The notes under the pieces: generated by a model
What the model was told of the DNA's origin: nothing
Databases searched by the model: none
Seen by the model: only the letters and a program-made list of their open reading frames with translations
Virus record (IMG/VR): IMGVR_UViG_3300024259_000089
Span: 1-37,465 of that record
DNA from: a virus
DNA: 37,465 nucleotides
Direction: 5' to 3' (one strand)
In this document: piece after piece, positions 1 to 37,465 of the stretch
Layout: every line of letters begins with the position of its first letter
Position numbering within the stretch: position 1 is the first letter of the stretch
Position numbers and translations under genes: made by a program

Positions 1-132
1 AAACCTAGAATGATAAAAATCCATTATTATTTACAAGGAGTATCTGGTGGTAGTTATATTCAAAAAATAGGTATAGTAGTATTTGAAGGAACTGTATTAA
101 AATTTAATAATCTTTTAAATTCTCTAAGTGCA
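1..132 (+). repeat. Left copy of the terminal direct repeat
   Basis: Bases 1-132 match 37335-37465 except for one extra A at 126/127 (TCTCTAAGTG here, TCTCTAGTG at the right end). The copy here keeps the reading frame of the split tail gene; the right copy would shift it 5 bases before the contig ends. This is what an assembly overlap of a circular or circularly permuted genome looks like. Confidence 0.9.
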
Positions 133-351
133 CCTTCTGGTGATAATGCAGTAGAAAATTTAGAAACAAATAAACCAAATGATGTAACAACTCCACTTCA
201 ACTAGGATCTCCTGGAGCAACAGGAGTAGGTCAAAAAATAGAAATAAATAGTATTAGTGAAACTGGATTTGTAATTAGAAGAGAAAGACAAGATCCTAAT
301 ACTACTTCTTTACATTCTAGGGTAAAAATATCTTTTGAAGCATTTGAATAA
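1..351 (+). CDS. Tail-tip structural protein, C-terminal part (gene split by the contig ends)
   Basis: This is the 3' part of a gene that begins at 36855. Base 1 is the first base of a codon, and the 131-base terminal repeat places it in frame with codon 161 of that gene. Joined across the repeat the product is 276 residues. An ATG at 10 could be mistaken for a start, but the reading frame is open through it from base 1. The part seen here is rich in Gly, Thr, Ser and Asn with alternating hydrophobic residues, as in beta-rich virion proteins. No catalytic motif is visible. The gene follows the baseplate-like genes 34723-36836, so a tail-tip or receptor-contact role is inferred from position only. 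Confidence 0.75.
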   Translation, partial: KPRMIKIHYYLQGVSGGSYIQKIGIVVFEGTVLKFNNLLNSLSAPSGDNAVENLETNKPNDVTTPLQLGSPGATGVGQKIEINSISETGFVIRRERQDPNTTSLHSRVKISFEAFE

Positions 352-385
352 TATAAATAATTAAATAATAATTAATAAAAAAAAT

Positions 386-676
386 ATGGTAGAAACATAT
401 CAATACAAATTAAAAGTAGATGTTACTGATGCAGATCAGTTAATATCATTGCCTGTTTTGAGAGATTTGAACATTAACGTTTCTCTAGCAACTGGTAATG
501 GTGCAGATGTTGCTTTCTCCTTCGATGGAGTAGTAGATGCAGATAGTAAAATATTATTAGGTGGTTCTGGTGAATATATTAAAATGCCTAAAAGTATTTT
601 CCTACATTTAAAATGCCCTACTGCTGGTAAAACATCAACAGTATATTTGACAGGTAATAAACAATTTAAAAGTTAA
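386..676 (+). CDS. Small structural protein of the tail-tip module, unknown
   Basis: The product has 96 residues with no signal peptide or membrane segment. The alternating pattern and Gly/Asp/Ser turns suggest a single beta-sandwich. Near residues 71-79 a Gly-Gly-Ser-Gly-Glu turn is followed by a hydrophobic strand and one Cys. The start follows an A-rich leader with no Shine-Dalgarno. It lies 34 bases after the split tail gene and 17 bases before a signal-peptide protein, so it probably belongs to the late structural operon. I do not recognise the family; a decoration or tail-tip accessory protein is only a positional guess. Confidence 0.7.
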   Translation: MVETYQYKLKVDVTDADQLISLPVLRDLNINVSLATGNGADVAFSFDGVVDADSKILLGGSGEYIKMPKSIFLHLKCPTAGKTSTVYLTGNKQFKS

Positions 677-693
677 TAATTAATTAAAATAAT

Positions 694-2133
694 ATGAAAA
701 AAATATTAGCTATTATAGGGATATTGGGTATTCTATTAATGCCTTTTAACTCTACAAAAGCACAATCTAGTGAACCAAATTTTTGGAGAAAAACTGATGA
801 TGCTATTTATCTTAAAAAAGATACTTGGACATTAGGAGATATAACTAACAAAATAACTGAAATTTGGGCTGACCTATTACACGTTGGTAGTGTTGTTATT
901 GATACAGTGGTAGATGGGTTTTTACACGTTCAAACAACTTCTACTTCTGCATTCCTAGTCGGTAATGACATAGATCTCGATATGTTTCAAGTAGATACTA
1001 CTAATAGTGAAATAAAATTTAATGTTCCTATTGGAACTGATATAGATGTTGGTGGATTTGCTACTACTAGCGTAGCTACTGGAAATATTACAACTGAAGG
1101 TACTTTAACTGTTAAAGGATCTACTGATTTACAAGGTGTCTTATTAGTTCAAGGAGGATTAAGTTCTAGTTCAACAATTTCAATAGCTAATGATGCTTGG
1201 TTTAGAGGTTATAATAATGCAGGAACTGATTATGTAAGTATGTTTAAAGTAAATACTGATGATGAAATAGATGTTGGAGCTACTTTAAATGTTGGTCCAA
1301 TAGAATTAGTAGAAGATTCTGGAGTAGTTACTCTAGTTAATTTACCTGTTAGTGCAACTCCTAGTGCAGGAGTAGAACAATCATATAGTATGGCAGTAGA
1401 TTCAAATACTATCTTAAAAGTTTATGCCGAAGCTGATGGGATTGGTGGTATTCAGAATCAAAAACTTGATTTTTCTAATACTCCAATAATCTTAAGTGAT
1501 GGTGGAGTATCAGCAGGAACTCAAACAGTACACTTTGCAAATGATACTAATTTAGGATTTTATAGAAATTCATCTGATAGTATTAGGTTCACTGTTGGTT
1601 CTAGTTATTGGGATATGACATCTAATGTTTTTTCTTCTACTGGTAGTGCAGGTGGTCAAATAAAAAAAGCTACAGGTAGTTTTACAAACCCAACTTTGAC
1701 TTATTCAGGTGATACAAACACTGGTGTAGGTTTTGGAGCATCGGACTCTGTAAGTTTAATAGCTGGAGCAAATGAAATAGCTAGATTTACTTATGATGGT
1801 TCAAATGGTTATGTAGAAGAGCAAGGCGGTAAGAAATATAAATCATATTTCCAAACTGGTGCTACTCATACAGCCACTGAATCAGATTATACAATCTTTA
1901 ATCAATATTCAAATACAGGCATTTCTACTACCACTCTACCAGCTTTAACAGTTGGAACAGCCACAGGAACAGCTATTACAATTATTGATGATGATGGTAA
2001 TGCTTCTGGAAACTATATTAGAGTTGATGCTAGTGATGGAAAAACAATTAATGGTAATGCTTTCGATACAATATCAGGTGATTATAATTCTATTGAATAT
2101 ATATTTAATGGTACAAATTGGAGAATTAAATAA
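694..2133 (+). CDS. Secreted fibre-like protein with N-terminal signal peptide
   Basis: The product has 479 residues. Residues 1-24 form a classic Sec signal peptide: Lys-Lys, a hydrophobic core, then Thr-Lys-Ala-Gln as a likely cleavage site. The rest is beta-rich and low in charge. Stretches of the form TGNITTEGTLTVKGS near residues 129-150 resemble the fibre repeats of large surface proteins in Patescibacteria and tail fibres elsewhere. No enzyme motif is visible. The start has an AAATAATATG leader without Shine-Dalgarno. A signal peptide on a fibre-like phage protein is unusual, because virion fibres assemble in the cytoplasm. It is followed by two more exported or anchored proteins, so a host-surface role is possible. 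Confidence 0.75.
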   Translation: MKKILAIIGILGILLMPFNSTKAQSSEPNFWRKTDDAIYLKKDTWTLGDITNKITEIWADLLHVGSVVIDTVVDGFLHVQTTSTSAFLVGNDIDLDMFQVDTTNSEIKFNVPIGTDIDVGGFATTSVATGNITTEGTLTVKGSTDLQGVLLVQGGLSSSSTISIANDAWFRGYNNAGTDYVSMFKVNTDDEIDVGATLNVGPIELVEDSGVVTLVNLPVSATPSAGVEQSYSMAVDSNTILKVYAEADGIGGIQNQKLDFSNTPIILSDGGVSAGTQTVHFANDTNLGFYRNSSDSIRFTVGSSYWDMTSNVFSSTGSAGGQIKKATGSFTNPTLTYSGDTNTGVGFGASDSVSLIAGANEIARFTYDGSNGYVEEQGGKKYKSYFQTGATHTATESDYTIFNQYSNTGISTTTLPALTVGTATGTAITIIDDDGNASGNYIRVDASDGKTINGNAFDTISGDYNSIEYIFNGTNWRIK

Positions 2134-2145
2134 TAAAATAATTAT

Positions 2146-2703
2146 ATGAAAAAAATATTATTTATATTCGCAGTAATAATCGCAATAGCAATATCTTATT
2201 TTAGTGCTAATGCTTATCGAACTTCTTATAATCAAAATTTTAAGGTAGATGGAGATTTAGAAGTAACTGAAGACATTATTAGAGATAATGAAAGAGGAGT
2301 AATTAATTTATCAACTGCTTCAACTACATTATTAGCAAGTATAGATACTTATTATCAGATTAATGGCGATTTTTCAGATGGATTAAATAACGATTTTACA
2401 TTAGCTTCTGATGGAACTTTAACTTACATAGGAGAAGGTGGAGAGTTTTTATTAAATGGAGTAAGTGATTTAGCAGTAGATAAAGCTTGTGAAACTACTT
2501 ATGCTTTATATCTAAATGGTGCTTTAGTAACTGGTGCTGTAACTCCTCATACTTTTTTAGCTAGTTCAAAGGTTTCGAATATTAGTATTACTGGTATAGT
2601 TCAATTATCAACTAATGATTATATGAATGTATATGCTAAATCAGATACTATAAATACAACTATTGATGTGGGTAAATTAACAGTAACCTTTTGGGGAGAA
2701 TAA
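2146..2703 (+). CDS. Exported or membrane-anchored protein, unknown
   Basis: The product has 185 residues. Residues 1-23 are a signal peptide or N-terminal anchor (Lys-Lys, long Ile/Ala core, Ser-Ala-Asn-Ala). Next comes a short stretch, FKVDGDLEVTEDI (about 32-44), like the start of the fibre repeats in the preceding protein, then a compact beta-rich domain with one Cys at about residue 113. It begins 12 bases after the preceding gene stops and shares its AT-only leader. I do not recognise the C-terminal domain. It probably works with the neighbouring signal-peptide proteins on the cell surface or tail tip. Confidence 0.7.
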   Translation: MKKILFIFAVIIAIAISYFSANAYRTSYNQNFKVDGDLEVTEDIIRDNERGVINLSTASTTLLASIDTYYQINGDFSDGLNNDFTLASDGTLTYIGEGGEFLLNGVSDLAVDKACETTYALYLNGALVTGAVTPHTFLASSKVSNISITGIVQLSTNDYMNVYAKSDTINTTIDVGKLTVTFWGE

Positions 2704-2719
2704 TAAATAACTTTAAAAT

Positions 2720-4606
2720 ATGAAAATATTAGACAAAATATTAGAACATCCTAAAACAACTGGAATTATAGGTAGTATTATAATGCTAGTATTTTTAGGT
2801 CTAGGTATTAGGAATAGTTGGCAAAACTTACCAGAAGAACCTTTAGGAAGTGCTATAGTTGATTCACAAAATTTAATTACAAATGGTGATTTTAGTAATG
2901 GAGCAATCGGATGGACAGAAGGTGCTTCTTGGACTATAGCAAGTGGAAAAGCTACTTTTGATGATACTACTGGTAATAATGCCTTAGATACATCAGCTTC
3001 AATTACAATAGTTAGTGGTAGAAAATATAGAGTTAGTTTTGATATCTTAGATTTATCTGCTGGTTCTGCATATATAGCTTTTGCTAAAGAAGGAAATCAA
3101 CCATTATTTCGTAGTGGAACTTATCAGCTATATCCATTAGGAAGATACTCAGCTGAATTAACTGCTGAAAATAATGCAACGAAAGTAAGAATTTATGCAA
3201 GTGTAGATTCTGGTTCTGCTTTTGCTATTGATAATATTTCAATAGTAGATATTACTAATAAACTCCAAATAGATGCTAGCGATTTAATCACTAATGGAGA
3301 TTTATCTGAACATACTGGAGATGATTTTGATGATTGGTCAGAAGCAGGAATTACTCATCAATCTGATGCTAATTTTGACAATTTTGCCAGAATAACTCAT
3401 AGCGGCTCAACTGTTTATCTTTCTCAAGCTATTTCTGAATTTGATGTTGGTAAGACATTTAGATTATCTTATTGGGCTAAAACAGATAATGTAGCTACAG
3501 TATTTAGAGTTCAATTAGGGGCAGGCGTTCCAGCTACTCAAGTTTTAACAACTTCTTGGAAGTTTTATAGCTATGAACAAGTTGCTACTGGTGCAGGAGC
3601 TTTATATTTTATTAATTATACAAATGGTAACTATGTTGACATAACAAATATAAAATTAGTAGAAACTACTAATAAATATTCGACTGGTTCTTTAGTTAAA
3701 GGATTAGTATTCGATATGCCACTTTATAGTCCTTATACAAAAGCAGGTAGCGATTTAATTGCTAATGGAGATTTTAGTGATTGGACAGGAGATGATCCTG
3801 ATGATTGGACAGTATTCGGAGAAGATGTTAGTAATTATGTTGATAGAGATGGAACAAACGATATTGCTCATTTAGTTAGTAACGGAGGTTTAATTGGAAT
3901 ATTACAAAATCCTTTTATAATCGGTAAAAGTTATCAATTAAAAATAAATGTAACTGAAATTACTAGCGGAGGGTTAAATGTTCTTGTTACTGGTGGATTA
4001 GGGATGGTTGATACGATTACAGCAACAGGTATCCATACTTATAATTTTACAGCAACAGGTATCCAAGTTCAATTTTATAGAAGTGGTACTACTGATTTAA
4101 AATTTACTGATATTACAGTTAAAGAAATAGATGGAACTACTTTAGATAAAACTCCTTATGGAAATGATGGTATGGTTGATGGTGCTACTATAGGAACAGC
4201 CTCTACTACTTTTGATGGAACTGATGATTATATAGATATTGGAAATACAAATAGAGAATTAAAAACAATTAGTTTTTGGGAAAAAAATGGAACTATTCAA
4301 AAAATGATTGACCTTGATGGTGGAACTCATTATATAGAAACTAAATCTGGTCCAGCAATAAGTGCCTTCGGATTTATAGATCCTACTTTTTATATAAATT
4401 CAGTTGAAACTAGCGTAATAGATAGTAATTGGAATCATATAGTTATTACTACCAATACTAATTTTACTGTTAATGATATGGACATAGGTAGAGTATCTAC
4501 TGGCTATTTTGATGGAGATTTAGCTGATATTAAAATATGGAATAGAGTATTAACAACTGCTGAAATAGAATTGCTTTATGATAAATCAAAACATAAATAT
4601 CAATAA
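2720..4606 (+). CDS. Membrane-anchored multidomain adhesin-like protein (CBM-like repeats plus LamG)
   Basis: The product has 628 residues. Residues 13-30 form one transmembrane segment. Three domains follow, each opening with a Leu-Ile-x-Asn-Gly-Asp-(Phe/Leu)-Ser motif at about 52, 189 and 347, typical of CBM4/9-like carbohydrate-binding jelly rolls. The C-terminal part (about 470-620) is a concanavalin/LamG-type domain with TPYGNDG, TFDGTDDYIDIG and an ending IKIWNRVLTTAEIELLYD. This arrangement is known from Patescibacteria surface proteins and some phage tail proteins. A glycan-binding role is inferred. A short direct repeat (about 17 bases, twice between 4017 and 4071) encodes TATGI. The membrane anchor argues for display on the infected cell rather than only on the virion. 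Confidence 0.8.
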   Translation: MKILDKILEHPKTTGIIGSIIMLVFLGLGIRNSWQNLPEEPLGSAIVDSQNLITNGDFSNGAIGWTEGASWTIASGKATFDDTTGNNALDTSASITIVSGRKYRVSFDILDLSAGSAYIAFAKEGNQPLFRSGTYQLYPLGRYSAELTAENNATKVRIYASVDSGSAFAIDNISIVDITNKLQIDASDLITNGDLSEHTGDDFDDWSEAGITHQSDANFDNFARITHSGSTVYLSQAISEFDVGKTFRLSYWAKTDNVATVFRVQLGAGVPATQVLTTSWKFYSYEQVATGAGALYFINYTNGNYVDITNIKLVETTNKYSTGSLVKGLVFDMPLYSPYTKAGSDLIANGDFSDWTGDDPDDWTVFGEDVSNYVDRDGTNDIAHLVSNGGLIGILQNPFIIGKSYQLKINVTEITSGGLNVLVTGGLGMVDTITATGIHTYNFTATGIQVQFYRSGTTDLKFTDITVKEIDGTTLDKTPYGNDGMVDGATIGTASTTFDGTDDYIDIGNTNRELKTISFWEKNGTIQKMIDLDGGTHYIETKSGPAISAFGFIDPTFYINSVETSVIDSNWNHIVITTNTNFTVNDMDIGRVSTGYFDGDLADIKIWNRVLTTAEIELLYDKSKHKYQ

Positions 4607-4607
4607 T

Positions 4608-4904
4608 ATGAATAAAAAAAGACAAAAGTTAAAAACAAAAAAAGTATTAATAATAATTGGTATTGTATTAATACTATCTTTTGGTGCTGATATAATCAGC
4701 AAAAATAATAATCCTATTGGAAAAGTAGAACAAGCCGGAGCTGAAAGTGATGTCTATGATGCAATAGTTGATGATGAAATAGAATTAGTAGAACTAGATC
4801 TAAATCAACAAAAAGAAGTGATTGGAGAAATCCAATTAAGATTAGAAGGTAATCATACTATCACAAATGTCAATGGTAATTTATTAAACTCATTAATTAA
4901 TTAA
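4608..4904 (+). CDS. Small exported or membrane-anchored protein, unknown
   Basis: I chose the ATG at 4608 because it directly follows the preceding stop (4606) and has the same AATAATATG context as its neighbours; an in-frame ATG at 4578 would overlap the LamG gene. The 98-residue product has a Lys/Arg-rich start, a hydrophobic segment (about residues 13-30) and an acidic region near residues 45-70. It is the fourth consecutive protein with an N-terminal export or anchor signal. No family is recognised. Confidence 0.6.
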   Translation: MNKKRQKLKTKKVLIIIGIVLILSFGADIISKNNNPIGKVEQAGAESDVYDAIVDDEIELVELDLNQQKEVIGEIQLRLEGNHTITNVNGNLLNSLIN

Positions 4905-4916
4905 TTAAATAAACAT

Positions 4917-5120
4917 ATGGAATCAAAAAGATTTACATTGAACAGTATTGATTGGAAGAAATTAGGCTTAGGCTTATTAATTGCTCTAGGAGGTGCTTTA
5001 GCTACTTATTTGCAAGAAACAATACCTAGTGTTGATTTTGGAGCTTATACAGGGATTGTAGTTGCTATAAATAGTGTTCTAGTTAATGCTATTAGGAAAT
5101 ATTTAACTGAAATAAAGTAA
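4917..5120 (+). CDS. Holin-like small membrane protein
   Basis: The product has 67 residues. A short charged N-terminus precedes a hydrophobic helix (about 17-33, Gly/Ala/Leu-rich). A second hydrophobic stretch (about 43-58) ends in a basic tail, AIRKYLTEIK. The size and the pattern of two weak membrane segments match phage holins, which permeabilise the membrane to time lysis. It opens the lysis module, 12 bases after the previous gene and just before a coiled-coil membrane protein with a strong ribosome site. Assignment rests on size, topology and position, not on a family signature. Confidence 0.55.
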   Translation: MESKRFTLNSIDWKKLGLGLLIALGGALATYLQETIPSVDFGAYTGIVVAINSVLVNAIRKYLTEIK

Positions 5121-5134
5121 GGAGGACTAATTAA

Positions 5135-5410
5135 ATGAAAAGAGATCAATATACATTAACTTTAGTAGCAATTTTCATAACCGTATTATTAGCAGTAGGA
5201 GGAGCTTCTTGGGCTGTATCTTCTAGGATTGATAAGATTAAAGATATGATCTATGAAAAAAATAATGAATTAGTTAAAGAGATAGGTAATCTTTCTGGTA
5301 GAGTTGGAAGTTTAGAAACAATATTTTTAGATATAAAGAAAAGTCCTGTTAGCTTAAATAAAGCAATAACAAATTTAAAAGAATATGCCTACAAAAATTC
5401 AGATAATTAG
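5135..5410 (+). CDS. Membrane protein with coiled coil, lysis-associated
   Basis: The product has 91 residues. Residues 8-29 are a transmembrane helix. Residues 30-65 look like an amphipathic coiled coil (SSRIDKIKDMIYEKNNELVKE, then Leu/Ile heptads). The layout resembles XhlA-type haemolysin/holin partners or an inner-membrane spanin-like protein; I cannot tell which. The start has a strong AAGGAGG site (5119-5125), in contrast to most genes of this genome. Its 3' end overlaps the next gene if that gene starts at 5385, which suggests coupled translation. Confidence 0.6.
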   Translation: MKRDQYTLTLVAIFITVLLAVGGASWAVSSRIDKIKDMIYEKNNELVKEIGNLSGRVGSLETIFLDIKKSPVSLNKAITNLKEYAYKNSDN

Positions 5411-5654
5411 AATGATAATTATAGGCATAATAAGTCTTATAATTTCTTTGTATCTTTGTTTATTTGTATTTGCGAAGATAAAGAAATTAGAGGATGGCCT
5501 TGAATATGCTTTTTGTATCGGTGGTGATAAGGGCTGTGAAATAGTTGGTACTCTAAATGAAGGTTGTAATAGAGTGAGCCCTCACTACAAATTATATATT
5601 GAATGTAAAGAAGATTATAAAATATTTGGAAAGGATAAAAATTTATATAAATAG
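5385..5654 (+). CDS. Cysteine-containing membrane-anchored small protein
   Basis: The product has 89 residues from the ATG at 5385, or 80 from the ATG at 5412; both lack a clear ribosome site. One long hydrophobic segment near the N-terminus is followed by a short soluble domain with four Cys (about residues 43, 50, 61 and 73), suitable for two disulfides outside the membrane. It overlaps the preceding coiled-coil gene by 26 bases if the first start is used. Overlapping membrane proteins beside a holin recall spanin pairs, but no lipobox is visible, so this remains a guess. Confidence 0.55.
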   Translation: MPTKIQIIRMIIIGIISLIISLYLCLFVFAKIKKLEDGLEYAFCIGGDKGCEIVGTLNEGCNRVSPHYKLYIECKEDYKIFGKDKNLYK

Positions 5655-5663
5655 GAGGTTATT

Positions 5664-5837
5664 GTGAAATTTAGTGAATATCTGAAAATCAGGGAAGATG
5701 AAAGATTTGCTACTATTTCATCCTTATTGGCTGAAATAGCAGTATTGGAAAGTAAGCTAATGGAACTTTCTATGGCTTATAAAGAAGTAACAGGCAACCA
5801 TCATCAAGCAGGTTTCATAATTAAGGAGGAGAAATGA
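5664..5837 (+). CDS. Small helical protein with GTG start, unknown
   Basis: The 57-codon frame starts with GTG at 5664, placed by AGGAGG at 5653-5658 with a 5-base spacer. It ends at TGA 5835-5837, overlapping the ATG of the next gene in an ATGA junction. The product is a short amphipathic helix (SLLAEIAVLESKLMELSMAY) with a His-His pair near the C-terminus. There is no membrane segment. The good ribosome site and 4-base overlap make it a convincing small gene. Function is unknown. Confidence 0.6.
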   Translation: MKFSEYLKIREDERFATISSLLAEIAVLESKLMELSMAYKEVTGNHHQAGFIIKEEK

Positions 5838-5986
5838 AAGATTTTAATTACCACTTTACCAGTATTAAAAAAGATCATTGTGAAATATGCCAAGATGATG
5901 TATTACACGACACAGGATTTGAATTAATATCTGATAAAGAAGTAAAACAGTGCTTACGTTGTGGCAAAATTACCATAGCAAAGTAA
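5834..5986 (+). CDS. Small zinc-ribbon-like protein
   Basis: The product has 50 residues. The start overlaps the previous stop (ATGA) and has an AAGGAGGAG site just upstream. Two CxxC pairs (Cys-Glu-Ile-Cys near residue 16 and Cys-Leu-Arg-Cys near 42) would bind one zinc ion, as in small phage zinc ribbons. A DNA-, RNA- or protein-binding role is possible, but nothing more specific can be read. Confidence 0.6.
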   Translation: MKDFNYHFTSIKKDHCEICQDDVLHDTGFELISDKEVKQCLRCGKITIAK

Positions 5987-5992
5987 AACAAA

Positions 5993-6020
5993 GGGGTGGC
6001 ATCAGTCATAAGTCCACCCT
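5993..6020 (+). other. Hairpin after the small zinc-ribbon gene
   Basis: GGGTGG (5994-5999) pairs with CCACCC (6014-6019), extended by a G-T pair, with a 14-base loop. There is no U-run after it, so it is not a standard terminator. It may protect the 3' end of the upstream mRNA or reduce read-through. Confidence 0.45.
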
Positions 6021-6038
6021 AAACCTAAATTTATAAAG

Positions 6039-6070
6039 TTAGTATCTGTCTCATTTTAAATAGATACTAA
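6039..6070 (+). promoter_or_regulatory. Perfect 9-bp inverted repeat upstream of the protease gene
   Basis: TTAGTATCT (6039-6047) and AGATACTAA (6062-6070) are perfect complements separated by 14 bases, ending 15 bases before the ATG at 6086. It could be an operator or a 5' UTR hairpin controlling the protease. No consensus promoter is visible next to it. Confidence 0.5.
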
Positions 6071-6085
6071 GTAATAACTTAATAT

Positions 6086-7132
6086 ATGAAAGAAAAAACA
6101 TTAAGTATCTACAATGAAGAAGAACAATTTATATGTAGAACAAAGAAAGATCCTAAAGATAGGAATATTTTTAGAGTTTCTGGAATAAGAAAACCTTTAG
6201 TAGTTCCTAAAAAACATTTTGATTTTGTAGATGATATGCCAGTAAAGAATCAGTATCAAAGAGGTAGCTGTTCATCTCAAGGTGGAACTCATCATAAAGA
6301 GAGACAAGAAAAGATTAAAGGATCAGCTAGATTTGGAATGGTTCAATCTAAATTGTTAGAAGGTAATAAAAAAGAATGGGGATATGCAAGTTTAATAATG
6401 AAAGCCTATCACAAGATAGGAATGTGTGTTGAAAGTCTTTTGCCAGAGCCATCATCCAGTATGTCTTGGCTTGAGTATGTTAATCCTGATGTTATAACTC
6501 AAGAAATGCTAGACAGTGCCAAAGAACATAAATCAGGAAGTTATTGGAGAATTAATCCAGATGCAAATAATACAATAGTAGATACTCTAAGAAGAGAGCT
6601 ACACGAAGGTAAGAGTGAAAGTAGAACTATTGTATTATCTTTAAAATGGTATTTAAAATTTAATAATAGATATATAGGTAAAGCAGGTGTGCTTCCAGAT
6701 AAATCACAAGCTGGAAGATTTGTCGGCGGACATTTAACTGAATTAGTAGATTTTGATGACTACAAGGAACAATTTAAAGTAAAGAACAGTTATAGTAAAC
6801 ACTATGGAGATGGTGGCTTCTTCTATATTCCTTATTCATTGCTTCCAAAGATAATGATGAGTGCTTATACCTCTTTAGATTTACCACCAAAACTAGCAGT
6901 TGATAATAGATATGGAGAAATAAGAACTTGGACTAGCTTTATGAGAGAAAGAGCTTTTGCTTTTAATGCTTGGTTATTCGGTCAAATAAATAGGCTTCCT
7001 AGTAATAGAGAAATATCAGCATTAGCTTATGGCTACTGGGATTTTGAATCAGTGTTTAGAGGTAAGGTTGGAGATAAATGGTTGAATATGACTAAACCAG
7101 AGTATCAAAAGAAATATGGAATCACAAACTAA
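6086..7132 (+). CDS. Papain-like (C1-type) cysteine peptidase, candidate lysis enzyme
   Basis: The product has 348 residues. PVKNQYQRGSCSSQ (52-65) matches the papain active-site region, with oxyanion Gln56 and nucleophile Cys62 at the family spacing of six. Near 214-222, GGHLTEL supplies His216, and VKNSYSKHYGDGGFFYI (232-248) supplies Asn234 in the place of papain's KNSWG...GYF motif. So the full Gln-Cys-His-Asn set is present. Residues about 275-348 are an extra C-terminal domain without a recognised motif. There is no signal peptide. Coming straight after the holin-like cassette and before a terminator, it could act as an endolysin-like peptidase, but papain-fold phage lysins are not the usual type. 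A virion or host-protein protease is the main alternative. Confidence 0.75.
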   Translation: MKEKTLSIYNEEEQFICRTKKDPKDRNIFRVSGIRKPLVVPKKHFDFVDDMPVKNQYQRGSCSSQGGTHHKERQEKIKGSARFGMVQSKLLEGNKKEWGYASLIMKAYHKIGMCVESLLPEPSSSMSWLEYVNPDVITQEMLDSAKEHKSGSYWRINPDANNTIVDTLRRELHEGKSESRTIVLSLKWYLKFNNRYIGKAGVLPDKSQAGRFVGGHLTELVDFDDYKEQFKVKNSYSKHYGDGGFFYIPYSLLPKIMMSAYTSLDLPPKLAVDNRYGEIRTWTSFMRERAFAFNAWLFGQINRLPSNREISALAYGYWDFESVFRGKVGDKWLNMTKPEYQKKYGITN

Positions 7133-7202
7133 ATTACTATTATATTTAGGAATAATAATTATAGTAATAATAGTTAGAGGATTTTGTAAAATTAAAAAAT
7201 AA
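7116..7202 (+). CDS. Possible 28-residue single-pass membrane peptide
   Basis: The ATG at 7116 lies in the last codons of the protease gene in another frame; the stop is at 7200-7202. The product is one hydrophobic helix (LLLYLGIIIIVIIV) with a basic tail. The AAATATG context is typical for this genome and it is the last frame before the terminator at 7302. A small lysis accessory protein is possible, but chance is not excluded in such AT-rich sequence. Confidence 0.35.
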   Translation: MESQTKLLLYLGIIIIVIIVRGFCKIKK

Positions 7203-7301
7203 TTTCTGGCAGAGCTGGGGGAATTTTCCGGAATTAACATACAAAATAGTTTATAAAAAAAAGAGTAAAATATAAATTACTTTTAAATAAATATGTTTTG
7301 G

Positions 7302-7326
7302 GAGAGGATTAGTTCCTCTCTTTTTT
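7302..7326 (+). terminator. Rho-independent terminator of the late operon
   Basis: GAGAGGA (7302-7308) pairs perfectly with TCCTCTC (7314-7320) around a 5-base loop, followed at once by six T. It closes the tail/lysis transcription unit. Confidence 0.9.
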
Positions 7327-7356
7327 GTTGATAGATAAAAGATATGGAAAAACTAC

Positions 7357-7385
7357 TTGACAGGCTTTAAAAATTAATATATAAT
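7357..7385 (+). promoter_or_regulatory. Consensus sigma-70-type promoter for the replication operon
   Basis: TTGACA (7357-7362), a 17-base spacer and TATAAT (7380-7385) are both exact consensus hexamers at optimal spacing. Transcription would start near 7391. It lies 31 bases after the late-operon terminator and directs transcription into the structured leader and the replisome organizer gene. Confidence 0.9.
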
Positions 7386-7408
7386 TTTAATAGGTTTTAA
7401 AAGCCTGT
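7360..7408 (+). promoter_or_regulatory. Candidate operator: dyad flanking the -10 box
   Basis: ACAGGCTTTAAAA (7360-7372) has its reverse complement, with one extra A, at 7395-7408. The two arms start in the -35 box and end about 17 bases after the expected transcription start. This placement suits a repressor bound at both arms or a DNA loop. The right arm would also be in the transcript. The regulator is unknown; the HTH protein at 10199 is one candidate. Confidence 0.55.
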
Positions 7409-7547
7409 GGATAAATAAAATTTATATGGACAAAATCTTATCACAATTTAATTCAGCTAAACATATCTTGATTCAAATAGGCTGTCTTTTTTGTTTAAAT
7501 GGGTGTTGTGATAAGCTCCCTGTCCAGACGGAAAGACAGCCTTTTTT
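7391..7547 (+). ncRNA. Structured leader RNA with intrinsic terminator and competing helix
   Basis: The expected transcript from the promoter at 7357-7385 runs about 157 bases to a U-run. Helix A: TGGACA (7427-7432) with TGTCCA (7521-7526), and CTTATCACAA (7437-7446) with TTGTGATAAG (7506-7515). Helix B: GGCTGTCTTT (7480-7489) with AAAGACAGCC (7532-7541), followed by six T (7542-7547). The 5' strand of B lies in the loop of A and its 3' strand outside, so the two are pseudoknotted or mutually exclusive, as in an attenuator. It matches no riboswitch class I know. A stand-alone small RNA is the alternative. Confidence 0.7.
7480..7547 (+). terminator. Intrinsic terminator ending the leader RNA (long loop)
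   Basis: A perfect 10-bp stem (7480-7489 with 7532-7541) is followed directly by six T. The 42-base loop includes the 3' strand of helix A. It sits 24 bases before the ATG of the replisome organizer, so it should limit expression of that operon unless antiterminated. Confidence 0.75.
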
Positions 7548-7570
7548 AATTAAGTATTTTAAATAAATAT

Positions 7571-8296
7571 ATGGGAAATAGAAGAATGTTATCAAATAAA
7601 ATAGTAGATACAGATGCTTTTCTAGATATGGGAACTGGCTCTCAATTATTATATTTTCATTTAGTTATGAGAGCAGATGATGATGGATTTGTATCAAATC
7701 CTAAAAAGATTATGCGAATGATTGGATCACAGGAAGATGATTATAAAGTTCTAATTGCTAAAAGATTTATACTTATTTTTGAGAGTGGCGTGTGTGTAAT
7801 TAAGCATTGGTTAATTCATAATCTAATCCGAAAAGATAGATATATTGAAACTCAATGGGTAAAAGAGAAGAAATTATTATCAATTAAAAAACCAACCAAT
7901 AAATATAGCTTAGATAAAAGTAATACAGGAAATGTCATACCATTCGGCAACCATTCGGCAACCCAAGTTAAGTTAAGTAAAGTTAAGTTAAGTAAAGATA
8001 GAGAGAATACACTAAAAAAACAATTAGAAAAATACATAAATAAATATTCTCCTAATATGTTAAAAGATTTTGAATTGTATTGGACTGAAACTAATTCTAA
8101 AGGAAAAGAAAAATGGCAACTTCAAAAAACTTGGGATATAAATTTAAGACTTCAAAGATGGAAAATACAAGAAGAAAAATATAATCATAAAAATAACCAA
8201 AGTTTTGTGAAAGAAGAACCAAAAGAAGTAGAACGAAAAGTTGGAGTTCATATGGCTGATGGTTTTAAATCTTTTGAAGAAATTACAAATAATTAA
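7571..8296 (+). CDS. Replisome organizer / replication initiator
   Basis: The product has 241 residues. The N-terminal 90 or so (RRMLSNKIVDTDAFLDM, then LLYFHLVMRADDDGFV and FESGVCVIKHWLIHN) fit the winged-helix N-terminal domain of phage replisome organizers common in low-GC phages. A charged linker (about 115-150) contains the duplicated KLSKVKLSK peptide encoded by the iteron-like repeats. The C-terminal part (WTETNSKGKEKWQLQKTWDINLRLQRW) resembles the DnaD/replisome C-terminal region. It should bind the origin inside its own gene and recruit the host helicase. It is the first gene after the promoter and leader RNA. Confidence 0.85.
   Translation: MGNRRMLSNKIVDTDAFLDMGTGSQLLYFHLVMRADDDGFVSNPKKIMRMIGSQEDDYKVLIAKRFILIFESGVCVIKHWLIHNLIRKDRYIETQWVKEKKLLSIKKPTNKYSLDKSNTGNVIPFGNHSATQVKLSKVKLSKDRENTLKKQLEKYINKYSPNMLKDFELYWTETNSKGKEKWQLQKTWDINLRLQRWKIQEEKYNHKNNQSFVKEEPKEVERKVGVHMADGFKSFEEITNN
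7940..7994 (+). repeat. Two sets of tandem iteron-like repeats, candidate replication origin
   Basis: CCATTCGGCAA occurs twice in immediate tandem (7940-7950, 7951-7961). Three bases later a perfect 15-base unit AAGTTAAGTTAAGTA occurs twice in tandem (7965-7979, 7980-7994). Both are inside the replication initiator gene, as in lambda O and many low-GC phages, where initiator-bound iterons mark the origin. The following sequence is A-rich and would melt easily. Confidence 0.7.
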
Positions 8297-8320
8297 ATAA
8301 AAAAACCAATGCTCCAAAAA

Positions 8321-8329
8321 TGGTATAAT
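8321..8329 (+). promoter_or_regulatory. Possible extended -10 promoter
   Basis: TGGTATAAT (8321-8329) is an exact extended -10 element, but no -35 of quality lies 17 bases upstream. It is a weaker candidate than the promoter at 8350-8378. Confidence 0.35.
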
Positions 8330-8349
8330 ACTGTAGCACAAAATAGTTT

Positions 8350-8378
8350 TTGTTTTATAAAACCAATAGCTATATAAT
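8350..8378 (+). promoter_or_regulatory. Promoter for the C5 methyltransferase gene
   Basis: TTGTTT (8350-8355), a 17-base spacer and TATAAT (8373-8378) lie 36 bases before the methyltransferase ATG. A short GACT/AGTC hairpin follows at 8385-8394, near the expected transcript start. Confidence 0.55.
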
Positions 8379-8414
8379 AATTAAGACTAAAAGTCAACCT
8401 ATAATGTTACAACT

Positions 8415-9548
8415 ATGAAATTAAAATATTTATCATTATTCAGTGGAATTGGAGGATTTGAATTAGGAATAGGAAATAAAGCTAAGTGTATTGGTTTCTC
8501 TGAGATAGACAAATATGCTATTCAAGTTTATAAAAAACAATTTAATCATAAAAATTATGGAGATATTACAAAGATCAATGTTCAAGAACTACCAGACTTC
8601 GACCTTATCGTTGGCGGATTCCCTTGCCAAAGTTTCAGCATTGCTGGAAAGCGGGGAGGATTTAAAGACACAAGAGGGACTTTATTTTTTAATATCGCTG
8701 AAATCGCAAGGGTTAAAAAACCTCGTCTTTTACTCCTTGAGAATGTTAAAGGATTGTTGTCGCATAATGAGGGCAATACCTTTGCGACTATCATCTCAAC
8801 CCTTGATGAGTTGGGGTATGACTGTCAATGGCAAGTGCTTAACAGCAAAAACTTCGGAGTGCCACAGAATAGGGAAAGAGTGTTCATTATCGGACATCTT
8901 AGAGGAACAAGTCGACCCAAAGTATTTCCTATCGGAGAAAGCAATGAAGAATCTATTAACAAAACAGACAAGCAAGGGATCGCGAATACACTCACAGGAA
9001 GAAGTGCTAGTGGACACAATAGAAGAGGAAATTATATAAAAACTAAAGAAGTAATAAATCCTCTTAAAGGTAAAACAAAATATGGTTGGCATTGTGAACA
9101 AAATATCTATGACAAAAAAGGAATTACTAGAACTGTTAAAGCTGGAGGTGGTTCTGGTAATATGCCAAAAGTTATTGTTAAAATACCATCAGCTACTAAG
9201 TGTGGATATGAAATAGCTAAAGAGGGAGATAGTATTAGATTGGCTCATATTGGAAGTAAAACAGGTAGGGGTAGAGTTGGAAAACAAAGAAGCCAAACTT
9301 TAACTGCTGGAGGAGATATGCACACATTACATAATTCTAAAATAAGAAGATTAACTCCAAGAGAATGTGAAAGATTACAAGGTTTTCCTGATGATTGGAC
9401 TGAGTATGGAATGGCAGATGTTATTTCTTACGGAAAAAAAGTCGCAAAAGAAATTGTACCAATCTCTGACACTCAAAGATATAAAATGGCGGGAAATGCC
9501 GTCAGTGTACCAGTAATTAAAGCTATTGTAAAAAGATTGATAGTGTGA
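8415..9548 (+). CDS. DNA (cytosine-5) methyltransferase
   Basis: The product has 377 residues with all main C5-methyltransferase motifs in order. Motif I is FSGIGGFELG (9-18), motif IV GGFPCQSFS (67-75) with catalytic Cys71, motif VI ENVKG (109-113), motif VIII QNRERVFIIG (151-160), motif IX RLTPRECERLQGFPDDW (312-328) and motif X GNAVSVPV (360-367). The target-recognition region lies between about 165 and 310. It methylates cytosine in DNA, probably to protect the phage from host restriction; no restriction enzyme is next to it. By hand count, 8581-8640 and 8761-8820 are 47% GC against 27% for 9061-9120, so the 5' half looks imported. A motif X remnant of another copy lies at 10070. Confidence 0.93.
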   Translation: MKLKYLSLFSGIGGFELGIGNKAKCIGFSEIDKYAIQVYKKQFNHKNYGDITKINVQELPDFDLIVGGFPCQSFSIAGKRGGFKDTRGTLFFNIAEIARVKKPRLLLLENVKGLLSHNEGNTFATIISTLDELGYDCQWQVLNSKNFGVPQNRERVFIIGHLRGTSRPKVFPIGESNEESINKTDKQGIANTLTGRSASGHNRRGNYIKTKEVINPLKGKTKYGWHCEQNIYDKKGITRTVKAGGGSGNMPKVIVKIPSATKCGYEIAKEGDSIRLAHIGSKTGRGRVGKQRSQTLTAGGDMHTLHNSKIRRLTPRECERLQGFPDDWTEYGMADVISYGKKVAKEIVPISDTQRYKMAGNAVSVPVIKAIVKRLIV

Positions 9549-9565
9549 TACAATATACCTATAAT
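9537..9565 (+). promoter_or_regulatory. Promoter for the HNH gene, inside the methyltransferase 3' end
   Basis: TTGATA (9537-9542), a 17-base spacer and TATAAT (9560-9565) fit sigma-70 consensus closely. It starts in the last codons of the methyltransferase and would begin transcripts about 10 bases before the HNH ATG at 9585, giving the mobile gene its own expression. Confidence 0.6.
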
Positions 9566-9584
9566 AAGTAACTAGTATAACATT

Positions 9585-10070
9585 ATGTCAAAAGAACACC
9601 CAAAAGAGATACAAGAATGGATGATCACTATGTTTAAAGATGGTTCATCAGCAACAGAAATAGCTAAACAAATCGGGCTACACACAACTTCTGTAACCAG
9701 AGTTTTAAAAAGAAATGGATTAAAAATGTCAGACGGAAAAGGTAAAAATCATTCTGGTTGGAAAGGGGGTAGAGGTTTGAAGTCTGGTTATTGGACTGTT
9801 TATTGTCCTGAACACCCAAGAGCAATGAATACGAGGAGGGTGTATGAACATATTTTAGTAGCAGAAAAGAAATATAAAAGATTTATAAAAAAAGGAGAGC
9901 CAATTCACCACATTGATTTTGATAGACAGAATAACAAACCGAGCAATTTATATCTTTGTAAAAACCATCAAGAACATCAAACCTTGCATTATAGTTTAGA
10001 GGAAGTAGCAAGAGAATTATTTAGGCAAGGTAAACTTGGTTTTAAAAAAGGTAAATATTACTGGAAGTAA
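9585..10070 (+). CDS. HNH homing endonuclease with N-terminal HTH
   Basis: The product has 161 residues. Residues 8-46 form a helix-turn-helix (DGSSATEIAKQIGLHTTSVTRV). Residues 104-135 carry the HNH core: His108-His109, Asn121 and His128, with the context HHIDFDRQNNKPSNLYL. Such proteins cut or nick DNA and spread their own gene. It sits between an intact C5 methyltransferase gene and a 19-codon motif X remnant of a second methyltransferase 3' end. This implies that the element entered a methyltransferase gene at the conserved MCGNAV codons. It has its own promoter at 9537. Confidence 0.88.
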   Translation: MSKEHPKEIQEWMITMFKDGSSATEIAKQIGLHTTSVTRVLKRNGLKMSDGKGKNHSGWKGGRGLKSGYWTVYCPEHPRAMNTRRVYEHILVAEKKYKRFIKKGEPIHHIDFDRQNNKPSNLYLCKNHQEHQTLHYSLEEVARELFRQGKLGFKKGKYYWK

Positions 10071-10129
10071 TGTGTGGTAATGCTGTAACTGTAAATGTAA
10101 TAAAAGAAATAGTTAAGAGATTAATCTAA
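10070..10129 (+). pseudogene. Remnant of a C5-methyltransferase 3' end (motif X)
   Basis: The frame beginning at the ATG that overlaps the HNH stop (10070) reads MCGNAVTVNVIKEIVKRLI, then TAA at 10127-10129. This is the C-terminal motif X of C5 methyltransferases. It parallels the intact gene's MAGNAVSVPVIKAIVKRLIV, but differs at many codons. No methyltransferase sequence precedes it in this frame; the HNH gene is there instead. It is best read as the displaced old 3' end after HNH insertion or gene replacement. Confidence 0.8.
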
Positions 10130-10140
10130 CTGTGGATAAC

Positions 10141-10155
10141 TATCTTGACAAGATA
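10141..10155 (+). promoter_or_regulatory. Palindromic operator candidate over the -35 box
   Basis: TATCTTG-A-CAAGATA is a perfect 15-base palindrome with one central base, covering TTGACA of the next promoter. A second half-site, ATCTTGA, follows at about 10154-10160. The gene downstream encodes a small HTH protein, so autoregulation is likely. Confidence 0.6.
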
Positions 10156-10172
10156 TCTTGATATGATATACT
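10145..10172 (+). promoter_or_regulatory. Promoter for the HTH regulator and recombination operon
   Basis: TTGACA (10145-10150), a 16-base spacer and TATACT (10167-10172) lie 26 bases before the ATG at 10199. The -35 is exact consensus and the -10 matches at five of six positions. Confidence 0.75.
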
Positions 10173-10198
10173 TAAGTTAATAACAAATAAAAAAACAT

Positions 10199-10441
10199 AT
10201 GAAAACTAAATTTACATTTAAAGATTTAATTGAAAGAATAGCAAAGAGAACTGGACTAGGTAAAATAATGATCGAGAGTGCAATAGCTGATAATCTAGGA
10301 AAGTCTTGGCAAACAATTTATAAATGGCAGAACGGAAAAGCAATACCAAATATTTATGAACTACACGACTTATATTTATTCCTAAAAGAAAGATATCAAG
10401 TTGATGAGGATCTATTACAAATATTTAAAAATACTAAATAA
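10199..10441 (+). CDS. Small HTH (Cro/CI-like) DNA-binding regulator
   Basis: The product has 80 residues. A helix-turn-helix of the lambda-repressor/Cro type is suggested by LGKSWQTIYKWQNGKAIPNIYELHDL (about 33-58), with the recognition helix around SWQTIYKWQNG. It has no oligomerisation domain beyond the final 20 residues. Its promoter carries a 15-base palindrome over the -35 box, so it may repress itself and perhaps the promoter at 7357. It heads the operon with ERF and SSB. No CI partner or integrase is present, so it need not imply lysogeny. Confidence 0.75.
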   Translation: MKTKFTFKDLIERIAKRTGLGKIMIESAIADNLGKSWQTIYKWQNGKAIPNIYELHDLYLFLKERYQVDEDLLQIFKNTK

Positions 10442-10458
10442 ATAATCAAACAAACAAA

Positions 10459-11073
10459 ATGGAAATTTTAAACAAAATCCAAAAGGAGTTAAAAGCTCCA
10501 AAGAATCAAAAAAACAATTTCGGAAATTATAATTACAGAAGTTGCGAGGATATTTTAGAAGCAGTTAAGCCATTATTAGGAAAAGCAATATTAACTCTTA
10601 GTGATAAGTTAGTAAATATTGGAGATAGATATTATGTTAAGGCTATTGCTACAATAAGACTTGGAGAAGAAAAGATTTTTGCAGAAGGATATGCTCGAGA
10701 AACTTTAGATAGAAAAGGAATGGATGCCAGTCAAATTACTGGGTCAGCTTCAAGTTATGCTAGAAAATATGCTCTTAATGGATTATTTCTAATTGATGAT
10801 ACAAAGGATTCTGATAGTCAAGATAATTCTAAAAAACCATTACCTAAAAAACCAACTCCAACTCCACCTAAGGAAAAAACAGATAAAGAAATTATAATTA
10901 GATTAGTTAAGAAACTAAAACCAGAAATTAAGAATAATGAGTATGCACAATTTGTTATAGATAAAACTAAAGAAGAATTATTACCTAAAAACTTTAAGAA
11001 TATTATTAGTAAATTAAATGTTTTAGTTGATGATGCAGAAGAAATTAAAAAAGCTGATGAATTAAGCAAATAA
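10459..11073 (+). CDS. erf: ERF-family single-strand annealing recombinase
   Basis: The product has 204 residues. The ERF core is clear: FGNYNYRSCEDILEAVKPLL (21-40), FAEGYARETLD (74-84) and GSASSYARKYALNGLFLIDD (95-114). A Lys/Pro-rich linker (about 125-142) leads to a helical C-terminal tail. ERF proteins anneal complementary single strands during phage recombination and genome circularisation. It shares its operon with SSB and a NinB-like protein, the usual partners. Codon use is like the neighbours. Confidence 0.9.
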   Translation: MEILNKIQKELKAPKNQKNNFGNYNYRSCEDILEAVKPLLGKAILTLSDKLVNIGDRYYVKAIATIRLGEEKIFAEGYARETLDRKGMDASQITGSASSYARKYALNGLFLIDDTKDSDSQDNSKKPLPKKPTPTPPKEKTDKEIIIRLVKKLKPEIKNNEYAQFVIDKTKEELLPKNFKNIISKLNVLVDDAEEIKKADELSK

Positions 11074-11077
11074 ATAT

Positions 11078-11308
11078 ATGCCAGAATTAGGAATAGGACA
11101 AATAACCTTTTTAATGGACACTCTTAAAAAACAAGAAGGACTAGAAATGTTTGATTGGAATAATAGAGATATGCTATGGAAAGCCTTTGAAAATATAACT
11201 GTCGATGAAAAAAGAAGATTACATTTATTAATGATAACAGGCAAGATTAAAGATTTAATAAGTATGTTAGATCAGCTTGGAGTAGAAAGGGCAAAACAGG
11301 ATGTCTAA
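11078..11308 (+). CDS. Small helical protein in the recombination operon, unknown
   Basis: The product has 76 residues, starting 5 bases after ERF stops, with the AAATATATG context. It appears all-helical and mixed in charge, with two Trp near residues 27 and 34. It overlaps the next gene by 8 bases, so the two are probably translated together. No family is recognised. Confidence 0.65.
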   Translation: MPELGIGQITFLMDTLKKQEGLEMFDWNNRDMLWKAFENITVDEKRRLHLLMITGKIKDLISMLDQLGVERAKQDV

Positions 11309-11672
11309 TATAAAGAAATTAAAGGATCAAGTAGAACATATTTTAGATACTGAACCAAAGAGTAGAAATAGTGATATATTATTAACTCAATTAATTTGGA
11401 AAGAATATTACCCAGAACTTATAAAGCCTAACAAATTCGGAGTTGAATATATAAAACTTGATAGCCTTTATGAACTACCTCGAGAGGATAACATTAAAAG
11501 GCATAGAGCTAAATTTCAATCTCATAAAAATAAGAATCCTAAATATCTACCAACAGATCCAGTAGTAGCTAAAAAGAGAGGTTGGGAAGAAGAAAAGTGG
11601 AGATATGCTTTAGGTTATAATCCCGAAATGAGAGAGCCAGATTATATAGAAGAGTTTAATAAAAATAATTAA
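11301..11672 (+). CDS. Conserved phage protein of the replication region, unknown
   Basis: The product has 123 residues. The N-terminal pattern (EPKSRNSDILLTQLIWKEYYPE) and a basic central part (REDNIKRHRAKFQ, then PTDPVVAKKRGWEEE) resemble small proteins often found between replication and recombination genes in low-GC phages. They are thought to bind DNA, but their function is not established. It starts inside the end of the preceding gene. There is no enzyme motif or membrane segment. Confidence 0.6.
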   Translation: MSNIKKLKDQVEHILDTEPKSRNSDILLTQLIWKEYYPELIKPNKFGVEYIKLDSLYELPREDNIKRHRAKFQSHKNKNPKYLPTDPVVAKKRGWEEEKWRYALGYNPEMREPDYIEEFNKNN

Positions 11673-11676
11673 ATAT

Positions 11677-11961
11677 ATGGGATTATTCGATGATATGTGT
11701 AAAATTGAACAGGGAATTGAAATAATGGGAATGGAACTAGATAGATGGACATATAATTCTTGTGTAGCTTTATTCGGTGTAGGTGATGATTGGGCAACTC
11801 TATATAAAATTGATAGTAAAGAACAAAATAAAGGTGATGCAACATTTTTATTAAAACAAGCTAAAACATTTTATAAGGATAAAAGATTTGGTGGAACAGT
11901 TGCACTTAGTGAATCAATGGCTCATTTATATAAAAAGTTAAAGATAAAAGAATATAAATAA
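11677..11961 (+). CDS. Unknown protein, replication region
   Basis: The product has 94 residues, with a mixed helical pattern and aromatic-rich N-terminal half (FDDMCKIEQGIE; RWTYNSCVALFG). Three bases separate the previous stop from an AAATATATG start context. No motif is recognised and no membrane segment is present. Confidence 0.6.
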   Translation: MGLFDDMCKIEQGIEIMGMELDRWTYNSCVALFGVGDDWATLYKIDSKEQNKGDATFLLKQAKTFYKDKRFGGTVALSESMAHLYKKLKIKEYK

Positions 11962-11972
11962 AAATAAAAAGT

Positions 11973-12431
11973 ATGTTAGAAAACAAAAAGACAAGTAAGT
12001 ATTCATTGACAATCTTAGTAATAATCAGTTTGATACTAGGAGCAATAATTTACAATCTAGGACATTTCTTTGAAGAAACTAACAATGTACCACAAATTGA
12101 ATATAAAACCCAAATTCAAGCCCCTGTGTATTCTGGTAAGGTATTAGAGGGAGTTGCCAGTTTTTACGATTATTATTTAGAAGAATACGATTGGAGTTCA
12201 ATAGGACATTTCGTATGTGCCACTAGAGATTTTGAAAGGTATAGCTATGTTGAAGTTACTAATTTAGATAATGGATTTATGGTTAAATGCTTGGTAACTG
12301 ATCACGGACCGAATAAAGAAATACATCCAGATAGAATTATAGACTTAAGTTCTACATCATTTAAAGCATTAGGAAATATTAAATTAGGATTATTAAATGT
12401 GCGAGTTAAACAATTAACAGAAAGGAAATAA
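11973..12431 (+). CDS. Membrane-anchored RlpA-like double-psi beta-barrel protein
   Basis: The product has 152 residues. Residues 11-30 form an N-terminal membrane anchor. Residues 59-147 form a double-psi beta-barrel of the RlpA/3D type: GVASFYD (60-66), CATRDF (82-87), VEVTNLDNG (93-101), CLVTDHGP (106-113) and RIIDLSSTSF (121-130). In RlpA-like proteins the Asp near the DHGP segment acts in peptidoglycan cleavage. It would act outside the membrane on the wall. Its place between ERF and SSB, away from the lysis module, suggests a role early or throughout infection, such as wall loosening or superinfection control, rather than lysis. Confidence 0.8.
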   Translation: MLENKKTSKYSLTILVIISLILGAIIYNLGHFFEETNNVPQIEYKTQIQAPVYSGKVLEGVASFYDYYLEEYDWSSIGHFVCATRDFERYSYVEVTNLDNGFMVKCLVTDHGPNKEIHPDRIIDLSSTSFKALGNIKLGLLNVRVKQLTERK

Positions 12432-12436
12432 ACAAA

Positions 12437-12847
12437 ATGGATTTAAACAAAGCAACAATAATCGGAAGAATGACTGCCGATCCAGAATCAAGAACAACTC
12501 CAGCAGGTAAAACAGTCGTATCATTCTCACTAGCTACTAATCTAGTATGGAAGGATGGAAATGGCGAAAAGAAAGAAAAAACAGAGTTTCATAACATAGT
12601 ATCTTGGAGTAAATTAGCAGAGATCATAGTTCAGTATTGTAATAAAGGAAGTAAAATATATTTAGAAGGTAGATTACAAACTAGATCTTGGGAAGATCAA
12701 AACGGAGTTAAAAAGTACCGAACTGAGATTGTAGCTGATAATATGATTATGTTAGATAGTAAAAATAATAATAATAATCAAGATCAAACTCAATACTCCA
12801 CTCCTCAAGATGAGGAAGAGATTAATATTGATGAGGTCAAATTTTAA
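12437..12847 (+). CDS. ssb: Single-stranded DNA-binding protein
   Basis: The product has 136 residues. Residues 1-105 are the OB fold of bacterial SSB: MDLNKATIIGRM, then FHNIVSWSKLAEI, GSKIYLEGRLQTRSW and YRTEIVADNM. The linker is Asn/Gln-rich. The tail ends acidic with DEEEINIDEVKF, a variant of the DDDIPF tip that recruits partner proteins; the final Phe is kept. The VWKDGNGEKKEKTEFHN loop and EEIN tail resemble SSBs of Patescibacteria, which is one hint to the host. It coats single strands for replication and ERF-mediated annealing. Confidence 0.93.
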   Translation: MDLNKATIIGRMTADPESRTTPAGKTVVSFSLATNLVWKDGNGEKKEKTEFHNIVSWSKLAEIIVQYCNKGSKIYLEGRLQTRSWEDQNGVKKYRTEIVADNMIMLDSKNNNNNQDQTQYSTPQDEEEINIDEVKF

Positions 12848-12858
12848 TTTTCTATTTT

Positions 12859-12910
12859 AACCGGATGAAGCTGAAAATGCTTGTCAAAGAGTGGTAGGTG
12901 GATTCCGGTT
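12859..12910 (+). other. Structured intergenic element after ssb
   Basis: AACCGGA (12859-12865) pairs perfectly with TCCGGTT (12904-12910). Inside, AAGC and GCTT form a second short hairpin. The stretch is more GC-rich than its surroundings. No U-run follows. An RNA element or mRNA-processing site is possible. Confidence 0.4.
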
Positions 12911-12946
12911 AGAATGGAGGTAAATAATAAAAACTATATAAAATAT

Positions 12947-13072
12947 ATGAAACTAATTTTATTTCCATTGATAGGCTTAATTTGTTATTTCTCTTTTCAG
13001 TATGATTATACAAATGCTTTATTAAGTTTAATAGCAACATTGATAATATTAACAAATCGCAATAACCAATAA
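12947..13072 (+). CDS. Small membrane protein, unknown
   Basis: I place the start at 12947 (AAATATATG, the usual context), giving 41 residues. The same frame is open from a TTG at 12881 and has an ATG at 12914, but the upstream part overlaps the structured element. The product is almost entirely hydrophobic, with two probable membrane segments (LILFPLIGLICYF and LLSLIATLIIL). Function is unknown. Confidence 0.5.
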   Translation: MKLILFPLIGLICYFSFQYDYTNALLSLIATLIILTNRNNQ

Positions 13073-13079
13073 AAAATAT

Positions 13080-13361
13080 ATGAGTGATATAAAAGAATTG
13101 AAAGATAATTTTATAAGAGATATATGTGAAGTAGGAGCTTTAGAAGGTTGGATGTCTAAAGGAAAAGTTAGAGGTAAGTTAGATGAAATTGAAGAACACC
13201 ACAACACTAAGTTTGCTAAACTGCTTAAAGATATTGTTGGTGAAAGTAAGAAAAGTTGTTATTGTGATAATCGCAAATGTGCTAATTGTGGCTATAACCA
13301 AAAACGCCAAGAAACCATAGATAAAATAAATAACTCTAGCTTTAAAGATTTAGTTAATTAA
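13080..13361 (+). CDS. Small zinc-binding protein, unknown
   Basis: The product has 93 residues. The N-terminal 60 are helical and charged. Then CYCDNRKCANCGYNQKR (about 60-76) gives four Cys suitable for one zinc ion in a knuckle-like motif. The start has the AAAATATATG context. Regulation or nucleic-acid binding is possible; no family is recognised. Confidence 0.6.
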   Translation: MSDIKELKDNFIRDICEVGALEGWMSKGKVRGKLDEIEEHHNTKFAKLLKDIVGESKKSCYCDNRKCANCGYNQKRQETIDKINNSSFKDLVN

Positions 13362-13440
13362 GTTGTGGGGTGGATATATTACTAGATAAATATATTTAGA
13401 TAACACGCGTTAACAATGTGCAAATCCTTGCCCCCACAAC
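13362..13440 (+). ncRNA. Candidate structured RNA with 9-bp closing stem
   Basis: GTTGTGGGG (13362-13370) pairs perfectly with CCCCACAAC (13432-13440). Inside, GGAT/ATCC extends the stem after a small internal loop. Two hairpins follow: ATATT/AATAT, and TAAC-ACGC-GTTA (13401-13412). The 79-base size suggests a tRNA, but the position-8 T, the T-loop and the anticodon arm do not fit. It begins at the base after the preceding TAA. Its GC-rich stem stands out in this AT-rich genome. Confidence 0.45.
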
Positions 13441-13455
13441 CTAGTTAATTAAATA

Positions 13456-13556
13456 AGGTGGTGCTAAGATGTTAGCAGAGGATTAAAAGACTACTGTAAA
13501 GGCTTAGTTAAATGGATATGAACCAAGTGTTCAGATAGGTATAACCCCAGCCACTA
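13456..13556 (+). ncRNA. Second candidate structured RNA
   Basis: GGTGG (13457-13461) pairs with CCACT (13551-13555) to close a multi-branch fold. Inside are a perfect 6-bp hairpin, TGCTAA-GATG-TTAGCA (13462-13477), and TGAAC-CAAGT-GTTCA (13519-13533). No long open frame crosses it. It lies 16 bases after the first candidate. It fails tRNA criteria: a 4-base D-loop and no anticodon stem. Confidence 0.4.
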
Positions 13557-13582
13557 TAAATATTAAAAATAAATAAAAATAT

Positions 13583-13807
13583 ATGGGAGACGAAACAATA
13601 GCAGAAATAATACAGAGAATTATTAAAGAAAAAATTAGAAGGGATAAAATTGATTCTTTAGAGCTTTTAAATATTGCTATAGAAATAGAAAAAGAGGTTC
13701 ATAGAATATATAAGATTAAATTTAGGGAAAGGAATGTTATCAAGCGCAATTTAACCAAAACTATGCAAAATATCTCAAAACTATGCAAATTTAACCAATT
13801 AACCTAA
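13583..13807 (+). CDS. Small basic helical protein, unknown
   Basis: The product has 74 residues. It is mostly helical, with heptad-like hydrophobics in the first 50 (AEIIQRIIKEKIRRDKI), and a basic C-terminal half. AAATATATG precedes the start. It follows directly after the structured non-coding block, so it may be controlled by it. No family is recognised. Confidence 0.55.
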   Translation: MGDETIAEIIQRIIKEKIRRDKIDSLELLNIAIEIEKEVHRIYKIKFRERNVIKRNLTKTMQNISKLCKFNQLT

Positions 13808-13881
13808 ATAAGTATGAGTAAACTAAAAGAAAAAATATTTGTAACTAACCCCCTATAACATCTAATTATTAAAATAAGATT

Positions 13882-14364
13882 ATGGAGAAGAAAGTAAAAG
13901 ACATAACATTCCATTATACTAATGAACAAATGGTTAAAGACTTAATTAAGTTAGTGCCATTTGAAGAAAAAGATGTAGTTTTAGATGCTGGTAGTGGAAA
14001 GAATAAAGTATGGTATAAAAATATTCCTAAACATTGTTTAGAATTAGAATGTGAATTAGAAGATGGTTGTGATTTTCTTAAATGGGATAAAAAAGTTGAT
14101 TGGGTAATAGGAAATCCACCTTTTGATATTGGTTGGAAGTTTACAGAAAAAGCAATAGATATTGCAGATAAAGGAATTGCATTTTTAGGGAGTATAAAGT
14201 TTTTTAATCAATTTACATCTTTGAGATTAGAAAAAATGAAAGAAAAAGGTTTTGAACTTCAACACATCAGAGTTGTAGCAGATAAAAGATGGTTTGGTAG
14301 ATATTATTTCCTTATATTTGAAAAGAAAAAAGGAATATTAAGTTGGGAAAGAAAAACTTATTAA
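13882..14364 (+). CDS. DNA N6-adenine methyltransferase-like protein
   Basis: The product has 160 residues. Motif I is VLDAGSGKN (33-41) for S-adenosylmethionine, and the catalytic motif IV is NPPF (78-81), typical of adenine-N6 methyltransferases. It is short and has no obvious target-recognition domain, like several phage methyltransferases. It would modify phage DNA against host restriction. An AACCCC(C/T)TATAACA motif appears both shortly before and right after this gene (13850 and 14366). Confidence 0.8.
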   Translation: MEKKVKDITFHYTNEQMVKDLIKLVPFEEKDVVLDAGSGKNKVWYKNIPKHCLELECELEDGCDFLKWDKKVDWVIGNPPFDIGWKFTEKAIDIADKGIAFLGSIKFFNQFTSLRLEKMKEKGFELQHIRVVADKRWFGRYYFLIFEKKKGILSWERKTY

Positions 14365-14382
14365 CCCCTTATAACAAATAAT

Positions 14383-14796
14383 ATGAAAAACTTTTATTCT
14401 AAAACAAACGAAGAAGGATTAGCTAGTGATGATTTGTTTTCTGATATTAAAGAATATATTAAAACTTTAAAAGATAGGTATATTAAAATTGAAGTTAGTA
14501 TTAAAAGAAAGCTTAGAAGTAATAGTCAGAATAATTTATATTGGGCCACTTTGGATCTAATTGCAAAGGAAGCTAATAATCAAGGAGGAGAGATTAAATA
14601 TACAGCAGATGATTTTCACTTTGCTTTCAGAGAAATGTTTTTAACAACTAGAAGAGGTTTAATCAAAAAAATACAAAGCACAACAGGATTAAATACTAAA
14701 GAGTTTGGGGAATATTTAGAGAAAATAAAAGTATGGGTTTGGGAGCATTTAAGCTCTAAATTTATATTTCCGAATCCATCTGACCTATATTTATGA
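14383..14796 (+). CDS. NinB-like recombination protein
   Basis: The product has 137 residues. RKLRSNSQNNLYWATLDLIAKE, the middle part with DDFHFAFREMFL, and STTGLNTKEFGEYLEKIKVW with FPNP near the end follow the NinB (lambda Orf) pattern. NinB acts with SSB and ERF- or Red-type annealing proteins in phage recombination; both partners are encoded upstream. The stop overlaps the next ATG (ATGA at 14793), where an HNH gene follows. Confidence 0.75.
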   Translation: MKNFYSKTNEEGLASDDLFSDIKEYIKTLKDRYIKIEVSIKRKLRSNSQNNLYWATLDLIAKEANNQGGEIKYTADDFHFAFREMFLTTRRGLIKKIQSTTGLNTKEFGEYLEKIKVWVWEHLSSKFIFPNPSDLYL

Positions 14797-15284
14797 AACA
14801 TATATTAACACAAAAATATTTAAAAAGCATATTAAAGTATAATAAAAACACTGGTATTTTTAAATGGAAAAAAGAATTATCAAAGTGTATAAAAAACAAA
14901 GAAATTGCTGGAACTATAAGTAAATTAAATGGTTACGCATATATCGGAATTAATGGAAAAATATATAAAGCTCATAGACTAGCTTGGTTATATGTTTATG
15001 GACATTTTCCTAAACAAATGATAGACCATATCAACAGAAAGAAAACTGATAATAGAATTTGTAATCTAAGAGATGTAAGTCGTTCAGTAAATGGACATAA
15101 TAAAGGACTACAAAGTAATAATACATCTGGACATAAAGGAATATATTTAGATAAGAGAGATAATATATGGTTTTCACAAATAAAAATAAATAACAAGATA
15201 ATACATTTAGGAAGATTTAAATATAAAAAAGATGCTATAACAGCTAGGAAAGAATCTGAAATTAAATATAATTTATACACTTAA
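14793..15284 (+). CDS. HNH homing endonuclease with AP2-like DNA-binding domain
   Basis: The product has 163 residues. The central HNH core reads IDHINRKKTDNRICNLRDVS (about 76-95). The C-terminal part (NNTSGHKGIYLDKRDNIWFSQI, then HLGRFKYKKDAITAR) is the AP2-like DNA-binding domain commonly joined to phage HNH nucleases. The 4-base overlap with the NinB-like gene shows it is built into the operon. Confidence 0.88.
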   Translation: MKHILTQKYLKSILKYNKNTGIFKWKKELSKCIKNKEIAGTISKLNGYAYIGINGKIYKAHRLAWLYVYGHFPKQMIDHINRKKTDNRICNLRDVSRSVNGHNKGLQSNNTSGHKGIYLDKRDNIWFSQIKINNKIIHLGRFKYKKDAITARKESEIKYNLYT

Positions 15285-15293
15285 AATAAAATT

Positions 15294-15410
15294 ATGGAAA
15301 AAAAGAAAAAGAGAGATAGAGCTATGAAATGTCCACATTGTAAAAAAGAAACACCATTTTTACTATGTAATCATTGTGGCAAATATATAGAGAATAAGAA
15401 AATAATATGA
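15294..15410 (+). CDS. Tiny zinc-ribbon protein
   Basis: The product has 38 residues: a Lys/Arg-rich start, then two CxxC pairs (CPHC and CNHC) that can bind one zinc ion. It overlaps the next gene by an ATGA junction (15407-15410), which supports real translation. Function is unknown. Confidence 0.6.
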   Translation: MEKKKKRDRAMKCPHCKKETPFLLCNHCGKYIENKKII

Positions 15411-15736
15411 GTAGAATAAATGATTTTACTCCAGAAACAAGGGAATTATTTGATCAAGGTGGTTGGGCTGACGATTGGGAGGATGATATAAATGATGCTG
15501 ATTGTTTACATCATATAATGAAAAGAATATCTAATAGTCCTTATAATGCTTGTCCATTGAATAATTTTAGGAATCATCAACCAGAGGGGCGAAGCTCTCA
15601 AGATTTACCAGCTTTACATTCAGAAGAAGCTACTAGAAAATATCTTAGGAAAACAAAAGAATATTTAGATAGTATTGGCTATGAGCCGAATGAAAAAGAT
15701 AAAGAATTTTTATTAATTCATAAAAGATACTATTGA
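15407..15736 (+). CDS. HNH-like (NinG-type) nuclease candidate
   Basis: The product has 109 residues. The region ADCLHHIMKRISNSPYNACP (about 31-50) followed by NNFRNHQ gives an HH...N...H arrangement like an HNH/NinG nuclease core. There are no zinc Cys pairs in it, but a zinc-ribbon peptide is encoded just upstream and overlaps it. The C-terminal part is helical (ATRKYLRKTKEYLDSIGYEPNE). A role in recombination next to NinB-like and ERF proteins is plausible. Confidence 0.5.
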   Translation: MSRINDFTPETRELFDQGGWADDWEDDINDADCLHHIMKRISNSPYNACPLNNFRNHQPEGRSSQDLPALHSEEATRKYLRKTKEYLDSIGYEPNEKDKEFLLIHKRYY

Positions 15737-15761
15737 CTTTTATTAATAAATAGTGTACACT
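15733..15761 (+). promoter_or_regulatory. Promoter of the surface-glycan cassette
   Basis: TTGACT (15733-15738), a 17-base spacer and TACACT (15756-15761) end 25 bases before the LicD-like ATG at 15787. The -35 box begins over the stop codon of the previous gene. This gives the glycan genes a separate transcription unit. Confidence 0.65.
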
Positions 15762-15786
15762 TATAGTAAGATTTAACAAAAACAAA

Positions 15787-16404
15787 ATGGAGAAAATAAA
15801 ACAAAATGCAATTCAAAACCTAGAAGACATAAAGAAGATTTTTGATAATCTTAATATTAATTTCTTTTTAGATGGTGGTACTTTACTTGGAGCATATCGA
15901 GATAATGATTTTCCAGAGGGCGATGAAGATGATATCGATTTAGGTTGTATATATTATTCAATAGAAGAAAAAATAGATAGAATTATAAGCGAAGCTGAAA
16001 AGCTTGGCTTTTCTTTGTATCATCAATGGAAATATCAGTTAGCATTTAAACGAGGTGGTAGTAAAATAGATATATTTTTTCATAGAAGATTTAATGATCA
16101 ATATGTAAGCTTTTTATATAAAAGAGTTAGAGATGTTGATGGTTGTGGTATTTATGAAAAGGATGAAAACGGTAATTTATTTTTATGTATTCCAATGGTA
16201 GTTCCTTTTAAATATTATTCAGGGGAAATAAATATAATAAAATTCTATGGTATGGATTTGAATATACCATTCCTAGTAGAAGATTATCTAAAATTCAAAT
16301 ATGGTGATTGGAAAACTCCAATACATAGAAAAGATTATGCTAATGCTGGTGGTTGCTATAATCCTGAAATGAATAAGGTGGTAAACATTAACTTTTTATA
16401 TTAG
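15787..16404 (+). CDS. LicD-family nucleotidyltransferase-fold transferase
   Basis: The product has 205 residues. LDGGTLLGAYRD (28-39) and GDEDDIDLG (45-53) are the two signature motifs of the LicD/fukutin family, whose Asp residues bind metal and nucleotide. LicD proteins move phosphocholine or similar phospho-alcohols from a CDP carrier to glycans; fukutin relatives transfer ribitol phosphate. A CDP-glycerol-forming enzyme is the next gene, separated by no bases, so transfer of glycerol phosphate from CDP-glycerol is the natural hypothesis. It is the first gene after the promoter at 15733. Confidence 0.87.
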   Translation: MEKIKQNAIQNLEDIKKIFDNLNINFFLDGGTLLGAYRDNDFPEGDEDDIDLGCIYYSIEEKIDRIISEAEKLGFSLYHQWKYQLAFKRGGSKIDIFFHRRFNDQYVSFLYKRVRDVDGCGIYEKDENGNLFLCIPMVVPFKYYSGEINIIKFYGMDLNIPFLVEDYLKFKYGDWKTPIHRKDYANAGGCYNPEMNKVVNINFLY

Positions 16405-16773
16405 ATGAATATATTGACATATGGAACTTTTGATATGTTTCATAAAGGACATATCAGGTTATTAAAAAGAGCTAGTAAATTAGGTAAGATATATGTAGGT
16501 TTATCAACTGACAGGTTTAATTATATTAAGGATAAGAAGTCTTTAATGGATTACGAGAACAGAAAGGCAATACTAGAATCCTGTAAATATGTTTATAAAG
16601 TTTTTCCAGAGAAATACTGGAAACAAAAGGAAAATGATATTAAAAAATATAAGATAGATTTATTTTTAATGGGTGATGACTGGAAAGGTAAATTTGATTA
16701 TCTTCCTTGTAAAGTAATTTATTTAAAAAGAACTAAAGGAATTTCTACTACTCAACTAAAGGAAAGATTATGA
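16405..16773 (+). CDS. tagD: Glycerol-3-phosphate cytidylyltransferase-like protein (TagD type)
   Basis: The product has 122 residues, close to the usual length of TagD. It has the nucleotidyltransferase motif HKGH (13-16), MGDDWKGKFD (89-98) and RTKGISTT (109-116), all TagD signatures. The reaction joins CTP and glycerol 3-phosphate to CDP-glycerol and pyrophosphate, in the cytoplasm. CDP-glycerol feeds teichoic-acid and similar polymers. The ATG directly follows the LicD stop, and the end overlaps the glycosyltransferase gene by 4 bases, so the three are translated as a unit. Confidence 0.9.
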   Translation: MNILTYGTFDMFHKGHIRLLKRASKLGKIYVGLSTDRFNYIKDKKSLMDYENRKAILESCKYVYKVFPEKYWKQKENDIKKYKIDLFLMGDDWKGKFDYLPCKVIYLKRTKGISTTQLKERL

Positions 16774-18362
16774 CTAAAAATTGTACAGCCATTATAATTA
16801 ACTTTTTAAGAGAGCCTTATTTATATAGGTGTATTGAAAGCTTAAAAGCAACTTATCCAGATATTAATTTCTTAGTTGGAGAGAATGGAAATTATAATAA
16901 AAAAGTTGAAGAATTGATCAATCAACATAATGGTAAATATATTCAAATGCCTTATGATAGTGGCGTTTGTTATGCTAGAAATAGATTAGTTAAAGAGGTT
17001 AAGACAAAATATGTAATGATTGGAGATGATGACTTTGAATATAATCATAGTGCTAGAGTTGACGATATGATTGATTTCTTAGACAATAATCCTGACATAG
17101 ATTTAATTGGTGGAAGAATATCCGAGGGTGGAGAAGTAAAGAATTATCAAGGTTTTATAGAACAAAATAAAGGACATCTAATATATAAAGCATTAGATAT
17201 TAGAAAAGGATTAAAAATTTGTAAAAAAACTTTATTAGAATATAAAGAGTGTGATCTAACATTTAATTTCTTTGTAGCTCGGACAGAAAAAGTTAAAAAG
17301 GTATTATGGGATGAAGAAATTAAAGTAGCATTTGAACACTCATCTTTCTTTATAGACTTTGTAAATGCAGGTAATAAAGTGGTTTTTAGTCCAGAACCTA
17401 TTGTTATTCATAAGCCCAAAGATGTTATTATAAATAATAAAGAGGAATATCGACAATTTAGGAGTAGAAGAATTGATAAAAAGAGATTTTTTGAAAAATA
17501 TAATTTAGCTTATTGTGTAGATATGAATGGGAGAAAAGATTATTATGGTAGAGAAAAAATAAATAAAGTAGATTTTCTTATAAAAACCTTTAAAAGAAAA
17601 GAAAGTTTAGAAAAATTATTATTCTCAATAGCTAAATATTATCCAGATGCTAATGTTTATATAGGAGATGATGATAGGAAATTTGATTCTAAATTTTATA
17701 AAGCATTATGGGAAAGACTATTCGAAGCAGGGATGCAAAAGAAACCAAAGGCTTTTAATCTAGGCTATGATGTAGGACTTAGTGCTGGTAGAAATTTCTT
17801 AGTTCAGAATACTCCTAATGTTTATAAGCTTTTATTAGATGATGATTTCATTTTTACTGAAAAGACAGATATATTTAAGTTCGTTGATATACTAGATAAC
17901 AATAAAGATATTGGAGTAGTAGGAGGTAGTTTATTAGATGATGGAGTTAGTAAATCTCATTATGAAGGTAGTTTAATAAAGAAAGGTAAAACCTTACATC
18001 ATTTAAAGGAAGAAAAAGAAGTTAATGAAGAAGGTTTTTTATATACTGATATAGTATTTAATTTTGGTTTATTCAGAACAGATATGTTTAAAGAATTACT
18101 ATGGGATGAGGAAATAAAGATTAGTGGTGAACATACTTTATTCTTCTATCAATTAAAGAATGAAACTAAATGGGATGTTGCTTATTGTGAAGAAGTTGAA
18201 GTTGAGCATCATCCAATACCAGATTTAGAATATAAGAAGTTTAGAAAAAGAACCGAATTTATGATAAAGATATTTGATAAAATTGGAATCAAAAAGATTA
18301 TTAATCCAAACGGTATTGTCTATGAAAAAGATGGTGATGCCGTTAGAAGATATAGAGTATGA
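16770..18362 (+). CDS. Tandem two-domain GT2/GT12-like glycosyltransferase
   Basis: The product has 530 residues made of two homologous GT-A domains. The first (about 5-245) has GVCYARNRLV (65-74), GDDDFEY (85-91), FLDNNPDI (103-110) and LWDEEIKV (179-186). The second (about 265-515) has GLSAGRNFLV (336-345), LDDDFIF (356-362), ILDNNKDI (374-381) and LWDEEIKI (444-451). The DDD triplets are the nucleotide-sugar and metal site. The GLSAGRN...DDD pattern recalls beta-1,4-GalNAc transferases (GT12). It probably adds two sugars in turn to a surface glycan or the LicD/TagD product. It overlaps both neighbours by 4 bases. Confidence 0.85.
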   Translation: MTKNCTAIIINFLREPYLYRCIESLKATYPDINFLVGENGNYNKKVEELINQHNGKYIQMPYDSGVCYARNRLVKEVKTKYVMIGDDDFEYNHSARVDDMIDFLDNNPDIDLIGGRISEGGEVKNYQGFIEQNKGHLIYKALDIRKGLKICKKTLLEYKECDLTFNFFVARTEKVKKVLWDEEIKVAFEHSSFFIDFVNAGNKVVFSPEPIVIHKPKDVIINNKEEYRQFRSRRIDKKRFFEKYNLAYCVDMNGRKDYYGREKINKVDFLIKTFKRKESLEKLLFSIAKYYPDANVYIGDDDRKFDSKFYKALWERLFEAGMQKKPKAFNLGYDVGLSAGRNFLVQNTPNVYKLLLDDDFIFTEKTDIFKFVDILDNNKDIGVVGGSLLDDGVSKSHYEGSLIKKGKTLHHLKEEKEVNEEGFLYTDIVFNFGLFRTDMFKELLWDEEIKISGEHTLFFYQLKNETKWDVAYCEEVEVEHHPIPDLEYKKFRKRTEFMIKIFDKIGIKKIINPNGIVYEKDGDAVRRYRV

Positions 18363-18865
18363 AAAAATATAAAGAAAAGAAAATAATATTAGATAAATGT
18401 ATTTGTAGATTTTTTAATTCTAAGGGAAAACAGATTTATATTAAAGATTATTCTACATATCTATTTAGTAGAAAGAGAGATTATATTGATATATCATTTT
18501 TTTTAGATAATGGTGAGATTCAGAAAATAGCTAAAAATGGATTGAAAAGTATTAAAGTAGAGTTTTCTTATAGAGAAATAATATTTGATATAAAGAATAT
18601 CAACAAAAAATTATATAAATTTTTAAAGTTTTTCAGACTACCTGTTAAAAGATGCAAGACTATAAGTAATAAAATGAATAAATGTACCTTCCAGACTGGT
18701 TACGGATATACTCCAAAGAATAAAAAAGAGAGTTTTTCTACAAGTATTAATTTTGTATATGATTTTAATGATATAAATTATAAGGATGCTCTCAGAGATC
18801 CATTAACTAAACAATTTAATCTAACTAAATTACCTAATATATTAACAAAAAAAGTGTATGAATAA
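18359..18865 (+). CDS. Unknown protein of the glycan cassette
   Basis: The product has 168 residues, basic and rich in Lys, Ile, Phe and Tyr, with alternating strands and no membrane segment. It overlaps the glycosyltransferase by 4 bases and the YopX-like gene by 8, so it is part of the same translation-coupled operon. Two Cys (about 14 and 16) lie near the N-terminus. I do not recognise a family. A partner of the glycosyltransferase or a substrate-binding protein is possible. Confidence 0.6.
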   Translation: MKKYKEKKIILDKCICRFFNSKGKQIYIKDYSTYLFSRKRDYIDISFFLDNGEIQKIAKNGLKSIKVEFSYREIIFDIKNINKKLYKFLKFFRLPVKRCKTISNKMNKCTFQTGYGYTPKNKKESFSTSINFVYDFNDINYKDALRDPLTKQFNLTKLPNILTKKVYE

Positions 18866-19307
18866 AGAAATAAAGTTTAGAGCTAAACATATTTCAACTG
18901 GTGAATGGGTTTATGGTTATTATGTAGAAGCCTTAATTGGTGTGAAAAATGGAGATAAAATAACACCACAAATTTTTGATGAAGATGGTAAAACTGTGCA
19001 TATAATAGATAAAAAAACAGTTGGGCAATATACTGGTGAAGATGATATAAATGGAATTAATATTTATAAAGGAGATATATTAAGAGGACACGAAGCAGGT
19101 AGTGGTTATGATGAAGATGGAAATGATGATGATGATTTTACTAATGATGAAGGATTTATTACAGAAGTAAAATTTGAAGATGGTGCATTTGTTGTAGATG
19201 CCTGTACTGGCGATTTTGATAGAACTGCGATTGGATGGGCAAAGGAATCAGGATTTTCTTATAATAGAATAGGAAATATTTATGATAATAAAGATTTAAT
19301 TAAATAA
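18858..19307 (+). CDS. YopX-family protein
   Basis: The product has 149 residues. The pattern IKFRAKHISTGEWVYGYYVE (5-24), then VGQYTGEDDINGINIYKGDIL, and GNIYDNKDLI at the end are characteristic of the YopX family found in phages of low-GC bacteria. The family folds as a small beta barrel; its function is not established. It starts within the end of the previous gene. An acidic insert with repeated Asp (about 81-95) is unusual. Confidence 0.85.
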   Translation: MNKEIKFRAKHISTGEWVYGYYVEALIGVKNGDKITPQIFDEDGKTVHIIDKKTVGQYTGEDDINGINIYKGDILRGHEAGSGYDEDGNDDDDFTNDEGFITEVKFEDGAFVVDACTGDFDRTAIGWAKESGFSYNRIGNIYDNKDLIK

Positions 19308-19315
19308 ATAAAAAT

Positions 19316-19774
19316 ATGAATAAATTTAAGAAATTAGAGAAGCTCCACAACGAAAAGAAAAAACTAGATGAGCTTATAAGTGATAATCTAAAGACTATTA
19401 AGGCTAGATTCAATGACAGACAGCATAAAGTTATACGAGAAGGCAAGGAAGTAATGGTAAAAGAAAAGGATCTATGGGAAGAAATTTGGCATTTAGGAGG
19501 TGATGCTAGTGTTGAAGCTGGTAAAATAATGCGTAAGAAATATCCTGATCTATTTATTCTAGTTGATAAAGGCTCTACTTTAGGTGAAGAAATAGGAAAT
19601 TTTACATTAGTTCATTTCGGATTCGATCATAAGGCAATGACACTAAGTAATTATATTAGCCTTTCAAAACAATTAATAAGATTTGAAATTACTAAGTTAG
19701 ACTATATTGCTAAAATAATTCTAGTTCAAGCAGTATTAGTTATTATAGGATTTTTAATTAGAGGAATATTTTAA
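19316..19774 (+). CDS. Protein with coiled coil and C-terminal membrane anchor
   Basis: The product has 152 residues. The N-terminal 40 are a charged helix (NKFKKLEKLHNEKKKLDELI). The C-terminal 20 (IILVQAVLVIIGFLIRGIF) are one membrane segment, so it is a tail-anchored protein with its main part in the cytoplasm. In the glycan operon it could anchor the enzymes at the membrane. No family is recognised. Confidence 0.6.
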   Translation: MNKFKKLEKLHNEKKKLDELISDNLKTIKARFNDRQHKVIREGKEVMVKEKDLWEEIWHLGGDASVEAGKIMRKKYPDLFILVDKGSTLGEEIGNFTLVHFGFDHKAMTLSNYISLSKQLIRFEITKLDYIAKIILVQAVLVIIGFLIRGIF

Positions 19775-19778
19775 TTAT

Positions 19779-20297
19779 ATGGAAGATACAAAACTCATCA
19801 AGATTGATATTGGCAGTGGCAGAGCTCACTTCGAGGACTATATTACATTAGATAAAGATCCTAGTGTAAAGGCTGATTATTGTGTAGATATTGAGGGTGA
19901 TTTTTCTATAAAGAAAGTAAATGAAATTGAATTTCTTTTTGTAGATAATCATATTGGAAAGGTAGATGAAATCAGAGCTCATCATATTCTCGAGCATTTA
20001 AAACCAGAGAATAAAGTTAAAGTAATGGCTCTATTCCACGATTTATTAAAGGTGGGCGGAATACTAGATATAGAAGTTCCTTTATTTCCTCATCCAGCTA
20101 GTGTTCAAGATCCAACTCATATAAGTTTTTGGGTAAAGGAAAGTTTTAAATATTTTATTAAAGGTGATCCATTTGGCGAAGCTTTCGCTAAGCGATATTC
20201 TCAATACCCAGTACCATTATTTGAATTTGTAGAAGAATGGTATAGAGGTGATGAAGGTAACTCTTGGGGATATGGAATTGAATTAAGAAAGGTATAA
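19779..20297 (+). CDS. SAM-dependent methyltransferase-like protein (type 11-like)
   Basis: The product has 172 residues. A short motif I, IDIGSGRAH (9-17), and motif-II-like TLDKDPSVKADY (about 23-34) are followed by HHILEHL (68-74) and LLKVGGILDIEVP (88-100). These are the usual blocks of methyltransferases that modify small molecules or sugars. DP.H near residue 111 is also typical. In this cassette it may methylate a sugar of the glycan. It has no DNA-methylase NPPF motif. Confidence 0.75.
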   Translation: MEDTKLIKIDIGSGRAHFEDYITLDKDPSVKADYCVDIEGDFSIKKVNEIEFLFVDNHIGKVDEIRAHHILEHLKPENKVKVMALFHDLLKVGGILDIEVPLFPHPASVQDPTHISFWVKESFKYFIKGDPFGEAFAKRYSQYPVPLFEFVEEWYRGDEGNSWGYGIELRKV

Positions 20298-20299
20298 AT

Positions 20300-20701
20300 A
20301 TGTCCAAAAATAAAACATCATTCAAAAAAGGACATAAAGGCATTGGTAATGTTTTTAGGAAAGGACATAAACATAGTCAAGAAGTCAAAGATAAGATATC
20401 AAAAATACATAAAGGAAGAAAATTAACTGAGGAACATAAAAGAAAAATAGGCAGAAAAGGTAGTAAAAATGCAAGTTGGAAAGGTGATAAAGCAACATAT
20501 TCTGTTAAGCATTTATGGATAGTAAGAGAGAAAGGTAAAGCAAAAGATGGAGTATGTGTTGATTGTGGAAACAATAAGGATGAAGGATCAAGACTAGAAT
20601 GGTCAAATAAAGATCATAAATATAAAAGAAATGTTAATGATTATGATATTAGATGTAAGAAATGTCATATTAAATTTGATAAATTAATAAAAAATTTATG
20701 A
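20300..20701 (+). CDS. HNH endonuclease with NUMOD3-type repeats
   Basis: The product has 133 residues. Basic N-terminal motifs (KKGHKGIGNVFRKGHKHSQE and LTEEHKRKIG) are NUMOD3-type DNA-binding elements. The C-terminal half has a zinc-binding HNH core: CVDCGN, WSNKDHKYKRNVNDYDIRCKKCH. It belongs to the same local family as the HNH genes at 28779 and 29434, but is more diverged. It sits inside the glycan cassette and overlaps the next glycosyltransferase by 4 bases. Confidence 0.87.
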   Translation: MSKNKTSFKKGHKGIGNVFRKGHKHSQEVKDKISKIHKGRKLTEEHKRKIGRKGSKNASWKGDKATYSVKHLWIVREKGKAKDGVCVDCGNNKDEGSRLEWSNKDHKYKRNVNDYDIRCKKCHIKFDKLIKNL

Positions 20702-21426
20702 ATAAACATATTATAACTTGCGTAGCAGTTAATTGGTGGGGTAAAGACTTTGCTGATTTATTAATTAATACATCTTTATTAAAATCAACTCATCCGACAA
20801 ATATAGAAATAGTTATAGTAGATAATTCAGGAGAATTAAAAGAAGAAGATTATGTCTTTTATGAAAAAGAAGGTGCTAATATAAAAATTATAAAGCCTGA
20901 AAAGAATCTAGGACACGGAAAAGGAATGGATCTAGGAATACAAGAAGCTCAAGGAGAATATATTTTAGCTATGGATATTGATGCACATATCTTATTACAG
21001 GATTGGGATGAAAAATTAGTTGAATATTATACAGATAAAGATATAAGATTATTGGGAGCCGAAGGATGCCCTTTAAAACCTATGCGACCTGCAGTAATGT
21101 TTTTTAGAAAAGATTGGTTTATGGATAATAAGATGAGCTTTGAAGCTCGAGAATTTGATGGAGTTAAGTTTGATGTAGGACAACACTTTTATTTCAAAAC
21201 CCTTTCTTTAGGTGGCAGAGCTGAATTTTTAAGATGGAAAAAAAATGAATATAAAGATTGTATGGGTGAGGAGTACAGTTTCTTTAATGAAAGAGCATTC
21301 TTCCATCACTGGTGGGGTACTAGATTCTTTGGACCAGACGGCACAGTAGTTCATAAAGAGGTTGATGGTATTCCTTATGAGAAGCTATTAGATAGTAAAG
21401 CTAGTTTATTTAATCAAGTTAAGTAG
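20698..21426 (+). CDS. GT2-family glycosyltransferase
   Basis: The product has 242 residues. It has the GT2 start (ITCVAVNWWGKD), IEIVIVDNSGE (36-46), IIKPEKNLGHGKGMDLGI (64-81) and AMDIDAHI (91-98), whose DxD is the metal and nucleotide-sugar site. The second half keeps GEEYSFFNERAFFHHWWG with an acceptor-site acid pair. It transfers a sugar from a nucleotide donor in the cytoplasm. It has no membrane segment. It is the last gene of the cassette. Confidence 0.87.
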   Translation: MNKHIITCVAVNWWGKDFADLLINTSLLKSTHPTNIEIVIVDNSGELKEEDYVFYEKEGANIKIIKPEKNLGHGKGMDLGIQEAQGEYILAMDIDAHILLQDWDEKLVEYYTDKDIRLLGAEGCPLKPMRPAVMFFRKDWFMDNKMSFEAREFDGVKFDVGQHFYFKTLSLGGRAEFLRWKKNEYKDCMGEEYSFFNERAFFHHWWGTRFFGPDGTVVHKEVDGIPYEKLLDSKASLFNQVK

Positions 21427-21505
21427 CACTCCCCTACTCTCCCCCAGTGCTATTTTAAGCCATCCTGAGCATTTTAAGGGTATGGGGTGTAGTAGAGGAG
21501 AGTAG
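21425..21505 (+). other. Interlocked intergenic RNA structure after the glycan cassette
   Basis: AGCACT (21425-21430) pairs with AGTGCT (21446-21451). The C-rich loop segment CTACTCTCC (21434-21442) is a perfect 9-base complement of GGAGAGTAG (21497-21505). The two helices interlock as a pseudoknot. A short A/T stretch, not a clear U-run, follows the first hairpin. It may end or separate the glycan and packaging transcripts. Confidence 0.5.
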
Positions 21506-21529
21506 TATTATAAATAAAACAAAAAAGTT

Positions 21530-21835
21530 ATGTTTGACAAAGTACGTAAGGCATTTAAAAGAGATAAAAAAAAGGATTTAGCAGAAAGAAGAGAAGCATT
21601 TATTACTGGTTATAATAAACTAATCGAAGAAACCAGAATGTGTTTTAAATATGGAGCAGAACCTTTGAAGAAAAACCCTGCTTTTTTTCAAGTTATTGCT
21701 ACTCCAGTAGATTGTACTGCAATGCTCGAGCAGGTTAAAGCTGAGAAAGAAGCCGAAGAAAAGAAGATAAAAGATGAAGAAGCTCTAAAAAATGCTAAGG
21801 ATAATGTAGCTAAAGATACTAAAGAGAATAAATGA
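21530..21835 (+). CDS. Charged helical protein upstream of packaging genes, unknown
   Basis: The product has 101 residues. The first 16 are strongly basic. The last 35 (VKAEKEAEEKKIKDEEALKN) are a charged coiled coil. It could bind DNA or act in head assembly, but no family is recognised. Its stop overlaps a short downstream frame in an ATGA junction. Confidence 0.6.
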   Translation: MFDKVRKAFKRDKKKDLAERREAFITGYNKLIEETRMCFKYGAEPLKKNPAFFQVIATPVDCTAMLEQVKAEKEAEEKKIKDEEALKNAKDNVAKDTKENK

Positions 21836-21933
21836 GTTTCCATCACTTTAAAAATCAGATCAAGGTATGGTTTCAATGGATATATTTAAGTTATAAACAT
21901 AAAAAATATGAAAAAAATAATAGTAGAAATTAA
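21832..21933 (+). CDS. Possible 33-residue peptide overlapping its neighbours
   Basis: The ATG overlaps the previous TGA (ATGA) and the frame ends at TAA 21931-21933, 26 bases into the next gene. The peptide is aromatic and basic (SFHHFKNQIKVWFQWIYL). Translational coupling supports it, but the length is so short that chance is possible. Confidence 0.35.
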   Translation: MSFHHFKNQIKVWFQWIYLSYKHKKYEKNNSRN

Positions 21934-22102
21934 AAAGGACAAAGACAATACTTATTTCGTTAAGGTAGCAGAAGATGTATTACCATCATTTCAAAAGATG
22001 ATAATTAATGGCTGTGATAATGATACAATAGTAGACTTTAAGTTTAATGAAAAGGATATTGAGGAAGTAGAAGTAATAGATAATAAAAATGTTCAAGAAT
22101 AA
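21908..22102 (+). CDS. Small acidic protein, unknown
   Basis: The product has 64 residues with an alternating strand start (KKIIVEIKKDKDNTYFVKVAE) and an acidic end. It overlaps the terminase small-subunit candidate by 14 bases. No motif is recognised. A packaging accessory role is suggested only by position. Confidence 0.55.
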   Translation: MKKIIVEIKKDKDNTYFVKVAEDVLPSFQKMIINGCDNDTIVDFKFNEKDIEEVEVIDNKNVQE

Positions 22103-22646
22103 AAATGCTACAACTCATTTATCATATAGAGAGCTAAAAGAACACGAGATTGATAAACTGGTGATGGTTTATGAAAGAAATAATTGTAATATTTTACAAA
22201 CTACAAAAGATAAAGAGTGTTTATTTAAAGGAAGGCCACAGTTGACATATTACAGAGATTATTACAATTTTGATACAAGGATTAACAAATTGCGTAAGAA
22301 ATTAATAAATCACTACATAAAGAACTCGACTGATATTTTAATGAAAGCTAAGTTGAGGGCTATCAAGAGAGCAATGGATTTATTAGAGGACAGGATATTT
22401 GAAAAGGTTAGTTTAATAACTGGTGATACTTATAAAATAAAAGTTCCTCCATCTAATAAAGACATTAAAATAGCCTATGAGATAATCAAAACTGAATTAG
22501 GAGAGCCTATAAATGTAAAAGAGATTAAAGGATTAGAGGACAGTAAATTAATATTAAATAATATACAAGTTTTATTTAAAGACTTCGAAAACAATGAAGA
22601 TAATACCAAACAAGATATACAAACCCCTATTCACGAAAAGTCCTAG
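22089..22646 (+). CDS. Candidate terminase small subunit
   Basis: The product has 185 residues, mainly helical, with basic patches (INKLRKKLINHYIKN and MKAKLRAIKRAMDLLEDRI). It lies immediately upstream of the large terminase and overlaps it by 53 bases in another frame. Size, composition and position suit a small terminase that recognises the packaging site, but no clear helix-turn-helix family signature is visible, so this is a positional call. Confidence 0.5.
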   Translation: MFKNKNATTHLSYRELKEHEIDKLVMVYERNNCNILQTTKDKECLFKGRPQLTYYRDYYNFDTRINKLRKKLINHYIKNSTDILMKAKLRAIKRAMDLLEDRIFEKVSLITGDTYKIKVPPSNKDIKIAYEIIKTELGEPINVKEIKGLEDSKLILNNIQVLFKDFENNEDNTKQDIQTPIHEKS

Positions 22647-23847
22647 ATATTTTATTTGTATGGGTGGCAGAGCTTCAGGCCGTTCTTATTCTGCTAGTCA
22701 ATTCGCTTTATTAAAACTATTATCATCAAATTATTTTAGATGTGCAATAATGAGATTTGTTCTAGGTGATATTAGAAACTCAATATATCAAGAAATTAGA
22801 GATAGAATTGAAGAAAGTAAAATAGAAGATTTAGTTAAGATAAGAGAAAACAGTTTATCATTCGAGTTCAATGGTAATAAGATAAATGGTATTGGTTTCA
22901 GAAAGTCTAGTGGAGATCAGAAATCTAAATTGAAATCATTGGCTAGTTATAATGTTGTAATCATAGAAGAAGCTGATGAGGTAGCAGAAGAAGATTTTAT
23001 GCAGTTAGATGATTCATTGAGAACTACTAAATCAGATATCATAGTTATATTATTACTCAATCCTCCATTCAGAAATCATTGGATAATCAAAAGATGGTTT
23101 AATCTAATACCATCAGGCATAGATGGATATTATGAAGCTGAGTTAAAAGAATCAGAAAAGAAAGATACAATTTATATACACGGAACATATTTGCAGAACA
23201 TTAAGAATTTGAATGTAAAGACTATTGCTAGATATGAGAGCTATAAAACAAAGAATCCAGAACATTATTATAATATGATAAAGGGTTTAGTCAGTGAGGG
23301 AATGAGAGGTAGAATATATAAAAAATGGAAAACTATACCTGCAAATAAATATGAAGAATTACCTTATGATGAATACTATGGACTAGACTTTGGATTTTCA
23401 AATGATGAAACTGCACTTGTCGGATTGAAGGATCATAATGATAGAATATATACTAGAGAACTTTTATATGAAACTGGCTTAACTAATCCTATGATTTGTA
23501 AAAAGTTAGATGCTTTAGGAATACCAAAAGACGCAGTTATTTATGCTGATAATGCTGAACCTAAATCTATTGAAGAAATTAAGAGATATGGATATTATAA
23601 TATTAAACCTTGTGTTAAAGGTGCAGATAGTATAAGAGCTGGTATAGATTATTTAATAAGTAGAAAAGTTTTTTATACTGATGATAGTGAAAATTTAAAG
23701 AATGAAAATCAAGAATATAAATGGGCTCTTAACAGAGAGAAAGAACCAACAAATGTACCAGTAGATAAGTTTAATCATTTAATGGACGCTATCAGATATG
23801 GTGAGTTTACAAAACATCAACCAAAAGGATTTATAGGATTTGCTTAA
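22594..23847 (+). CDS. terL: Terminase large subunit (PBSX/Terminase_3 type)
   Basis: The product has 417 residues. The ATPase part has a Walker A-like loop GGRASGRS (24-31), where Arg30 stands in for the usual Lys, and Walker B VVIIEEADE (121-129). The coupling segment is LNPPF near 155. The nuclease part has YGLDFGFSNDETAL (262-275), YADNAEP (317-323) and HLMDAIRYG (395-403), giving Asp265, Asp319 and Asp398. It packages DNA into the prohead and cuts concatemers. The start is inside the preceding gene; the next Met is already in the Walker A region, so the early start is needed. Confidence 0.92.
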   Translation: MKIIPNKIYKPLFTKSPRYFICMGGRASGRSYSASQFALLKLLSSNYFRCAIMRFVLGDIRNSIYQEIRDRIEESKIEDLVKIRENSLSFEFNGNKINGIGFRKSSGDQKSKLKSLASYNVVIIEEADEVAEEDFMQLDDSLRTTKSDIIVILLLNPPFRNHWIIKRWFNLIPSGIDGYYEAELKESEKKDTIYIHGTYLQNIKNLNVKTIARYESYKTKNPEHYYNMIKGLVSEGMRGRIYKKWKTIPANKYEELPYDEYYGLDFGFSNDETALVGLKDHNDRIYTRELLYETGLTNPMICKKLDALGIPKDAVIYADNAEPKSIEEIKRYGYYNIKPCVKGADSIRAGIDYLISRKVFYTDDSENLKNENQEYKWALNREKEPTNVPVDKFNHLMDAIRYGEFTKHQPKGFIGFA

Positions 23848-23864
23848 TTAATAAAATAAACATT

Positions 23865-24038
23865 ATGAAAAGAATTAGATTTAAAATTTCATTTGAAAGT
23901 GTAACAACTCATAGACAACCTTTTGATGTATATAAAATAAATAATGGTTTTGTAGTAAATAATATTAATTATTTTAAAACTTTAGATGAAGTAAATGCTT
24001 TTTTGATCAAAGAAATGAAAGAATTTTATAAAAAATAA
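23865..24038 (+). CDS. Small unknown protein after terL
   Basis: The product has 57 residues with strand-like segments (KRIRFKISFESV and GFVVNNINYF) and a helical end. An AACATTATG leader precedes it, 17 bases after terL. No family is recognised. Confidence 0.5.
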   Translation: MKRIRFKISFESVTTHRQPFDVYKINNGFVVNNINYFKTLDEVNAFLIKEMKEFYKK

Positions 24039-24049
24039 AATAAAAATAA

Positions 24050-24220
24050 ATGCCAAATTTAAACACAAATGAAAGATGGTGGTTTGATAAAATTAGAGAA
24101 ATGATTAAGAATACTCGATTTGGAAAAATCGAAGTATCTCTGACTATTAATAACTGCAATGTTTCCACAGTGAAAGAGAAAACTGAGAAGAGCCATAGTT
24201 TTAATAATGATAAATTATAG
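24050..24220 (+). CDS. Small unknown protein before the portal leader
   Basis: The product has 56 residues. A Trp-Trp pair near residue 11 and a basic helix (DKIREMIKNTRFGKIE) are followed by a strand and a polar tail. It starts 11 bases after the preceding small gene. No family is recognised. Confidence 0.5.
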   Translation: MPNLNTNERWWFDKIREMIKNTRFGKIEVSLTINNCNVSTVKEKTEKSHSFNNDKL

Positions 24221-24301
24221 GGCTTTACTTTTTTATAAATATATGTTAAACTTAGAATAGGGTTAGTTTTGTGTGGGATATCTTTTCATACATTTTGTTT
24301 G

Positions 24302-24350
24302 CTTATTGATTAGGGGAGGGGGAGTATATCAAGTCTCCCCCGTCAATAAG
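24302..24350 (+). other. Long hairpin in the portal leader
   Basis: CTTATTGA (24302-24309) pairs with TCAATAAG (24343-24350), and GGGGGAG (24318-24324) with CTCCCCC (24335-24341). An unpaired TTAGGGGA on one side interrupts the stem. This is the most GC-rich hairpin of the window. There is no U-run after it; it may be an aptamer-like or mRNA-processing element. Confidence 0.6.
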
Positions 24351-24365
24351 TTAAAAAACCTTATA

Positions 24366-24385
24366 TCCTGCGAGGAACTCGAGGA
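24366..24385 (+). promoter_or_regulatory. Candidate antiterminator hairpin
   Basis: TCCT-G-CGAG (24366-24374) pairs with CTCGAGGA (24378-24385) around a GAA loop. Its 3' strand uses GAGGA, the first bases of the terminator stem at 24381. The two hairpins therefore exclude each other. Confidence 0.5.
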
Positions 24386-24414
24386 TGCCAATATTATTTG
24401 GTGTCCTCTTTTTT
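24381..24414 (+). terminator. Rho-independent terminator before the portal gene
   Basis: GAGGATGCCAA (24381-24391) pairs fully with TTGGTGTCCTC (24398-24408), including two G-U pairs, around a TATTAT loop. Six T follow (24409-24414). It lies 15 bases before the portal ATG, so it should act as an attenuator of the structural operon. Confidence 0.85.
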
Positions 24415-24428
24415 ATTAAAAAATTATT

Positions 24429-25643
24429 ATGAATATAGGAAATAGAATAAAGTTAGCATTCACTAAGAAACGAAGTATGAATGTTTTATTTAAAGATTTA
24501 TATAGTAATGCTACTGGTTGGAAATCTATATTAAATACTGCTACTAGCCAATTAGGAGTTTATGCTTCATCTTTGTATGTTTACGCTTGTGTAAAGGTTA
24601 GAGGAGAAAAGACATCAGAACTTTTAGATTTTAAAGTGATTAATAAGAAAACTAAAAAAGAAGTTGAAAATAGTAATCTAGTTAATGTTTTAAATAAACC
24701 TAATGAATATCAAACTAAAGAAGAATTTTTTGAACGCTACCAAACTTATAAAGATTTAACAGGTAGTGTTTTTGTTTATGTTATTAGAAAAGGTGAAGAT
24801 AATATATCTGGAGATATTCAATCATTCTATTTATTGCAACCAGATTATATTACTATTCAGATGAATGATGATAATACTGCAATAGCTGGTTTTAAATCTA
24901 GTGATCCAAACTTAGCAAAGAAAGAATATAAACCAGAAGAAATTATATTTAGTTTAACTCCTAATCCTTTAAGTGCATTACAAGGTTTAAGTCCATTAAG
25001 ACCGGGAGCTTATAGTATTGATACTGAAAAGCAATTATGCGAGTATCAAAATAAAGTTTTAAAGAATGGTGGAAAGGTTGAAGGTATATTTACATTTAAG
25101 ATAGATACTTTGACTAAACAACAACTAGAAGAATTAAAAGAAAAATATAATGAACAATATGCTGAAGCAAAGAAATCAGGTAATCCTTTATTCTTAGGTG
25201 GTGATAGTAAATATGAAAAGTTAGCATTAACTCCAACTGAACTAAGTTATTTAGAAACTAAGAATATTAATAGAAATGATGTATTTGTTCTTTATAAAGT
25301 TCCTAAGACCTTACTAGGGCTCACAGATGGCGTTCAGAAGGGTAATTATGAAGAAACTGAGAGAATGTTCATTAAGAACACAGTTTATCCTTTAATAAGG
25401 AATTTAGTGGCTAAGTTTAATACCTTAACAGAAGATAATGAAATATTGATTAGTCCAGATCCAACTCCTGAAGATACCGAAGCTGTAAATAGTAAAATAG
25501 AAAGTGGTGGAACTCATCATTATATGACTATTAACGAGATGAGAGATTTACAAGGATTAGATCCATTGTCAGAAGGCGATGTTATATTAGTTCCTTTCGG
25601 TTTAACTGAATTAGGATCTGAACCAGATTTACCAAAAGAATAA
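24429..25643 (+). CDS. Portal protein (HK97-type)
   Basis: The product has 404 residues, about the usual length of HK97-type portals. Recognisable blocks are VYACVKVRGEKTSELL (51-66), NKPNEYQTKEEFFERY (89-104), the LNPLSALQGLSPLRPGAYSI-like segment around 179-196, LKNGGKVEGIF (218-228) and KVPKTLLGLTDG (291-302). It forms the ring for DNA entry and exit at one capsid vertex and docks the terminase and head-tail connector. The gene follows an attenuator-like leader and is followed after one base by the Mu F-like gene. Confidence 0.9.
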   Translation: MNIGNRIKLAFTKKRSMNVLFKDLYSNATGWKSILNTATSQLGVYASSLYVYACVKVRGEKTSELLDFKVINKKTKKEVENSNLVNVLNKPNEYQTKEEFFERYQTYKDLTGSVFVYVIRKGEDNISGDIQSFYLLQPDYITIQMNDDNTAIAGFKSSDPNLAKKEYKPEEIIFSLTPNPLSALQGLSPLRPGAYSIDTEKQLCEYQNKVLKNGGKVEGIFTFKIDTLTKQQLEELKEKYNEQYAEAKKSGNPLFLGGDSKYEKLALTPTELSYLETKNINRNDVFVLYKVPKTLLGLTDGVQKGNYEETERMFIKNTVYPLIRNLVAKFNTLTEDNEILISPDPTPEDTEAVNSKIESGGTHHYMTINEMRDLQGLDPLSEGDVILVPFGLTELGSEPDLPKE

Positions 25644-25644
25644 A

Positions 25645-26370
25645 ATGAAACATCCACTACAAGACGAAAAGAAAAGAAGAATATACTGGGATATTTATAA
25701 TAAGAGATTTGAAAAAGAAGAAAAGAAGTTTATAAAATTAATCAGAGAATTTTTCAGAGAGCAACAAAAAAGAGTTTTAGAAACATTTGATATAGGAAAG
25801 AGTAAAGATATTATTGATGAATCATTTAATTTAGAACTCGAGATACAATTAGCAAAAGAAAGTTTATTACCATTCCTAGAGGAGGTATTAGTCGAAGCTG
25901 GTGTAGAAACGCTTAATTTCGCAAATTATGACTTCAATTTTATCCTTTCATCAGAAATAAGATCAACAATGGAAGCTAGAGCTGAATTATTTGCAACCAG
26001 TATCAATGAAACTACATTTAAGCAATTAAAGACACAGTTTCATCAGAGTGTAGAAGCAGAAGAAAATTTAACACAGTTAGCTGATAGGATTGAAGATACT
26101 TACGATAGCATTAGTAAAGGTAGGGCTTTAAATATAGCTCGAACTGAAATACAAGTAGCCAATCAAACTGGAATATTAAATGGTTATCAACAAGCAGGTA
26201 TTCCAATTAAGATATGGGTAGCAGTTATGGATGGAGCAACTCGAGATACTCACGCTATGCTAGATGGACAAGAAAGACCTATGAAAGTGCCGTTTGATAA
26301 TGGATTGATGATGCCGGGAGATCCAACCGGACCACCTGAAGAAGTGGTGAACTGCAGATGCACTATCTGA
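25645..26370 (+). CDS. Mu gpF-like head morphogenesis protein
   Basis: The product has 241 residues. The C-terminal block is typical: RALNIARTEIQVANQTGIL (about 154-172), KIWVAVMDGATRDTHAMLDGQ (189-209) and a CRCTI end. The N-terminal half is helical and charged. These minor capsid proteins sit near the portal and are needed for head assembly or DNA ejection. It starts one base after the portal stop. Confidence 0.87.
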   Translation: MKHPLQDEKKRRIYWDIYNKRFEKEEKKFIKLIREFFREQQKRVLETFDIGKSKDIIDESFNLELEIQLAKESLLPFLEEVLVEAGVETLNFANYDFNFILSSEIRSTMEARAELFATSINETTFKQLKTQFHQSVEAEENLTQLADRIEDTYDSISKGRALNIARTEIQVANQTGILNGYQQAGIPIKIWVAVMDGATRDTHAMLDGQERPMKVPFDNGLMMPGDPTGPPEEVVNCRCTI

Positions 26371-26422
26371 CAATAAATTAATAATAATGTCAAGTATGAA
26401 TAAATATAAATAATTTAAAAAT

Positions 26423-27313
26423 ATGATAAAATTTTACAAATTGAATAATAGATCATTCGCTTCTTACAAAGTTAAGAACTATAAAGACCTTTGGAAAAAA
26501 CTAAAAGCAAAAGGCTATAAAGGTATTTCAGTAGATTCTTTTATAAATGTTAAGAAATCTAAATCAGTTGAAGATGGTTTTAATGTTGTTATGTCCACTG
26601 CTAAAGAGGATAGACATTATGAAATAGTATATCAAGATTTTGATTTAAAGAGTTTTAAGAAGAATCCTGTTGTTTTAGATAGCCATAATTATGATGGTAT
26701 TGAGCATATTTTAGGTAAAGTTAAAAATGTAAAGACTAAAGATAAGAAATTACAGGGAACAGTAGTATTTGCTGAAATGAATCCTAAAGGTGCTTTAGCT
26801 AAAGAAATGCTAGAAGCTGGTTTTATAAACGCTGTATCCATTGGTTTTATTCCTAAAGAGTTTGATGAGAAATATAATATATTAAAATCTGAATTACTAG
26901 AATTATCTATCGTCAGTGTTCCTGCCAATCCAGAAGCATTATTTGAAAAAATAAATAAAACATATGCGAAAAATAAAAAAGGTAATAAAAAATCCACTAA
27001 GAAATCAGGAGATAATGTTAAAGATAAAGCTAAAGACAAGACCAAACTTAAGGCCAACGAAAACAACGATAGTAAAGGAAAGAGGATTAAAGTTAAAAAA
27101 TCCAAAAAAGATGAGCCAAAACCAATCGTACCTAAAAGTGAAGAAACAATTAAAGTAAAAAGTAAAAAAGTTCAAATAATGGAAACTATTGCTTATTCAA
27201 TTAAAAGCGTAGGCGAGGAGCTAAAACGAAACTCGGTTGATGATCCAACCGACAGAGCCGAATATAAACGCTTAGTGAATAAGTCTATTAGAGGACTATT
27301 AAAAATTAAATAA
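26423..27313 (+). CDS. HK97-type prohead maturation protease (S78) with basic C-terminal domain
   Basis: The product has 296 residues. Catalytic residues can be placed: His88 in LDSHNYDG, Ser139 in NAVSIGF, and an acidic residue in the ELLELSIVSVPANPEA block (157-172). The residues after about 180 are very rich in Lys (long runs to about 235) and end in a helical part. The basic tail may bind the capsid scaffold or DNA. The enzyme cleaves the scaffold part of the capsid protein during maturation. It lies directly before the major capsid gene. Confidence 0.88.
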   Translation: MIKFYKLNNRSFASYKVKNYKDLWKKLKAKGYKGISVDSFINVKKSKSVEDGFNVVMSTAKEDRHYEIVYQDFDLKSFKKNPVVLDSHNYDGIEHILGKVKNVKTKDKKLQGTVVFAEMNPKGALAKEMLEAGFINAVSIGFIPKEFDEKYNILKSELLELSIVSVPANPEALFEKINKTYAKNKKGNKKSTKKSGDNVKDKAKDKTKLKANENNDSKGKRIKVKKSKKDEPKPIVPKSEETIKVKSKKVQIMETIAYSIKSVGEELKRNSVDDPTDRAEYKRLVNKSIRGLLKIK

Positions 27314-27326
27314 TAATAATAATTTT

Positions 27327-28685
27327 ATGAATTTGTTAAAAAAATTATTAGCTCTTATTGAGAAGGGCTGGGCAACTAAGGACGAAAAGGAAGAGGTTGC
27401 TAATGAAGTTGAGAAACTTCCGAAGGAAGATAAAGAAGAGATCAAAGAAGAAGTTGAGAAAGTTGATGCTCTACCTGAAGAAGAAGTTAAAGAAGGTGAA
27501 GATAAAGAAGTTAAAGAGGAAGCAAAGGCTTTTCTAAAGAAAGAGTTGAAAATTGCTCGAGAAGAAATTGCTAAAGAGTATAAAGAAGAATTTGATGCTA
27601 AATTAGAAAAAGCTGTTAAAGAAGAAATCGAGTTAAAATCTAAGAAAGCTGGTATCTATAACCCTGAGATTCAAAAGGAAGCTAAACGGAAGAAAATGAA
27701 TCAGGTAATGAAAGGAATTGCTCACGCTATCTTGAATGGTGATGATTCTATGTTGAAAGAAATGACTACTGATGCTACTGGTACTCCTTATGGTGGTTAT
27801 GTTGTAGATTCTGAATTAAGTGCTGAAATTAGACATTTGGTTACTGAATATGGAGTTGCTAGACGAGAAGCTAGTGTTATCACTTTATCAAAGAACAGTT
27901 ATAAAGCTAATGATCTAGTAACTGATGTAACTGTAAACTGGGTTGATGAAGCTGGTGTAATTGGATCTACTCAAGCTGTTTTAGGTCAATCTACTTTAGA
28001 ACTTAAGAAATTAGGTGCTATTTGTACTTTAACTAACGAATTGCTTGATGATGAGGAAGTTGATTTATTCAGTTTCTTAGCTAGTCGTGTTGCTGAAGGT
28101 TTTGCTGAAAAAGAAGATGAAGCATTCTTTAATGGTGATGGTACTTCTACTTATGGTAGTTTTACTGGAGCTTTAGTGAATACTTCTGTTAATGAAGTTA
28201 CTATGACAGGTACTACATTTGCTTCTATGGATGCAGAAGATCTATGGGATATGATTGTTGCTACTCCTCAAGGTGCTAGAAAGAATGGTAAGTTTTATAT
28301 GCACATCTCTATTCTAGGTCTTATCAGAACTCTTAAATCTACTGATGGTATTTATCTTTATCAAGCTCCTAGTGAAACTGGACCTGCTACTATTTGGGGT
28401 AAACCAGTTGTAGAAGTTGAAGTAATGCCTGAAAAATCTGAAACTGCTGTTGATACTTCTTTCGTTCTTTTCGGAGATATGAAGAAAGCATCTATTTATG
28501 GTATTAAGGGTGGATTGAAAGCTGAAATGTTTAATGCTGGTGTAGTTAGAAATGTTGCTGGTGATGCTGATATTAATCTTATCACTACTGATAGAAAAGC
28601 TGTTAGATGGGTTGAAAGAGTTGGATTTATCTTTATCATTCCTACTGCTCTTACTAAATTGACAACTGCCAGTGCATCAGCTTGA
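27327..28685 (+). CDS. Major capsid protein (HK97 fold) with N-terminal scaffold domain
   Basis: The product has 452 residues. Residues 1-110 are an acidic/basic coiled coil (KEEVANEVEKLPKEDKEE and similar), the delta-type scaffold that the S78 protease removes. The shell part starts near 140 with TPYGGYVVDSELSAEIR (152-168), continues with ASVITLS, WVDEAGVIGSTQ and LGAICTLTNELLDD, and ends with ADINLITTDRKAVRWVERVGF. These are HK97-fold blocks. Codons in this gene are Thr-ACT, Gly-GGT and Ala-GCT rich, as expected of high expression. The stop is TGA. Confidence 0.93.
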   Translation: MNLLKKLLALIEKGWATKDEKEEVANEVEKLPKEDKEEIKEEVEKVDALPEEEVKEGEDKEVKEEAKAFLKKELKIAREEIAKEYKEEFDAKLEKAVKEEIELKSKKAGIYNPEIQKEAKRKKMNQVMKGIAHAILNGDDSMLKEMTTDATGTPYGGYVVDSELSAEIRHLVTEYGVARREASVITLSKNSYKANDLVTDVTVNWVDEAGVIGSTQAVLGQSTLELKKLGAICTLTNELLDDEEVDLFSFLASRVAEGFAEKEDEAFFNGDGTSTYGSFTGALVNTSVNEVTMTGTTFASMDAEDLWDMIVATPQGARKNGKFYMHISILGLIRTLKSTDGIYLYQAPSETGPATIWGKPVVEVEVMPEKSETAVDTSFVLFGDMKKASIYGIKGGLKAEMFNAGVVRNVAGDADINLITTDRKAVRWVERVGFIFIIPTALTKLTTASASA

Positions 28686-28726
28686 GCGTAATAGTATTTA
28701 TATTTAACAATAATTTAATTGTTCCT

Positions 28727-28769
28727 ATTGGGTCGGCATTTCGAACCGCTAGACCCAATAAGGTTCGAA
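28727..28769 (+). other. Two interlocked 8-bp inverted repeats after the capsid gene
   Basis: ATTGGGTC (28727-28734) pairs with GACCCAAT (28752-28759). TTCGAACC (28740-28747) pairs with GGTTCGAA (28762-28769). Both are perfect and they interlock. Only two bases separate the last two strands, so a full pseudoknot is strained and alternate hairpins are more likely. It lies between the capsid stop and the HNH start. Confidence 0.6.
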
Positions 28770-28778
28770 AGCAATTAT

Positions 28779-29261
28779 ATGAAACAAGTAAAAAGGTGTT
28801 TGTATTGTAACAAGGAATTTAAAAAACCAATAAATGAAAGTCAAAAAGATTGGATTAATAGACATAAGTATTGTTCTAGAGAATGTTCTTATAAAGGTAA
28901 GATTGGAACTAAAACTAATAGTGAAGAATTTAAGAAACATTTGTCGGAAAAAATGAAAGGTAATAAATATCGTTTAGGAAAAGAGCCGTGGAATAAAGGA
29001 TTAAAGATAACTCAGACTAAAGGTAAAGGAAATGGAATGTGGAAAGGTGATAAAGTAGGTTATTTTGCACTTCATAGATGGGTAGATAGAGAAAAAGGAA
29101 AGCCTAAACAATGTGAAGAATGTGGTAAAACTAGAGAAGAAGCAAAAATTGAATGGGCTAATATAGATCACAAATACAGAAGAAATACTAATGATTATAA
29201 AGCTTTATGTACTAAATGCCACCGAGCATTTGATATAAATTATAATAATTGGAAAGGATAA
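28779..29261 (+). CDS. HNH endonuclease with N-terminal zinc finger and NUMOD3-type motif
   Basis: The start is at 28779 (ATTATATG). An in-frame ATG at 28719 is discounted because its leader crosses the perfect inverted repeats. The product has 160 residues. An N-terminal C-x2-C...C-x3-C finger (CLYCNKEF, HKYCSREC) precedes NUMOD3-like EEFKKHLSEKMKGN and the HNH core with CEECGK and WANIDHKYRRNTNDYKALC, then KCHRAFDI. A 58-base stretch is identical to one in the HNH gene at 29434. It is inserted between capsid and connector genes. Confidence 0.87.
   Translation: MKQVKRCLYCNKEFKKPINESQKDWINRHKYCSRECSYKGKIGTKTNSEEFKKHLSEKMKGNKYRLGKEPWNKGLKITQTKGKGNGMWKGDKVGYFALHRWVDREKGKPKQCEECGKTREEAKIEWANIDHKYRRNTNDYKALCTKCHRAFDINYNNWKG
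29154..29211 (+). repeat. 58-base direct repeat, copy 1
   Basis: Identical over 58 bases to 29689-29746. It encodes WANIDHKYRRNTNDYKALC in both HNH genes. The flanking codons differ, which points to recent duplication or gene conversion of this part. Confidence 0.85.
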
Positions 29262-29265
29262 AAAT

Positions 29266-29433
29266 ATGTATAAATTTATTTACAAAAATAAGAAAACTGG
29301 TGCTAGAATATTAAGCCATACAGAACAAGATAATGAGAACTTAGTATTAGTATCTGGTGTTAGAACAACTGATATTAAAAGGAAAGAAGTTGTTGAAAGA
29401 AAGAAAAGATCTTACAAACGTAAAACAAAATAA
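29266..29433 (+). CDS. Small basic protein between two HNH genes
   Basis: The product has 55 residues: a strand-like N-terminal part (YKFIYKNKKTGARIL), a short middle and a very basic end (ERKKRSYKRKTK). Its TAA is followed at once by the ATG of the next HNH gene. It may be a small head protein or DNA-binding protein; the family is not recognised. Confidence 0.55.
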   Translation: MYKFIYKNKKTGARILSHTEQDNENLVLVSGVRTTDIKRKEVVERKKRSYKRKTK

Positions 29434-29811
29434 ATGCCCTTTAAAGGATACAAACAAACGGAAGAACATAAAAAGAAAGTAAGTGAAGCTATGAAAGGTA
29501 AAACTCCTAAAAATATTAAATTAATAGCTGGTTGGAATAAAGGAATTAAAGGTCATTGTGCTAATGAAAAAAATGGAATGTGGAAAGGTGATGATGCTAA
29601 GAAAGGAGCAATACATCACTGGATAGAAAGAAGATTAGGAATGGCAAAAGAACATAAATGTATTGATTGTGGAAAACAAGCAGAAGATTGGGCTAATATA
29701 GATCACAAATACAGAAGAAATACTAATGATTATAAAGCTTTATGTAAAAAATGCCATAGAAAATTTGATATAAAATATAATAATTGGAAAAATATTAATA
29801 AAAATATATGA
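29434..29811 (+). CDS. HNH endonuclease with NUMOD3-type motif
   Basis: The product has 125 residues: NUMOD3-like start (GYKQTEEHKKKVSEAMKGKT), then NGMWKGDDAKKGAIHHW, CIDCGK and WANIDHKYRRNTNDYKALC with KCHRKFDI. It is a close paralogue of the gene at 28779 but lacks the N-terminal zinc finger. It overlaps the connector gene by 4 bases (ATGA), so it is well fitted into the operon. Confidence 0.87.
   Translation: MPFKGYKQTEEHKKKVSEAMKGKTPKNIKLIAGWNKGIKGHCANEKNGMWKGDDAKKGAIHHWIERRLGMAKEHKCIDCGKQAEDWANIDHKYRRNTNDYKALCKKCHRKFDIKYNNWKNINKNI
29689..29746 (+). repeat. 58-base direct repeat, copy 2
   Basis: Identical to 29154-29211. The distance between copies is 535 bases; homologous recombination between them would remove the small gene at 29266 and fuse the two HNH genes. 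Confidence 0.85.
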
Positions 29812-30431
29812 GTATTACTAAGGAATATACTGATGAAGCTAAGATAAATACTTTTTTGAATAAAACTATTACTGTTGGTAGTGCAGATGATGCTATTAAT
29901 CAAGCCGTTGATGTTATTGATCAATTAACTGGAAGAAACTTTATAGCTGATTCAGAGGCTAGTTCTAGATTATTTGATGGCAATGATAAGGATATTTTAC
30001 CTATTGATGAGTGTGTTGAAATAACTGTTGTACAAAAAGGTGATAATTATTATGGAGATAGCTTTACAACAATTGCAGAGTTTGTTCAGGGTACTAATTC
30101 AGCAGGATATAGTAAGATGCCATTTAACTTTTCAGCCTTAAAAGCTCCTATAAGACGATTAGCATTAAGAGGTTATGCTTGGTTATTAGGTAGAGGAAAT
30201 CATAAGATAACTGCTAAATGGGGTTATTCAGTTGCAGTACCTGAAGCAATAGTATTAGCGACAACAATTCTAGCTAGTGGAATATATATGTTTAATCGAG
30301 GTGGTGCTAGTGGAAATGTTAAATCTGAAAAGATTGGTTTATATTCAGTATCTTATAATAATGATGAAGGATGGAGTGCATTTGAAAGAGCAAAATTAGC
30401 AATAGCCCAATATACTAAACCAATTATATGA
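29808..30431 (+). CDS. Head-tail connector protein (gp6/Ad1-like)
   Basis: The product has 207 residues. The N-terminal helical part (NTFLNKTITVGSADDAINQAVDVIDQLTGRNF) and a beta middle with ITAKWGYSVAVPEAIVLATTILA fit head-tail adaptor proteins of HK97 and SPP1 type, which bind beneath the portal. It overlaps the next gene by 4 bases. Confidence 0.75.
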   Translation: MSITKEYTDEAKINTFLNKTITVGSADDAINQAVDVIDQLTGRNFIADSEASSRLFDGNDKDILPIDECVEITVVQKGDNYYGDSFTTIAEFVQGTNSAGYSKMPFNFSALKAPIRRLALRGYAWLLGRGNHKITAKWGYSVAVPEAIVLATTILASGIYMFNRGGASGNVKSEKIGLYSVSYNNDEGWSAFERAKLAIAQYTKPII

Positions 30432-30733
30432 CAATAGAAAATTTTTATACAAGTACATTTACTAGAAAAGAATTAGTATATACTGGCAATAATAGTGATT
30501 ATGTTAAAGGTGATGGATTTACAGGACATATTCAACAAGCTAGACCTGATGTTATCCAATTTTTTGAAGGAAAGTTTAATCTAACTCATATTGTCTGGTG
30601 TCCGGTTGATACAGTAATTAATGAAACTGATAAAATAACTCTTAATGGAATTGATTATACAGTTAGAACAATTCAGAAAAATAATGTAGGAGATAATGAA
30701 CATTTGGAGGTATATGTAGAGGAGGGAAAATAA
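30428..30733 (+). CDS. Head closure protein candidate
   Basis: The product has 101 residues, all-beta in pattern. ITLNGIDYTVRTIQKNNVGDNEHLEVYVEE near the end is the typical SH3-like barrel segment of head-closure proteins. It comes after the adaptor and before the gp10-like protein, the canonical order. No enzyme motif is present. Confidence 0.7.
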   Translation: MTIENFYTSTFTRKELVYTGNNSDYVKGDGFTGHIQQARPDVIQFFEGKFNLTHIVWCPVDTVINETDKITLNGIDYTVRTIQKNNVGDNEHLEVYVEEGK

Positions 30734-30734
30734 G

Positions 30735-31148
30735 ATGGTAGTAGTGAAATTAATAGGAGCTAAAGAGTTTGAAACTGCAATTAAAAGAAATCCTAAAGTT
30801 GTTATAGAAGAAGGTCAGAAGATGATTCAAAGGACAAAGGCTCATATCCTAAGTTTATTAAAGAGAGCTCCGTGGGAAGTTGGTAATCCTAATGGTAAAG
30901 GTAAAGGTATTCCATTCGCTAGTGGTAATTTGAGAGATAGATCAGTGTTAAGTAAATTTGTTGGACCATTGAGTGCAAAGATATATGTTAATGAAACTAA
31001 GGCAAAATACGCTGTATATGTCCACGAAGGAACTAATAAAATGGATGGCAGACCTTTCCTAGATGTAGCTAAACAGGATGCAAAACCATTTATAAGAAAG
31101 AAAGAAAGAGAATTTTTAGATAAAGTAGTTAAAGAATTAGCAAAATAA
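30735..31148 (+). CDS. HK97 gp10-like neck/tail-completion protein
   Basis: The product has 137 residues. GNLRDRSVLS (64-73) and YAVYVHEGTNKMDGRPFL (about 92-109) are clear HK97 gp10 family signatures. The start has a good AGGAGGG site at 30720-30726, 8 bases upstream. It joins the head-closure ring to the tail. Confidence 0.87.
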   Translation: MVVVKLIGAKEFETAIKRNPKVVIEEGQKMIQRTKAHILSLLKRAPWEVGNPNGKGKGIPFASGNLRDRSVLSKFVGPLSAKIYVNETKAKYAVYVHEGTNKMDGRPFLDVAKQDAKPFIRKKEREFLDKVVKELAK

Positions 31149-31150
31149 TT

Positions 31151-31573
31151 ATGTATGCAACATTGTTACCAAAAATTCAAACAACATTAGAGGCTTGTGA
31201 TAAGCTAAATGATAAAGTTTATAATTATCCTATTAAAGATTTTCCCGGTTATCCTTGTGCCTACTATATTCCGACAGTGTTTGAAAATGAATTTTTAACT
31301 AATGCAGAAAATTTAAAAGGTTATAATTTCAAGATATATATTATTCAAGAAATGAAAAAAGCTGGAAATCAGAATGCTATAAATACAATATTAGCTGAAG
31401 CAGTAGATCAAATAATGGCCCAGTTTGATGAAGATTGGAATCAAGGAACTTTAGATGGCCATAGAATCTGGTGGAAATTAAATACTGGTGATTGGGGATT
31501 TGCTGATAATGAGGCTGGTAGAGTAGTATTTGCAGAATTAAATCTAATAGTCAATTTAATGACTACAAATTAA
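31151..31573 (+). CDS. Tail terminator protein candidate
   Basis: The product has 140 residues with a helix-strand-helix pattern. The middle YNFKIYIIQEMKKAG (strand) and late GDWGFADNEAGRVVFAELNLIVN resemble tail terminator/tail completion proteins. It lies between the gp10-like gene and the tail tube gene, the usual place. The family signature is weak by eye. Confidence 0.65.
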   Translation: MYATLLPKIQTTLEACDKLNDKVYNYPIKDFPGYPCAYYIPTVFENEFLTNAENLKGYNFKIYIIQEMKKAGNQNAINTILAEAVDQIMAQFDEDWNQGTLDGHRIWWKLNTGDWGFADNEAGRVVFAELNLIVNLMTTN

Positions 31574-31595
31574 TATAAATAATAATTAAAAAAAT

Positions 31596-32585
31596 ATGGG
31601 TGAAATAATTGGACAACAAATTGAAGTAGGCTTAGGTATTGAGAATGTAAGAGGTACTGCTTGGGCTACTGCAGAAAAATGGGTTAAAAAAATAACAGCT
31701 AACATCGTTCCTAAGGCTGAAAAGAAAGTAGATGAAAGTACCAGAAATAGATTAGAAGAATCTTTAGGTGCTCGAATTGTTAAAAAATGGTTTGAAGGTT
31801 CTTTAGAGGGCAATGTTCAAGCTGATATGATTGGTTATATTTTTTATAATGTTTTTGGTGCTTGTTCTAGTTCTGTTGTATCTGGAAGCGTTTACGATCA
31901 TACATTTTCAGTAGGTAATACAATTCAAAATCCTTCATTGACTGTTTATGCTAAAGATGGTGCTAATAGTCAAGAAGCTTATCAAAATGCTATGGTTAGT
32001 GCTTTAGAAATATCTGCTAGTGTTGATGATTATGTTAAGTTTACTGCTGAATTTATGGCTAAGGATAGCGTAGCGAATACTGATACACCTAGTTATGATA
32101 CTGAATATGATTTTATCGGAAAAGATATTGTTATCAAACTTGCTGATACTGAAGGTGGTTTAGCCGGAGCAACTGCTATTAAACCAAAGGATGTTAGTAT
32201 TAAATGGGATCTAGGTTTAATTGTAGATCATATTTTAGGTGCTTATGCTCCAGATGATATTTATAATGGTAAAATTGCCTTAGATGTTGACTTTACTTTG
32301 AACTATGATGATGATACTTTCAAAGACCTTTATCTAGCTGATACTTATAAATATATGTCAATCACTATTACTGGTGATGCTGATTTAGGTGGTGGAACTT
32401 ATCCTACAATTACTATGATTCTTAATAGAGTTCAAGTTCAAGATTGGAATAGGGATGATGCTGGAGCTGGTGAATTAGTAGGACAGCCAGTAAGTGTTAA
32501 AGCATTTTTCAATGAAACTGATGGAGAACAAAGTTCATTAGTTCTTAGAAATCTTACTACTGAATACGATATACCTTTAAGCTAA
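31596..32585 (+). CDS. Major tail (tube) protein
   Basis: The product has 329 residues. The start EIIGQQIEVGLGIENVRGTA and central beta-rich blocks (LEISASVDDYVKFTAEFMAKDS; VDFTLNYDDDTFKDLYLADT) match tube proteins of siphophages. The last part adds an Ig-like or decoration domain (GQPVSVKAFFNETDGEQ). It forms the hexameric tube around the tape measure. A strong hairpin follows the gene. Confidence 0.8.
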   Translation: MGEIIGQQIEVGLGIENVRGTAWATAEKWVKKITANIVPKAEKKVDESTRNRLEESLGARIVKKWFEGSLEGNVQADMIGYIFYNVFGACSSSVVSGSVYDHTFSVGNTIQNPSLTVYAKDGANSQEAYQNAMVSALEISASVDDYVKFTAEFMAKDSVANTDTPSYDTEYDFIGKDIVIKLADTEGGLAGATAIKPKDVSIKWDLGLIVDHILGAYAPDDIYNGKIALDVDFTLNYDDDTFKDLYLADTYKYMSITITGDADLGGGTYPTITMILNRVQVQDWNRDDAGAGELVGQPVSVKAFFNETDGEQSSLVLRNLTTEYDIPLS

Positions 32586-32594
32586 TTAAATTCA

Positions 32595-32615
32595 GGGAGG
32601 GCTAACAACCCTCCC
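32595..32615 (+). other. Strong hairpin after the major tail gene
   Basis: GGGAGGG (32595-32601) pairs perfectly with CCCTCCC (32609-32615) around a 7-base loop. There is no U-run. It probably stabilises the abundant tail mRNA or lowers read-through, explaining lower expression of downstream genes. Confidence 0.6.
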
Positions 32616-32632
32616 CTAATATAAACAAAATT

Positions 32633-32737
32633 ATGACAGACTATATTAAAAAAGGAATCAAAACAGGAAGAATTATAACATCAGTAATAGCAGTATTCTT
32701 CTTAATAATATTTATTTTAATAATAACAACAATATAA
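32633..32737 (+). CDS. 34-residue single-pass membrane protein
   Basis: The ATG at 32633 opens a frame that ends at TAA 32735-32737, overlapping the next ATG by one base (TAATG). The product has a basic N-terminal part and one long Ile/Val/Phe membrane segment (IITSVIAVFFLIIFILIITTI). Coupling to the tail chaperone gene supports translation. Function is unknown. Confidence 0.5.
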   Translation: MTDYIKKGIKTGRIITSVIAVFFLIIFILIITTI

Positions 32738-33090
32738 TGGAAAATAGAGAAATCAAAACCATAAAACTAAGCAAGTGTGAGGTTGACATAATTACTTATT
32801 TATCTTGGGGTGAAGCTAGTGATATTCAAGCTACTTTATATCAAGCAACTAAGGTAAATAATTTAAAACCGGGAATGACTGAAGATGATGCAAAAGATTT
32901 AGATATTGATTTGGGATTAGGAGAATCTTTAATAAATGGTAAGTATAAAATGGCAGAGGTATGTATCAAGGAAATCAGAGAAGGAGAGAAGAAAATAACT
33001 TACACTAGAGATTGGCTTTATAATTTAGATATTGATGATGGTAATTTATTAATGGAAGAATTAGATAAAATTGGTAAAAAAAAAGATTAA
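32737..33090 (+). CDS. Tail assembly chaperone (G-type, zero-frame product)
   Basis: The product has 117 residues, acidic and helical (EVDIITYLSWGEASDIQATLYQ). It sits between the tube and tape measure genes, where siphophages encode the chaperone that coats the tape measure. The frame ends at TAA 33088-33090 directly after nine A (33076-33084), the slippery site used to make the longer GT form. Confidence 0.8.
   Translation: MENREIKTIKLSKCEVDIITYLSWGEASDIQATLYQATKVNNLKPGMTEDDAKDLDIDLGLGESLINGKYKMAEVCIKEIREGEKKITYTRDWLYNLDIDDGNLLMEELDKIGKKKD
33076..33085 (+). promoter_or_regulatory. Slippery A9-G site for -1 ribosomal frameshift
   Basis: Nine A followed by G, read as AAA-AAA-AAA-GAT-TAA in the zero frame. 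A shift of -1 here leads into an open frame of 71 codons that ends at 33299. The stop immediately after the site favours frameshift detection. No strong downstream stem is obvious. Confidence 0.75.
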
Positions 33091-33299
33091 ATGTTAATCG
33101 TGCTGTCGATGAAATTAAAGGAAAGAAGCCACCATCAAACATAGTATTATTTGAAATGTTAAGTGAGAGATACCATTGGACACCAGATCAAATAAGAAAT
33201 ATGAAGCAGAAAGATGTACTAGATTATTTTACTATAATAAAAGCGAAAAATAATATAGAAAAATTTAATAGATTAAAAGCGAAAAATGGCAGAAAGTAG
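33084..33299 (+). CDS. T-frame extension of the tail chaperone (GT fusion by -1 frameshift)
   Basis: After a -1 shift at the A9 run the reading continues from 33084 with RLNVNRAVDEIKGKKPP, then LFEMLSERYHWTPDQIRNMKQ and a charged end, to TAG at 33297-33299. The extension has 71 residues, giving a fused product of about 187 residues. It has no start codon of its own in a good context. It overlaps the tape measure ATG (33286) by 14 bases, as in many siphophages. Confidence 0.75.
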   Translation, partial: RLNVNRAVDEIKGKKPPSNIVLFEMLSERYHWTPDQIRNMKQKDVLDYFTIIKAKNNIEKFNRLKAKNGRK

Positions 33300-34719
33300 A
33301 ACATTACAACTATTATTAACACTTAAAGATCAAGCTAGTAAAGATTTGAATAAATTAAGTGGTACACTAAAAAATAATAAAAAGGCATTTAAGAAAATGT
33401 CGGTTGTTGGTGTTGCTGGACTTACTGCTATAACTGTTGGAATAGGTAAAGCTGTTAAAGATGCTGGTGAAATGGAAGGTGCTATGGCTAAATTTAATAC
33501 TGTTTTTGGTGATGGTAAAGAAGAAATGTTAGATTTTGTCAACTCTTTAAGAAAAGAAATGCCTACTGCTACTCGAGATATTGTTAAGATGGCTTCAGGA
33601 GTTCAGGATTTATTAGTTCCTATGGGAGTTTCTAGGGAAAATGCACAGGGAATGACTAAAGATTTTCTCGATTTATCAAATAAAATTTCAGCTTTTAATG
33701 ATGTTAATCCAGAACAAGTATTAAATGCTATTAAATCTGGTTTAGTTGGTTCTAGTGAGCCATTAAAACAGTATGGTATTGATGCTCGAATAACTACTTT
33801 AGAAGTTGTAGCCTTAAATGAAGGCTTATTACAAGAAGGTCAAACTCTTAATGATTTAGATCCTGCAATGAGAACTCAAATACAAGCTCAAGCATTGTTA
33901 GCTCAAATAACTAATCAAAGTTCTGATGCTATCGAAGGCTTTACAGAGAATCAAGATAGTTTTATAAGACGACAACAAGAATTACAAGCTACAATGAAAG
34001 ATGTATCAGAAACAATAGGTACTGTTTTTCTACCAATAATTGATGATCTATTGAAAAAATTATTACCAGTAATTGCTAAAGTTTCTGAATGGGTACAAGA
34101 AAATCCTAAATTAACTAAGGTAATAATTATAGCCACTGCTTCTTTATTTGGATTATTAACAGTATTAGGACTAATAGGATTAGCTTTACCACCAATAATT
34201 GCTGGTTTTGCTCTATTATCTTGGCCTGTATTAGCAGTAATCGTAGCAGTCGGAGCTTTAATAGCTATTGGAGTATTATTAGTTAAAAATTGGGATAAAA
34301 TAAGACAAGGAGCATCAAATATTTGGAATGGAATAAAAACAGTTATTAGTGGAGTGATTGATTCAATAAAAGATGGTATCAAGGCAATGATAAATTATGT
34401 AATTGATAAATTAAATTGGTTTGTTAGAAAAGCAAACTCAATTCAACGAGGAATAAACTCAGTACCGGGAATTAATATACCATTGATACCACAAATACCA
34501 CGATTAGCTAAAGGTGGAATTGTTAATAAGCCTACAATAGCAATGATTGGAGAAGCCGGACCAGAAGCAGTTGTGCCTTTAAATAAAAGTAATGCTAGTG
34601 GAATTGGAGGAGGTCTTACTATAAATGTCTATGGTGATATTACAGGAGAAGATTTAATAAATAGAGTTGGAGAAGTTCTTATGGGAGATTTAAGAATGAA
34701 TCAAAAATTAAGTTTTTAA
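33286..34719 (+). CDS. Tape measure protein
   Basis: The product has 477 residues. The N-terminal 60 are charged and helical; 100-270 is a helical part with the minor tail pattern (SGLVGSSEPLKQYGIDAR); 278-333 are hydrophobic membrane-like helices; and LAKGGIVNKPTIAMIGEAGPEAVVPL (about 417-441) is the classic C-terminal block. It sets tail length and may form a channel at ejection. By the usual 0.15 nm per residue the tail would be about 70 nm, which is short for a siphophage. Confidence 0.9.
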   Translation: MAESRTLQLLLTLKDQASKDLNKLSGTLKNNKKAFKKMSVVGVAGLTAITVGIGKAVKDAGEMEGAMAKFNTVFGDGKEEMLDFVNSLRKEMPTATRDIVKMASGVQDLLVPMGVSRENAQGMTKDFLDLSNKISAFNDVNPEQVLNAIKSGLVGSSEPLKQYGIDARITTLEVVALNEGLLQEGQTLNDLDPAMRTQIQAQALLAQITNQSSDAIEGFTENQDSFIRRQQELQATMKDVSETIGTVFLPIIDDLLKKLLPVIAKVSEWVQENPKLTKVIIIATASLFGLLTVLGLIGLALPPIIAGFALLSWPVLAVIVAVGALIAIGVLLVKNWDKIRQGASNIWNGIKTVISGVIDSIKDGIKAMINYVIDKLNWFVRKANSIQRGINSVPGINIPLIPQIPRLAKGGIVNKPTIAMIGEAGPEAVVPLNKSNASGIGGGLTINVYGDITGEDLINRVGEVLMGDLRMNQKLSF

Positions 34720-34722
34720 TAT

Positions 34723-36216
34723 ATGGGTATTCAAGTAAAAATTAATGATGTTGATAAGACTAATACTATTGTAGAAAAAAGTCTTATAGTAAACTTAAAT
34801 CTAAATAATGTAGTAGATACAGCAAATTTCCAGATCAAACAAAAAGGAGCAACAGTACCAGAATTTAATGACGATATTAAGATATATGATGGAGGGGTTA
34901 AAATATTAGGAGGAAAAATATTATCAGTAAATCAAAGTCCATTATCTAACGCTGAAGGAATTATATATAATATTAATTGTGTAGATCATACTTGGGAATT
35001 TGATTCAAAGTTGGTAGCAAGAACTTATACTAATGAAACAATAGCAGATATAATTTCAGATTTAGTAACCGATTTTGCATCAGGTTTTACAAGCGTTAAT
35101 GCGACATCAGACTTCTTAATCGAAAAAATAGTATTTAATCAGGTTTCTCTAGGTCAGTGTATTAAGAGATTAGCAGATATTGTTCAGTATAGTTACTATA
35201 TAGATCAAGATAAAGATGTACATTTCTTTCCTAAAAATACTGAATCAGCACCATTCAAAATAACTGATGACGATACTGATAGTGATTATGGAAAGCATAT
35301 AGTAGGAAGTTTAAAGATAAACGATGATGGATCACAAGTTGCTAATGTAGTAAAGGTTAGAGGTGGTATTTATGAAGCAAGTACTTTTACAGATAGCATA
35401 ACTGTTAATGGAAATATAACTAAATCATTCCTAGTTGATTATAAATTTACAAATTTTGTAGTCAAATTAAATACAGTACTTCAAACAGTAGGTATAGATG
35501 GAACAGATCTTTTTGCAGACTATGACGTTTTATATAATTTTGATGAAAAAACATTTAGATTTGAAAATGCTTTAAGTGATGCTGATGTAGTGGAGTATAG
35601 TGGTAATCCTAAAAAACCAGTATTAGCAATAGCACAAGATTCAGCTAGTATTATAAAATATGGTATTCAAATTGAGAAAATTATTGATGATGATACCATT
35701 GAAGATCCTGATGTAGCAAGAAAGAGAGCAAGAGCAGAACTATTAACATTTGCAGATTCAGTTGTTGATTCTCGAGTAAAAACTTATGAATCCGGATTAA
35801 AAGCAGGTCAAACAATAAGAGTTTATAGTAATAGATTTAATATAGATGAAGATTTAATAATAAAAAAAGTTAGATTTAGTCAGCACGGCTACGATTCATT
35901 CCAATATTCATTAGATTTAGTCAGCACAAAGAGGTTTACATTAATTGAAATGCTACAATCGTTATTAACTCCTAAGCCTCGAGAGATAGATAATTCAGAA
36001 ACAGATGAGAATATGCAATTAGATGCTTTAAATATAACAGTATTAGAAGAATTTACTTTAGTTAATCCAGTTGAAGATAATGCAGGTATAGAGGTAGCAG
36101 AACAATATTATACTTCAGCAGTAGAGCCAATCTGGGTATTAGCATATTATGAACCATCAAGTCAGGCTGATCCTAAAAGGCAAGGTAGATTAGATATATC
36201 AATGAAACTTTATTAA
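34723..36216 (+). CDS. Baseplate hub / tail-tip protein
   Basis: The product has 497 residues, beta-rich. The hub-like region INCVDHTWEFDSKLVARTYT (about 84-103), then IADIISDLV, and VSLGQCIKRLADIVQYSYYID (about 141-161) resembles gp27-type hub domains of tail proteins. The later LTFADSVVDSRVKTYESGLKAG (about 344-365) and IIKKVRFSQHG block is also common in siphophage baseplate proteins. No peptidase motif is visible. It follows the tape measure by 3 bases. Confidence 0.75.
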   Translation: MGIQVKINDVDKTNTIVEKSLIVNLNLNNVVDTANFQIKQKGATVPEFNDDIKIYDGGVKILGGKILSVNQSPLSNAEGIIYNINCVDHTWEFDSKLVARTYTNETIADIISDLVTDFASGFTSVNATSDFLIEKIVFNQVSLGQCIKRLADIVQYSYYIDQDKDVHFFPKNTESAPFKITDDDTDSDYGKHIVGSLKINDDGSQVANVVKVRGGIYEASTFTDSITVNGNITKSFLVDYKFTNFVVKLNTVLQTVGIDGTDLFADYDVLYNFDEKTFRFENALSDADVVEYSGNPKKPVLAIAQDSASIIKYGIQIEKIIDDDTIEDPDVARKRARAELLTFADSVVDSRVKTYESGLKAGQTIRVYSNRFNIDEDLIIKKVRFSQHGYDSFQYSLDLVSTKRFTLIEMLQSLLTPKPREIDNSETDENMQLDALNITVLEEFTLVNPVEDNAGIEVAEQYYTSAVEPIWVLAYYEPSSQADPKRQGRLDISMKLY

Positions 36217-36227
36217 AATAAAATATT

Positions 36228-36836
36228 ATGATAAAAAAACTTATAGAAAAATTTGTAAAGAAATTTATAAAAAAGACAGCAAAAGTTAAAGTTAATTATA
36301 CTGCTTTTAATTTGAATCCAAAAATTAAGAGAACTGATGATGTAATGAAAGTAGTAAAAGAACTAGCTCATAAATATAATAACCTCGAAGATCTATTAGT
36401 AGATAAAATGTATCAGCTTTTAGTAAAACAAGGAGTTATTTTAAGTGCTGATATGAAGCATAATCTTATTCCTACAACAGGATTTAACGTTTTATGTAGA
36501 AGATTAGCAGGAGATACTACTTATACTGGAGAGGTTACAGATTGGGCTTTAGGGAGTGGTACAACAGCTTTTACAGTAGCTTCTACTCAATTAAATACAG
36601 AAACAGAAAGAGGAGTGGTTGATACGTCAGCTTTCGATGATAATATAGTTACAATAGATTCTTTTATAGGTGCAGGAGATATTCCAGATGCAACTTATGA
36701 AGAGTTCGGATATTTTATAGATGGTGATGGAAGTACACCTAATGATGGACAGGCTTGGAGTTTACTTATTACTGGTGGATGGGTTAAATCAGGAAGTTTG
36801 TTTATTTCAGGACAATATACTTTCGCAAATGCTTAA
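36228..36836 (+). CDS. Tail-tip structural protein, unknown
   Basis: The product has 202 residues. The first 20 are very basic (KKLIEKFVKKFIKKTAKV). Residues 50-75 are helical, and the remainder is Gly/Thr/Asp-rich and beta, ending with GSLFISGQYTF. Such proteins often link the baseplate to receptor-binding parts. It precedes the split tail gene by 18 bases. The family is not recognised. Confidence 0.65.
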   Translation: MIKKLIEKFVKKFIKKTAKVKVNYTAFNLNPKIKRTDDVMKVVKELAHKYNNLEDLLVDKMYQLLVKQGVILSADMKHNLIPTTGFNVLCRRLAGDTTYTGEVTDWALGSGTTAFTVASTQLNTETERGVVDTSAFDDNIVTIDSFIGAGDIPDATYEEFGYFIDGDGSTPNDGQAWSLLITGGWVKSGSLFISGQYTFANA

Positions 36837-36854
36837 TTAATAATAATTTTATAT

Positions 36855-37465
36855 ATGAGTGATACAGCAAGACCAAAATCAGCAGGAGATCTATTGTCAG
36901 CGGATGAGATTAATAAAGATTTGCCTGTATTAGTTAATGCTGGTGAATCTATTGCAGGTGCGACTTTACCAGTAGCAGGTTATATTGATAATGCTGATGG
37001 TGAAGGTTATAATTGTGATGCTAATGATTTGACAAAGTTGAATTTTGTTGGATTCTTTGTATCAACTTCTACTGATGGAAATCCTATACAATTACAAAAG
37101 AATGGTATAGTTAGTGGTTTTAGTGCCTTGACAATAAATGCTCTTTATTATGTTCAAGATGATGGAACAATAGGAACAACACCTGGAACTTATATTATAC
37201 CAGTTGGAAGAGCTATTAGTTCTACACAAATACAAATATTACATTGGCCTAAGTTTAGAGCTGGGGTTGTAGCAGATTTAGATTCAACAACATCTGGAAC
37301 TACTAATAATGATGTAACTGTTGATTTAGGATTTAAACCTAGAATGATAAAAATCCATTATTATTTACAAGGAGTATCTGGTGGTAGTTATATTCAAAAA
37401 ATAGGTATAGTAGTATTTGAAGGAACTGTATTAAAATTTAATAATCTTTTAAATTCTCTAGTGCA
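36855..37465 (+). CDS. Tail-tip structural protein, N-terminal part (runs off the contig end)
   Basis: The ATG at 36855 (TATATATG context) opens a frame that enters the terminal repeat in frame at 37335 and continues as bases 1-351. Joined, the product has 276 residues. The start (SDTARPKSAGDLLSADEINK) is a short helix typical of tail-fibre attachment parts. The rest is beta-rich, with a domain around 60-130 (FVGFFVSTSTDGNPIQL, LYYVQDDGTIGTTPG) like those in phage fibre and Ig-like surface proteins. The one-base deletion at 37460/37461 would break the frame, which supports a sequencing or assembly error there. Confidence 0.75.
   Translation, partial: MSDTARPKSAGDLLSADEINKDLPVLVNAGESIAGATLPVAGYIDNADGEGYNCDANDLTKLNFVGFFVSTSTDGNPIQLQKNGIVSGFSALTINALYYVQDDGTIGTTPGTYIIPVGRAISSTQIQILHWPKFRAGVVADLDSTTSGTTNNDVTVDLGFKPRMIKIHYYLQGVSGGSYIQKIGIVVFEGTVLKFNNLLNSLV
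37335..37465 (+). repeat. Right copy of the terminal direct repeat
   Basis: This is identical to 1-132 except for one A missing after 37460. The last 131 bases therefore duplicate the start of the window. Confidence 0.9.

Follow-up and report, generated by a model that had tools for sequence, protein, structure and literature searches.

Interleaved helices in the leader of a phage replication operon, and the same layout before DnaD-like genes of other phages

The leader of a phage replication operon can form two helices, A and B, whose strands alternate along the RNA, and this interleaved layout recurs at about 30 loci in phages, most of them ahead of DnaD-like genes and some ahead of other genes. 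The leader lies in a 37,465-nucleotide stretch of viral DNA (IMG/VR record IMGVR_UViG_3300024259_000089, positions 1 to 37,465), which we call the window. The helix sequences are largely unrelated from locus to locus. Since unrelated phages carry the layout with differing sequences, it probably represents a kind of genetic on/off switch that has not been described before, and not a one-off. Our preferred reading, which we hold with modest confidence, is that the element is a cis-acting leader switch, or attenuator, in which helix A would mean ON and helix B would mean OFF.

The leader in the window

The leader lies behind an intrinsic terminator at the end of the upstream operon (7300-7328, + strand), which is the sole terminator-like match in the region. 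Its sigma-70 promoter (TTGACA-17-TATAAT, 7357-7385, + strand) is a 12/12 match, as had been claimed, and the position of this promoter predicts a transcript start near 7391. Astride the promoter is an imperfect inverted repeat (7360-7408; ACAGGCTTTAAAA at 7360-7372 and TTTTAAAAGCCTGT at 7395-7408) that, as read from the sequence, is a possible operator; in the computed fold, its 3' part also gives a small 5' hairpin. A perfect DnaA box (TTATCCACA) is on the - strand at 7406-7414.

Helix A has the 16 pairs in two blocks that the original prediction described. Its 5' strand (7427-7446) and 3' strand (7506-7526), both on the + strand, form an outer block of 6 pairs (TGGACA/TGTCCA, 7427-7432 with 7521-7526) and an inner block of 10 pairs (CTTATCACAA/TTGTGATAAG, 7437-7446 with 7506-7515). 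Helix B, also on the + strand, pairs 7479-7489 with 7532-7542 (AGGCTGTCTTT/AAAGACAGCCT). We counted 11 pairs in B instead of the 10 first reported; the T6 run at 7542-7547 is as reported, and with it the 3' strand makes up an intrinsic terminator (7532-7547). The strands are in the interleaved order A5-B5-A3-B3, and the gap from A3 to B3 is indeed five bases (7527-7531). The terminator ends 24 nt before the start codon of the regulated gene, which encodes a DnaD-like helicase loader (7571-8296, + strand; PHROG 5708, E = 6.6e-63) and is the first gene of the replication operon. Within this gene, iteron-like repeats at 7965-8000 (AAGTTAAGTTAAGTAAAGTTAAG) code for KLSKVKLSK, and related proteins contain similar GKxRLGK runs; the repeats are perhaps the phage origin.

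Within the 200 nt ahead of the ATG, the top-scoring interleaved pair of helices reached -40.0, and just 1 of 4,000 dinucleotide shuffles was as good. Plain folding of 7391-7547 gave a z of only -2.1 because the plain model cannot count both helices together. When we computed the folding of the growing RNA, transcripts up to 7532 were in the A form (P > 0.999), which lasted until the 3' arm of B had been made. In the complete RNA (7391-7547), the A form (-34.1 kcal/mol) and the B form (-34.7 kcal/mol) are 0.6 kcal/mol apart. The original prediction that A and B cannot form together needs one refinement. The full 16-pair helix A is incompatible with B, but if A were reduced to its inner 10 pairs, both helices could stand as an ordinary pseudoknot, with linkers of 32, 16, and 16 nt that are sterically feasible. 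Therefore, it is likely, but not certain, that A and B are mutually exclusive in the window.

We found no DNA-level homologue of the window's leader in phage and plasmid records: the only matches were short and AT-rich, and we rejected them as due to chance. As the window's leader has no close homologue, the compensatory changes that the original prediction called for come from other members (see below). With the covariance models of Rfam 15, no family matched the window, at the gathering cutoff or at E ≤ 10, or 20 of its relatives, at the gathering threshold. This is consistent with the earlier view that the leader is outside the known riboswitch classes.

Other gaps in the window are also structured. 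Between the terminase and the portal gene (24429) is a structured leader (24205-24430; interleaved z of -4.4) whose terminator hairpin (GAGGATGCC/GGTGTCCTC, T6) immediately precedes the portal gene. At 21426-21530, TAGCACT/AGTGCTA is interleaved with a C-rich/G-rich pair in the gap before an ORF (21530) without a Shine-Dalgarno site. The gene starts at 8250-8415 and at about 14690-14793 have interleaved scores beyond those of 60 shuffles. Finally, a 220-nt structured gap before a 74-amino-acid ORF (13361-13582) has a very stable long-range hairpin of 22 pairs and is a putative RNA.

Relatives of the leader and selection on the RNA

Because the leader lacks a DNA-level homologue, we used DnaD-like genes as anchors for its relatives and scored the 200 nt before each start codon. 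DnaD-like genes of the window's kind are rare (2 of 380 sampled genomes). In the first DnaD-anchored set, z relative to shuffles ranged from -2.3 to -12.7 (L009, -12.7; L004, -11.3; L028, -7.0; L047, -6.1; L002, -5.7; L006, -5.7; L032, -5.4; L020, -4.2; L017, -3.6). In a second set, the interleaved pair was beyond the shuffles at L175, L173, L281, L278, L170, L234, and L190. Of the 44 genes in this set that lack a Shine-Dalgarno site, 11 reached a z of -4 or below, versus 3 of the 101 that have one, and most relatives with an ordinary Shine-Dalgarno site scored near zero. The detector gives the best-scoring pair automatically; we re-read L006, L007, L009, L017, L191, L207, L321, and L020 by eye. 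A first, looser pattern was also tried, and most of its matches were rejected as chance.

Some loci had other features. L303 (2300-2500), a prophage-like locus in a Selenomonadaceae MAG, has an interleaved pair with L2 = L3 = 0 and a z of -8.0, followed by an ordinary Shine-Dalgarno site. Large and different structured leaders precede DnaD-like genes without a Shine-Dalgarno site at L026 (2700-3000) and L248 (2300-2500), and neither leader matched Rfam or a tRNA. We rejected a tRNA-like reading of the L026 leader, since the tRNA search was empty, and also an HDV-like or hammerhead ribozyme, since no catalytic core was found when the sequences were read.

A compact subtype (L004, L017, L207, L321, L339, L335, L191, L366, L049, and others) has a helix A of NCCUUGCR/YGCAAGGN or near it (CCUUGCG/CGCAAGG). 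B5 is directly behind A5, (U)ACU is ahead of A3, and B3 is directly behind A3, so that linkers of about 0, 3-4, and 0 nt join a helix A of 8 pairs to a helix B of 15-27 pairs. Because all of the linkers are 0-4 nt, the geometry implies that A and B would be unable to coexist in one molecule, though they share no strand. L176 and L190 have a wholly different A sequence in the same or nearly the same layout. The loci matched by a pattern of the A strands only also carry helix B at short linkers, with an ORF start close behind. A search for the compact layout across 2.5 Mb of loci gave 14 matches with a score of at least 30, among them L090, which resembles coding sequence; the reversed control gave 1.

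The original prediction placed the element before a replication initiator. This is correct for the window, but the element is not limited to such genes. As labeled from their N-terminal sequences, the genes behind it include a tyrosine recombinase-like gene (L335), another DnaD-like gene (L339), and genes for secreted or membrane proteins (L338 and L072). At L072/L117, the compact element is between terminase-like and portal-like genes, ahead of a small ORF. What links the long-arm form in the window to the compact subtype appears to be only its layout, its position, the gene behind it, and the DnaA box.

In 18 of the 30 members, versus 3.2% of shuffles, the 120 nt upstream of A5 contain a DnaA box with at least 8 of 9 matching positions, and 8 of the 30 have a perfect box (0.27% of shuffles). 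Fourteen of the 30 have their own + strand promoter, versus 11% of shuffles. The element appears to belong to phages. We rejected a general element of host 5' untranslated regions, as it was absent from the sampled host chromosomes beyond the control level: the A-motif pattern was found in 1 of 287 Patescibacteria-like genomes (the phylum of L278, Moraniibacteriota), no compact element with a score of at least 30 was found in 556 kb of Patescibacteria-like DNA, and the pattern was at the control level in 150 genomes from the phylum of L321's genome.

The helices have far more G-U than A-C mismatches. With the two kinds equally penalized, there were 67 G-U versus 13 A-C mismatches, including those from a few loci with misassigned helices, and there were 45 versus 4 in the curated helices. 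Because G-U is tolerated only in the sense RNA, this bias shows that the sense-strand RNA is under selection. In alignment A2, 98.8% of helix A is paired, versus 27-50% when the strands are slid, and 6 cells are doubly changed, versus 2.2 in shuffles; 4 of the 8 A pairs are invariant in this alignment, and part of the set came from a pattern containing those pairs. In members that were found without the A pattern, the inner A positions stay paired via two to four pair types, and L007, L028, L176, and L190 have quite different A pairs.

A proposed switch and its alternatives

Known attenuators and riboswitches usually switch via two helices that compete for one strand. In the switch that we propose, exclusion would instead come from interleaving and near-zero linkers. 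As transcription proceeds from the promoter at 7357, A5, B5, and A3 would emerge first, and the computed folding predicts that A closes and keeps B5 in its loop. While A stands, B would be blocked, and RNA polymerase would continue through to the DnaD-like gene (ON). Failure of A to form, or its opening, would let B form (OFF). In the window, the OFF form would be the intrinsic terminator that ends 24 nt short of the start codon; in other members, it would be a B hairpin that buries Shine-Dalgarno-like purines. The trigger could be a phage protein, an RNA that acts by base pairing, or promoter activity linked to DnaA.

Nearly all of the members form A first and B last in folding, with a few of these results based on partial helices, and in the completed RNA B is at least as stable as A or about equal to it. 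In the compact members, B is computed to be far more stable than A, and therefore A would be only transient there and would delay B. A U-run follows B in about half of the members. In several of the others, B3 ends in Shine-Dalgarno-like purines 8-18 nt before the ATG; some of these sites, at 15-18 nt, are too far from it. A terminator or a buried ribosome site would be the usual pair of expression platforms, which is why we read A as ON and B as OFF. The original suggestion of attenuator logic is supported: other phages have the layout, made of different helix sequences, ahead of their DnaD-like genes; compensatory changes are present across members; A forms first in the nascent RNA; and Rfam has no matching family. 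The suggestion of a riboswitch, in the small-molecule sense, is not supported, as there is no conserved aptamer core and the downstream genes are unrelated.

Several alternatives share part of this evidence. The leader might be an antisense-controlled attenuator like those of pT181 repC and pIP501 repR, in which case a countertranscript arising at the DnaD gene start would pair with the leader, block A, and let the terminator form, as a copy control of replication. The YUNR rule describes fast antisense pairing, and in the CUUGCG subtype the B-form loop before A3 (ACUCG) fits it. The gene context and the terminator position are as in the plasmid systems (PMC5703833), where an ON helix in the leader of a replication initiator stops an intrinsic terminator just before the gene; the early formation of A, the near-equal energies of the full RNA, and the T6 run, as computed here, add to the likeness. 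However, the pre-emptor of pT181 takes the terminator's 5' arm as its pairing partner, so that one strand is common to both helices (PMC5703833), whereas A5/A3 and B5/B3 in the window do not overlap, and exclusion would be by interleaving. The terminator stem of pT181 is also predicted to contain the ribosome binding site (PMC5703833, PMC4878617). The window has a minus-strand promoter (TTGATA-18-TATATT, 7595-7566, 10/12), and similar ones are present in L004 and L170, but the window's is inside conserved coding sequence. Across the members, minus-strand promoters were not clearly enriched (10 of 30, versus 20% of shuffles), so we set aside an antisense promoter as a common feature; that no general one was found is another difference from pT181 and pIP501. 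Overall, antisense control seems rather unlikely. It is unlikely, too, that A and B stand together as an H-type pseudoknot with a protein or a ligand as its binding partner. The interleaved order is conserved, and in the window the loops of 32, 16, and 16 nt would make this sterically possible. The preQ1-I and SAM-II riboswitches, which are H-type pseudoknots, also have two interleaved helices in a short leader before a gene; their ligand-binding loops are conserved and both helices coexist. In contrast, the compact linkers (about 0, 3-4, and 0 nt around helices of 8 and 15-27 pairs) are too short for coexistence, and the loop nucleotides vary, save for the ACU before A3 in one subtype.

Ribosome-mediated attenuation would act via translation of a possible upstream ORF of 46 codons (7426-7566, + strand), which runs across both helices, stops 4 nt before the DnaD start, and is equaled in 0.5% of shuffles; a Pfam search with its product gave no match. 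ORFs also run across the element in L170, L175, and L281, but most members have none across the switching helices, the peptides are unrelated, and there is no evident Shine-Dalgarno site or run of regulatory codons, which makes this explanation quite unlikely, though it may apply to the window. It is improbable that the leader, once terminated, acts in trans to shut down its own operon or that of a rival phage, as in the immunity of P4 (CI) and P1 (c4). In these systems, too, an RNA causes transcription to end prematurely ahead of phage replication genes, and one transcript contains complementary stretches (PMC4825925). The source of the P4 CI RNA is likewise a transcript that is not translated, that controls replication genes, and that pairs with copies upstream and downstream (PMC4825925). 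However, P4 CI immunity requires a second downstream target (PMC4825925), and among the 25 members tested, only L338 has one: a second copy of one site (AACCUUGC / AACCTTGC), past helix B and just before the ATG, which recalls seqA-seqB-seqC of P4. The other 24 lack a comparable copy, and Rfam gave no match. We consider a stand-alone small RNA whose position ahead of the gene is incidental, a possibility raised originally, to be very improbable: the promoter and terminator do bound a transcript of 157 nt, but B ends 7-29 nt before the ATG in most of the DnaD-linked members, and the terminator's U-run is missing in many members. A DNA-level origin element (a single-strand hairpin or cruciform) by the DnaA boxes would fit the enrichment of these boxes and the iteron-like repeats within the DnaD gene. 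This is extremely doubtful given the strong bias toward G-U over A-C, which shows selection on the sense-strand RNA, and given that elements are also found ahead of genes unrelated to replication.

Returning to the cis-acting leader switch, we tentatively suggest, as a possibility that falls somewhat short of probable, that these leaders are a new class of phage regulatory RNA. The ON and OFF helices would share no strand, and their interleaving, with linkers near zero, would be the sole reason that one excludes the other; the output would be a terminator or a buried ribosome site; and the element would often lie by a DnaA box, before different genes, in otherwise unrelated phages. Titles and abstracts of the literature on interleaved leaders, new phage RNA classes, and leaders without Shine-Dalgarno sites contained no description of it, which is not proof of novelty. 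If true, topology alone would do the switching in this family, which would add a new design to RNA control. The leader switch would also be a handle on the timing of replication genes in phages of uncultured hosts, and the leaders may be ready-made parts for tests of cotranscriptional folding.
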